Positions 1 to 41,822 of a stretch of 41,822 bases of DNA are shown piece by piece. Origin of the DNA: Paludibacteraceae bacterium (lineage in GTDB: Bacteria > Bacteroidota > Bacteroidia > Bacteroidales > Paludibacteraceae); the NCBI GenBank assembly GCA_017483945.1, contig JAFUUE010000037.1:1-41822 (forward strand), given 5' to 3'. Position 1 is the stretch's first letter. Each line of letters opens with the position of its first letter. The translations under genes were made by a program, and so were the position numbers. The notes under the pieces are model-generated. The model did not search any database. It saw nothing but the letters and a program-made list of their open reading frames with translations, and was not told the origin of the DNA.

Positions 1-1099
1 CGCCTATAACTTCTACCGCATGCTCTCCTACGCGCAGCATGTGTGGCTCATCACCGACACCCACACGGACGACCGCCATTCGGGCGAGGCGTCGCGCTAC
101 CTGGCCCAACTCCGGCTCCAGTACGGCATCCCCGTCGCCGAAGAGCAGGTACTGCCGCAGGTACGTATCCTGGCGGACACTGAGCGCCCCATCACGGCCG
201 ACGAACGCGTACAGGACCGCCTGCGCGAACTGACCGCCCCCGACGGGCAGCACGGGCTGTCACCCTCCGCTATCAACACGTGGATTGACTGCCGTCGGCG
301 CTTCTACTGGCGCTATATAGCCCGCCTCCGGGAGCCGCAGAACGTGGAGGAAGACATCTCCGAGGCCGATTTCGGCACGGCCATGCACGCCGTCATGGAG
401 CACCTCTATGCCCCCTACCAAGGCCGCACCGTCACGGCCGAAGACCTCCCCCTGCTGGAGAAACGGCTGGACGACGAGTGGCCCCTGTGGGAGTTCCTCG
501 ACCCCGTGCGCCGCAACCCGCTGGCCGAAGAGGCACTCCGCCACTATATACGCCTGCTGCTCAAGCAGGATGCACAGGACGCCCCCTATGTCTATATCGG
601 CTCCGAGCACGATTGCCGCATGACGGTCACCCTGCCCGACGGGCGCAACATCCTCCTGCGCGGCACTATCGACCGCATCGACCGCCCCGAAGGACAGCCC
701 GCAAGCACCGAGCGACTCATTGACTACAAGTCCGGCAAAGCCGTCACCGACTACCCCGACATCGCCTCGCTGTTCGACGCCGAGGCGCGGAACCGCAACC
801 ATTTTGCGCTGCAGACCCTGTGTTACTGCCTGCTGCGCGAGCATGAACTGCGGCAGGCGGGCGACACCGTCCCCCTGCTACGGCCCCACCTCTTCTCGGT
901 ACGACGAGACGACGAGACGTCCACACGCGTGCACGCCAAGGGCAAAGACAGTCAGGAATGGCAGGATGTGCGCGAGGAGTTCACCGCGCAACTGGCTCAG
1001 ACACTGCAGCAGATAGCCGATGCGTCGGACTTCCCGTGCCAGAGCATCGAGCCGCGCCGGTGTGTGTACTGCCCCTTCGCCCAACTCTGCAACAAATAA
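1..1099 (+). CDS. AddB-like PD-(D/E)XK exonuclease, C-terminal part (5' end outside window)
   Basis: The reading frame is open from base 2, so the gene starts before the window; the first ATG at 20 is internal. Numbering from that Met, the visible part is the RecB/AddB-type nuclease domain: a His in GTAMHAVMEH (about 123), acidic residues in RGTIDRID and the IDYKSGK motif (about 234) that make up the PD-(D/E)XK active site. Cys91 (DCRRRFYW) with Cys348, Cys351 and Cys357 (CVYCPFAQLC) has the split four-cysteine layout that holds a 4Fe-4S cluster in AddB. By family this is the AddB-like subunit of a double-strand-break resection helicase-nuclease. It converges with the gene ending at 1235. Family call is strong; the exact subunit name cannot be confirmed without the helicase half. 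Confidence 0.85.
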   Translation, partial: AYNFYRMLSYAQHVWLITDTHTDDRHSGEASRYLAQLRLQYGIPVAEEQVLPQVRILADTERPITADERVQDRLRELTAPDGQHGLSPSAINTWIDCRRRFYWRYIARLREPQNVEEDISEADFGTAMHAVMEHLYAPYQGRTVTAEDLPLLEKRLDDEWPLWEFLDPVRRNPLAEEALRHYIRLLLKQDAQDAPYVYIGSEHDCRMTVTLPDGRNILLRGTIDRIDRPEGQPASTERLIDYKSGKAVTDYPDIASLFDAEARNRNHFALQTLCYCLLREHELRQAGDTVPLLRPHLFSVRRDDETSTRVHAKGKDSQEWQDVREEFTAQLAQTLQQIADASDFPCQSIEPRRCVYCPFAQLCNK

Positions 1100-1107
1100 G
1101 AACCCTA

Positions 1108-1217
1108 ACCTGACCCGTACCTGACCCGTACCTGGAGCATGCATCTGCCTGAAAGTCAGGCCGTTGATACGGTCAGCTCTGTTTCAGGTCTGTTCCAGGT
1201 CTGTCAGGCGCACTGAT
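1108..1217. repeat. Intergenic array with 11-bp period
   Basis: The spacer between two convergent genes is built of consecutive 11-mers. ACCTGACCCGT occurs twice perfectly (1108-1118, 1119-1129) and is followed by ACCTGGAGCAT. Further on, CAGCTCTGTTT, CAGGTCTGTTC and CAGGTCTGTCA (1174-1206) follow in the same register. Units between these are degenerate. No coding or terminator signal was seen here. Confidence 0.7.
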
Positions 1218-1234
1218 AATGTGTCGGTTAGGGG

Positions 1235-1807
1235 TCAGAAAATCCGCGGTTTCCGCACGCGCTCCACATAGACTACCCAGAGCAGGAACATCAAGCCGTA
1301 GAACACGTACTTGAGGATATACGTATGGAGCAGGGTGAACAGTTCGGGATGCGCCTCGATGACCAACACTATCGCGAAGATACGCAGGATGTTGAATAGA
1401 TAGATGAGCACCCACCCGAGGGGGATAAACCACGCTTTGCTCCGCCATTCTCCGGCGGTGGTCAGCATCAGGCAGAGCCATATAAATGCCTGTTTGACAG
1501 GCGTGCAGGCCCATACGATACGTGTGGAATGGCCGTTGGCATAGCGCAGCAGGTTGCCGTCCGCCAGCGAGAGCGTGTCGCGGAACACCGATGTCATCGC
1601 ATAGACCACGCGGGCGGTATGTTGCGCGATGCGGTCGAACAGGGCCGTGACATCCATTCCCAGCCACAGCACCTCGGTCGCTCCCGCCGTCTCATCACCC
1701 GTAATCATCCACTTCCACAGCTGATTAGCCACAAGCAATGTCACCGCAAAGACGATGACATCCCGATACGGCCGCAGTCGCTGCCCTATGTCCCGCAGGC
1801 GGCTCAT
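1235..1807 (-). CDS. Exosortase/archaeosortase-family membrane protein
   Basis: About 190 residues with several hydrophobic segments, as in the exosortase (Xrt) family of membrane transpeptidases that cut and anchor exported proteins at a C-terminal sorting signal. The three expected catalytic residues can be placed: Cys in ACTPVKQAFIWL after the first periplasmic segment, Arg in FNILRIFAIV, and His in LLHTYILKY. I chose the ATG at 1807 because it overlaps the tsaD stop in an ATGA, giving translational coupling; a longer in-frame start at 1873 would overlap tsaD by 70 bases and adds no membrane segment. No protein with a recognisable exosortase-type C-terminal tail (motif, TM helix, basic end) was found in the window, so the substrate is unknown. 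The subfamily cannot be assigned by eye. Confidence 0.75.
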   Translation of the reverse strand: MSRLRDIGQRLRPYRDVIVFAVTLLVANQLWKWMITGDETAGATEVLWLGMDVTALFDRIAQHTARVVYAMTSVFRDTLSLADGNLLRYANGHSTRIVWACTPVKQAFIWLCLMLTTAGEWRSKAWFIPLGWVLIYLFNILRIFAIVLVIEAHPELFTLLHTYILKYVFYGLMFLLWVVYVERVRKPRIF

Positions 1808-2898
1808 ATAGTGGTCTTGGCAAACGGCACCTCGTCGATGGCGCAGAACTCCCCGCGGCGGTATTTCTCCCACGCCGCCTGGGCTATCATCGCCGCGTTA
1901 TCCGTGGTGAAAGAGAAGGGCGGCACATAGACCGCGGCATGGTACCGGCGCCCGTAGTCGGCGAAGGCCTCGCGCAACGCGCTGTTGGCACTCACGCCGC
2001 CCGCCACGGCGACCTCATTGATATTCAGGTCTTTCGCCGCCTTGCGAAGCTTCTTCATCAGCACCTCGATGACCGTCCGCTGCAGCGAGGCACAGAGGTC
2101 CTCCCGCAGGTTAGGCACACGCTCGGCCAGTTCGTCCACCGTCTCCACGCCGTGCGCCCGCAACAGGTCGCGCAACGTGTAGAGGAACGAGGTCTTCAGG
2201 CCCGAGAACGAGTAGTCATAGCCCGCTATGTTGGGCTTGGCGAACGGGTATTTATCCGCATCGCCCTCCCGCGCCAGCTTGTCTATCCACGGCCCGCCGG
2301 GATAGGGCAGGCCCAGCACTTTCGCGCACTTGTCGAACGCCTCGCCCGCCGCATCGTCAATCGTCTGGCCGATAATCTGCATATCCGCCGCCGAGCGCAC
2401 CAGCACAATCTGGCTGTTTCCGCCCGACACCAGCAGGCACAGGAACGGGTAGGACGGATGCCGCAGCGGCAAGTCCGCGCGAGTGAGTCCGCGAATCATA
2501 CCCGCCTCCACCATCGAGGGCGCCGGCTCCACGAAATGGGCCATGATATGCCCCTGCAGGTGGTTCACGTCGATGAGCGGGATACCCAGCGACAGCGCCA
2601 GTCCCTTGGCGAAGGACGTGCCGACCAGCAGCGAGCCCAACAGCCCGGGGCCGCGGGTGAACGCCACGGCACTCAACTGCTCCTTGCGCACGCCCGCACG
2701 ACTGAGCGCCGTATCCACCACGGGCACGATGTTCTGCTGATGCGCACGACTCGCCAGTTCCGGCACCACGCCGCCGAACTCCTCATGCACCTTCTGCGAG
2801 GCCGTCACCTGACTGAGCAACAGACCGTCACGCAGCACCGCCGCAGACGTGTCGTCGCAACTCGACTCGATAGCCAATATGATAGTAGCCTGTTCCAT
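1804..2898 (-). CDS. tsaD: tRNA N6-adenosine threonylcarbamoyltransferase TsaD
   Basis: TsaD transfers the threonylcarbamoyl group to A37 of ANN-decoding tRNAs (t6A), working in the cytoplasm with TsaB and TsaE. The protein opens with ILAIESSCDDTSAAV, typical of this ASKHA-fold family. It has a metal-binding HxxxH-type motif (HLQGHIMAH), the VSGGNSQ nucleotide-binding loop, the DDAAGEAFDK segment and a late FTTDNAAM with the metal-binding Asp. At 364 residues it is slightly longer than usual, partly from a short insert after the HLQGH region. It is first in a two-gene unit with the exosortase-family gene (4-base overlap). Its promoter lies back to back with that of the glycosyltransferase gene. 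Confidence 0.96.
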   Translation of the reverse strand: MEQATIILAIESSCDDTSAAVLRDGLLLSQVTASQKVHEEFGGVVPELASRAHQQNIVPVVDTALSRAGVRKEQLSAVAFTRGPGLLGSLLVGTSFAKGLALSLGIPLIDVNHLQGHIMAHFVEPAPSMVEAGMIRGLTRADLPLRHPSYPFLCLLVSGGNSQIVLVRSAADMQIIGQTIDDAAGEAFDKCAKVLGLPYPGGPWIDKLAREGDADKYPFAKPNIAGYDYSFSGLKTSFLYTLRDLLRAHGVETVDELAERVPNLREDLCASLQRTVIEVLMKKLRKAAKDLNINEVAVAGGVSANSALREAFADYGRRYHAAVYVPPFSFTTDNAAMIAQAAWEKYRRGEFCAIDEVPFAKTTI

Positions 2899-2924
2899 AA
2901 AAACGACTTATTCCATTCAGGCCG

Positions 2925-2955
2925 CAAAGGTAGTGATTTTTGACGAGATATGCAA
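2925..2955 (-). promoter_or_regulatory. Bacteroidota-type promoter of tsaD
   Basis: On the minus strand the -7 box TACCTTTG lies at 2932-2925 and the -33 TTG (within TTTGCATATCTC) at 2955-2953, with a 20-bp spacer. The predicted transcript starts about 20-25 nt before the tsaD ATG. Confidence 0.75.
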
Positions 2956-2972
2956 ATTTATCCCGATGATTC

Positions 2973-3003
2973 TTGCATATGTCCGTTTTTTTTTGTACCT
3001 TTG
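2973..3003 (+). promoter_or_regulatory. Bacteroidota-type promoter of the glycosyltransferase operon
   Basis: -33 TTG at 2973-2975 inside CTTGCATATGTC and -7 TACCTTTG at 2996-3003, 20-bp spacer. It supports the start codon at 3025 rather than the upstream ATG at 2950, which lies before the promoter boxes. It diverges from the tsaD promoter. Confidence 0.8.
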
Positions 3004-3024
3004 CAGCCCGCAATAAATAACCGC

Positions 3025-4197
3025 ATGATAGGAATATTCAATGATAATTTCCCGCCGATTCTCGACGGTGTAGCACTGACGGCACAGAACTATGCTTACT
3101 GGCTGCATGAGAAGGGGCACGACGTGACGGTCATCACCCCCTTTGCGCCCGGTGCACGCGAGGTGATTCACAACGCGCCCTACCCCATCCATCGCTATGT
3201 CTCGGTGCCCATTCCTTTCCGCCACCCCTACCGCTACGGGCTGCCGTACGCCGACGCCGCGTTCTGGCGCAACTGGCGCAAGATGCGCTTCGAGCTGGTG
3301 CACGCCCACTGCCCCTTCACGTCGGGCAATCTGGCCTATCGCGCCGCCCGGAAGCAAGACATACCCATCGTGGCCACCTTCCACAGCAAGTACCGCCAGG
3401 ACTTTGAGCACAACGTGCCCAACAAGAAGGTCGTGGACTGGATGGTGCGGCAGGTCGTGCGGTTCTTCGAGAAAGCCGACGAGGTGTGGATACCGCAGGC
3501 GGCTGTCGAACCCACGCTACGCGAGTACGGCTACAAGGGGCATGTGGAGGTTGTCGAGAACGGCAACGATTTCTCCACGCCTGCCCCCCTCATCGCCCCC
3601 ATGCGCGAGGAGATGCGCGCCGAGCTGGGCATACTGCCCGACGAGACGATGCTGCTCTTTGTCGGGCAGCATATATGGGAGAAGAACATCCGCTTCATCC
3701 TGGAGTCGCTGGCACTCATCAAGGACAAGCCCTACCAACTGTTCATGGTCGGCACCGGGTACGCCGTGCGCGACATCAAGCACCTGGTCAAGGAGTTGGG
3801 GCTCTCCCATAAGGTGACCCTGCTGGGCAACATACAGGACCGCGAGCGCCTCAAGAAGATAGACGCCGCCGCCGACCTGTTCCTCTTCCCCTCACTCTAC
3901 GACAACGCGCCGCTGGTGGTGCGCGAGGCGGCCGCCATGCACACGCCCGCTCTGCTGCTGCAGGAGAGCACCGCCGCGGAAGTGATAGAGTCGGACGTGA
4001 ACGGCTTCCTCACACCCAACGACCGCCGGCTGTATGCCGACCGTATCACATGGCTCATCGAGCACCCTGACATACTCCACCAAGTGGGGGACAAGGCCTC
4101 CACAACCATCGCACGCTCGTGGGAGAACGTCATCGAAGAGGTCATCCTGCGGTATCGGGACATACAGGAATCCTATAAGTTAAAGAAAAGCCGATAA
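3025..4197 (+). CDS. Glycosyltransferase family 4 (GT-B fold)
   Basis: About 390 residues with the two Rossmann-like halves of a GT-B enzyme. The N-terminal half has the FNDNFPPILDGVALTAQNYA acceptor-side loop and HSKYRQDF; the C-terminal half has the sugar-nucleotide pocket with LFVGQHIWEKN and the motif D-x7-E (DNAPLVVRE) in place of the usual E-x7-E, followed by AAAMHTPALL. Such enzymes use a nucleotide sugar to glycosylate lipid or glycan acceptors at the inner face of the membrane; acceptor and sugar cannot be predicted. Start chosen by promoter position. The next gene begins three bases after the stop, so both are probably on one mRNA. Confidence 0.88.
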   Translation: MIGIFNDNFPPILDGVALTAQNYAYWLHEKGHDVTVITPFAPGAREVIHNAPYPIHRYVSVPIPFRHPYRYGLPYADAAFWRNWRKMRFELVHAHCPFTSGNLAYRAARKQDIPIVATFHSKYRQDFEHNVPNKKVVDWMVRQVVRFFEKADEVWIPQAAVEPTLREYGYKGHVEVVENGNDFSTPAPLIAPMREEMRAELGILPDETMLLFVGQHIWEKNIRFILESLALIKDKPYQLFMVGTGYAVRDIKHLVKELGLSHKVTLLGNIQDRERLKKIDAAADLFLFPSLYDNAPLVVREAAAMHTPALLLQESTAAEVIESDVNGFLTPNDRRLYADRITWLIEHPDILHQVGDKASTTIARSWENVIEEVILRYRDIQESYKLKKSR

Positions 4198-4200
4198 CGA

Positions 4201-6924
4201 ATGGCGAAATCATACAGGTATATAGTTTGTTTAGTGCTGTGCCTCCTGGGGGGCACGGCTTTGTATGCGCAGACGAGCGCCTCCGGCGTGGTCGTCGATG
4301 CCGACACGGGAGAGCGGCTGCCCTTCGTGCAGATATACTTCATCAAGCCGGCCAGCGAGGGCTCGCTGGCCTCCCAATACGGCACGACCTCCGATGTGGA
4401 CGGCAACTTCACCATCAGTAACCCCAAGGGCTACACCACCATCAACTTCCAGATGATGGGCTACAAGACGGAGATGTACACCCTCAAAAGCGGGCAGGTA
4501 CGCAAGAACCTCAAGATAAAGATGAAGCCCGACGTGTATGGTCTGCAGGACATCGTCGTCACGCCCAAGCACCGCAAGCAGGAGTACCGCCGCAAGGGCA
4601 ACCCGGCGGTAGAGCTCATCCGCAACGTCATCGCCCGCAAGGACTCGTTCACCGTCAAGACCCAAGACCAATACGTGGCGGACACCTACACCCGCATGGC
4701 CTTTGCGCTCGACAATTTCCAACCCGACTTCAACAAGGGCTTCTGGCACAGCTGCGACTTCATTCAGAAATATATCGACACCACCGGCGTCAATCCGGCC
4801 ATCACCCTCTCCATCCGCGAGAACATCGCCAAGGAGTACTACCAGCGCCGGCCGCACCGCGAGAAGCGCATCATCCAGCGCAAGCGCCATTTCGGGCTGG
4901 AGAGCCTGCTCAGCACCGAGTCGCTGGAGACCAACTTGAAGGCCATCTTCAAGGAGATTGACATCAACGACAACGACATGGACCTGCTGTTCAACCGTTT
5001 TGTCTCGCCGCTCAACTCGACCCTGGCCGTCGCCTACTACCAGTACTACATCATGGACACCCTCATGGTGGAGGGCGAGCAGTGCATCGACCTGGCCTTC
5101 GTGCCCGTCAACAGCGAGAGTTTCTCCTTCACCGGACACCTCTATATCGTCAATGACTCGACGTACAAACTCAAGAAATACGCCATCAATATCCCGCCGC
5201 ATATCAACCTCAACTTCGTGAGCGACTTCTCTGTGGAGCACACCTATATGCGTACCCCCGAGGGCCTGTGGGCACCCGAGCGGACGACCACGTTCGCCAA
5301 GTTCTACATCGCCAACCGCAAGAAGACCCTCCAGGCGCGCTCCACCAAGCTCTATACCGGCTTTGATTTTCAGGAGAACTACGACCGCAAAGTCTTCTCC
5401 AGCATGATGCCGGCCGACATCATGGGGCATACCTACGACACCCTCTCCGTCCGGGAAGACCTGGCCCAGTGGGACACCCTGCGCCCCGAGCCGCTCAGTT
5501 TCTACGAGGCCTCCGTCATGGACCTGCTCGATGAGTTCAAACGCACGCCGCGCTTCAACACCCTGCTCATGACGGTGGACGCCATGACGACCGAGTATGT
5601 CGCCACCGTCCCCTCCAGCCGCTGGGGCGAGAGCAAGTGGGACTTCGGACCTATCTATAACACGGTCAGTTGGAACCCGCTGGAGGGCGTGCGCCTGCGC
5701 GTCGGGGGGACCACCACGGCCAATGTCCACCGCAACCTCTTCTTCTCCACCTATGCCGCCTTCGGCATCGGGGACCTGCGGCCCAAAGGCAACGTGACAC
5801 TGCTCTACTCGTTCAACAAGAAGAAATACCACCAGTTCGAGCCCCTGCGCCATTACCTCTCCCTCTCGGCCCAGTACGACGTGGAGGAGCCCGGCATCAT
5901 GACCGGCATCGTGGACCGCGATAACATCCTCATGTCTATCCACACCTCCACCCCCGTGCTCAAGAACTACCAATACGTGCTCCGCGCACGTGCCTATTAC
6001 ATGAAGGAGTGGCCTAACAAGCTCACACTCAAGGCCAGCTTCGACTACGAGAACAACGAGGCCGCGGGAGCCATGACCTACGACCGCATCATCGGCTACG
6101 GCTACAACAACATCGCCCTGACCCGGCGTATCAATGCCTACAACTGCTACGAGGCAGGCGTCGAGTTGCGCTACTCGCCCGGCTCGGACTTCCCCATCAA
6201 CCGCATGGGCGTCGAGACGCCCTTCACCCTGGAGCAGGACGCACCCGTCATCAGCATCAGCCATAAGATAGGCTACCTGGACGACCGTGCCACAGGCGGA
6301 GCCGGCTATTTCTACAACCGTACCGAACTGACCGCGGAGAAGCGCTTCTGGTTCTCCTCCTTCGGCCACCTCGACGCACGTATCCAGACCGGCATGGTGT
6401 GGAACAAGGTGCCGTTCACCAAACTATACATGCCCACCACCACCGCACCCTCCATCTTCCTCGGCAAGAACTGCTTCAACCTCATGCAGCCGATGGAGTT
6501 CATGATGGACGAGTACGTGGCGCTCTACATGACCTATTACTTCAAAGGCTGGATACTCAACCGCATCCCCGGCATCAACCGCCTCAAGCTGCGCGGCGTG
6601 GTCTCCTTCTCCGGCATCTACGGAGGACTCACCGCCAAGAACAACCCCTACCTGGCTGATAACGAGGGGCTCTACCGTTTCCCCGACTCCTCCGTCTATG
6701 GCCCTGACGGCGAGTACCAGAGCGGCTACACCAGCTCACCTATCGGCAAGATGCCCTACATGGAGATAACGGCCGGACTGGAGAATATCCTCAAGTTCGT
6801 CCGCATCGACTATGTGCGCCGACTCACCTATAACGACTACCTGCTGCCCGACGGCGTCCACCGCCGCAAGATGGGCGCGTGGGGACGCAACGGCGTCAAG
6901 ATAACCGTCCGTTTTGCACTCTAA
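4201..6924 (+). CDS. DUF5686 outer-membrane protein with carboxypeptidase-regulatory-like domain
   Basis: A 907-residue exported protein. A signal peptide (hydrophobic stretch about 8-20) is predicted to end ...ALYA, with Gln as first mature residue. Residues about 27-115 form a carboxypeptidase-D regulatory-like beta domain (SGVVVDADTGERLPFVQI...), common at the N-terminus of Bacteroidota outer-membrane proteins. The rest matches the DUF5686 layout: a periplasmic part starting near QDIVVTPKHRKQEYRRKGNPA, then a long series of alternating aromatic/polar strands ending with Phe-Ala-Leu, as in a beta-barrel. Function is unknown; an envelope role is likely. It sits in the run with a porin-like protein and a TonB-dependent receptor. 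Confidence 0.85.
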   Translation: MAKSYRYIVCLVLCLLGGTALYAQTSASGVVVDADTGERLPFVQIYFIKPASEGSLASQYGTTSDVDGNFTISNPKGYTTINFQMMGYKTEMYTLKSGQVRKNLKIKMKPDVYGLQDIVVTPKHRKQEYRRKGNPAVELIRNVIARKDSFTVKTQDQYVADTYTRMAFALDNFQPDFNKGFWHSCDFIQKYIDTTGVNPAITLSIRENIAKEYYQRRPHREKRIIQRKRHFGLESLLSTESLETNLKAIFKEIDINDNDMDLLFNRFVSPLNSTLAVAYYQYYIMDTLMVEGEQCIDLAFVPVNSESFSFTGHLYIVNDSTYKLKKYAINIPPHINLNFVSDFSVEHTYMRTPEGLWAPERTTTFAKFYIANRKKTLQARSTKLYTGFDFQENYDRKVFSSMMPADIMGHTYDTLSVREDLAQWDTLRPEPLSFYEASVMDLLDEFKRTPRFNTLLMTVDAMTTEYVATVPSSRWGESKWDFGPIYNTVSWNPLEGVRLRVGGTTTANVHRNLFFSTYAAFGIGDLRPKGNVTLLYSFNKKKYHQFEPLRHYLSLSAQYDVEEPGIMTGIVDRDNILMSIHTSTPVLKNYQYVLRARAYYMKEWPNKLTLKASFDYENNEAAGAMTYDRIIGYGYNNIALTRRINAYNCYEAGVELRYSPGSDFPINRMGVETPFTLEQDAPVISISHKIGYLDDRATGGAGYFYNRTELTAEKRFWFSSFGHLDARIQTGMVWNKVPFTKLYMPTTTAPSIFLGKNCFNLMQPMEFMMDEYVALYMTYYFKGWILNRIPGINRLKLRGVVSFSGIYGGLTAKNNPYLADNEGLYRFPDSSVYGPDGEYQSGYTSSPIGKMPYMEITAGLENILKFVRIDYVRRLTYNDYLLPDGVHRRKMGAWGRNGVKITVRFAL

Positions 6925-6935
6925 TACACCTACTT

Positions 6936-7751
6936 ATGAAAACACGTCTATGCTTATTCCTCCTGCTGATGGCGTTCGTGCCGCTCGGCGCGCAGACCCC
7001 GGCCGCCAACGACAACCGCACGCGCATGCAGCAGATACAACAGCAGAGCCGCGAGCAGTTCGAGCGAGCCAAACAGCAAATCCGCGAGTGGGACACCGAG
7101 CAGCGACTCGACAGCATCGACCAGGAGCGACTGCCCAAAATCGTCTCCGGCGGCTTGTTGCTCAACGCCAACATATCCAACTTCATCATCGCCAACCGCA
7201 CACAGACATGGTCCTCCTACATGCACATCGGCGCAGACCTGGGCGGGTTCATCGACTTCCGCGTCACCAAGCACTTCGCCATCCAGGGACGGCTCCTGTT
7301 CACGGCCGAGAGCAACCGCTTCGAGGCTGACAAGCAGGACAAGCACCTCTGGTCCTTCGGCATGGACATCCCCGTCTTCTTCATGGGACGGTTCGGCAAC
7401 ATGGACAAGGGCTACCTGCAGTTCGGCGCAGGGCCCTTCACCCACTTCACCTTCGCCTCCAACGTCAATGTCTATACCAACAACGAGGCCGCCCAAGCCT
7501 CGCCCGCACGGCTGCCCCAGGAGGAGGCCAAGCCCGACTACTCCAGCCTGTACGCCCTCCACGACAACCACTCAGGAATCGCCGTCACCATCGGCTATGA
7601 GTTCCCTATCGGCATACAAATCAACGCCAACTACCAGGTCAGCCTGTCCGACATCCTGACCTTCTATCACCAGAACAAAGGCTCCGACATCGCCAACGCC
7701 GCCATCTACCCCCAGCGTGTATCGCTCGGCATAGGCTACCGTTGGAAGTAA
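6936..7751 (+). CDS. Porin-family outer-membrane beta-barrel protein
   Basis: 271 residues from ATG 6936; the frame is open further upstream but overlaps the preceding gene. Signal peptide MKTRLCLFLLLMAFVPLGA with Gln next. A short helical Gln/Arg-rich stretch (about 25-60, RMQQIQQQSREQFERAKQQI) precedes a repeated beta-strand region typical of the OmpA-like/PorT-like 'outer membrane beta-barrel' families (GADLGGFIDFRVTKHFAIQGRL, IGYEFPIGIQINANYQVSL) and the chain ends ...IGYRWK, with an aromatic near the end as is usual for a barrel. Ligand unknown. It lies 11 bases behind the DUF5686 gene, suggesting a shared operon. Confidence 0.8.
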   Translation: MKTRLCLFLLLMAFVPLGAQTPAANDNRTRMQQIQQQSREQFERAKQQIREWDTEQRLDSIDQERLPKIVSGGLLLNANISNFIIANRTQTWSSYMHIGADLGGFIDFRVTKHFAIQGRLLFTAESNRFEADKQDKHLWSFGMDIPVFFMGRFGNMDKGYLQFGAGPFTHFTFASNVNVYTNNEAAQASPARLPQEEAKPDYSSLYALHDNHSGIAVTIGYEFPIGIQINANYQVSLSDILTFYHQNKGSDIANAAIYPQRVSLGIGYRWK

Positions 7752-7769
7752 CCAACAGACGACAACACT

Positions 7770-8126
7770 ATGATTAAACTGCTCTTTATCGCGCTCTTCC
7801 AGGCGGCTATGCTCGCCGGAGGCCAGGTACTGCTCAAACTCGGCATGCAGCGCATCGAAGCGTTCACCTGGACATGGCCCTGTATCCTGCACGACGTGCT
7901 GCTCAACGGATGGCTGCTCATCGGCGCCGTCCTGCTGATTGCCGCCAACCTGTTCTGGCTGTGGATGCTCAACAAGTACCCCTTCTCCATCATCTACCCC
8001 CTCACCAGCACCGGCTTCGTGTTCGGCATGCTGGCTGGCATGCTCATCTTCCACGAGCCCGTCAACTGGCTCCAGTGGGCCGGAGTCGTGCTCATCATGG
8101 GCGGATGTTACTGTATAGCAAGATAA
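7770..8126 (+). CDS. Small 4-TM EamA/SMR-type transporter
   Basis: 118 residues with four predicted membrane helices: about 3-23, 42-66, 72-92 and 98-116. The sequence NKYPFSIIYPLTSTGFVFGM...IFHEPVNWLQWAGVVLIM follows the half-size DMT-superfamily pattern (EamA-like/ArnE-ArnF/EmrE), where the protein acts as a dimer in the inner membrane. The conserved Glu of EmrE near the start of TM1 is not evident (QAAMLAGGQ), so it may be nearer to lipid-linked-sugar flippase-like members than to multidrug pumps; that is inference. It is 18 bases from the gene before and 15 from nadC. Confidence 0.75.
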   Translation: MIKLLFIALFQAAMLAGGQVLLKLGMQRIEAFTWTWPCILHDVLLNGWLLIGAVLLIAANLFWLWMLNKYPFSIIYPLTSTGFVFGMLAGMLIFHEPVNWLQWAGVVLIMGGCYCIAR

Positions 8127-8141
8127 TAAACACCATCAGAT

Positions 8142-9008
8142 ATGAAAACAGAAGACCTCAATCGCCTCATCGCACTCTGGTTCGAAGAGGACATCCGCGA
8201 CGGCGACCACACCTCGCTCAGTTGCATCCCCCCCACCCAAATGGGCTGCCAGCAGCTCATCCTCAAAGACGACGGCATCATCGCCGGCATCGAAGTGGCC
8301 AAGGCTATCGTCGCCTACTTCGACCCCGACTGCCGCTTCGAGCAACTGCTCCACGACGGTGACCGGGTTCACAAGGGGGACATCGCCTTCCGCGTATATG
8401 GCAAAGAGCTGAGCCTCTTGCAGATAGAGCGCACCATGCTCAACATCATGCAACGCATGTCCGGCATCGCCACCACCACCGACCGCTACCAGTCGCTCAT
8501 CGCCGACACCTCTTGCCACGTGCTCGACACACGCAAGACCACACCCGGACTGCGCTACCTTGAGAAAGAGGCCGTGCTCATCGGCGGAGGCATGAACCAC
8601 CGCATCGGACTCTTCGACATGATTCTGCTCAAGGACAACCACGTGGACTTCGCCGGAGGCATCACCGCTGCGCTCACACGCGCCCGCGACTACTGCACCG
8701 CCAAGGGCAAAGACCTGCGCATCGAGATAGAGACACGCAACGAGGAAGAGATACGCGAGGCACTCGCCACACGCATACCGGACCGCATCATGCTCGATAA
8801 CTTCACACCCGAGCGCACCCGCGCCGCCGTCCGGCTCATACGCGACTGGGAACGCGACAACGACAAGCATATCGAGATAGAGTCCAGCGGCGGTATCACC
8901 ATCGACACCCTGCGCGACTATGCCCTCTGCGGCGTGGACTTCATCTCCGTCGGCGCGCTGACCCACTCCGTCAAGAGCCTCGACATGTCGTTCAAAGCTG
9001 TCAAGTAA
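8142..9008 (+). CDS. nadC: Nicotinate-nucleotide pyrophosphorylase (carboxylating)
   Basis: Quinolinate phosphoribosyltransferase converts quinolinate and PRPP to nicotinate mononucleotide, CO2 and pyrophosphate in de novo NAD synthesis. The 288-residue length is normal. Family motifs are visible: EDIRDGDHTS near the N-terminus, LDTRKTTPGLRYLEK, GGGMNHRIGLFDMILLKDNHV, EIETRNEEE, IMLDNFTP, ESSGGI and a closing GVDFISVGALTHS. nadA and nadB are not in the window. The spacer after it is a repeat array, not an obvious terminator. Confidence 0.97.
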   Translation: MKTEDLNRLIALWFEEDIRDGDHTSLSCIPPTQMGCQQLILKDDGIIAGIEVAKAIVAYFDPDCRFEQLLHDGDRVHKGDIAFRVYGKELSLLQIERTMLNIMQRMSGIATTTDRYQSLIADTSCHVLDTRKTTPGLRYLEKEAVLIGGGMNHRIGLFDMILLKDNHVDFAGGITAALTRARDYCTAKGKDLRIEIETRNEEEIREALATRIPDRIMLDNFTPERTRAAVRLIRDWERDNDKHIEIESSGGITIDTLRDYALCGVDFISVGALTHSVKSLDMSFKAVK

Positions 9009-9040
9009 ACACCTGTCTAACCCGCTCATAACCAGACCCC

Positions 9041-9139
9041 GTAACGAACCTGGAACGAACCTGGAACGAAGCTGACGCAGGAACTCCCTGTAAATGACCC
9101 CGTCAGGTAACGGTCAGGTAACGGTCAGGTAACGATACC
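9041..9139. repeat. Nine consecutive 11-mers filling the nadC-TonB receptor spacer
   Basis: Starting at 9041 the sequence divides into nine 11-mers in register. GTAACGAACCT, GGAACGAACCT and GGAACGAAGCT are followed by three degenerate units, then GTAACGGTCAG twice and GTAACGATACC, ending two bases before the next start codon. No TAnnTTTG promoter box is visible in this spacer. Confidence 0.8.
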
Positions 9140-9141
9140 AC

Positions 9142-11634
9142 ATGTCGAATCATCGCACCCGCATAATGCCCCCTCTGCGCAGCATGCTCCTGCTGCTCGC
9201 GCTGTGCATGGCCGCCCTCGGTCAGGCAAGGCAGTTACGCATCTACGGCTACGTCACCGACTCGGACAACCGCGGCATCGAACTGGCCAATGTCTATGTG
9301 CAGTCCTCCGCGGACGACCCCGCCGCCATCAACGGCACCACCACCAACCGCAACGGATACTACGAGTTACTCCTACCGCAGACGGACACCGTGCCGCTGG
9401 TCTTCTCGATGATAGGCTATACCACTGTCGTGCAACGCCTTATCATGCCGCAGGAGGTCACTAACATCAATGTCCAGCTGCTCACCGACGAGCAGTGGCT
9501 CGGCGAGGTGGAGGTGCGCGGCATCCGCCGACAGGAAGGCACGATGGACCGCATCGACGCCGCCACCACACGCGTCATGCCCGATGCCACCGGAGGCTCC
9601 ATCGAGAGCCTGCTCATCACCTTCGCCGGCGTCAACCAGAACAACGAACTCAGCAGCCAGTACAACGTGCGCGGAGGCTCGTTTGACGAGAACGAGGTCT
9701 ATGTCAACGGCATAGAGGTCCACCGCCCGCTGCTCATCCGCAGCGGCCAGCAGGAGGGACTGAGCTTCGTCAACCCCCTCATGGTGGACAACGTCGAGTT
9801 CTCCGCCGGCGGCTTCGACGCCTGCTACGGCGACAAGATGGCCTCCGTGCTCGACATCACATACAAGCGCCCTACCCGCTTTGAGGCCAGCCTCAACGCC
9901 AGCCTGCTCGGCGCCGGTGCCTATGTCGGACACGGCGACAGCACCTTCAGCCAGATGCACGGAATACGCTACAAGACAAGTGCTTACATGCTCGGAAGCC
10001 TCGCCACGTCCGGCAACTACCAGCCTAACTACGTAGACTACCAGACCTTCCTCACATGGCGCCTCACGCCCCGCTGGCACATGTCCTTCCTCGGCAACGT
10101 CAGTCAGAACGACTACCGCTTCATACCCGACTCGCTCAGCGAGAGCTTCGGCGGGCAGAACGCCAAGCAACTGTCCATCTGGTACGAGGGACAGGAGAAG
10201 GACCGCTTCACCACCGCCTTCGGCGCCCTCTCGGCACAAGGCGCCGTCTCGCGCGAGGTCAGCCTCGGATTCGACCTGAGCGGCTTCTATACCAACGAGC
10301 GCGAGACCTACGACATCACCGGCGAATATGTGCTCAGCGACAAGCCCGCCGACGGCAGCAACCCCACCGTCTCCCTCTCCGGCGAGACTATCGGCGGCAA
10401 CGAGCAGAGCGAGATACAAGCCCTCGGCACCGGCGTCTATCACCAGCACGCACGTAACCTGCTGCAGGCCGGCGTCATCACCCTCGCCCACCACGGCGAC
10501 TGGACACGCGGACATAACAGCCTGCGATGGGGCGTAAGCGCCCGGGCCGAACTCATCAGCGACCATATCAGCGAGTGGGAATGGCGCGACTCCGCCGGAT
10601 ACAGCCTGCCGCACGGCAGCGAACGACCCGAACTCTACTACTCCATGCGCGGCGACACCGCCATGCACAGCGCACGCGTCCAGGCATACGTGCAGAACAC
10701 CCACCGCTGGACCACCGACCGGGGACAGCTCATCCTCACCGTCGGCGGACGACTCAACTGGTGGTCCTACACCAACGAGGTGCTCCCCAGCCCGCGCGCC
10801 AGCCTCACCTATAACCCCGGATGGAAGCGCGATGTCTCCTTCCGACTCGCTACAGGCCTCTACTACCAGGCCCCCTTCTACAAAGAGCTGCGCGACACAC
10901 TCACCGACGACCTCGGCGTGACACGCATCCGACTCAACGACAACCTGCGCGCACAACGCTCCGTACACGTGGTCCTCGGAGGCGACTACTACTTCCGCGC
11001 CTGGGGACGCCCCTTCAAGTTGACCGCCGAGGCCTACTACAAATACATCGACCGCATGGTGAGCTATACGGTTGATAACGTGCGCGTCCGCTATTCCGGC
11101 AGGAACGACTCCGAGGGACATGCCAGCGGACTCGACCTCAAGCTCTACGGCGAACTGGTTCCGGGGGCGGACAGCTGGATTAACTTCTCCGTCATGAGCG
11201 CCAAACAACACCTGCTCGGCTCCGACACATGGGTCTCCAGCCCGCAGGAGCAACGCTACTCCTTCTCCATGCTCTTCCAAGACTACCTGCCCCAACTGCC
11301 CCAACTCAAGTTCCACCTCAAGATGCAGTTCGCCGACGGACAGCCCTTCTTCTACCCGCGCCAAAAGGAACTTACGGGACGTATGCCCATGTACAAACGT
11401 ATCGACCTCGGAGCCACCTATGTCTTCAACGCACGGACGGCCAAGTTCATGCGCAGCCCCGCCGCCAAGCATATCAAACAATGGGCCGTGCAGTTCGAGG
11501 TCTTCAACCTCGTGGACTGGAAGAACGTCAACTCCTACTTCTGGGTCAGCGACGCTTACGGCAACCAGTGGGGCAGCCCTAACTACCTGACAGGCAGACG
11601 ATATAACCTAAAGATAACCATTGACCTCAAGTAA
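9142..11634 (+). CDS. TonB-dependent outer-membrane receptor
   Basis: 830 residues. The N-terminus carries a signal peptide (hydrophobic [12 protein letters not shown]) with Gln directly after the likely cut; a second Met at codon 10 is an alternative start. About residues 30-110 form a carboxypeptidase-regulatory-like domain ([20 protein letters not shown]...), then the plug domain (about 115-230, with [22 protein letters not shown]) and a long beta-barrel. No SusD-like partner or sugar-degradation gene is adjacent, so it is not a typical Sus pair; the ligand is unknown. It imports its substrate using energy from TonB/ExbBD. The stop is two bases before mutS. Confidence 0.92.
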
Positions 11635-11636
11635 TC

Positions 11637-14261
11637 ATGAATGCCAAAGAGACACCGATGATGGAGCAGTTCCGCAAAATCAAAGAGCAGTACCCCGACG
11701 CCATGCTCCTCTTCCGCTGTGGTGACTTCTACGAGACCTATTGCGAAGATGCCGTACGAGCGGCTAAAGTGCTGGGAATCACGCTGACCAAACGCAACAA
11801 CGGAGGCACCACCTCCACCGAAATGGCCGGATTCCCCTTCCACGCACTCGACACCTACCTGCCCAAACTCGTCAGGGCAGGCATGCGCGTAGCCATATGC
11901 GACCAACTCGAGGACCCCAAACTGACCAAGAAACTGGTCAAACGCGGCGTGACCGAACTCGTCACACCCGGCGTCAGCTACTCCGACACCACCCTCACCC
12001 AGAAGGAGAACAACTTCGTCGCCTGCCTCTTCACCGACGCCAAGAGCCGCTCAGCCCGCATCGGACTGTCCCTGCTCGACATATCTACCGGCGAGTTCCT
12101 CGTGGCCGAAGGGAGCGACGCCTACGTGGACAAACTGCTCATCAACTTCGCCCCCAAGGAGGTCCTCTTCCTGCGTGGCCAGCGACCCTGGTTCGAGCAA
12201 CACTTCAGCGGCCGGTGGTTCACCTTCGAACTGGAGGACTGGATGCTCACAGGACAGGCCGCCAACGACCGGCTCACACGCCAGTTCGGCACCACTAACC
12301 TCAAGGGCTTCGGCGTGGACCGACTGCCTCTGGCCGTCATCGCCGCTGGAGGCATCCTCCATTACCTCGACGCCACGCAGCACCTCCTCACCGGACACAT
12401 ACAGCACCTGAGCCGTATCGAGGAGGACCGATATGTCTGGCTCGACCGCTTCACCGTGCGCAACCTCGAACTGCTCGGCGGACAACGCGAGGACAGCCGC
12501 ACACTCTACGACATCCTCGACCGGACATCCTCACCCATGGGCGCACGAATGCTCCACCGATGGATTGCCCTGCCCCTCAAGAGCACCAACGCCATACGCA
12601 ACCGCCAGTCGGTCGTCAACTGGCTCTTCCGCCACCCCGACCAACGCGATACCCTCCGCGACGCACTCGCCCGCGTACAGGATATGGAACGCATTGTCAG
12701 CAAGATTGCCACAGGACGCATCAGCCCGCGCGAGATGGTCCAACTGGCCGTCGCGCTCCAACAGGTCCAAACCGTCCGCACCATGTGCGAGGCCGCAGAT
12801 GACAACGACTACATGATGCAGATGGCGCAGGAACTCAACCCCTGCGAGACCGAACGAGAACGCATCAGCCGCACCATCACACCCAACCCGCCCGCCGCAC
12901 AAGGACGACCCGGCATCATCGCCAACGGTATCGACACCGAACTTGACGAACTGCGAGACATACAGTCCGGCGGCAAACAGTACCTCTTCGCCCTGCAACA
13001 ACGCGAAGCCGAAGCCACCGGCATACAGAGCCTCAAAATCGGATTCAACAACGTCTTCGGCTACTACCTCGAGGTGCGCAACACCTACCGCGACCAGGTT
13101 CCCGAGACATGGATACGCAAGCAGACACTCGTCAACGCCGAACGATATATCACACAGGAACTCAAGGAGTACGAGGACAAGATTCTCACCGCCGAGGAGA
13201 AGATACAGGTCATCGAGAACCGCCTATACGCCGAACTCATGCTCGCCCTACAAGACCTGGTGCCCGCCATGCAACGCGACGCCACCGTCCTCGCACAACT
13301 CGACTGCCTGCTCAGCTTCGCCCTCGTCGCCGCCGACAACCGCTACGTCTGCCCCGAGGTCAACGACTCGCTCATCATCGACATCCGTCAGGGACGGCAC
13401 CCCGTCATCGAGCAGCAACTGCCTCGCGACGAGAAATATGTCCCCAACGACATCCTGCTCGACAACAACAGCCAGCAGATTATCATCATCACCGGACCCA
13501 ACATGGCCGGTAAATCCGCACTGCTCCGCCAGACGGCGCTCATCGTCCTCATGGCCCAAATAGGCTCCTTCGTCCCCGCGGAAAGCGCCTCCATCGGCGT
13601 CGTGGACAAGATATTCACACGAGTCGGAGCCAGCGACAACATCTCCATGGGAGAGTCCACATTCATGGTCGAGATGAACGAGGCCGCCAGCATCCTCAAT
13701 AACCTCAGCGAACGCTCGCTCGTCCTCTTCGACGAACTCGGACGAGGCACCAGCACATACGACGGCATCTCCATCGCCTGGGCCATCGTCGAGTATATAC
13801 ACGAGAACCGGGGACACGCCAAGACCCTCTTCGCCACCCACTACCACGAACTGAATGAGATGGAGGGCGCCTTCAAGCGCATCCGCAACTATAACGTCTC
13901 CGTGCGAGAGGTTAAAGGCAAAGTGCTCTTCCTGCGCAAGCTCGTCAGAGGCGGCTCCGAGCATAGCTTCGGTATCCACGTCGCACGACTCGCAGGCATG
14001 CCCGCCAGCATCGTCAAACGTGCCGAGCAGGTCCTCGCCGAACTCGAGAAGCAGAACGCCGACACCTCCGCCGCAGCCTCGGGACGACTCAAACAGAGCG
14101 CCGCACACCACGACGGGCTCCAACTCAGCTTCTTCCAACTCGACGACCCCGTCCTCGAGCAGGTACGCGACGAGGTCAAGCAACTCGACCTCAACAACAT
14201 CACACCCCTCGAGGCACTCAACCGCCTCAGCGAGATACAGCGCCTCGTCCTCGGCCGCTAA
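11637..14261 (+). CDS. mutS: DNA mismatch repair protein MutS
   Basis: 874 residues, normal for MutS. The mismatch-reading motif F-x-E appears in [12 protein letters not shown]. The ATPase has Walker [14 protein letters not shown] (about 619-631) and Walker [17 protein letters not shown] (about 694-710), followed by FATHYHEL. The C-terminal MutL/clamp-interaction tail is present (SFFQLDDP...). MutS recognises mispairs and recruits MutL. It starts two bases after the TonB-dependent receptor gene, an unusual neighbour for a repair gene, and is probably transcribed with the envelope genes unless an unseen promoter lies inside. Confidence 0.98.
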
Positions 14262-14268
14262 CTATTCG

Positions 14269-14303
14269 CCGAAAGCCGAAAGTCGAAATTCAAAAGCAAG
14301 ATT
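14269..14303. repeat. Heptad repeat after mutS
   Basis: Five 7-bp units in register: CCGAAAG, CCGAAAG, TCGAAAT, TCAAAAG, CAAGATT. The same heptad in reverse complement occurs before the start at 33866. Confidence 0.55.
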
Positions 14304-14337
14304 AGCACCACTCAGTGCCACCCGAGACGCATCTTAG

Positions 14338-14406
14338 AGGACACGACTGCCACCTGGGACGCGGGCGGCTCGCCCGCGATTTTCTCGTCTCGGTCACAGA
14401 CCGCGC
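14338..14406 (+). repeat. Composite hairpin repeat, copy A
   Basis: Contains hairpin HP1 GCGGGCggctcGCCCGC (14361-14377) and hairpin HP2 CGGTCacaGACCG (14391-14403), preceded by the shared left arm CACGACTGCCACCTGGGAC. A lone HP2 follows at 14498-14510. The left arm and HP1 are identical to the copy at 33777-33816. Confidence 0.85.
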
Positions 14407-14518
14407 TTTTTCCGTGTCTTCCCGTTTTTTTCGGAGGGAGGGCAAGGCGCAAAACAAAAAGAGTTTCCGATGTAAAAACGGCACCACCTATCCCTCCCGG
14501 TCACAGACCGCGCCCCAA

Positions 14519-14562
14519 AAGCAAAGTGTAAGCAAAAGTCCCCTTTTGCTTACACTTTGCTT
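14519..14562. other. Perfect 20-bp inverted repeat with 4-nt loop
   Basis: The arms 14519-14538 and 14543-14562 are exact reverse complements around the loop TCCC. The structure lies between the convergent ends of mutS and the DUF389 gene, so it could end transcription in both directions, but neither side has a clear T-run. It is longer than a usual intrinsic terminator stem. Confidence 0.75.
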
Positions 14563-14584
14563 CCCGTATCGGAACGCTATTATT

Positions 14585-14683
14585 CCCGTACCAAGTCCGT
14601 ACCGTTACCGACGGTAGACCGTACCATTACCGTTGTGTCATTATGTCACCTTTCTGCCTATTCTGCTTACATTCTGTCACACG
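14585..14683. repeat. 11-bp-period array before the DUF389 stop
   Basis: Nine 11-mers in register: CCCGTACCAAG, TCCGTACCGTT, ACCGACGGTAG, ACCGTACCATT, ACCGTTGTGTC, then a second related set (TTTCTGCCTAT, TCTGCTTACAT, TCTGTCACACG). The copies are imperfect but the period holds to within six bases of the gene end at 14689. Confidence 0.65.
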
Positions 14684-14688
14684 CTTGC

Positions 14689-16068
14689 TCACCGCGAGTG
14701 CTCTATCACCTGCACCGCCGGCGCATCCAACCGCAGCGGCAACCATTCGTTCAGCCGCTTGCGGTCCGCCTCATGAAGCGGATACTTCGGACTCGTCTGC
14801 AGCAGCACGACAAACGTGTTATCCGTCGTCTGCGCAATAGTGACAGCCTGTATGCCTGCATACTGGCTCATGATTTCCTTCTCCACCTGCATCGTCAGTT
14901 CCTGCTGCATCGTCACCCCGTTACGCAGCGCATCCACGCACTGCTGCAGGCTGTCCGCCCGCTCACGCAGCACGATAATCAGGCTGTCGCGGTTGGCCAA
15001 CTGGTCCTCACGGGCACGCAATATATCCTTCACCAACTGCTGCTCGCTCAGCGGAGAATAGGCCACCGTCGTCGCTTCCTGACGGCAGATGACCTGCGTC
15101 CGAAGCAGACCATAACGCTCGGCGGCCGTGTACAACTGCGCAGAGTCCTGACCGCTCAGCGGCTCACCGGCGATGAACAGCTCCACCGTCCGCGGACTGC
15201 TCTCCGTATGAACCGTGTAATCAATGATATAGCTGCGTCCTAACGTCTTGTTCTCACGCACGAAAGCAGACACATTACGCGAAAAATTATTGTCCACCAC
15301 CACGGTATAAGCCGATATCACGCTCGGCACCAGCACGATAGTCATCAGTACGCCTATCATGACCGTACGCTTGCGCTGCTCTTGGGGGTCGCCCTCGCGA
15401 ATGACAGGATAGCCCAGGTACTTCGTGCCCAGGAAAGCCGCCAGTGCGATAAAGACGCTGTTGATAAAGAACAGGTACAAGGCCCCCAGCGCGAACGTGT
15501 GCTGCCATGTCGCGATACCATAACCCACCGTGCACAACGGAGGCATCAGCGCCGTAGCTATCGCCACACCCGACATCACGGTCCCTTTCTCCTTACGCGA
15601 TATCTCCAGTATGCCGGCAAAGCCGCCGAACAGCGCTATCAGCACATCGTATATAGTCGGATTGGTACGCGCTAACAGCTCGGTCGGATGCTCCATGTCC
15701 AGCGGCGAAAGCAGAAAATAGAGTGTCGATGCCAATATACTGATACCCACCATGATACCGAGGTTCTTCAGCGCAGACCGTATCAGGCTCGTATCGTTAG
15801 TACCCAGACCCAAACCAAAGCCGATAATCGGACTCATCAGCGGCGATATCAGCATCGCGCCGATGATGACCGGTATCGAATTGACGTTCAGTCCGACCGA
15901 CGCGATAACTATCGCGCAGAACAAGATTATCACATTCGGCCCGCGGAATGCCACGTTGTTACGGATACTCTCCGACGCGGCTGCCACGTCGATATGCGCG
16001 GATATATTAACCAACCCGCGCATATACTCCCATGCCCTGCGCAAAAGCGCCTTAACTGACGGACTCAT
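14689..16068 (-). CDS. DUF389-family integral membrane protein
   Basis: 459 residues. The N-terminal two thirds hold about six to eight membrane helices with the family's glycine/proline-rich core (NSIPVIIGAMLISPLMSPIIGFGLGLGTND, SGVAIATALMPPLCTVGYGIA). The C-terminal third is soluble and largely helical, with a predicted coiled coil near LRERADSLQQCVDALRNGV, probably periplasmic or cytoplasmic regulatory. DUF389 (TIGR00341) proteins have no settled function. It ends the run behind infB with a five-base gap, so it may be co-transcribed with rimP-nusA-infB, which is not a usual association. Confidence 0.88.
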   Translation of the reverse strand: MSPSVKALLRRAWEYMRGLVNISAHIDVAAASESIRNNVAFRGPNVIILFCAIVIASVGLNVNSIPVIIGAMLISPLMSPIIGFGLGLGTNDTSLIRSALKNLGIMVGISILASTLYFLLSPLDMEHPTELLARTNPTIYDVLIALFGGFAGILEISRKEKGTVMSGVAIATALMPPLCTVGYGIATWQHTFALGALYLFFINSVFIALAAFLGTKYLGYPVIREGDPQEQRKRTVMIGVLMTIVLVPSVISAYTVVVDNNFSRNVSAFVRENKTLGRSYIIDYTVHTESSPRTVELFIAGEPLSGQDSAQLYTAAERYGLLRTQVICRQEATTVAYSPLSEQQLVKDILRAREDQLANRDSLIIVLRERADSLQQCVDALRNGVTMQQELTMQVEKEIMSQYAGIQAVTIAQTTDNTFVVLLQTSPKYPLHEADRKRLNEWLPLRLDAPAVQVIEHSR

Positions 16069-16073
16069 CTGCT

Positions 16074-18857
16074 CTACAATGTCTTAGCCACCTCTATCTC
16101 CTCGAAGGTCTCCAGTATATCGTGCTCAATCAGGTCGTTGTAGGACCGGATACTCAGACCGCACTCCTGGTTGACACCCATCTCCTTGACATCGTCCTTG
16201 CCGTGCTTGAGCGAAGCCAAATCGCCGGTGAAGATAACGATACCGTCGCGGATGACGCGCACCTTGTTGCCGCGTTTGACCTTGCCCTCGCGCACTACGC
16301 AACCTGCGATAGTGCCGACTTTGCTGATATGGAACGTCTGCAGCACCTCCAGCGTGGCGGTCACCTCCTCCTTGATATCCGGCGAGAGCATGCCCTCCAT
16401 AGCGGACTTGACCTCTTCGATAGCGTCGTAGATGATGCTATAGACGCGGATATCGACCTCCTCACTCTCAGCCATCTTGCGTGCCGTACCGGTCGGACGG
16501 ACGTTGAAGCCCACGATGATAGCGTCGGATGCCGCTGCCAACAGCACATCCGAGTCGGAGATAGCACCCACCGCCTTGTAGATAACATTGACCTGGATGT
16601 TCTCGGTGGACAGTTTGATGAGCGAGTCGGACAGGGCCTCCACAGAGCCGTCCACGTCGGCCTTGACGATGATATTCAGTTCCTTGAAGTCACCGATAGC
16701 CAGACGACGGCCTATCTCCTCCAGTCCGACATGCTTCTTGGTGCGGATAGACTGCTCACGTTGCAGTTGCTCGCGACGGTTGGCTATCTCGCGTGCCTCC
16801 TGCTCGGTGGACATGACGTTGAAGTCGTCACCGGCCTGCGGAGCACCGTTCAGACCCAGTATCACAGCCGGTTCACCCGGACGGGCCTGCTCAATGCGCT
16901 GGCCGCGCTCGTTGAACATCGCCTTGATACGGCCATGCGAGGTGCCCGCCAGCACGATATCGCCCATACGGAGCGTTCCGTCCGACACCAGCACGGTGGA
17001 CACATAGCCGCGTCCCTTGTCGAGCGACGACTCGATGATAGAGCCCTTGGCGCGACGCTTCGGGTTCGCCTTCAGGTCCAGCAGCTCCGCCTCCAGCAGC
17101 ACCTTCTCCAGCAGTTCATACACGCCCGTACCTTTCTTGGCAGAGATGTCCTGACTCTGGTACTTGCCGCCCCACTCCTCTACGAGCAGGTTCATGTTGG
17201 CGAGTTCTTCTTTTATCTTGTCGGGGTTGGCACCCGGCTTGTCGCACTTGTTGATAGCGAATATCATCGGTACGCCTGCGGCCTGCGCGTGCGAGATAGC
17301 CTCGCGTGTCTGAGGCATCACACCGTCATCCGCAGCCACGATGATAATAGCTATATCCGTCACTTTCGCACCACGGGCACGCATGGCCGTGAAGGCTTCG
17401 TGACCCGGCGTGTCGAGGAAAGTGATGTTCTGCCCGTTCTTGAGCTTCACGTTGTACGCACCGATGTGCTGGGTGATACCACCCGCCTCACCGGCGATGA
17501 CGTTCGTGTTGCGGATATGGTCGAGCAGCGAGGTCTTACCGTGGTCCACGTGTCCCATGACGGTCACGATAGGCGCACGGGGCTCCATGTCCTCTTCGGA
17601 GTATTCCTCCGCATCGGCGGCTATCTCCTCGACCACCTTGGCACTGACATATTCGGTGGTGAAACCGAACTCCTCAGCCACGATGTTGATGGTCTCGGCG
17701 TCCAGACGCTGGTTGATGCTCACCATCATACCGAGCGACATGCACGTACCGATAATCTTCGTAACCGGCACATTCATCATGTTGGCCAGATCGTTCGCCG
17801 TCACGAACTCGGTCAGTTTGAGTACGGTTGACTGCTCCTGCTCATGCTGACGCTCCTGCGCCATCTTCTCGCGTTCCTGCTCACGGCGTTCGCGCTTGTG
17901 CTTGGAGGTCTGTGTCTTGCCTTTCTGGCCTTGCAGACGGGCGATGGTCTCCTTTATCTGACGCTGTACTTCCTCGTCATCGACCTCTACTTTGACGCCC
18001 TTCTTCTTGCTGTTGTTCTTGCCTTTCTGGTTACGCGCATCGTTGATGTCCACCTTGTTTTGTTTGATGCGCTCGCGTTTCCGCTTTTCTCCCTCGGAGG
18101 CGGCTTCCGTGTTAGCGGCATTCTTCTGGCCGTTAGCTTTCCGCTGTTCGCGTTCTTTCTTCTTCTCCTCCTTGGTCTTCTGACGCGGATGGGTTGCCTG
18201 ATTGATGCTGTCCAGGTCTATCTTGCCGCTGACCTTCGGCGCATTGGTCAATTCGGGCTTCCCGAGCGTGAATATCTCGGGCTTGGCAGCCGCTTTGGCC
18301 TGCTCGGCACGCTCCGCCTCCTCCTGCTCTTTGGCAGCCTTGGCGGCCGCTTTCGCCTGCTCTTCGGCTATGCGCCGCGCCTGTTCGACGGCGGCACGTG
18401 CCTCGGCCTCTTTGCGAGCAGCCTCCTCCAACTCACGGCGGGCAGCCTCCTCACGCGCTTTGCGTTCCGCCTCTGCACGACGGGCGGCCTCCTCCTGGGC
18501 CTTGCGTATCTGCTCTTCAGCCTCACGTGCCTCGCGCAGTTTGCGCTCCGCCTCCAACTCGATATGCCCCACCACTTTGGGTTGCGGCACCTCGGTCGGG
18601 ATATGATGCGGCTTGTCCGCCTCAACGGTCAGGGTCTGCTTGATTTCACGCTCCTGACGCTCCTGTGCCTGACGATCCGCTTCGAGTTTAAGGGCCATGT
18701 CCTTGTTAAATTCCTTGGCGAGCATCAGGTAGAGGTCGTCATCGATTCGCGTGTTCGGATCGGTGGCTATCTCCTTACCCTGCTTGGCACAGAATTCGAC
18801 GGCGGTGGACATGCCGATATTGAGTTCTTTACAAGCTTTGATAAGTTTTATTGCCAT
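16074..18857 (-). CDS. infB: Translation initiation factor IF-2
   Basis: 927 residues. Order of parts: an IF2-N domain (1-55), a long Ala/Glu/Lys/Arg-rich charged linker (about 60-340) predicted as helix or coiled coil, a second IF2-N domain (about 345-405), the GTPase with P-loop GHVDHGKTS (about 432-440), DTPGHEAF and NKCDKPGA, then domains II-III and the C2 domain that binds fMet-tRNA. The linker is long, as in other Bacteroidota IF-2 proteins. It guides initiator tRNA to the 30S subunit. It follows nusA with a 44-base spacer made of heptad repeats. Confidence 0.98.
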
Positions 18858-18895
18858 AATCTTGAATCTTAAATTTTAAATCTTAAATCTTGAAT
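18858..18895. repeat. Heptad repeats between nusA and infB
   Basis: Five 7-bp units in register (AATCTTG, AATCTTA, AATTTTA, AATCTTA, AATCTTG) plus AAT, filling most of the 44-base spacer within the operon. They are arranged almost symmetrically. AT-rich in a GC-rich setting. Confidence 0.8.
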
Positions 18896-18901
18896 ATGAT
18901 T

Positions 18902-20158
18902 TTACTCCTCGAACTCGGCAGCGAGGATACGCAGTACATCATCCACAGTCTCCTCCTCGAGGTCGGTGCGGCTGATGAGTTCGTCCTTGGGTGTAGCAAG
19001 CACCGCTTTGGCGGTATCCAGTCCGACAGCCTTCAGTGCATCGAGTACCCACTGGTCGATTTCGTCGTTGAACTCGTCGAGGTAGATATCCTCGGTGTCG
19101 GCGTCGTCCATCTCACGATAGACATCTATCTGGTATCCGGTGAGCATGCCTGCCAGTTTGATATTGAAGCCGCCCTTACCGATAGCGAGGCTGACCTCTT
19201 CCGGCTTGAGATAGACCTCGGCGGTCTTGCTCTCCTCGTTGATATTCATTGAGGATATCTTGGCGGGCGCGAGTGCGCGCTGGATATAGAGGTTGATGTT
19301 GGAGGTATAGTTGATTACGTCGATGTTCTCATTGCGCAACTCGCGTACGATACCGTGAATACGTGCGCCCTTGACGCCCACGCATGCGCCCACGGGGTCG
19401 ATGCGGTCGTCGAAGCTCTCAACAGCTACCTTGGCGCGCTCACCCGGAATACGGGCGATATTCTTGATAGCGATGAGTCCGTCGTGCACCTCGGGGACCT
19501 CCTGCTCAAAGAGACGTTGGAGGAAGAGGGGACTGGTACGGCTGAGGATGATTTTGGGGTTCTGGTTCTTGTTATCGACCTGTACAACCACGGCGCGAAC
19601 GGTGTCGCCCTTGCGGTAGAAGTCGGTCGGTATCTGGTTCTGCTTGGGCAGGTAGAGCTCGTTGCCGTCCTCGTCGAGGAGGAGCATCTCCTTCTTCCAT
19701 ACCTGATAGAGTTCGCCGCTGACCACCTGTCCGAGCATCTCCGAGTAGCGGATATAGAGGTTCTCCTTCTGGAGCTCGAGAATCTTGCTGGCGAGCGTCT
19801 GCCGGAGGTTCAGAATCATGCGTCGTCCGAAGCTGGAGAAGTCCACCTTGTCGGTTATCTCCTCGCCCACTTCGGCCTCGTCATCTATCTCACGGGCGTC
19901 GCTCAGGGCAATCTGCGTCTCGGGATTGGCCACGTCGCCGTCCTCCATGACGAGGCGGTTGCGGTAAATCTCCAGGTCACCCTTGTCAGGGTTGATGATG
20001 ACGTCGTAGTTGGCGTCGGAACCGTACATCTTGGCTATCACGTTGCGGAACGAGTCTTCCAGCACGTTGATGAATGTCTGACGGTCAATGTTTTTGAGCT
20101 CTTTGAACTCAGAGAAAATGTCAATCAGGTTGACAGTTCCTGTCTTTTTTGTTGCCAT
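18902..20158 (-). CDS. nusA: Transcription termination/antitermination factor NusA
   Basis: 418 residues. The N-terminal RNA-polymerase-binding domain (about 1-130) is followed by an S1 domain (about 130-200; the GDTVRAVVVQV region) and two KH domains (about 230-345; RIPGERAKVAVES, DPVGACVGVKGARI and SLAIGKGGFNIKLAG). The tail carries an acidic segment and a short helical C-terminus. It modulates pausing, termination and antitermination. It lies between rimP and infB in the order conserved across bacteria, seven bases from the rimP stop. Confidence 0.98.
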   Translation of the reverse strand: MATKKTGTVNLIDIFSEFKELKNIDRQTFINVLEDSFRNVIAKMYGSDANYDVIINPDKGDLEIYRNRLVMEDGDVANPETQIALSDAREIDDEAEVGEEITDKVDFSSFGRRMILNLRQTLASKILELQKENLYIRYSEMLGQVVSGELYQVWKKEMLLLDEDGNELYLPKQNQIPTDFYRKGDTVRAVVVQVDNKNQNPKIILSRTSPLFLQRLFEQEVPEVHDGLIAIKNIARIPGERAKVAVESFDDRIDPVGACVGVKGARIHGIVRELRNENIDVINYTSNINLYIQRALAPAKISSMNINEESKTAEVYLKPEEVSLAIGKGGFNIKLAGMLTGYQIDVYREMDDADTEDIYLDEFNDEIDQWVLDALKAVGLDTAKAVLATPKDELISRTDLEEETVDDVLRILAAEFEE

Positions 20159-20165
20159 TGTTATG

Positions 20166-20630
20166 TTAGAATTTCAGATTATATTTCGTATATTTCACCT
20201 CGTTGTAGGGGAAAGTGAGCGTCTGTATCTGCTTCTGCTTGCGCTTCTTACCCTCGACGGCGACCATCGTCTCAACATCCACGCTGAAGGTGTCGTCATC
20301 GACGCTGATGAGTTGTCCGCGGTGTTTCTTGCCTTCGGCGTCAAGCACTTCGACATCATGTCCGAGGTTCTTGAGGTACTGGGTGCGTGTCTTGAAGGGA
20401 GCGGTCAAACTGACGCTGCCGACCTCGAGCGAGTAGTCGGCGCCGGTCTGGTCAAGCACTTCAACCAAGCGGCGGTTGAGTTCGGCACAGAAATCGACGT
20501 CCACGCCTTGGAGGCGGTCAATCTCGACGAGGATATTATCCTCCGCATCGCAAGCCAACGTGACCAGTTCGTAGTCCGTCTGGCGCAGGTAATCAGCCAC
20601 GAAGGCTTCTATTGCATGTAAATCAATCAT
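20166..20630 (-). CDS. rimP: Ribosome maturation factor RimP
   Basis: 154 residues, normal length. The N-terminal alpha/beta domain contains the conserved VDVDFCAELNRRLVEVLD and YSLEVGSVSLTAPFKT segments; the C-terminal SH3-like barrel follows (HDVEVLDAEGKKHRGQLISVDDDTF). RimP helps 30S subunit maturation. It is the first gene of rimP-nusA-infB. The start is supported by the promoter at 20755-20785 and the about 120-nt repeat-bearing leader. Confidence 0.95.
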   Translation of the reverse strand: MIDLHAIEAFVADYLRQTDYELVTLACDAEDNILVEIDRLQGVDVDFCAELNRRLVEVLDQTGADYSLEVGSVSLTAPFKTRTQYLKNLGHDVEVLDAEGKKHRGQLISVDDDTFSVDVETMVAVEGKKRKQKQIQTLTFPYNEVKYTKYNLKF

Positions 20631-20640
20631 AGTCTTTCTC

Positions 20641-20731
20641 CTACAATCCGAGGAACCCTTTTCCTATAAACCAAGGCCCTCCTTCCCATAAACAGAGGAA
20701 ACCTTTTCCTATAAACTGAGGGAACCTTTTC
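20641..20731 (-). repeat. Four tandem 22-23-bp repeats in the rimP leader
   Basis: Read on the minus strand, units lie at 20731-20709, 20708-20686, 20685-20664 and 20663-20641. Three are 23 bp and the third 22 bp. Each starts GAA(A/G)(A/G)(A/G)G, has a central TTCCTC-like block and ends T(T/G)TA(T/G)(A/G)G or similar. They lie wholly between the promoter and the rimP start codon, so they are transcribed. Confidence 0.85.
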
Positions 20732-20754
20732 GGGTCCCCTCATTCATTCAGGTG

Positions 20755-20785
20755 CAAAGGTACAACATTTTTCTGACATACGCAA
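20755..20785 (-). promoter_or_regulatory. Promoter of rimP-nusA-infB
   Basis: -7 TACCTTTG at 20762-20755, -33 TTG at 20785-20783 within CTTGCGTATGTC, spacer 20 bp. A T-rich element lies just upstream of the -33 box. Confidence 0.8.
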
Positions 20786-20815
20786 GAGTTCACCCCAAAA
20801 AAGTGCATTTTTGTT
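20781..20815. repeat. Upstream promoter element, copy 1 of a 35-bp direct repeat
   Basis: This 35-bp stretch matches 21724-21758 at 31 positions. It covers the -33 region of the rimP promoter and about 30 bp upstream, including the near-palindrome AAAAAGTGCATTTTT. Confidence 0.8.
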
Positions 20816-20841
20816 GTGATTGGGCTATGGTATGGGAAGTG

Positions 20842-20865
20842 AAAAACAGATGACAACTATGTCAT
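20842..20865 (-). terminator. Candidate intrinsic terminator of the ORF6N gene
   Basis: On the minus strand, stem ATGACA/TGTCAT (20865-20850) with a four-base loop is followed by CTGTTTTTC. It is 60 bases beyond the stop of the ORF6N gene. The stem is short and AT-rich. Confidence 0.45.
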
Positions 20866-20924
20866 TAGTTTAGCTTTTTGAGTCTCAAATTCTTCCTTTA
20901 GATCGCTTTATTTATTACAAGATA

Positions 20925-21512
20925 CTAAATCCACTCATCTTCTCCGGCATTAAAACCAATACGCCGACGTGGTTTTTCTTGCCGTTTCTGTGTCTGTAGT
21001 TCTGATAGAGCCATACTAATAGCTTCTAATTGTGCGCTGTGTGCCTCGTTGATGTCGTTTTGGTCCTTTAAGATGTCCTCAATGTATTCTTTCACATCGT
21101 TGATCTCTCGTTGCAGTTCCTGATAATTTGCAGCGGCCATTTGTGTCAGTCTCCTTAACTCAACAAACGCCCGCATAATATTGCGATTAATGTCTATGGC
21201 AGTTGGTGAGTGCAAAACTGAACTGAGCATAGCGACACCTAATTCTGTAAAAGCAAATGGCGCATACTTGAAGTTTTCGCCACGTTTGGTATTCAAGGTG
21301 CCAAATTGGCATTTTGAACGCACTTCATTCATTTCTTCGGGTGTCAGTTCTATCATGAAATCCTCACCCTCAAAGCGTTCTATATTGCGTCGAACAGCGC
21401 GTTTGAGTTGTGCTGTTTCTACTCCGTACATAGCAGCCAATTCAAAATCAAGCATTACTTTCTGATTCCGAATAGTGTATATTTTTTGCTGGATAAGGAC
21501 AATATCGTTCAT
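20925..21512 (-). CDS. ORF6N-domain (KilA-N/Bro-N related) DNA-binding protein
   Basis: 195 residues from the ATG at 21512. The N-terminal ORF6N domain (about 1-95: IVLIQQKIYTIRNQKVMLD, LAAMYGVETAQLKRAVRRN, PFAFTELGVAMLSSVL) is a DNA-binding module of phage origin also found in many Bacteroidota genomes. A predicted coiled coil follows (about 110-170, YQELQREINDVKEYIEDILK) and a basic tail. The frame is open to 21569, but that extension is encoded by three 9-bp repeats and reads KYNKYNKYNK, so the inner start is preferred. Base composition is clearly lower in GC than the neighbours, suggesting transfer. The gene contains a 22-bp sequence that is repeated in its own leader. Confidence 0.85.
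   Translation of the reverse strand: MNDIVLIQQKIYTIRNQKVMLDFELAAMYGVETAQLKRAVRRNIERFEGEDFMIELTPEEMNEVRSKCQFGTLNTKRGENFKYAPFAFTELGVAMLSSVLHSPTAIDINRNIMRAFVELRRLTQMAAANYQELQREINDVKEYIEDILKDQNDINEAHSAQLEAISMALSELQTQKRQEKPRRRIGFNAGEDEWI
21297..21318. repeat. 22-bp direct repeat with palindrome, coding copy
   Basis: Contains the 13-bp palindrome TGCCAAATTGGCA (21299-21311) inside the ORF6N coding region. It matches the leader copy at 21554-21575 with one difference. Confidence 0.8.
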
Positions 21513-21518
21513 CTTTTT

Positions 21519-21545
21519 GTTGTATTTGTTGTATTTGTTGTATTT
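21519..21545. repeat. Three 9-bp repeats before the ORF6N start
   Basis: GTTGTATTT three times perfectly (21519-21527, 21528-21536, 21537-21545), ending seven bases from the ATG complement. Being 9 bp, copy changes would keep the upstream frame open. Confidence 0.85.
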
Positions 21546-21553
21546 ATGTTCAT

Positions 21554-21575
21554 GGTGCCAAATTGGCATCTTGAA
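21554..21575. repeat. 22-bp direct repeat with palindrome, leader copy
   Basis: Contains the palindrome TGCCAAATTGGCA at 21556-21568, about 45 bases before the start codon and downstream of the promoter, where a bound protein could block transcription. Confidence 0.75.
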
Positions 21576-21653
21576 TAAATTTCTCCTTATTTAACGTCTC
21601 GGAGAGGGGACGGCTATTTATGTTTTTAATATGTACCGCCATAATGCCCTGCC

Positions 21654-21667
21654 TTGCTTGCAAGCAA
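21654..21667. promoter_or_regulatory. Perfect 14-bp palindrome in the ORF6N leader
   Basis: TTGCTTGCAAGCAA lies about 30 bases after the -7 box of the ORF6N promoter and could be an operator. No binding protein is known from the sequence. Confidence 0.4.
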
Positions 21668-21697
21668 ATAGTCCCGCGACGTTCAATAAACCCGTTA

Positions 21698-21728
21698 CAA
21701 AATTACCCATAATTTTCGATATGCGCAA
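21698..21728 (-). promoter_or_regulatory. Promoter of the ORF6N gene
   Basis: -7 TAATTTTG at 21705-21698 and -33 TTG at 21728-21726 within CTTGCGCATATC, spacer 20 bp. The predicted leader is about 180 nt and holds two palindromic sites. Confidence 0.7.
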
Positions 21729-21758
21729 GAGTTCGGGTCAAAAAAGTGCATTTTTGTT
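21724..21758. repeat. Upstream promoter element, copy 2 of a 35-bp direct repeat
   Basis: Matches 20781-20815 at 31 of 35 positions. The two copies occupy the same place relative to the -33 box of two different promoters. Confidence 0.8.
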
Positions 21759-21820
21759 CTTTCTTCGCCGCTGAATCGCCACTGCGCGGGTCCGTGGAGA
21801 CAGGTTTTTGCTCGCTGTAT

Positions 21821-21922
21821 AACCTACTAATCACCTACTAATAACCTACTAATTACCTACTAATGATAGCCATTAGTTGGTGGGGGGGTCTCTTTGCGAC
21901 GATTCGTGGGCGAGCCGCCCGC
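21821..21922. repeat. 11-bp array followed by an inverted composite-repeat hairpin
   Basis: NACCTACTAAT occurs four times in register at 21821-21831, 21832-21842, 21843-21853 and 21854-21864. At 21906-21922 lies hairpin HP1 of the composite repeat in reverse orientation, with one changed base in one arm (GTGGGC). No gene was found between 21760 and 22020. Confidence 0.8.
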
Positions 21923-22020
21923 GTCCCCCGGAGATTTTAGGGTTGAAAGCATGACACACGCCCCATACCCCATTCTAAGTTAAAGGGGAAATCAATGAGC
22001 GGTGAGAGTATGAGAAATAG

Positions 22021-22051
22021 CAGCGGGTGCACCGCAATGGTGCACCCGCTG
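22021..22051. terminator. Strong 13-bp hairpin downstream of the secreted-protein gene
   Basis: CAGCGGGTGCACC (22021-22033) pairs perfectly with 22039-22051 around loop GCAAT. It is 47 bases past the stop at 22098 on the minus strand. The minus-strand sequence after it (CTATTTCTC) is only weakly T-rich, so it may act as a terminator or protect the mRNA end. Confidence 0.6.
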
Positions 22052-22097
22052 TAGGTAGTCAAACAGACCGGTTACTTGAGCCAGATCAACTTATGAC

Positions 22098-23405
22098 TTA
22101 GTGCAAGATAGCGCCTTGTGCATTGTACTGCAGGTCGTTAGCGCGGATGATGAGTTGTCCGTTCTGTATGAACTTAGCAGCCTTGGCAGCAGCGTTCACG
22201 TCTTCGATTCCTTCGGGAGCTGCACTGCCGGTGGACATTGAGAACTCATATGCCACACCATTGGTAGCAAGGAGGGTTCCGTGGGCGATGATTGCATTGC
22301 CATCGGCGCTGAGTTCCACGACAAAGTTCGCACTCACGATACCATAGGCTGCGCCATCTACCAAGATAGCGGTATACTCGGGATCAAGGTTCTTCTCTGT
22401 ATAGCTACCACCGATAGCGAGGTCAACAATCATGAGCGAGATACCGGTCAGGCTATCAGTCGAGTAGCCCATTATCTGATACTCTCCATAGCTATCGCGA
22501 TAGTCGCCGAGATTTGCGTCATAGATAGCATTCAGTTGCTCTGTACGCTCTGCAACAGGCTCATAATAAGCCATATGGAGTTCATAGAGACGTGCATCCT
22601 TGCCCAGCAGACTCACAAAGATACTATCGCCACCCGTGATAGCCTGTACCAACACCTCCATGGTATAGAAGCCTACAGAAGTAGTATCCGTTCCGTTGAT
22701 ATGGTAGAGACCTGTATATTGCTTGTCAATATCGGCTATCGAATATTGCCCCTGTAGGTCGCCATCCTCGAAGATATCCACAAAGAATATATATTCGCCC
22801 GCCTTCTCTGCTGCGATATAATAGTCTCCGGTGGTAGCATAGTAATATCTAACCACGGGTTCATCAAAGGTAACAACCACTGTTTCAGTAGCCTCAGGGA
22901 GAACGAAGGAGAGCTGTAGGTGGTACACATGACCTTCTTCGTCATACACCCATGCATCAATGCTATCGCCTTGAGCTGTCTGTGCGACCTCAGCAGAAAT
23001 CAGTTCGGCAGAGAAATAGGCCTGAGGATCGTTGGAAGGATTGAGGTAAACGCTGATATCTTCGGCATCTGCTTCGGTGAATGAGCCATAGACATCACCA
23101 TAAAAATAAATTTCCACATCCAGCGCACCGTCAGAAGCGGCAGCGACATTAAAAGAGAACCGGCCGTCTGAAGTGGCCTCAATTTGGAGGTTAGTAGCCA
23201 CTATGTCAATAGTGTCCAAAAAGGCCACTTCGGCGTGACGTACGGGAGCTTTCTTGATAGCAGCCACGTGTGCTTTGGCCTCAGCCTTGGAGATTTGCTG
23301 TGCGGACAGTAATTTAGCATCCAACTGTCCCAAAGAACGTTGTGGAAGCGCCATGGCAGATACGGCTACCAGCGCTACAACCAATAAAGAGTAGAATTTC
23401 CTCAT
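22098..23405 (-). CDS. Secreted protein with repeated beta domains and a Bacteroidales-type C-terminal tail
   Basis: 435 residues. Signal peptide MRKFYSLLVVALVAVSAMA. The body has about three similar modules, each a series of strands: 'DGRFSFNV...FTEADAEDISVYLN...YHLQLSF', 'TGDYYIAAEKAGEYIFFVDI...SIFVSLLGKDARLYELHM' and 'YGEYQIMGYSTDSLTGISLM...SADGNAIIAHGTLLATNGVAYEFSM'. The last 25 residues (KFIQNGQLIIRANDLQYNAQG...) resemble a short tail (K-x-x-x-NGQ-x-x-I-x-x-x-x-x-x-YNAxG) I recall on many exported Bacteroidales proteins; it may be a sorting signal. Rich in Asp/Glu and lower in GC than neighbours. No function can be given. Confidence 0.75.
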   Translation of the reverse strand: MRKFYSLLVVALVAVSAMALPQRSLGQLDAKLLSAQQISKAEAKAHVAAIKKAPVRHAEVAFLDTIDIVATNLQIEATSDGRFSFNVAAASDGALDVEIYFYGDVYGSFTEADAEDISVYLNPSNDPQAYFSAELISAEVAQTAQGDSIDAWVYDEEGHVYHLQLSFVLPEATETVVVTFDEPVVRYYYATTGDYYIAAEKAGEYIFFVDIFEDGDLQGQYSIADIDKQYTGLYHINGTDTTSVGFYTMEVLVQAITGGDSIFVSLLGKDARLYELHMAYYEPVAERTEQLNAIYDANLGDYRDSYGEYQIMGYSTDSLTGISLMIVDLAIGGSYTEKNLDPEYTAILVDGAAYGIVSANFVVELSADGNAIIAHGTLLATNGVAYEFSMSTGSAAPEGIEDVNAAAKAAKFIQNGQLIIRANDLQYNAQGAILH

Positions 23406-23470
23406 AATGTTTAATTTGTTTAATTTGATATGAATAGTTAACTATATTGCGTAATTGCGCAAAGGAGATG

Positions 23471-23501
23471 CAAAGGTACAACAATTATTTGATTTATGCA
23501 A
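23471..23501 (-). promoter_or_regulatory. Promoter of the secreted-protein gene
   Basis: -7 TACCTTTG at 23478-23471, -33 TTG at 23501-23499 within CTTGCATAAATC, spacer 20 bp, with a T-tract upstream. About 60-nt leader. Confidence 0.75.
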
Positions 23502-23570
23502 GACAAAGGGCAAAAAAAACGTCATTTTGTCGTTTTTTCCACCCTTTTGCAAGCAATTCGCATCTTCCCA

Positions 23571-24155
23571 TCACCGAAAACCCGCCAATTTGTGCGTCTG
23601 CAGAGAGAGCCTCCAATGGGGATGGGCACGGATATAATCCACCGTTCGTGCAATGCTGTCCCGAGTCCGCTCGGCATCGGCATACCCACACGGCTGCAGC
23701 CAATGATGACGCGCGTCTATCACCTTATATATAGCCTCCACGTCCTGCCCCGTATAGACGACCTTCAGTTCGTCGGCACGGTCTATCCGCAGCGCCGCGC
23801 CCTCCTTGGGCGAACAGGTCACCCAGTCGATACCCGCCGGCAACGGACGGGTGCCGTTCGTCTCAATAGCCACCTCGAACCCTGCCCGGTGCAGGCTGTC
23901 CGTCAGCGCCTCGTCCACCTGCAGGCTCGGTTCGCCGCCCGTCAGCACCACCAACATACCTGCCGCCTGCGGCACCAAAGTGCAGGCCGCGGCCACTATC
24001 TCCGCCGACGTCATCTCCTTGTACTGAGCAAAATCCGTGTCGCAGAACGCACAACGCAGGTTGCATCCGCTCATGCGAACGAACACCGCCGCGCGCCCCG
24101 TATAGAACCCCTCGCCCTGCAGCGAGTAGAACATCTCATTGACCCGGTACGTCAT
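23571..24155 (-). CDS. queE: 7-carboxy-7-deazaguanine synthase QueE
   Basis: Radical-SAM enzyme that turns 6-carboxy-tetrahydropterin into 7-carboxy-7-deazaguanine, third step to preQ0/queuosine. From ATG 24155 it has 194 residues: substrate segment RVNEMFYSLQGEG, the CxxxCxxC cluster motif CNLRCAFC (31-38), LTGGEPSLQ and ETNGTRPLP. Homologues begin close to the RVNEMF segment, so 24155 is preferred; an ATG at 24173 would add six residues and overlap queD by 11 bases. It is the last gene of queF-queC-queD-queE. Confidence 0.95.
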   Translation of the reverse strand: MTYRVNEMFYSLQGEGFYTGRAAVFVRMSGCNLRCAFCDTDFAQYKEMTSAEIVAAACTLVPQAAGMLVVLTGGEPSLQVDEALTDSLHRAGFEVAIETNGTRPLPAGIDWVTCSPKEGAALRIDRADELKVVYTGQDVEAIYKVIDARHHWLQPCGYADAERTRDSIARTVDYIRAHPHWRLSLQTHKLAGFR

Positions 24156-24162
24156 AGCCCGT

Positions 24163-24522
24163 TCAGCGCTCATAGATAGCGATATTGCCCTCCGACTCCT
24201 GCACGCTGACCTTGTAGCAGTTGGTCACGTGGTCGCATATCCACCGCGCGATATTCTCCGCGCTGGGATTGATATAACCAGCCTCGCCGGGCGCGATGCC
24301 GGGGTTGAGCACGTCGTTGATATACTGGTGGTCGAACGTGTCCTTGACGATACGCTTGATATGCGTGAAGTCAGTGACCATGCCGTCGGCGTTCAGTTCC
24401 TCGGCCTTGCAATAGACGACGATAATCCAGTTATGCCCATGCAGCGCCTCGCACTTGCTCTCGTAACTCAGGTGCAGGTTATGCGCCGCCGATATCTCTA
24501 TGCGTTTCTCTACGTAATACAT
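24163..24522 (-). CDS. queD: 6-carboxy-5,6,7,8-tetrahydropterin synthase QueD
   Basis: 119 residues, a PTPS-fold enzyme converting dihydroneopterin triphosphate to 6-carboxy-tetrahydropterin. Zinc ligands His14, His28 and His30 (AAHNLH, LHGHNW) and catalytic Cys24 (ESKCEALHGH) are present, with a closing QESEGNIAIYE. It is one base from queC. Confidence 0.95.
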   Translation of the reverse strand: MYYVEKRIEISAAHNLHLSYESKCEALHGHNWIIVVYCKAEELNADGMVTDFTHIKRIVKDTFDHQYINDVLNPGIAPGEAGYINPSAENIARWICDHVTNCYKVSVQESEGNIAIYER

Positions 24523-24523
24523 G

Positions 24524-25177
24524 TCAGTCCTCGTAAATAGTTGTGTCTGTGATGCCTGCCTCGCGCAGCGCCTCGCGTCGCTCGACGCACGTGCCGCACT
24601 TGCCGCAGTGGTGTTCGCCGCCTTTGTAGCAGCTCCATGTCCGGCTGTAGTCGATACCCAACGACACCCCGCGCCGTGCTATATCCGCCTTCGTCAGGTG
24701 GGTATAAGGGGTGAGCAACGACACTCCGTTGTACGTCCCAGCCTGCATCGTCTTATCCATCGCCGCCACAAACTCGGGACGGCAGTCGGGGTAGATACTA
24801 TGGTCGCCCGAATGATTAGCCAGCATCACATACTGCAGCCCCATGTCCTCCGCCACACCCGTGGCCACCGCCAGCATGATACCGTTCCGGAACGGCACCA
24901 CCGTGCTGCGCATGTTAGCCTCCGCATAACTGCCCTCCGGCACGGCCTCACTGCCCGCCAGAAGCGACGAGTGCAGGTACTGTTTGATGAAGTCCAGTCG
25001 GATGATACGATGCGGGATACCCAACCGTCCGCAATGCTCCGCGGCAAAGGCTAACTCCCTGTCATTGTGATTGCTGCCATAGTGGAACGACAGCGCCAGC
25101 GCAATACGCTCACGATACTCATACAGCATCGTCGTCGAGTCCAGTCCGCCCGACAGCACTAAGATTGCGTCCTTCAT
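24524..25177 (-). CDS. queC: 7-cyano-7-deazaguanine (preQ0) synthase QueC
   Basis: 217 residues. ATP-pyrophosphatase P-loop SGGLDSTT (9-16) activates the carboxyl group of 7-carboxy-7-deazaguanine for nitrile formation. The C-terminal zinc-binding cysteines are all present ([15 protein letters not shown]). [17 protein letters not shown] is typical of the family. Its ATG overlaps the queF stop in an ATGA. Confidence 0.97.
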
Positions 25178-25641
25178 CGCCGTGCCATTTGTGCCAACAT
25201 ACGGGCATGAACCATCTCCTCATGTGCCTCGTCGCCCATGTTGGCGAAAGGCACAATGCTGATACCGCCGCGCGGGTTAAAATCACCCTGCACCTCGATA
25301 TAGCGCGGCTCCATCAGCCGATACAGGTCCTTCATGATGATATTCACGCAATCCTCGTGAAAATCACCATGGTTACGGAACGAGAACAAGTACAGCTTCA
25401 GCGACTTGCTCTCCACCATCCGCTCGCGCGGGATATAACGGATGATGATGTGCCCGAAGTCCGGCTGACCCGTCTTCGGACAAAGGGTGGTAAACTCCGG
25501 GCAATCCAACGTCACGAGGTACTCGTGCTCTGGATGCTTGTTCACAAAGGTCTCCAATAAACGGGGATCATAATCGGTGGGATACTGCGTATGCTGGTTC
25601 CCAAGCAGGGTCACACCCTGCAATTCAGTGTCTGTTCGCAT
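25174..25641 (-). CDS. queF: NADPH-dependent preQ0 reductase QueF
   Basis: 155 residues from ATG 25641, the short unimodular (YkvM-type) class. Catalytic Cys54 in [12 protein letters not shown], Asp61, and the QueF motif ESKSLKLY (77-84) that binds NADPH are visible. It reduces the nitrile of preQ0 to preQ1 before insertion into tRNA. An in-frame ATG at 25671 would add ten residues with no family similarity. tgt and queA/queG are not in the window. Confidence 0.95.
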
Positions 25642-25660
25642 GTCTGTTTTCAGTATTTTA

Positions 25661-25678
25661 CGTCCCCTCACGAGGACG
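25661..25678 (-). other. Hairpin with GTGA loop before queF
   Basis: On the minus strand CGTCCTC-GTGA-GGGGACG forms a seven-pair stem (one T-G pair) with a GNRA-type loop, 20 bases before the queF start. It does not match a preQ1 riboswitch consensus that I know. Confidence 0.35.
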
Positions 25679-25714
25679 GGTTACGGGGTGGAAAAACAAT
25701 AGCACCCCTGTCTA

Positions 25715-27001
25715 TTATGCTTTCTTTTGTTTGGCTACCGATGCCGCAGCCTTGGCCTCCAGCGCCGTTATCTCACGCTGTATCGACTGCGGGATGGCCT
25801 CTCCGTCGCGCAACACGCACTCGTGGCACTTCATCTCGCGCGAGTACATACGACCCACGCAGTAGTTCGAACGCGTGCAACCGGCGTGGTAATGCGGGTT
25901 CTTCTCCACATGATGCACGAACTCCGGGTCTTTTATCAGCACGTGCGCCAGTTGGAACAACTCGAAGCCCTCCTGCATAATCTGCTCGCAGTTATCACCC
26001 GACTGCACACCGCCCACGTATATCAGCGGCACATCCTGTATCTCCTGCTGGAAGCGCTTCGCCTGCTCCATGAAGTACAACTCACGGAACGGCTGCGTCG
26101 GCATCATGATCGGACCCACGCCCGGCAGGTGCAACGCCGCCTTCAGCCACCACAACGAACGCATCGGCATGTAATGCGCCAGCGTACGCACAGGCATCGC
26201 TCCGCCCAATATGGTCATCGGCGAACGGCTCACCGTGCCGCCGGACAGCACGATACCATGTACTTTATGCTTCGCTATCTCCTCCGCGATGCGGATACCT
26301 TCCTCGATATCCGAACCGTGCCAGCAGTCGTCCCACATATTCGTCTTCACCACCACCGCCATGTCGTCCTTCGCATGACGCATCACCTCGTCCAGCACCT
26401 CGTTCAGGAAACGCACACGGTTCTCGAACGAACCGCCGTACTCGTCGTGACGATGGTTGGTGCGCGGGCTGATGAACTGCGAAATCAGGTACGCATGACC
26501 CGCGTGTATCTCCACGCAGTCAAAGCCCGCCTCGCGGCAGAAGTCAACCGCCTCGCCGAACTTACGCGTCAACTCATGTATCTCCTCACGCTTCAGCGCG
26601 CGGTGCAACGTCGGGCTGTACAGGTTGAATCCGTACGACGCGCTCACCGGCATGCAGTGGCATGTGCTGTAGTGCGTCATGTTGCCGCAGTGACCCAACT
26701 GGATACTCGCTTTCGCACCCGCCGCATGCACCGCAGCCGTCAGTTTCTTCAACCCCGGCAACGCCTCCTCGCGCACATACAACTGACCGTCGAAGCTCAC
26801 ACCGCTCAGGTCCACTGCACAATACGCCACAGTCGTCATGCCCACTCCGCCGCGGGCTACACTCACATGGTAGTCCTCCAGCATCTGAGACGGCACATTG
26901 CCCGTACACATATTCTCAAACGCAGCCGAACGGATAAAACGGTTGCGCAACACAATCGGCCCTAACTGATAGGGCGTAAATAACTTACTCTTCTCTGCCA
27001 T
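25715..27001 (-). CDS. Old Yellow Enzyme-family NADH:flavin oxidoreductase, candidate steroid/bile-acid 5-beta-reductase
   Basis: 428 residues. An FMN-binding TIM barrel of the Old Yellow Enzyme class is clear: LFTPYQLGPIVLRNRF near the start, IQLGHCG, the substrate/FMN segment EIHAGHAYLISQFISPRTN followed by DEYGGSFENRVRF, and the FMN-phosphate loop near IYVGGVQS. The C-terminal part has Cys at CTRSNYC and CHEC, reminiscent of the 4Fe-4S site of 2,4-dienoyl-CoA reductase/BaiH-like members, but no long FAD/NADH-binding domain follows. One base separates it from the steroid 5-alpha-reductase-like gene, which suggests a joint role on 3-oxo-delta4 steroids. Exact substrate is inference. Confidence 0.85.
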   Translation of the reverse strand: MAEKSKLFTPYQLGPIVLRNRFIRSAAFENMCTGNVPSQMLEDYHVSVARGGVGMTTVAYCAVDLSGVSFDGQLYVREEALPGLKKLTAAVHAAGAKASIQLGHCGNMTHYSTCHCMPVSASYGFNLYSPTLHRALKREEIHELTRKFGEAVDFCREAGFDCVEIHAGHAYLISQFISPRTNHRHDEYGGSFENRVRFLNEVLDEVMRHAKDDMAVVVKTNMWDDCWHGSDIEEGIRIAEEIAKHKVHGIVLSGGTVSRSPMTILGGAMPVRTLAHYMPMRSLWWLKAALHLPGVGPIMMPTQPFRELYFMEQAKRFQQEIQDVPLIYVGGVQSGDNCEQIMQEGFELFQLAHVLIKDPEFVHHVEKNPHYHAGCTRSNYCVGRMYSREMKCHECVLRDGEAIPQSIQREITALEAKAAASVAKQKKA

Positions 27002-27002
27002 A

Positions 27003-27779
27003 CTAATAAATAAATGGGACCACCCGCTTCAGGTTGCGACCGGGGAACTCCTCCGGGAACTCCGCGGCATACTTGTGCCAGATGCTGTTCGCACGAGGCA
27101 CCAGGTTGGCGCACGTGAACCAGAAGAACACAAATCCCGCCCAACTCCACGTCAGCACGGCCCAACCGGCCCACTCCAGTATCTCACCGAAGTAGTTCGC
27201 CGACGTCACGTAGTTGTACATACCCCCCTTCGGCAGGTAATGCTTGCTGTCGCCCGGCTTGCGCAGATGGCGGATGATATAATCGCTGTGGATATTGATT
27301 CCCATGCCGCACAGGAACATCAGCGTACCCAGTATGAAACGCCAGTCCGTCAGCCATGCCGACGTATAAAGCTCCTGATACATAGGCTCCTCCGCCGCAC
27401 GCACGAACAACCAGTAACCCTGTATGTAACCGTTCGTCAGGTTGAATACGATACTCAGTGCCATTATCACTAACGGCATCTTGCTGTTGCCCTTCATCAG
27501 CAGCGGAAACACAAACGAACGCTGAAAATAATGCAACTCAAACAGCAGGAAAAACACCAGATAAGGCAGAGTGAAATGCAACTCCGAACTGCCCCACATG
27601 AACAGCATCACGAAAAACACAGGACACTCCATCAGCATCCAGCCTATCTTGTTGTTAATCGCAGGCCCCCACTTCTCCGAACGCATCTTGCCGTAGCCCG
27701 CATCCACATGATACAACGCCACAAACACCAAAAAACCTATCAGGGCTACTATGAATAGCAAAGACGAAAATTGTTCCAT
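27003..27779 (-). CDS. 3-oxo-5-alpha-steroid 4-dehydrogenase (steroid 5-alpha-reductase) family membrane protein
   Basis: 258 residues with six to seven predicted membrane helices. The conserved C-terminal half of the SRD5A family is plain: GMGINIHSDYIIRHLRKPG, then GGMYNYVTSANYFGEILEWAGWAVL, NLVPRANSIWHKY...FPEEFPGRNLKRVVPFIY. By family it reduces the delta4 bond of a 3-oxo steroid with NADPH to the 5-alpha form in the membrane. Length matches human SRD5A enzymes. It is promoter-proximal, followed after one base by the OYE-family gene. Other related families (DUF1295, isoprenylcysteine methyltransferase-like) are less likely given the YFGE and C-terminal motifs. Confidence 0.85.
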   Translation of the reverse strand: MEQFSSLLFIVALIGFLVFVALYHVDAGYGKMRSEKWGPAINNKIGWMLMECPVFFVMLFMWGSSELHFTLPYLVFFLLFELHYFQRSFVFPLLMKGNSKMPLVIMALSIVFNLTNGYIQGYWLFVRAAEEPMYQELYTSAWLTDWRFILGTLMFLCGMGINIHSDYIIRHLRKPGDSKHYLPKGGMYNYVTSANYFGEILEWAGWAVLTWSWAGFVFFWFTCANLVPRANSIWHKYAAEFPEEFPGRNLKRVVPFIY

Positions 27780-27848
27780 ATCAGTCTCTTATATAAAGAT
27801 AATTATTCTAATGCATACGAGTCCGGCCACAAAAGACCAAACTCGATG

Positions 27849-27879
27849 CAAAGATACGAAAATAAATCCGTATAGACAA
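27849..27879 (-). promoter_or_regulatory. Promoter of the reductase pair
   Basis: -7 TATCTTTG at 27856-27849 and -33 TTG at 27879-27877 within TTTGTCTATACGG, spacer 20 bp. The leader is about 65 nt. Confidence 0.65.
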
Positions 27880-27899
27880 ATAAATCATAAAAAAAGTAC

Positions 27900-28838
27900 C
27901 TATTTTCCGCCTTTTTGGCACAAAAACAGGCCGCCGATAATAATTCCGATGCCTACCAACTTCAGCCACGGCAGGTGCTCACCCATCAGCGACCACATCA
28001 ATAGCGCCGTGAACACAGGACGGATATTATTGAACGCATTCGCGCGCGTCACGCCTATCTCGCGTACCGAATAGCAGAACAGCATGAACGCCGCCACCGA
28101 GCAGAACACCGCCAGGTAACACACCGCACCTATCGCACGATGCCACGCCGCCGCATCGGCCTGACTGCCCGCCATGCCCCCGTCGGTCAGCAACCACAGC
28201 GGCACAAACAGCAGCAGCGACACAAACTGCGTGCACAACACCACCGTCAGCGTGTTGTAGTGCGACGGAATACGACGGAGCATAATCGTGTACATCACCG
28301 CCGAACTCACCGCCAAGAACGCCCACAACAGACCCTTCGGGTCGCCTATCGCAAAACGCGACGAACCCGCCGTCACTAACAGCACCACGCCCGCCGTGGA
28401 CACCACGATTCCCGCTATCGTCGCCCAACTCACACGCTCACGCAGCAGCACTACAGCAAACAGCGGAGCCAGTATCGGACTCGTCGAAAGCAGCGTCTCC
28501 GCCACCGTCGGAGACGTCAACGCCCTGTAACACAGCGTCTCTAACAGAAAATACAGAAACGGCTGGAAGAACCCCGTCAGCACAAACAGCGGCCAGTCCC
28601 GCAGCGAGGGCATCTCCAGCGCCAGACCCGTCTCCCGACCCGCACCGCGACGACGGTCTATCACGCGGCACACCAGACCCGTCAACAGCATCAGCGTCAC
28701 CGCCATACTGAAGCGTAACACAATCAGCATCAGCGGTGTAAACACCACCAACGCCTGCTTTATCGCTATCCCCGCCGCCGACCAGAACAGCATCGCCAAA
28801 ACTATCGCCACATACGGCACATATCGTTTCATATTCAC
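27900..28838 (-). CDS. EamA-family (DMT superfamily) transporter
   Basis: 312 residues with ten predicted helices in two homologous EamA halves (YVAIVLAMLFWSAAGIAIKQAL at the start of the first; the second begins near GLLWAFLAVSSAVMYTIML). Such inner-membrane carriers export or import small metabolites; substrate unknown. The end ...GIIIGGLFLCQKGGK is typical. A second Met at codon 3 could also start. Its likely promoter lies some 270 bases upstream, with repeats in between. Confidence 0.85.
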   Translation of the reverse strand: MNMKRYVPYVAIVLAMLFWSAAGIAIKQALVVFTPLMLIVLRFSMAVTLMLLTGLVCRVIDRRRGAGRETGLALEMPSLRDWPLFVLTGFFQPFLYFLLETLCYRALTSPTVAETLLSTSPILAPLFAVVLLRERVSWATIAGIVVSTAGVVLLVTAGSSRFAIGDPKGLLWAFLAVSSAVMYTIMLRRIPSHYNTLTVVLCTQFVSLLLFVPLWLLTDGGMAGSQADAAAWHRAIGAVCYLAVFCSVAAFMLFCYSVREIGVTRANAFNNIRPVFTALLMWSLMGEHLPWLKLVGIGIIIGGLFLCQKGGK

Positions 28839-28920
28839 ATCTGTTTATTCTACCAATCGCATTCACTTCCCCCTGCCAATATCTCCCCTATTCCACCCGT
28901 AGCCCATCGGAAGCATTCCC

Positions 28921-28953
28921 GACGGTCGGCCGACGGTCGACCGACGGTCGACA
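28921..28953. repeat. Three 11-mers in the EamA leader region
   Basis: GACGGTCGGCC, GACGGTCGACC and GACGGTCGACA follow one another. Each unit contains a short self-complementary core (GGTCGACC in the second). Confidence 0.75.
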
Positions 28954-28984
28954 GGTCTCCTACGAGTATCCCGCACTCACCACA

Positions 28985-29084
28985 CCCACCTGGGACGCGG
29001 GCGGCTCGCCCGCGATCGCGTCTCTGGACGCGGCAACCCTCGTCTCGGTCACAGACCGCGCCCGCGATCGCGTCTCCGGACGCG
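28985..29084 (+). repeat. Composite hairpin repeat, copy D
   Basis: HP1 at 28997-29013, then a third hairpin HP3 CGCGTCtctgGACGCG (29017-29032), HP2 CGGTCacaGACCG (29046-29058) and a second HP3 CGCGTCtccgGACGCG (29069-29084). The order HP1-HP3-HP2 is the fullest form in the window. Confidence 0.85.
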
Positions 29085-29107
29085 ACCTCCGAGACTAAAT
29101 TCCCTGC

Positions 29108-29138
29108 AAAGTTACCGCTTTTTTTCCACATTCGCAAC
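29108..29138 (-). promoter_or_regulatory. Promoter directed at the EamA gene
   Basis: -7 TAACTTTG at 29115-29108, -33 TTG at 29138-29136 within GTTGCGAATGTG, spacer 20 bp. If used, the transcript runs through the repeat block before reaching the start at 28838. Confidence 0.6.
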
Positions 29139-29146
29139 ACCCCGCT

Positions 29147-29176
29147 TGTATAAATCACAAAAAAGCACTACCTTTG
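29147..29176 (+). promoter_or_regulatory. Promoter of the pseudouridine synthase gene
   Basis: -33 TTG at 29147-29149 in CTTGTATAAATC, -7 TACCTTTG at 29169-29176, spacer 19 bp. It places the start at 29194, not at an in-frame ATG at 29146. Confidence 0.75.
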
Positions 29177-29193
29177 TACCCAAATTACACACC

Positions 29194-29895
29194 ATGACTA
29201 TACTCTACGAAGACAACCACCTACTCGCCGTCAACAAAGCCGTCGGCGAAATCGTACAAGGCGACAAGACCGGAGACACACCGCTCTGCGAAACACTAAA
29301 AGCCTATATCAAAGACAAATACAACAAACCCGGCGACGTCTTCCTCGGCGTCCCACACCGTCTCGACCGCCCCACAACAGGCGTCGTCCTCTTCGCACGC
29401 ACATCCAAAGCACTCACACGCCTCAACGACATGTTCCGCGCTAAGTCCGCCGAAGCCCTCGACTCCGCCGATGTCTCCAAGACCTACTGGGCCATCGTCC
29501 AAGGACAACCGCCCACGCCCGAAGCCACACTCGATAACTACCTGCTGCGCAACGAGAAGCAGAACAAGTCCTACATCGTCCGACCCGGCACTCGCGACGC
29601 CAAACATGCGCTGCTCACCTACCGCACACTCGCCTGCGGCGACCGCTACTCCCTGCTCGAGATCCATCTCCTGACCGGACGCCACCACCAGATCCGATGC
29701 CAACTCGCCGCCATCGGCTGCCCCGTCAAAGGAGACCTCAAGTACGGCGCACGGCGCAGCAACCCCGACGGCGGCATATGCCTCCACGCACGCGCCCTCA
29801 CACTCACGCACCCCGTCGCACGCACAACCCTCACCATCACCGCACCCACACCGCCCGACCCGCTCTGGCAACAGCTCTTCCCGCACCAAGACTGA
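29194..29895 (+). CDS. RluA-family pseudouridine synthase
   Basis: 233 residues. The catalytic Asp58 is in the family motif HRLDRPTTGVVLFA; other RluA signatures are TILYEDNHLLAVNKAVG at the start, KTYWAIV, LLTGRHHQIRCQLAAIGCPVKGDLKYG and LHARALTLTHP. No S4 RNA-binding domain precedes it. It isomerises uridine in rRNA or tRNA; the target position cannot be told. Confidence 0.93.
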   Translation: MTILYEDNHLLAVNKAVGEIVQGDKTGDTPLCETLKAYIKDKYNKPGDVFLGVPHRLDRPTTGVVLFARTSKALTRLNDMFRAKSAEALDSADVSKTYWAIVQGQPPTPEATLDNYLLRNEKQNKSYIVRPGTRDAKHALLTYRTLACGDRYSLLEIHLLTGRHHQIRCQLAAIGCPVKGDLKYGARRSNPDGGICLHARALTLTHPVARTTLTITAPTPPDPLWQQLFPHQD

Positions 29896-29926
29896 CCGGC
29901 AAGACTGACTATTTTTTGCACGACAC

Positions 29927-29957
29927 TTGCATATGTCAGAAAAAATACGTAACTTTG
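29927..29957 (+). promoter_or_regulatory. Promoter of ffh-folD
   Basis: -33 TTG at 29927-29929 in CTTGCATATGTC (same 12-mer as at the glycosyltransferase promoter), -7 TAACTTTG at 29950-29957, spacer 20 bp, T-tract upstream. Confidence 0.8.
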
Positions 29958-29982
29958 CACCCCAATCGTATAATAGACTACT

Positions 29983-31284
29983 ATGTTTGATAACCTAAGC
30001 GAACGACTCGAACGGTCGTTCAAGATACTCAAAGGCGAAGGCCGCATCACCGAAATCAACGTGGCCGAGACAGTCAAGGACATCCGCAAAGCACTCCTTG
30101 AAGCCGACGTCAACTACAAGACTGCCAAGCAGTTCACCGACCGGGTCAAGCAGAAAGCACTCGGCCAGGACGTCCTCACCGCCGTCCGACCCGGACAACT
30201 GCTCATCAAAATCACACACGACGAACTGGCCGACCTCATGGGCGGACAGGCGCAGGAGATGAACATCAAAGGCTCACCCGCCATCATCCTCATGGCCGGC
30301 CTCCAAGGTTCCGGTAAAACGACCCATGCCGCCAAACTGGCTAACTGGCTCCGGACCAAGAAAGGCAAGCGCGTCATGCTCGCCGCATGTGACGTCTATA
30401 GACCCGCCGCCATCGAGCAACTCCGCGTCCTCGGTGAGCAAATCAACGCCAAAGTCTATACCGAAGAGACCGAATCCAACCCCGTCCGCAAGGCCGAGAA
30501 AGCCGTCCAAGAAGCACGACGCTTCGGCTACGATGTGCTCATCATCGATACCGCCGGACGTCTCGCAGTGGACGAGCAGATGATGCAGGAGATTGCCGCC
30601 ATCAAGACCGCCGTCAACCCCTCCGAGACGCTCTTCGTCGTGGACGCCATGACAGGACAGGATGCCGTCAATACCGCCAAGGAGTTCAACGACCGACTCG
30701 ACTTCGACGGCGTCATACTCACCAAGTTGGACGGCGACACACGAGGCGGTGCCGCGCTCTCCATCCGCAGCGTCGTGGACAAACCCATCAAGTTCATCGG
30801 CACCGGCGAGAAGATGGAAGCACTCGACGTCTTCCACCCCGCACGTATGGCCGACCGTATCCTCGGAATGGGCGACGTCGTCAGCCTCGTCGAACGGGCA
30901 CAGGAGCAGTACGACGAACAGGAAGCACGACGCATCAGCAAGAAAATCGCCAAGAACCAGTTCGACTTCAACGACTTCCGCTCACAACTCGCCCAGATAA
31001 AGAAAATGGGTAACATGAAGGACCTCATGGGCATGATTCCCGGCATGGGCAAAGCGCTTAAGGACGTGGAAATCAGTGACGATGCCTTCAAACCCATAGA
31101 GGCCATCATCGACTCCATGACACCCGCCGAACGAGCCAACCCAGCACTCCTCAACGGCAGCCGAAAGGACCGCATCGCACGCGGCTCCGGCACATCCATC
31201 GTCGAGGTCAACCGCTTCCTCAAACAGTTTGAGCAGACCTCCAAGATGATGCGTAAAGTCCAACAGATGAAGTTCAAACGATGA
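29983..31284 (+). CDS. ffh: Signal recognition particle GTPase Ffh (SRP54)
   Basis: 433 residues in N, G and M domains. Helical N domain 1-90; G domain with GLQGSGKTTHAAKLA (about 105-119), DVYRPAAIEQL, DTAGR (about 188) and TKLDGDTRGGAA; Met-rich M domain (about 310-433, MGNMKDLMGMIPGMGK, MMRKVQQMKFKR) for signal peptides and SRP RNA. It delivers nascent membrane proteins to FtsY. No SRP RNA gene was recognised nearby. The stop overlaps the folD ATG by four bases. Confidence 0.98.
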   Translation: MFDNLSERLERSFKILKGEGRITEINVAETVKDIRKALLEADVNYKTAKQFTDRVKQKALGQDVLTAVRPGQLLIKITHDELADLMGGQAQEMNIKGSPAIILMAGLQGSGKTTHAAKLANWLRTKKGKRVMLAACDVYRPAAIEQLRVLGEQINAKVYTEETESNPVRKAEKAVQEARRFGYDVLIIDTAGRLAVDEQMMQEIAAIKTAVNPSETLFVVDAMTGQDAVNTAKEFNDRLDFDGVILTKLDGDTRGGAALSIRSVVDKPIKFIGTGEKMEALDVFHPARMADRILGMGDVVSLVERAQEQYDEQEARRISKKIAKNQFDFNDFRSQLAQIKKMGNMKDLMGMIPGMGKALKDVEISDDAFKPIEAIIDSMTPAERANPALLNGSRKDRIARGSGTSIVEVNRFLKQFEQTSKMMRKVQQMKFKR

Positions 31285-32192
31285 TACTCCTCGACGGCAA
31301 ACAGGTAGCAGCGGACATCCGCCGGCAGCTCCGCGAACAAGTGGACGCCCTCCTCCGTGCTGGACAACGCGCCCCGCACCTCGCCGTCATCATCGTCGGC
31401 GACAACCCCGCCAGCCTCACCTATGTACGCAACAAGGTGCGGGCCTGCGACGAAGTCGGCTTCCGCACCACACGCATCGACCTGCCTGCCGACATCTCCC
31501 AAGACGCCCTCCTCGCCGAAGTCCGCCGCCTCAACGACGACCCCGGCATCGACGGATTCATCGTCCAACTCCCGCTCCCCCCGCATATCAACGAGGCCGC
31601 CGTCACACAAGCCATCGACTGGCGCAAGGACGTGGACGGACTCCACCCGCATAACATCGGACTCACCGCACTCGGCATGCCCTCACTCGTCAGCGCCACC
31701 CCACGAGGCATACGCGAACTGCTGGCGCACTATAACATACAGACCGCCGGACGCCATGTCGTCGTCATCGGACGCTCCAACATCGTGGGCAAACCCATGG
31801 CCATGCTCCTCATGCAACGCCCCTACCTCTCGCTGCCCAACATGTCCGCCTCCGCACTCGGAGACGCCACCGTCACCGTCTGCCACAGCAAGACACACGA
31901 CCTCCGTACCATATGCCTCTCCGCCGACATCATCATCGTCGCCGCAGGCCAACCTGCCCTGCTCACGGCCGACATGGTGCGACCCGGAGCCGTCGTCGTC
32001 GATGTCGGCATCAACCATATCGAAGACCCCGCCTCACCACGCGGCTACCGCCTCGTCGGAGACGTGGACTTCCCCGATGTCGCGCCCCGTTGCGCCTACA
32101 TCACACCCGTCCCCGGCGGAGTCGGACCCATGACCATCGCCGGCCTGCTACAGAACACCATGCAGGCATACACCGACAGCCTTAGCCGCTAA
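31281..32192 (+). CDS. folD: Bifunctional methylene-tetrahydrofolate dehydrogenase/cyclohydrolase FolD
   Basis: 303 residues. Cytoplasmic one-carbon enzyme interconverting 5,10-methylene- and 10-formyl-THF with NADP(H). Active-site Tyr and Lys appear in ASLTYVRNKVRACDEVG; QLPLPPHI, KDVDGLHPHN, the NADP loop IGRSNIVGKPMAMLLM and PVPGGVGPMTIAGL are all present. ATGA overlap with ffh implies coupled translation. Confidence 0.98.
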   Translation: MILLDGKQVAADIRRQLREQVDALLRAGQRAPHLAVIIVGDNPASLTYVRNKVRACDEVGFRTTRIDLPADISQDALLAEVRRLNDDPGIDGFIVQLPLPPHINEAAVTQAIDWRKDVDGLHPHNIGLTALGMPSLVSATPRGIRELLAHYNIQTAGRHVVVIGRSNIVGKPMAMLLMQRPYLSLPNMSASALGDATVTVCHSKTHDLRTICLSADIIIVAAGQPALLTADMVRPGAVVVDVGINHIEDPASPRGYRLVGDVDFPDVAPRCAYITPVPGGVGPMTIAGLLQNTMQAYTDSLSR

Positions 32193-32203
32193 CAACAACC
32201 GAC

Positions 32204-32815
32204 ATGAACATCCTCTGCGCTTGCCTCACATTGCTCTCCGTAGTCACCACCTACACCAACTCCACCTACCACACACGGTGCGAGGAACCCGTCTCCGCAC
32301 CCGCCTCCGTTGCCAATAGTATCGTGGACACACTCGTCTATCAGTTCCAGACCGACCCCGAACGCCTCTTCGACTGGGCCTTCGTCGGAACGACTCTGCA
32401 GGGAGATAAAGACAAAGATGCCTTCCAACTCGTCTGGAAGGAGAACACATACGTACCCGAAGAGAACTCAAGCCGACTCCTGTTCGACGTCGTCGTCCCC
32501 GGCTTCACCACCTTCCGCGACCTCGTACTCGAGACCGCCCTCACCGACACCTTCGACACACGCGGCAACCGACATGCACGACTCGACCTCCACTACTCCG
32601 GCAATATGCTGCGCGTCTTCAACCTCACCTTCAGCGTCTTGCCCGTCACACACGACAGCTGCACACTCATCCTCGACGGAGAGGTCAAGTTCGGCTGGTT
32701 CTTCAATATGTTCATCTCACGCAAAGTCTATCGTAATGTCATCGAATGGCGCCTACAGCGGTTCCTGCTGAATGTCCGGCGCCGAGCCGAAGGACACTAC
32801 GACCAACCCGCATAA
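32204..32815 (+). CDS. Unrecognised protein between folD and the sirtuin gene
   Basis: 203 residues, 11 bases after folD and 14 before the sirtuin start. The first 18 residues are hydrophobic (MNILCACLTLLSVVTTYT) and may be a short signal peptide or membrane anchor. The rest reads as strands (RLLFDVVVPGFTTF, LDLHYSGNMLRVFNLTFSVLP, CTLILDGEVKFGWFF) ending in a basic amphipathic helix (RNVIEWRLQRFLLNVRRRAE). No catalytic motif is evident. Codon use is like its neighbours, so it is probably a real gene of the local operon. Confidence 0.7.
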   Translation: MNILCACLTLLSVVTTYTNSTYHTRCEEPVSAPASVANSIVDTLVYQFQTDPERLFDWAFVGTTLQGDKDKDAFQLVWKENTYVPEENSSRLLFDVVVPGFTTFRDLVLETALTDTFDTRGNRHARLDLHYSGNMLRVFNLTFSVLPVTHDSCTLILDGEVKFGWFFNMFISRKVYRNVIEWRLQRFLLNVRRRAEGHYDQPA

Positions 32816-32829
32816 TAACCTCTTGTCTT

Positions 32830-33525
32830 ATGAAAATCGTTGTCTTTACCGGAGCAGGCGTCAGCGCTGAGAGCGGCCTGGGAACCTTCCGCGACGCGGA
32901 CGGATTATGGGAGAAATACCGCATCGAAGATGTATGTACACACGAAGCATGGCTGCGCAATCCCCAATTGTGCGTCGATTTCTATAACGCACGGCGCCGC
33001 GACGCCCTCGCCGCACAGCCTAATGCCGCCCACCTGGCCATCGCACGCCTGCAGCAACACATTCCCGGCACCGAAGTCATCACCCAGAACATCGACGACC
33101 TCCACGAGCGCGCCGGTAGCACCAACGTCACACACCTCCACGGCGAGATAACCAAACTGCGCTCCTCCGTCAACGAGACAGCCGCCATACCCCTCGACGG
33201 ATGGGAGCAACACTACGGCGACCGCCACCCTGACGGCAGCCTCCTCCGACCCTATATCGTCTTCTTCGGAGAGGGCGTCCCTTACTTCCCCCAAGCCTGC
33301 GACATCGCTTCGCACGCCGACATCCTCCTCGTCGTCGGCACCAGCCTCAACGTCTATCCCGCCGCCTCACTCCTCGCCTACGCGCCCGAGAAGGCACAAA
33401 TCATACTCGTGGACCCCGGTATGCCCGAGATGGGACCCTACCGCGACCGCATCCGCCATATACGCAAACCCGCGTCCGTCGGCGTACCCGAAGTCGTCAA
33501 CGAACTGCTCGCCGCCTACGCCTAA
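32830..33525 (+). CDS. cobB: Sir2-family NAD-dependent protein deacylase
   Basis: 231 residues from ATG 32830. The NAD-binding motifs GAGVSAESGLGTFRD (8-22), TQNIDDLHERAG (85-96) and catalytic His104 (HLHGE) are intact, as is VVGTSLNVYPAASLL. Tyr52 and Arg55 (FYNARR) match the pair that in class III sirtuins (SIRT5, E. coli CobB) selects negatively charged acyl lysines, so desuccinylase activity is likely. The four cysteines that hold the structural zinc are missing: the segment between HGEITKLR and the LRPYIVFFGEGVP loop has no Cys. Confidence 0.92.
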   Translation: MKIVVFTGAGVSAESGLGTFRDADGLWEKYRIEDVCTHEAWLRNPQLCVDFYNARRRDALAAQPNAAHLAIARLQQHIPGTEVITQNIDDLHERAGSTNVTHLHGEITKLRSSVNETAAIPLDGWEQHYGDRHPDGSLLRPYIVFFGEGVPYFPQACDIASHADILLVVGTSLNVYPAASLLAYAPEKAQIILVDPGMPEMGPYRDRIRHIRKPASVGVPEVVNELLAAYA

Positions 33526-33535
33526 CACCCCCACA

Positions 33536-33839
33536 GGCCACGACTGCCACCTGGGACGCGGGCGTTCTCGTCTCGGTCACAGACCGCCCCTTCACAGGCC
33601 ACGACTGCCACCTGGGACGTGAAGCGATTAAGGCGCACCGAGAATGTCCGGTGGACATTCGAAGGAGTAAGTGCGCCGCGCGAGTCTGCGAAGCAGACAT
33701 AGAATGCCTTATCGGCTCGCCCGCGAGCGCATCACAGATGCGGCACCCCTCGTCTCGGTCACAGACGCTCCTTCACAGGACACGACTGCCACCTGGGACG
33801 CGGGCGGCTCGCCCGCGAACGCGTCACCAGACGCGCCCG
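33536..33839 (+). repeat. Tandem block of composite hairpin repeats (copies E-H)
   Basis: The left arm CACGACTGCCACCTGGGACG occurs three times (about 33540, 33600 and 33782). Copy E has a shortened HP1 and HP2 at 33574-33586. Copy F is interrupted at 33620 by a structured insert and resumes at about 33715 as copy G with an HP3 variant CGCATCacaGATGCG (33728-33742). Copy H has HP1 33800-33816 and HP3 33820-33835. The HP3 variants keep pairing while changing bases. No gene is evident here. Confidence 0.85.
33621..33714 (+). other. Multi-hairpin insert inside a composite repeat
   Basis: Outer arms CGATtAAGGC (33625-33634) and GCCTTATCG (33706-33714) enclose GGCGCAC/GTGCGCC (33632-33638 with 33671-33677), within which GAATGTCC-ggt-GGACATTC (33642-33660) forms a perfect stem, and beside it GTCTGC-gaa-GCAGAC (33684-33698). 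The nested layout suggests a folded RNA or a palindromic mobile repeat. Confidence 0.7.
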
Positions 33840-33860
33840 TTTTCGACTTTTGACTTTCGA
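33840..33860. repeat. Heptad repeat before the transglycosylase start
   Basis: TTTTCGA, CTTTTGA, CTTTCGA in register, five bases before the ATG at 33866. It is the reverse complement of the heptads after mutS. Confidence 0.55.
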
Positions 33861-33865
33861 CTCTC

Positions 33866-34570
33866 ATGAACTCCGCCGCCATATATAAGAAAGCCCTGCG
33901 GCGCAAACGCACCTACTCCCTGGTCACCGTCTGCACCGTCCTCTCCGCCCTACTTGCCACCGGCGGAGCCGGCTGGTGGCGCGGAGACCAAGTCGCCGAA
34001 GAGCAACTCCAAGAGACACGTATCCTCAGCAACGTCCCCTACGCCGAGTACTTCATCCAGTACGCCCCGGAAGCAGGACTCGACTGGCACATGGTCGCCG
34101 CCGTTGCCTACCACGAGAGCCGCTATAACCCCGCCGCCCACTCACGGAGCGGTGCATGCGGCATCATGCAACTCATGCCCCGCACCGCACAGCGGTTCGG
34201 ACTCAACGACTCCACTCTCTGGGAGCCCGAAGATAATATCCGCGCGGGCGTACATTATATAAAGCGCCTGCAGGAGCAGTTCGTCTTCATACCCGACTCC
34301 GCCGAACGACTGCGCTTCGTGCTCGCCTCCTACAATGCCGGACCCGCGCATATACACGACGCACGCCGACTCGCACGCGAGTATGGCGACAACCCCTACC
34401 GCTGGAACGATGTCGAGACATGGCTCACACGCCTTGACGACCCCCAATACTACAACGACAGCCTCGTCCTCTACGGCGCCTTCCGGGCCGGGGAGACCAC
34501 ACGCTATGTCCACTCCGTACTGCGCACCTACGACCGCATCCTCGCCGCCGACATGCTCACGCTGCCATAA
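33866..34570 (+). CDS. Membrane-anchored lytic transglycosylase (SLT fold)
   Basis: 234 residues. One N-terminal membrane helix (about 18-37) after a basic start (KKALRRKRTY). The SLT domain has catalytic Glu84 in AAVAYHESRYNPAA, then SGACGIMQLMPRTAQRFGL, DNIRAGVHYIKRL and ASYNAGPAHI. It cleaves peptidoglycan glycan strands to 1,6-anhydro-muropeptides in the periplasm. MltF-like in domain content but without the solute-binding domain. No standard promoter was seen; the upstream spacer is all repeats. Confidence 0.93.
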   Translation: MNSAAIYKKALRRKRTYSLVTVCTVLSALLATGGAGWWRGDQVAEEQLQETRILSNVPYAEYFIQYAPEAGLDWHMVAAVAYHESRYNPAAHSRSGACGIMQLMPRTAQRFGLNDSTLWEPEDNIRAGVHYIKRLQEQFVFIPDSAERLRFVLASYNAGPAHIHDARRLAREYGDNPYRWNDVETWLTRLDDPQYYNDSLVLYGAFRAGETTRYVHSVLRTYDRILAADMLTLP

Positions 34571-34596
34571 CACACTAACACCCCCTCTTTCGCACA

Positions 34597-35736
34597 ATGA
34601 AAAAACGCATCTACGACCTCAACACCATCACCCACGGCGTCATCACGCTGGCCGTACTCACTGCTATCTACCTGCTCGTCAGACGACTCAGCGGAGTACT
34701 CCTCCCCTTTATCGTCAGCTGGTGCATCGCCTACCTCATGAACCCGCTCGTGCGCTTCTTCCAGTATAAATGCCGCATCCGCAACCGTGCCGGGAGCGTC
34801 GTCCTCGCGCTCGTCACCGTCGTGCTCATGCTCACCGCCCTATGCCTCATGTTCATCCCGCCGATGATTCATGAGATGCAGGTCCTCTCCACCTATGTCG
34901 CCGACTATGTCCGCACCTTCCAGGCCGCCGATTGGATACCCGCCTCACTTGAAACCAAATACGAGGAACTCATCGCCAACATGGACGTGCAGCAGCTCCT
35001 CTCCAATCCCGACGTCACCGGCGCACTCAAGTCTATCGCACCCCGCCTCTGGGGCCTGCTCACCGGCAGCGTCAACGCCCTCTCAGGACTCGCCGTCATC
35101 TTCGTCTGCCTCCTCTACATCGTCTTTATCCTCATCGACTATGACAACATGACCGACAACTGGTCCGCCCTGCTCCCCGCACGCCTGCGCCCCGCGGCAG
35201 AGATGCTCATGAGCGACCTCACGGACAACATGAACCGCTATTTCCGCGGACAAGCCAAGGTCGCCACATGCGTCGGCATACTCTTCGCCATCGGGTTCGA
35301 ACTCATCGGACTGCCACTCGGCATGCTCATCGGACTCTTCATCGGCATGCTCAACATGGTCCCCTACCTCCAGATCGCCGGCATCCCTCCCTGTATCCTG
35401 CTCGGCATACTCCAGTCCGCCGAGACGGGACGCCCGCTCTGGCTCGTCCTCTTGCTCATCACACTCGTCTTCGTCATCGTACAATCCATACAGGACCTCG
35501 TCATCACCCCGCGTATCATGGGTGGCGTCACGGGCCTCAACCCCGCCATCATCCTCCTCGCGCTCTCTATCTGGGGCTCGCTCCTCGGTGTCGTCGGCAT
35601 GCTCATCGCACTCCCCGTCACCTCACTCCTCGTCTCCTACTACAAGCGCTTCGTCCTCCACGCCACCCCCGGCCCTACCCCCAACCCCGCCCCCTCCGCA
35701 CCCCTCCCCACTTCCTCCGACTCAAAACCCGTATAA
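34597..35736 (+). CDS. AI-2E/PerM-family transporter
   Basis: 379 residues with about eight membrane helices. Family features: a helix pair at the N-terminus (VITLAVLTAIYLLVRRL, LPFIVSWCIAYLMNPLV), a large soluble middle segment (about 90-150), and the conserved C-terminal block GMLIGLFIGMLNMVPYLQ...VQSIQDLVITPRIMGGVTGLNPAIILLAL. Members export small molecules or act as Na+/H+ antiporters; the name does not prove autoinducer transport. The tail is Pro/Ser-rich, and an 11-bp array begins at its very end. Confidence 0.9.
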   Translation: MKKRIYDLNTITHGVITLAVLTAIYLLVRRLSGVLLPFIVSWCIAYLMNPLVRFFQYKCRIRNRAGSVVLALVTVVLMLTALCLMFIPPMIHEMQVLSTYVADYVRTFQAADWIPASLETKYEELIANMDVQQLLSNPDVTGALKSIAPRLWGLLTGSVNALSGLAVIFVCLLYIVFILIDYDNMTDNWSALLPARLRPAAEMLMSDLTDNMNRYFRGQAKVATCVGILFAIGFELIGLPLGMLIGLFIGMLNMVPYLQIAGIPPCILLGILQSAETGRPLWLVLLLITLVFVIVQSIQDLVITPRIMGGVTGLNPAIILLALSIWGSLLGVVGMLIALPVTSLLVSYYKRFVLHATPGPTPNPAPSAPLPTSSDSKPV

Positions 35737-35782
35737 ATCCCGTACCAATCCTAGACATTGTCCGTTACCTGACCGTTAGACT
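35728..35782. repeat. Five 11-mers starting inside the transporter's last codons
   Basis: CCCGTATAAAT, CCCGTACCAAT, CCTAGACATTG, TCCGTTACCTG, ACCGTTAGACT. The first unit contains the stop codon of the AI-2E-family gene, so the array overlaps the gene end. Confidence 0.6.
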
Positions 35783-35855
35783 CACCTGGGACGCGGGCGG
35801 CTCGCCCGCGAGCGCGTCACAGACGCGACTATCCCCGTCTCGGTCACAGACCGCG
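35783..35855 (+). repeat. Composite hairpin repeat, copy I
   Basis: HP1 35793-35809, HP3 CGCGTCacaGACGCG 35813-35827, HP2 CGGTCacaGACCG 35841-35853. It follows the 11-bp array directly, with CACCTGGG as the joint. Confidence 0.85.
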
Positions 35856-35890
35856 CCCGCGATTGCGCCATACATACCACACGCATAACA

Positions 35891-35918
35891 AAAGGAGCAG
35901 GCTCCCGCCTGCTCCTTT
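35891..35918. terminator. Bidirectional intrinsic terminator (ssb and upstream plus-strand genes)
   Basis: AAAGGAGCAGGC-TCCC-GCCTGCTCCTTT is a perfect 12-bp stem. On the minus strand it is followed by TGTTATG after the TTT of the stem, 25 bases past the ssb stop; it can also end plus-strand transcripts. Confidence 0.8.
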
Positions 35919-35942
35919 ACGCGCTCTCAAAGCCTCACCTTC

Positions 35943-36386
35943 TTAGAAGATATCCGGCTCGGCCACGGAAGCCTCACTCGCGTTGAACTCCGGCTCCGCC
36001 GAGATGCTGTCCGGCTGACGACGCTCCTGATTCTTAGGCTCGTTCAGGTACTCCGGACGATACAATATCTGGATATTCTCCGCTATAATCTCCGTCTTAC
36101 GACGCATCTGACCGTCTTTCTCCCACGTACGAGTCTGTATCTTGCCCTCTACGTATATCTTCATTCCCTTGCGGATAAAACGCTCTGACCACTCTGCCAG
36201 GTTGCGCCACAGCACTACCGCATGCCACTCCGTACGGTCCGGCACCTGAGTACCGTTATGCATGATATAACCACGCTCCGTCGTCGCCAGATTGAAATTG
36301 GCGATACATACACCACGGTCTAAATAGCGCACTTCCGGATCATTGCCTACATTGCCAATCAGAATCACTTTGTTTACTGAACTCAT
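35943..36386 (-). CDS. ssb: Single-stranded DNA-binding protein
   Basis: 147 residues. OB-fold (about 1-108) with MSSVNKVILIGNVGNDPEVRY, NFNLATTERG, EWHAVVLWRNLAEW and GKIQTRTWEKDGQ, then a flexible tail ending EPDIF, a variant of the acidic D-D-x-P-F tip that recruits repair and replication proteins. It has its own promoter and terminator. It is shorter in the linker than E. coli SSB. Confidence 0.95.
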   Translation of the reverse strand: MSSVNKVILIGNVGNDPEVRYLDRGVCIANFNLATTERGYIMHNGTQVPDRTEWHAVVLWRNLAEWSERFIRKGMKIYVEGKIQTRTWEKDGQMRRKTEIIAENIQILYRPEYLNEPKNQERRQPDSISAEPEFNASEASVAEPDIF

Positions 36387-36446
36387 AATGAATAGATTAT
36401 TAAGAATTGTTGGAATTTGTTGAAAATAGTTTTAAGTTTTACGCTG

Positions 36447-36476
36447 CAAATGTACAAAATATTTTGCATATATCAA
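36447..36476 (-). promoter_or_regulatory. Promoter of ssb
   Basis: -7 TACATTTG at 36454-36447, -33 TTG at 36476-36474, spacer 19 bp. It overlaps the divergent promoter at 36464-36494, so the two may compete. Confidence 0.6.
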
Positions 36477-36494
36477 AATTTCTTCGTAACTTTG
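36464..36494 (+). promoter_or_regulatory. Promoter of the nuclease/phosphatase gene
   Basis: -33 TTG at 36464-36466 within TTTTGCATATATC, -7 TAACTTTG at 36487-36494, spacer 20 bp. It sets the start at 36522. Confidence 0.8.
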
Positions 36495-36521
36495 CATCGA
36501 ATTTATACGTATAACACCATT

Positions 36522-37622
36522 ATGCGAACACAATCTCTCCTCCTGTCCCTCTTAGTGACAATCTTCTGCGGACTCGCCGCACCCGCCTTCGCGCAAGAAC
36601 CCGAGTCCGATGACGCACCACGAGCACACGGACAACTCGTACGCTGCGTCGCCTTCTACAACCTCGAGAACCTCTTCGACACCATCCACGACGAAGGCAA
36701 GAACGACTTCGAGTACCTGCCCGACGGAGGTATGAAATGGGATGGCCATAAGTATCTCAGCAAGATACACAACATGGCCTACGCCATCTCCCGACTCGGA
36801 CTCGACGAGGACCCCAGAGGCGCCATGTGTATCGGCGTAGCCGAGGTGGAGAATATCGGATGCCTCAACGACCTCTGCGCCGAGCTGCACAAGCATGACC
36901 GCAACTACGAGCCCATCCTCCTCGAAGGCCCCGACCGCCGAGGAGTGGACGTCGGATTCCTCTATAACCCCACCATGTTCAAACCCGTCAACGTCAAGGG
37001 ATACGAACTCAAAGCACACTATGCGGACGGCGGAGAAGTCAAGTCACGACTCCAACTGCTCGTCTCCGGCTATATCCTCAACGCCAAACCCCTCGAGAAA
37101 ATACACATCATCGTCAACCACTGGCCCTCACGCTACGGAGGAGAACTCGCCAGCCGCGCTACACGTGACACCGCCGCCATGCTCTGCAGAAGCATCTGCG
37201 ACAGCATCTACCTCCGAGAACCGCGAGCCAAAATCATAGTCATGGGAGACCTCAACGACGATCCCTCCAACCACTCCTGCGCCGAAGTCATGGCCGCACG
37301 CAAAACACGCGAAGAGGTCGAAGAACAGGGATTCTTTAACACTATGTGGCTCAAACTCGACCGAGGCATCGGCTCACTCGCCTACAACGGAGGATGGAAC
37401 CTCTTCGACCAGATTATCATCTCCGAACCGCTCATGAACGCACGCCTCGAAGACGGACGATGGTGCTATTGGAAGTCACAAATCTTCAACAAACCCTTCC
37501 TCACCGTCCAGAACGGCAAAGACAAAGGCATGCCCCTCCGTACACACCGCAGCGGCACATGGCAGAACGGCTACGGAGACCACTATCCCACAATGATTTA
37601 CCTTATCAAAGATGCAGAATAA
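36522..37622 (+). CDS. Exported endonuclease/exonuclease/phosphatase-family protein
   Basis: 366 residues from ATG 36522. Signal peptide (LLLSLLVTIFCGLAAPAFA) with Gln next. The EEP fold is shown by VRCVAFYNLENLFD at the start, a metal-binding Glu in IGVAEVEN, the HWPSRYGG segment, VMGDLNDDPSNHSC and a C-terminal YGDHYP with the catalytic His-region. It cleaves phosphodiester or phosphate bonds, probably in the periplasm or outside; substrate unknown. It ends on the first codons of the next gene. Confidence 0.88.
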   Translation: MRTQSLLLSLLVTIFCGLAAPAFAQEPESDDAPRAHGQLVRCVAFYNLENLFDTIHDEGKNDFEYLPDGGMKWDGHKYLSKIHNMAYAISRLGLDEDPRGAMCIGVAEVENIGCLNDLCAELHKHDRNYEPILLEGPDRRGVDVGFLYNPTMFKPVNVKGYELKAHYADGGEVKSRLQLLVSGYILNAKPLEKIHIIVNHWPSRYGGELASRATRDTAAMLCRSICDSIYLREPRAKIIVMGDLNDDPSNHSCAEVMAARKTREEVEEQGFFNTMWLKLDRGIGSLAYNGGWNLFDQIIISEPLMNARLEDGRWCYWKSQIFNKPFLTVQNGKDKGMPLRTHRSGTWQNGYGDHYPTMIYLIKDAE

Positions 37623-37623
37623 G

Positions 37624-37953
37624 ATGACTCTCACACGGAACATCGAACCCATACTGATGCGCAACTACGGACGCATCATCCAAAACGTCGTCCGCTACGC
37701 CACCACCATCACCAACCCCACCGAACAACAGGCTATCACCATATATATAGCCCAGTGCATGGCGCAGAAAAACCTCGTCTGGAATCGCGAACAAGAGGTC
37801 GGAGTACAACGCGTCATCAACGACATACGCACTCTCTCCAACGGACAACTCAATACCGACTTCCCCGAACTCATAGCCGCGCTGCAACGCACTATCCCAC
37901 AACAAACTATACCCATGGGGAATAACAACAAAAACAAAAAGAAGAAGAAATAA
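37624..37953 (+). CDS. DUF4290-family protein
   Basis: 109 residues from ATG 37624, one base after the preceding stop; an ATG at 37612 would overlap by 11 bases. The segment EPILMRNYGRIIQNVVRYATTITNPTEQQA fits DUF4290, a small Bacteroidota family of unknown role. It is shorter than I recall for the family and ends with an Asn/Lys tail (NNNKNKKKKK), which suggests contact with nucleic acid or ribosome. It precedes prs by 14 bases. Confidence 0.65.
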   Translation: MTLTRNIEPILMRNYGRIIQNVVRYATTITNPTEQQAITIYIAQCMAQKNLVWNREQEVGVQRVINDIRTLSNGQLNTDFPELIAALQRTIPQQTIPMGNNNKNKKKKK

Positions 37954-37967
37954 GCCCTCACACCTAT

Positions 37968-38933
37968 ATGGCACTCGAAACATCTATCCCGTACAAGGTC
38001 TTTGCCGGTAGCAAAGGACAAGACATCGCACAACGTATCTGCGACCACCTGGGATGTTCACTCGGTAAACTCACCATCTCCCGATTCTCGGACGGTGAGT
38101 TTTCCGTCGCTTTTGACGAGACCGTTCGCGGACACTCCGTCTATCTCGTACAATCGACCTGCCCCACCAGCGACAACCTCATGGAGCTCCTCCTCATGAT
38201 TGACGCCGCCAAACGCGCCAGCGCATATAAGGTCGTCGCCGTCACACCCTACTTCGGATGGGCACGACAGGACCGCAAAGACAAACCACGCGTCTCCATC
38301 GGCGCCAAACTGGTAGCCAACATGCTGCAGACCGCCGGAGCCGACCGCGTCATCACCGTGGACCTGCACGCCGACCAGATACAAGGCTTCTTTGACATCC
38401 CCGTTGACCACCTCTACGGAGCCAATACCCTCGCCGACCACGTCGCCTCGCTCGGACTGCAAAACCTCATCATCGCTTCGCCCGATGTCGGAGGCTCCAA
38501 ACGCGCCGCCGCCTTCGCCAAGAAGATGCAGTCCATCACAGGACAAAGCCTCCCCATGGTCATCTGCTACAAGCACCGCCCCGAGGCCAACCAAGTATCC
38601 GAGATACGAGTCCTCGGCGACGTTCGCGGCAAGGATGTCGTCATCGTGGACGACATAGCCGACACAGCCGGCACACTCTGCAAGGCCGCTAATGTCATGA
38701 TGGAGTCCGGCGCACACTCCGTCCGAGCCGTCGTCAGCCACGGCGTGCTCTCCGGCGATGCCTGCCGGCGCATCATGCTCTCCGACCTCACCGAACTCGT
38801 CTGCACCGACACTCTCCCCGCACGGGACACACTCTGCCCCAAAGTGCACGTCGTCAGCGTCGCCACACCCATCGCAGAGACCATCCGAGCCATTCAGGAA
38901 CATCGCTCCATCAGCGAACTCAACATCATCTGA
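37968..38933 (+). CDS. prs: Ribose-phosphate pyrophosphokinase
   Basis: 321 residues. It makes PRPP from ribose-5-phosphate and ATP for nucleotide, His, Trp and NAD synthesis. FAGSKGQDIAQRI, RFSDGEFSV, the STCPTSDNLMELLLMIDA loop, YFGWARQDRKDKPR, the Mg site VDLHADQIQGFF and the PRPP-binding VVIVDDIADTAGT are intact. Confidence 0.98.
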   Translation: MALETSIPYKVFAGSKGQDIAQRICDHLGCSLGKLTISRFSDGEFSVAFDETVRGHSVYLVQSTCPTSDNLMELLLMIDAAKRASAYKVVAVTPYFGWARQDRKDKPRVSIGAKLVANMLQTAGADRVITVDLHADQIQGFFDIPVDHLYGANTLADHVASLGLQNLIIASPDVGGSKRAAAFAKKMQSITGQSLPMVICYKHRPEANQVSEIRVLGDVRGKDVVIVDDIADTAGTLCKAANVMMESGAHSVRAVVSHGVLSGDACRRIMLSDLTELVCTDTLPARDTLCPKVHVVSVATPIAETIRAIQEHRSISELNII

Positions 38934-38936
38934 TAC

Positions 38937-40001
38937 ATGCCCCGCAAAAACTATATCTTCCTCCTCGCCGCCCTGCTGCTCGCCCTGACCGCTTGCAACA
39001 GGAAAGCCGCACGCACTACCATCCGCCGACCGGACTTCAACGCCGACTCCGCATACGCGTTCGTTGAGAAACAACTCGCCTTCGGACCGCGAGTACCCAA
39101 CAGCGAAGGACACACTCGATGCGCCGTCTGGCTCATCGAACAACTCCGCGCATACGGCGCCCAAGTGGAACTGCAGAAAGGCAACATGCCCGACTATCGG
39201 GGCAACAACCAGCAGGTATATAACATCATTGCGCACTTCCCCGCCGCCGACAGCCTGACCGCAGCAGACGCTTCACGTCCGCGCATCCTGCTCTGCGCAC
39301 ACTACGACACACGCCCATGGTGCGACGAGGAAGAGGATTATTCCGACCGGTTCTACAATGTCCCCGGAGCTAATGACGGCGCGTCCGGTGTCGCCGTCCT
39401 GCTCGAAGTCGCACGCCAACTCGGCTTGAGAAAAAAATGTCTCAATGACTCAATAAATGACCAAATGGTAAATGACCAAATGGTAAATGACCAAATGGTA
39501 AATACCCCTGTGGACATCGTCTTCTTCGACTGCGAAGACATGGGCACACCGCGCTTCTACACAGGACAACAGCGCGAAAACACATGGTGCCTCGGCTCAC
39601 AACTCTGGGCCGCCGACTACACAAATGACCAAATGGTAAATGACCGGATGGTACATCCCCGATACGCCTATGGCATCCTGCTCGACATGGTCGGAGCACC
39701 CGATGCACTCTTCCCGCGGGAGTACTACTCCTCCCGGTATGCCGCTAACTACCAAGAACTCATCTGGCGCCGGGCCGCCGAACTCGGACATGGACGCTTC
39801 TTCTCTAACAAGCCCTCCTACCCCATCACCGACGACCATTACTATATCAACCTCGCCGGCATACCCTGTGTGGACATCATCCACTACGACCCCAACGCCA
39901 CTGGCTTCGCCCACTGGTGGCACACACGCAACGACGACATCTCCAACATCAGCCCGACCACCCTCCGCGCCGTCGGCGAAACCATCCTCTCCCTGCTCTG
40001 A
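38937..40001 (+). CDS. Lipoprotein glutaminyl-peptide cyclotransferase (M28 family)
   Basis: 354 residues, starting three bases after prs. Lipoprotein signal LLALTAC with Cys20. The M28/QC fold has zinc and catalytic residues at CAHYDTRPW, PGANDGASG, FFDCEDMG and TDDHYYINLAGIP, and the QC-type ending HWWHTRNDDISNI. QC closes N-terminal Gln to pyroglutamate, here in the periplasm. Oddity: NDQMV is repeated three times at residues 174-188 and again (NDQMV-NDRMV) at 230-239, in two separate loops; these stretches are AT-richer than the gene. A plain M28 aminopeptidase is the alternative. Confidence 0.88.
   Translation: MPRKNYIFLLAALLLALTACNRKAARTTIRRPDFNADSAYAFVEKQLAFGPRVPNSEGHTRCAVWLIEQLRAYGAQVELQKGNMPDYRGNNQQVYNIIAHFPAADSLTAADASRPRILLCAHYDTRPWCDEEEDYSDRFYNVPGANDGASGVAVLLEVARQLGLRKKCLNDSINDQMVNDQMVNDQMVNTPVDIVFFDCEDMGTPRFYTGQQRENTWCLGSQLWAADYTNDQMVNDRMVHPRYAYGILLDMVGAPDALFPREYYSSRYAANYQELIWRRAAELGHGRFFSNKPSYPITDDHYYINLAGIPCVDIIHYDPNATGFAHWWHTRNDDISNISPTTLRAVGETILSLL
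39456..39500. repeat. In-gene 15-bp repeat, first site
   Basis: AATGACCAAATGGTA three times perfectly, in frame (NDQMV). Each unit is itself a near-duplicate of 8 + 7 bases. Confidence 0.95.
39624..39653. repeat. In-gene 15-bp repeat, second site
   Basis: AATGACCAAATGGTA followed by AATGACCGGATGGTA, in the same frame as the first site, 123 bases further on. Confidence 0.95.
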
Positions 40002-40068
40002 CATACGCCTCGCCGCCCCGCTAACACCTCTCCACCGCCTCCTACTCCTCTCCACCATCTCCCGTCTC

Positions 40069-40158
40069 ACCTGGGACGCGCCCACCTGGGACACACCCTC
40101 CTGGGACACACCCTCCTGGGACGCGGGCGGCTCGCCCGCGAATCGCCGCCCACGGCGA
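40069..40158 (+). repeat. Composite hairpin repeat, copy J, with duplicated left arm
   Basis: CTGGGACACACCCTC occurs twice before the HP1 copy at 40123-40139. An HP3-position hairpin TCGCCGcccaCGGCGA (40143-40158) differs in sequence but keeps pairing. HP2 is absent. Confidence 0.8.
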
Positions 40159-40218
40159 CGCCATAAGACACGATTGCCTCCGCAAACGTGCCCTCATTTG
40201 TGCCCATATATTCCATGC

Positions 40219-40284
40219 GAATCTTTAGTGATTCTTAGGTGATTCTTTAGTGATTCTTTAGTGATTCATAGGTTATTCGTATGT
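40219..40284. repeat. Six 11-mers after the glutaminyl cyclase gene
   Basis: GAATCTTTAGT, GATTCTTAGGT, GATTCTTTAGT twice, GATTCATAGGT and TATTCGTATGT in register. AT-rich unlike most other 11-bp arrays in the window. Confidence 0.8.
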
Positions 40285-40302
40285 GATTCCAGAACCAAAA
40301 GG

Positions 40303-40334
40303 CAAAAAAAAAGAAGCGCACCTACTTGGTGCGC
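40303..40334 (-). terminator. Intrinsic terminator of the polyprenyl synthase gene
   Basis: On the minus strand GCGCACC-AAGTA-GGTGCGC (40334-40316) is followed by TTC and a run of nine T. The stem includes the last codons and the stop of the gene. Confidence 0.88.
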
Positions 40335-41311
40335 ACAATCACATATTCCGCTAACGCCGCCAGACTCCTCTTGTAATCCGAGTCCGGCAGTATCGACAGC
40401 GCATCCAGCGCCTTGTCACGCTCTTCTTTCATCTTGTTATATGCGTACCGGATGCCGTCATAGCGTAGCACATACGACAGTATCTCCTGCTCCGCGGCAA
40501 AAGCGTCACCCGCCGTCCCCGCATGCAAACGCATACACAACGTACGCAACGCCTCCGACTCCTCGTGAGTAGCACGCTGCAGCGTCACCAGCAGAGGCAG
40601 CGTCGCCTTGCCGTCACGCACATCACCCATCGTTGGCTTGTCCAACTCCTCGCTGTCACCGAAGTCCAGCACATCGTCCTTCAACTGGAAACACATGCCC
40701 AGGTGCAGGCCGAAACGACGCATCGCACCTACCATACGGGCGGAAGCACCCGTGGAAACGGCACCCGCCTCCGTACAAGCGGCAAACAGACGGGCCGTCT
40801 TATCCTCTATGATGCGGTAATACTCCTTCTCACTCACCCACATCGAACTGCGGGCATGCAACTGCAGCAACTCGCCCGAAGACAACGATGCACCGATGTT
40901 CGACAATATAGACGTCAGCGCCTGATTACGCAGCTTCTCAATGCACGCTATCGAGCGCGCAAGCAGATAGTCACCCGTCAGCACCGCCACTTTGTTCGTC
41001 CAACGGTCCTGAACACTCTGCCCCCCGCGACGCATCGGAGACGCATCAACCACATCATCATGAACCAACGACGCCGTATGGAGCAACTCCAGCGCCACCG
41101 CCGTCAGCAACGACTTGTCCGTTATTCCGCGACACGCACCGGCTGACAGCAACACCAACTGAGGACGCAACTGCTTGCCGCGCTTCGACAACACATACGC
41201 CCATATCTCCTCCAACAACGGATTGTCCGTGCACACCGACTCCTCGAACAACTTCTCAAAGCGGCGAAACTCCTCCTGAATAGGACGCGTTATGTCTGCG
41301 GGATGTAACAT
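40322..41311 (-). CDS. Trans-type polyprenyl diphosphate synthase, probably long-chain
   Basis: 329 residues from ATG 41311. The two Asp-rich motifs are DDVVD (85-89) and DDVLD (212-216), which bind Mg and the diphosphates. GKQLRPQLVLLSAGA holds the isopentenyl-diphosphate site. The residues four and five places before the first motif are small (Ser81, Ala80), as in synthases of long chains such as octaprenyl diphosphate for the quinone side chain. An upstream ATG at 41371 overlaps the promoter and is rejected. Product length is inference. Confidence 0.92.
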   Translation of the reverse strand: MLHPADITRPIQEEFRRFEKLFEESVCTDNPLLEEIWAYVLSKRGKQLRPQLVLLSAGACRGITDKSLLTAVALELLHTASLVHDDVVDASPMRRGGQSVQDRWTNKVAVLTGDYLLARSIACIEKLRNQALTSILSNIGASLSSGELLQLHARSSMWVSEKEYYRIIEDKTARLFAACTEAGAVSTGASARMVGAMRRFGLHLGMCFQLKDDVLDFGDSEELDKPTMGDVRDGKATLPLLVTLQRATHEESEALRTLCMRLHAGTAGDAFAAEQEILSYVLRYDGIRYAYNKMKEERDKALDALSILPDSDYKRSLAALAEYVIVRTK

Positions 41312-41340
41312 CAATAGGTATCCGTGATTAAAAAACGCTA

Positions 41341-41371
41341 CAAAATTACAAAAAATAATTGATGTGTGCAA
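41341..41371 (-). promoter_or_regulatory. Promoter of the polyprenyl synthase gene
   Basis: -7 TAATTTTG at 41348-41341, -33 TTG at 41371-41369 within TTTGCACACATC, spacer 20 bp. Confidence 0.7.
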
Positions 41372-41411
41372 ATTGTGTCAAATTTTACACATAAATCCTC
41401 TGTTTTTTTCC

Positions 41412-41419
41412 TATCTTTG
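41412..41419 (+). promoter_or_regulatory. -7 box of the uxaC promoter
   Basis: TATCTTTG about 70 bases before uxaC. No good -33 TTG at the usual distance, so the promoter may need an activator. Confidence 0.5.
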
Positions 41420-41489
41420 TACGCGTAAAAATAGGCAATCTCATTACTTGATACGCCGAATAATAATTAACCCTAAATATAATAGTTTT

Positions 41490-41822
41490 ATGAAAGCTTT
41501 CATGGACAAGGATTTCCTGCTGCAGACAGAGACCGCACAGGAGTTGTATCACAATCACGCGGCGAAAATGCCGATTATCGATTACCACTGTCACCTCATC
41601 CCGCAAATGGTAGCGGAGAACAAACGCTTCGAGTCAATCGCGCAGATCTGGCTCATGGGCGACCACTACAAATGGCGCGCTATGCGTTCCAACGGCGTGG
41701 ACGAGCGTTTCTGCACCGGCAAGGACACTACCGACTGGGAGAAGTTCGAGAAATGGGCGGAGACTGTTCCTTACACCTTCCGCAATCCGCTGTACCACTG
41801 GACGCATCTGGAGCTCAAGACC
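41490..41822 (+). CDS. uxaC: Uronate isomerase UxaC, N-terminal part (3' end outside window)
   Basis: The frame opens at ATG 41490 ([19 protein letters not shown]) and runs off the window without a stop. [12 protein letters not shown] carries the His-x-His metal ligands of this amidohydrolase-superfamily enzyme; [21 protein letters not shown] and [12 protein letters not shown] are characteristic. It converts glucuronate to fructuronate or galacturonate to tagaturonate in hexuronate catabolism. It follows its own promoter. Confidence 0.96.

Follow-up and report, generated by a model that had tools for sequence, protein, structure and literature searches.

The stretch of DNA analysed here (the window) comprises 41,822 nucleotides and represents one entire contig (C46) of a Paludibacteraceae assembly of 1.99 Mb in 93 contigs that is 89% complete. 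On its minus strand, a gene for an SRD5A-like integral membrane reductase of 258 aa (putative 5-alpha-reductase; 27003-27779) is followed by a gene for an Old Yellow Enzyme (OYE)-family protein of 428 aa, which consists of an FMN barrel and a Cys-rich tail (putative 5-beta-reductase; 25715-27001). Both products scored above the curated cut-offs of their families, PF02544 (Steroid_dh; 7.1e-43, 146.6 bits against a gathering score of 22.6) and PF00724 (Oxidored_FMN; 2.5e-57), and were the sole matches to these families in the assembly at E 0.001. The stop codon of the SRD5A gene and the start codon of the OYE gene are separated by exactly one base (27002). A Bacteroidota-type promoter match, TTTG-N20-TATCTTTG, at 27849-27880 (minus strand) is located 70-101 bases upstream of the SRD5A start codon. 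The pattern TTTG-N20-TAnnTTTG, which we take to be the Bacteroidota promoter consensus, was matched five times in the window (0.14 matches expected from 100 shuffles), and a sigma-70 scan of positions 25500-28100 returned three sites, none of them on the minus strand. The coordinates, strand, single-base spacing and common promoter proposed in an earlier note on this DNA were thus confirmed, and the YFGE...PF signature that it described at the C terminus of the SRD5A-like product was found as well. The pair lies between queuosine-type genes and an EamA transporter gene. The queuosine-type cluster (QueF, QueC, PTPS/QueD-like and radical SAM; 23571-25671) comes immediately after the pair in the same orientation. 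Two divergent, overlapping Bacteroidota-type promoter matches are situated on opposite strands at 36447-36494.

The SRD5A-like product was compared with proteins of known structure (matches to E 1), among which PbSRD5A scored 195 bits, human SRD5A2 156 bits and the enoyl-CoA reductase ART-1 37 bits. It is therefore far nearer to steroid 5-alpha-reductases, as the earlier note had supposed, and an identity as an enoyl-CoA reductase (TECR) was ruled out on these scores. The outcome named in that note as refuting its proposal, closest characterised relatives among enoyl-lipid or quinone reductases, thus did not arise for this product. Identity over aligned columns amounted to 102/239 (43%) for PbSRD5A (7c83) and 92/231 (40%) for human SRD5A2 (7bw1). 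An AF2 model (pLDDT 82) predicts the seven-helix fold of both structures (TM 0.81 to 7c83 and 0.76 to 7bw1), with no other entry at E < 0.001. The SRD5A2 positions N160, D164, R171, N193, E197, R227 and Y235, presumably for the most part cofactor contacts, are also conserved in the window product, and Y178, H231 and R246 are replaced by H, I and L, respectively. The catalytic residues Glu57 and Tyr91 of SRD5A2, described as polarising the steroid 3-keto group in the available part of PMC7591894, correspond to E51 and Y84, and equivalents of both were found in all 136 distinct Bacteroidales sequences compared (the distinct count, some genes having been entered twice by two fetch routes). The product differs from PbSRD5A and SRD5A2 in the QEY motif, which is given as a signature of SRD5A enzymes in the accessible text of PMC7815742: Gln56 of SRD5A2 is M50 here, and MEY instead of QEY was present in 136/136 distinct Bacteroidales sequences, environmental types included. 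This distribution ruled out a Q-to-M change that represents a loss of function peculiar to the window protein. Judged by its sequence, the product is classed as an SRD5A homologue of the MEY type seen in Bacteroidales rather than as a QEY member in the strict sense.

The OYE product combines the barrel with a Cys tail putatively of the Fe-S class. It contains 13 Cys, with the set in the tail kept in relatives, which bears out the earlier description of an FMN barrel with extra Cys. The nearest solved sequence is YqjM, and the closest proteins of known structure comprise ene-reductases of the general type and reductases of dienoyl- or naphthoyl-CoA. In 2-naphthoyl-CoA (6qkg) and 2,4-dienoyl-CoA (1ps9) reductases, the barrel is likewise followed by a Cys tail, and the tail of the window protein aligns with the Cys motif of 1ps9, which we take to have a 4Fe-4S role; unlike these enzymes, the window protein has Ser in place of the second Cys and no FAD/NAD half. 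In an alignment that left out the truncated L067 and contained some genes twice, the tail (residues 375-395) appeared as a degenerate Fe-S-type motif, with three of the four ligand-equivalent Cys in 21/21 rows, the second Cys replaced by S, V, T, A or K in 20/21 rows and all four Cys in one distant row. An additional C395 is found in the OYE proteins of near relatives. In the AF2 model, the tail was predicted at low confidence (pLDDT < 50 at 379-391) and its geometry was unusable.

With BaiCD and the steroid 5-beta-reductase ci2350 of Clostridium innocuum, the window protein has the OYE-type FMN barrel and the proposed reaction in common, but it differs from them in lacking the C-terminal FAD/NAD half, in its score and in the residue next to the catalytic Tyr. 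It reached 170.1 bits with the NCBIfam BaiCD model, far under the cut-off of 825, with a match that covered 3-255 of 642, and is shorter than BaiCD (428 against ~640 aa). The catalytic Tyr is Y171 here, with A170 as its neighbour, as against Y167 with N166 in ci2350 (placed through Y166 of 1ps9). Membership of the BaiCD/Clostridial 5-beta-reductase clade was ruled out by length, cut-off and Tyr-neighbour residue; the role as a 5-beta-reductase is putative and rests on gene context.

This context was followed in 61 genomes, 37 of them from the genus, in which searches for the pair and for associated short-chain dehydrogenase/reductase (SDR) genes were performed. The SRD5A and OYE genes were adjacent in 36/37 genus genomes (own included), where their matched ranges lie 6-526 bases apart. 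Among 80 named loci, an OYE gene was present in the fetched stretch of 77, and in 72 of these no more than 135 bases separate its start from the stop of SRD5A; of the three loci without it, L079 has a stretch that stops 176 bases past the SRD5A gene. Ranked by the SRD5A gene, the closest six of the named relatives are Paludibacteraceae bacteria whose genomes were assembled from samples of roe deer, red deer, reindeer and goat. In 247 Bacteroidales genomes, SRD5A was detected in 57, OYE in 44, both in 42 and an adjacent pair in 27 (all SRD5A rows and all OYE rows except the second piece of G177 counted), corresponding to a Fisher p of 3e-32 that is not corrected for relatedness. In 247 genomes taken from across the phylum, SRD5A was found at E 1e-30 in four (own included) and an OYE match at E 1e-60 in 19, of which 18 score 209-248 bits, as compared with 797 bits for the window. 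The nearness of YqjM would fit a general ene-reductase for reactive enones that is merely co-transcribed with the 5-alpha-reductase. We regard this as very unlikely, given the tight co-occurrence and adjacency of the two genes, the status of the OYE gene as the only PF00724 match in the genome at E 0.001 and the conservation of a subfamily insert and the Cys tail along with the partner.

The earlier note had stated that no hydroxysteroid dehydrogenase (HSDH) gene adjoins the pair and that the full route would need genes elsewhere. The first point is true within the window, and the second holds at the level of the SDR family, with a candidate in the same genome. In 31/37 genus genomes, an SDR gene lies downstream of the OYE gene on the same strand at a distance of up to 2.5 kb, and in 29 of those at up to 166 bases (genus rows down to 291.8 bits counted, 51 rows, with lower-scoring rows left out). 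The two best SDRs of this family in the window genome are located on contigs C37 and C57, not beside the pair. In a tree of a thinned set of 54 SDRs, which carried a long-branch warning that included W57 and L042_op2, the C37 SDR (L168:6542-7321) clustered with the operon SDRs of L003, L006, L010 and L043 and the pair-separate copy of G012 (support 100/96), making it an orthologue of operon SDRs. The C57 SDR, which sits in a glycosyltransferase/aminotransferase operon, clustered (97/88, long branches) with the second of two successive SDRs in L042, L018 and L033. The top NCBIfam match of the SDRs was mycolate reductase, far under the cut-off. For the c3-type SDR, which is found downstream in other families, no match was obtained in the window genome at E 1e-20 and weak matches only (74-83 bits) in 13/36 other genus genomes; for want of strong matches, this second SDR type was ruled out as part of the set in this genus.

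A comparable arrangement is known from gut Bacteroidota. In Parabacteroides merdae, a 5-alpha-reductase (5AR) gene is clustered with genes for a predicted 3-beta-HSDH and an NADH:flavin oxidoreductase, as described in the available passages of PMC10382948. This 5AR-5BR-3-beta-HSDH cluster, found in P. merdae and others, resembles the window in that an SRD5A-type gene adjoins an NADH:flavin oxidoreductase gene. It also includes an SDR, as do most relatives of the window (31/37), whereas the SDR of the window genome is displaced to another contig. The window pair fits the published description, on which the likeness to P. merdae rests, in agreement with the earlier comparison to such pairs; unlike the gut Bacteroidota cluster, the window lineage is often foregut-derived. 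The enzyme idea itself is considered likely: it is well supported and not new, the pathway being already known in kind.

The explanation that we favour, with moderate confidence, is that the pair is a two-gene operon that turns delta4-3-keto steroids into reduced products of either A/B ring geometry. The SRD5A-type enzyme would use NADPH to deliver a hydride to the alpha face of C5, with Glu51 and Tyr84 polarising the 3-keto group, and give flat 5-alpha steroids; the FMN enzyme would act on this bond from the beta face, by reduction or by reversible desaturation, and give bent 5-beta steroids. The SDR, whose gene is third in line in most relatives and lies on a different contig in this genome, would convert 3-keto into 3-hydroxy groups and back, which would enable the set to epimerise both C3 and C5. 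This explanation builds on the genes and their families, the conserved operon, the catalytic residues, the fold and the SDR orthologue in the same genome, from which the reactions, the stereochemistry and electron donor of the OYE enzyme and the substrate of the SDR are predicted. Against it stand the M in place of the Q of QEY throughout the Bacteroidales sequences, the departures of the OYE product from BaiCD and the Clostridial 5-beta-reductases, and the placement of the second SDR copy (C57) in a glycosyltransferase operon.

A further point, against a purely steroid role, comes from menA, which in the operon or beside the displaced SDR could point to quinone lipids. The C37 SDR gene lies directly downstream of a gene whose product (UbiA family) scores above the MenA cut-off (TIGR00751, 198.9 against 102.15); the two genes together span L168:6542-8233. 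A search of 41 genomes, 25 of them from the genus, revealed the order SRD5A-OYE-menA-SDR in G007 (C19:115053-119832) and G022 (C17:6701-10557); in G023, with a layout as in L009 (5629-7765), menA follows the OYE gene and reads in two pieces, and in G001 menA and the SDR gene are found together as in the window genome. The arrangement in the window genome thus looks like an SRD5A-OYE-menA-SDR-like operon cut between OYE and menA. In all, 5/25 genus genomes have menA associated with the pair or with the SDR. A lipid or quinone role consequently stays in play, and our confidence in the steroid operon was lowered by this result. In such a role, the main substrate of the enzymes would be a lipid enone or isoprenoid of the cell's own making (for instance a quinone or polyprenyl lipid), with steroid turnover as a side activity. 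Retention of the pair in 36/37 genus genomes suggests a core role, SRD5A3 acts on polyprenols according to the accessible part of PMC7591894, and the best NCBIfam match of the SDRs, to mycolate reductase and far under the cut-off, points the same way. We nonetheless judge a primary lipid function rather unlikely. The sequence is of the SRD5A1/2 type, far from enoyl-CoA reductase, and SRD5A is present in just 57/247 Bacteroidales. In addition, menA was located elsewhere in seven other genus genomes of the 25, and 11/25 genus genomes with the pair, four of them 96-98% complete (G008, G010, G013 and G016), gave no menA match at E 1e-20, so that the pair is independent of this menA; menA was near the pair in 1/80 named loci and 0/36 stretches from other genera.

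If steroids are reduced, their source has to be considered. By record titles, the 80 named relatives come from a foregut organ (21), carry RUG/RUI codes, which we take to denote rumen (26), come from intestine or faeces (6, including one duodenum and one isolate presumably from chicken) or have no stated source (27); for the OYE-bearing relatives, the corresponding numbers are 20, 26, 6 and 25. Where an organ was named, it was ruminant foregut in 21/27 cases. The foregut lies upstream of the bile duct, which speaks against bile acids as the main substrate. Strong bile-salt-hydrolase matches (>200 bits) were obtained in 2/37 genus genomes and weak ones (20-45 bits, above the Pfam cut-off) in nine further genus genomes, with no match in the window genome. 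These data weaken the proposal of the earlier note that the organism could switch the A/B ring geometry of host bile acids or hormones (5-beta to delta4 to 5-alpha), with HSDHs encoded elsewhere. The gene set is the same as in the gut Bacteroidota cluster, and disruption of the 5AR of P. merdae stopped the formation of allo-lithocholate, an allo-bile acid, as reported in the passages of PMC10382948 at hand. In the sheep rumen, allocholic acid increased when bile acids were added, both in vitro and in vivo (PMC11193847, in part); the same passages call bile acids 'very rare' in the unsupplemented control groups and name other species, and the word Paludibacteraceae does not occur in the text. 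What stood of the proposal is a 5-alpha-reductase-type protein encoded with an OYE protein in one operon; the OYE product lies outside the BaiCD/Clostridial clade, and the foregut sources speak against bile acids. The bile-acid and hormone switch is less well supported than the enzyme assignment and is not the reading that best suits the lineage's ecology, and on balance we hold it to be unlikely.

In this lineage, plant steroids or sterols from the diet seem no less likely than bile acids, and plant steroids are a plausible substrate of the favoured steroid operon. In the rumen, diosgenin is saturated and epimerised to epismilagenin (PMC5535167), smilagenone, smilagenin and tigogenin also arise from it (PMC10385484), and the aglycone core is not broken down by rumen bacteria (PMC8433717), each according to the part of the source available. 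Likewise, from the accessible passages, 5-beta phytostanols are abundant in herbivore faeces and made with digestive-tract bacteria (PMC6366745). Pointing the other way, a KEGG-based survey of intestinal genomes from dairy cows detected neither 3-alpha- nor 3-beta-HSDH (PMC9750977, in part). These sapogenin conversions are the reactions to be expected of a 5-alpha-reductase, a 5-beta-reductase and a 3-HSDH acting on a delta4-3-ketone. We infer from this match a link to the operon, which might underlie the conversion of steroidal sapogenins in the forestomach or, in a related version, the 5-beta phytostanols of herbivores that serve as faecal biomarkers; we offer this as a long shot. Other microbes would hydrolyse the saponins and form the delta4-3-ketone, for which a delta5-4 isomerase would also be required; the SRD5A enzyme would then give tigogenin-type (5-alpha) and the OYE enzyme smilagenin-type (5-beta) products, and the SDR would epimerise C3 to epismilagenin. 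Deposits of epismilagenin glucuronide harm the liver of grazing sheep. A search of the open-licence literature found no paper that ties the hydrogenation of sapogenins or sterols in the rumen to this operon at the gene level. If the steroid explanation is true, steroid ring-switching genes would be shared by nearly all of a genus, in a lineage that is often encountered in the forestomachs of cow, sheep, goat and deer, which should contain little bile, and would be no speciality of bile-exposed gut bacteria. Defined genes would then allow direct tests of the enzymology by which sapogenins and phytosterols are hydrogenated in the rumen, and caution would be called for in reading metagenomic 5AR/5BR genes as bile-acid genes.

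Among 36 fetched stretches from other genera, an adjacent pair was found in 16, and one or two SDR genes lay downstream in 12/16, an order that agrees with the published cluster of P. merdae; of those 12, L132 has an ORF between the pair and the SDR gene, and in L136 the SRD5A gene was placed from the genome search. A four-gene operon of SRD5A, OYE and SDRs of the c2 and c3 types occurs in L135, L138, L139, L140, L141 and L143, which belong to other families. Distant Bacteroidales SRD5A homologues (35-40% identity) are located beside a different SDR in eight stretches (L152, L154, L156, L157, L158, L160, L162 and L163). The two of these SDRs that were scanned (L152 and L158) matched the 3Beta_HSD, HpnA and SdmB models with scores that stayed under the NCBIfam cut-offs, which suggests a different, steroid- or hopanoid-like pairing.
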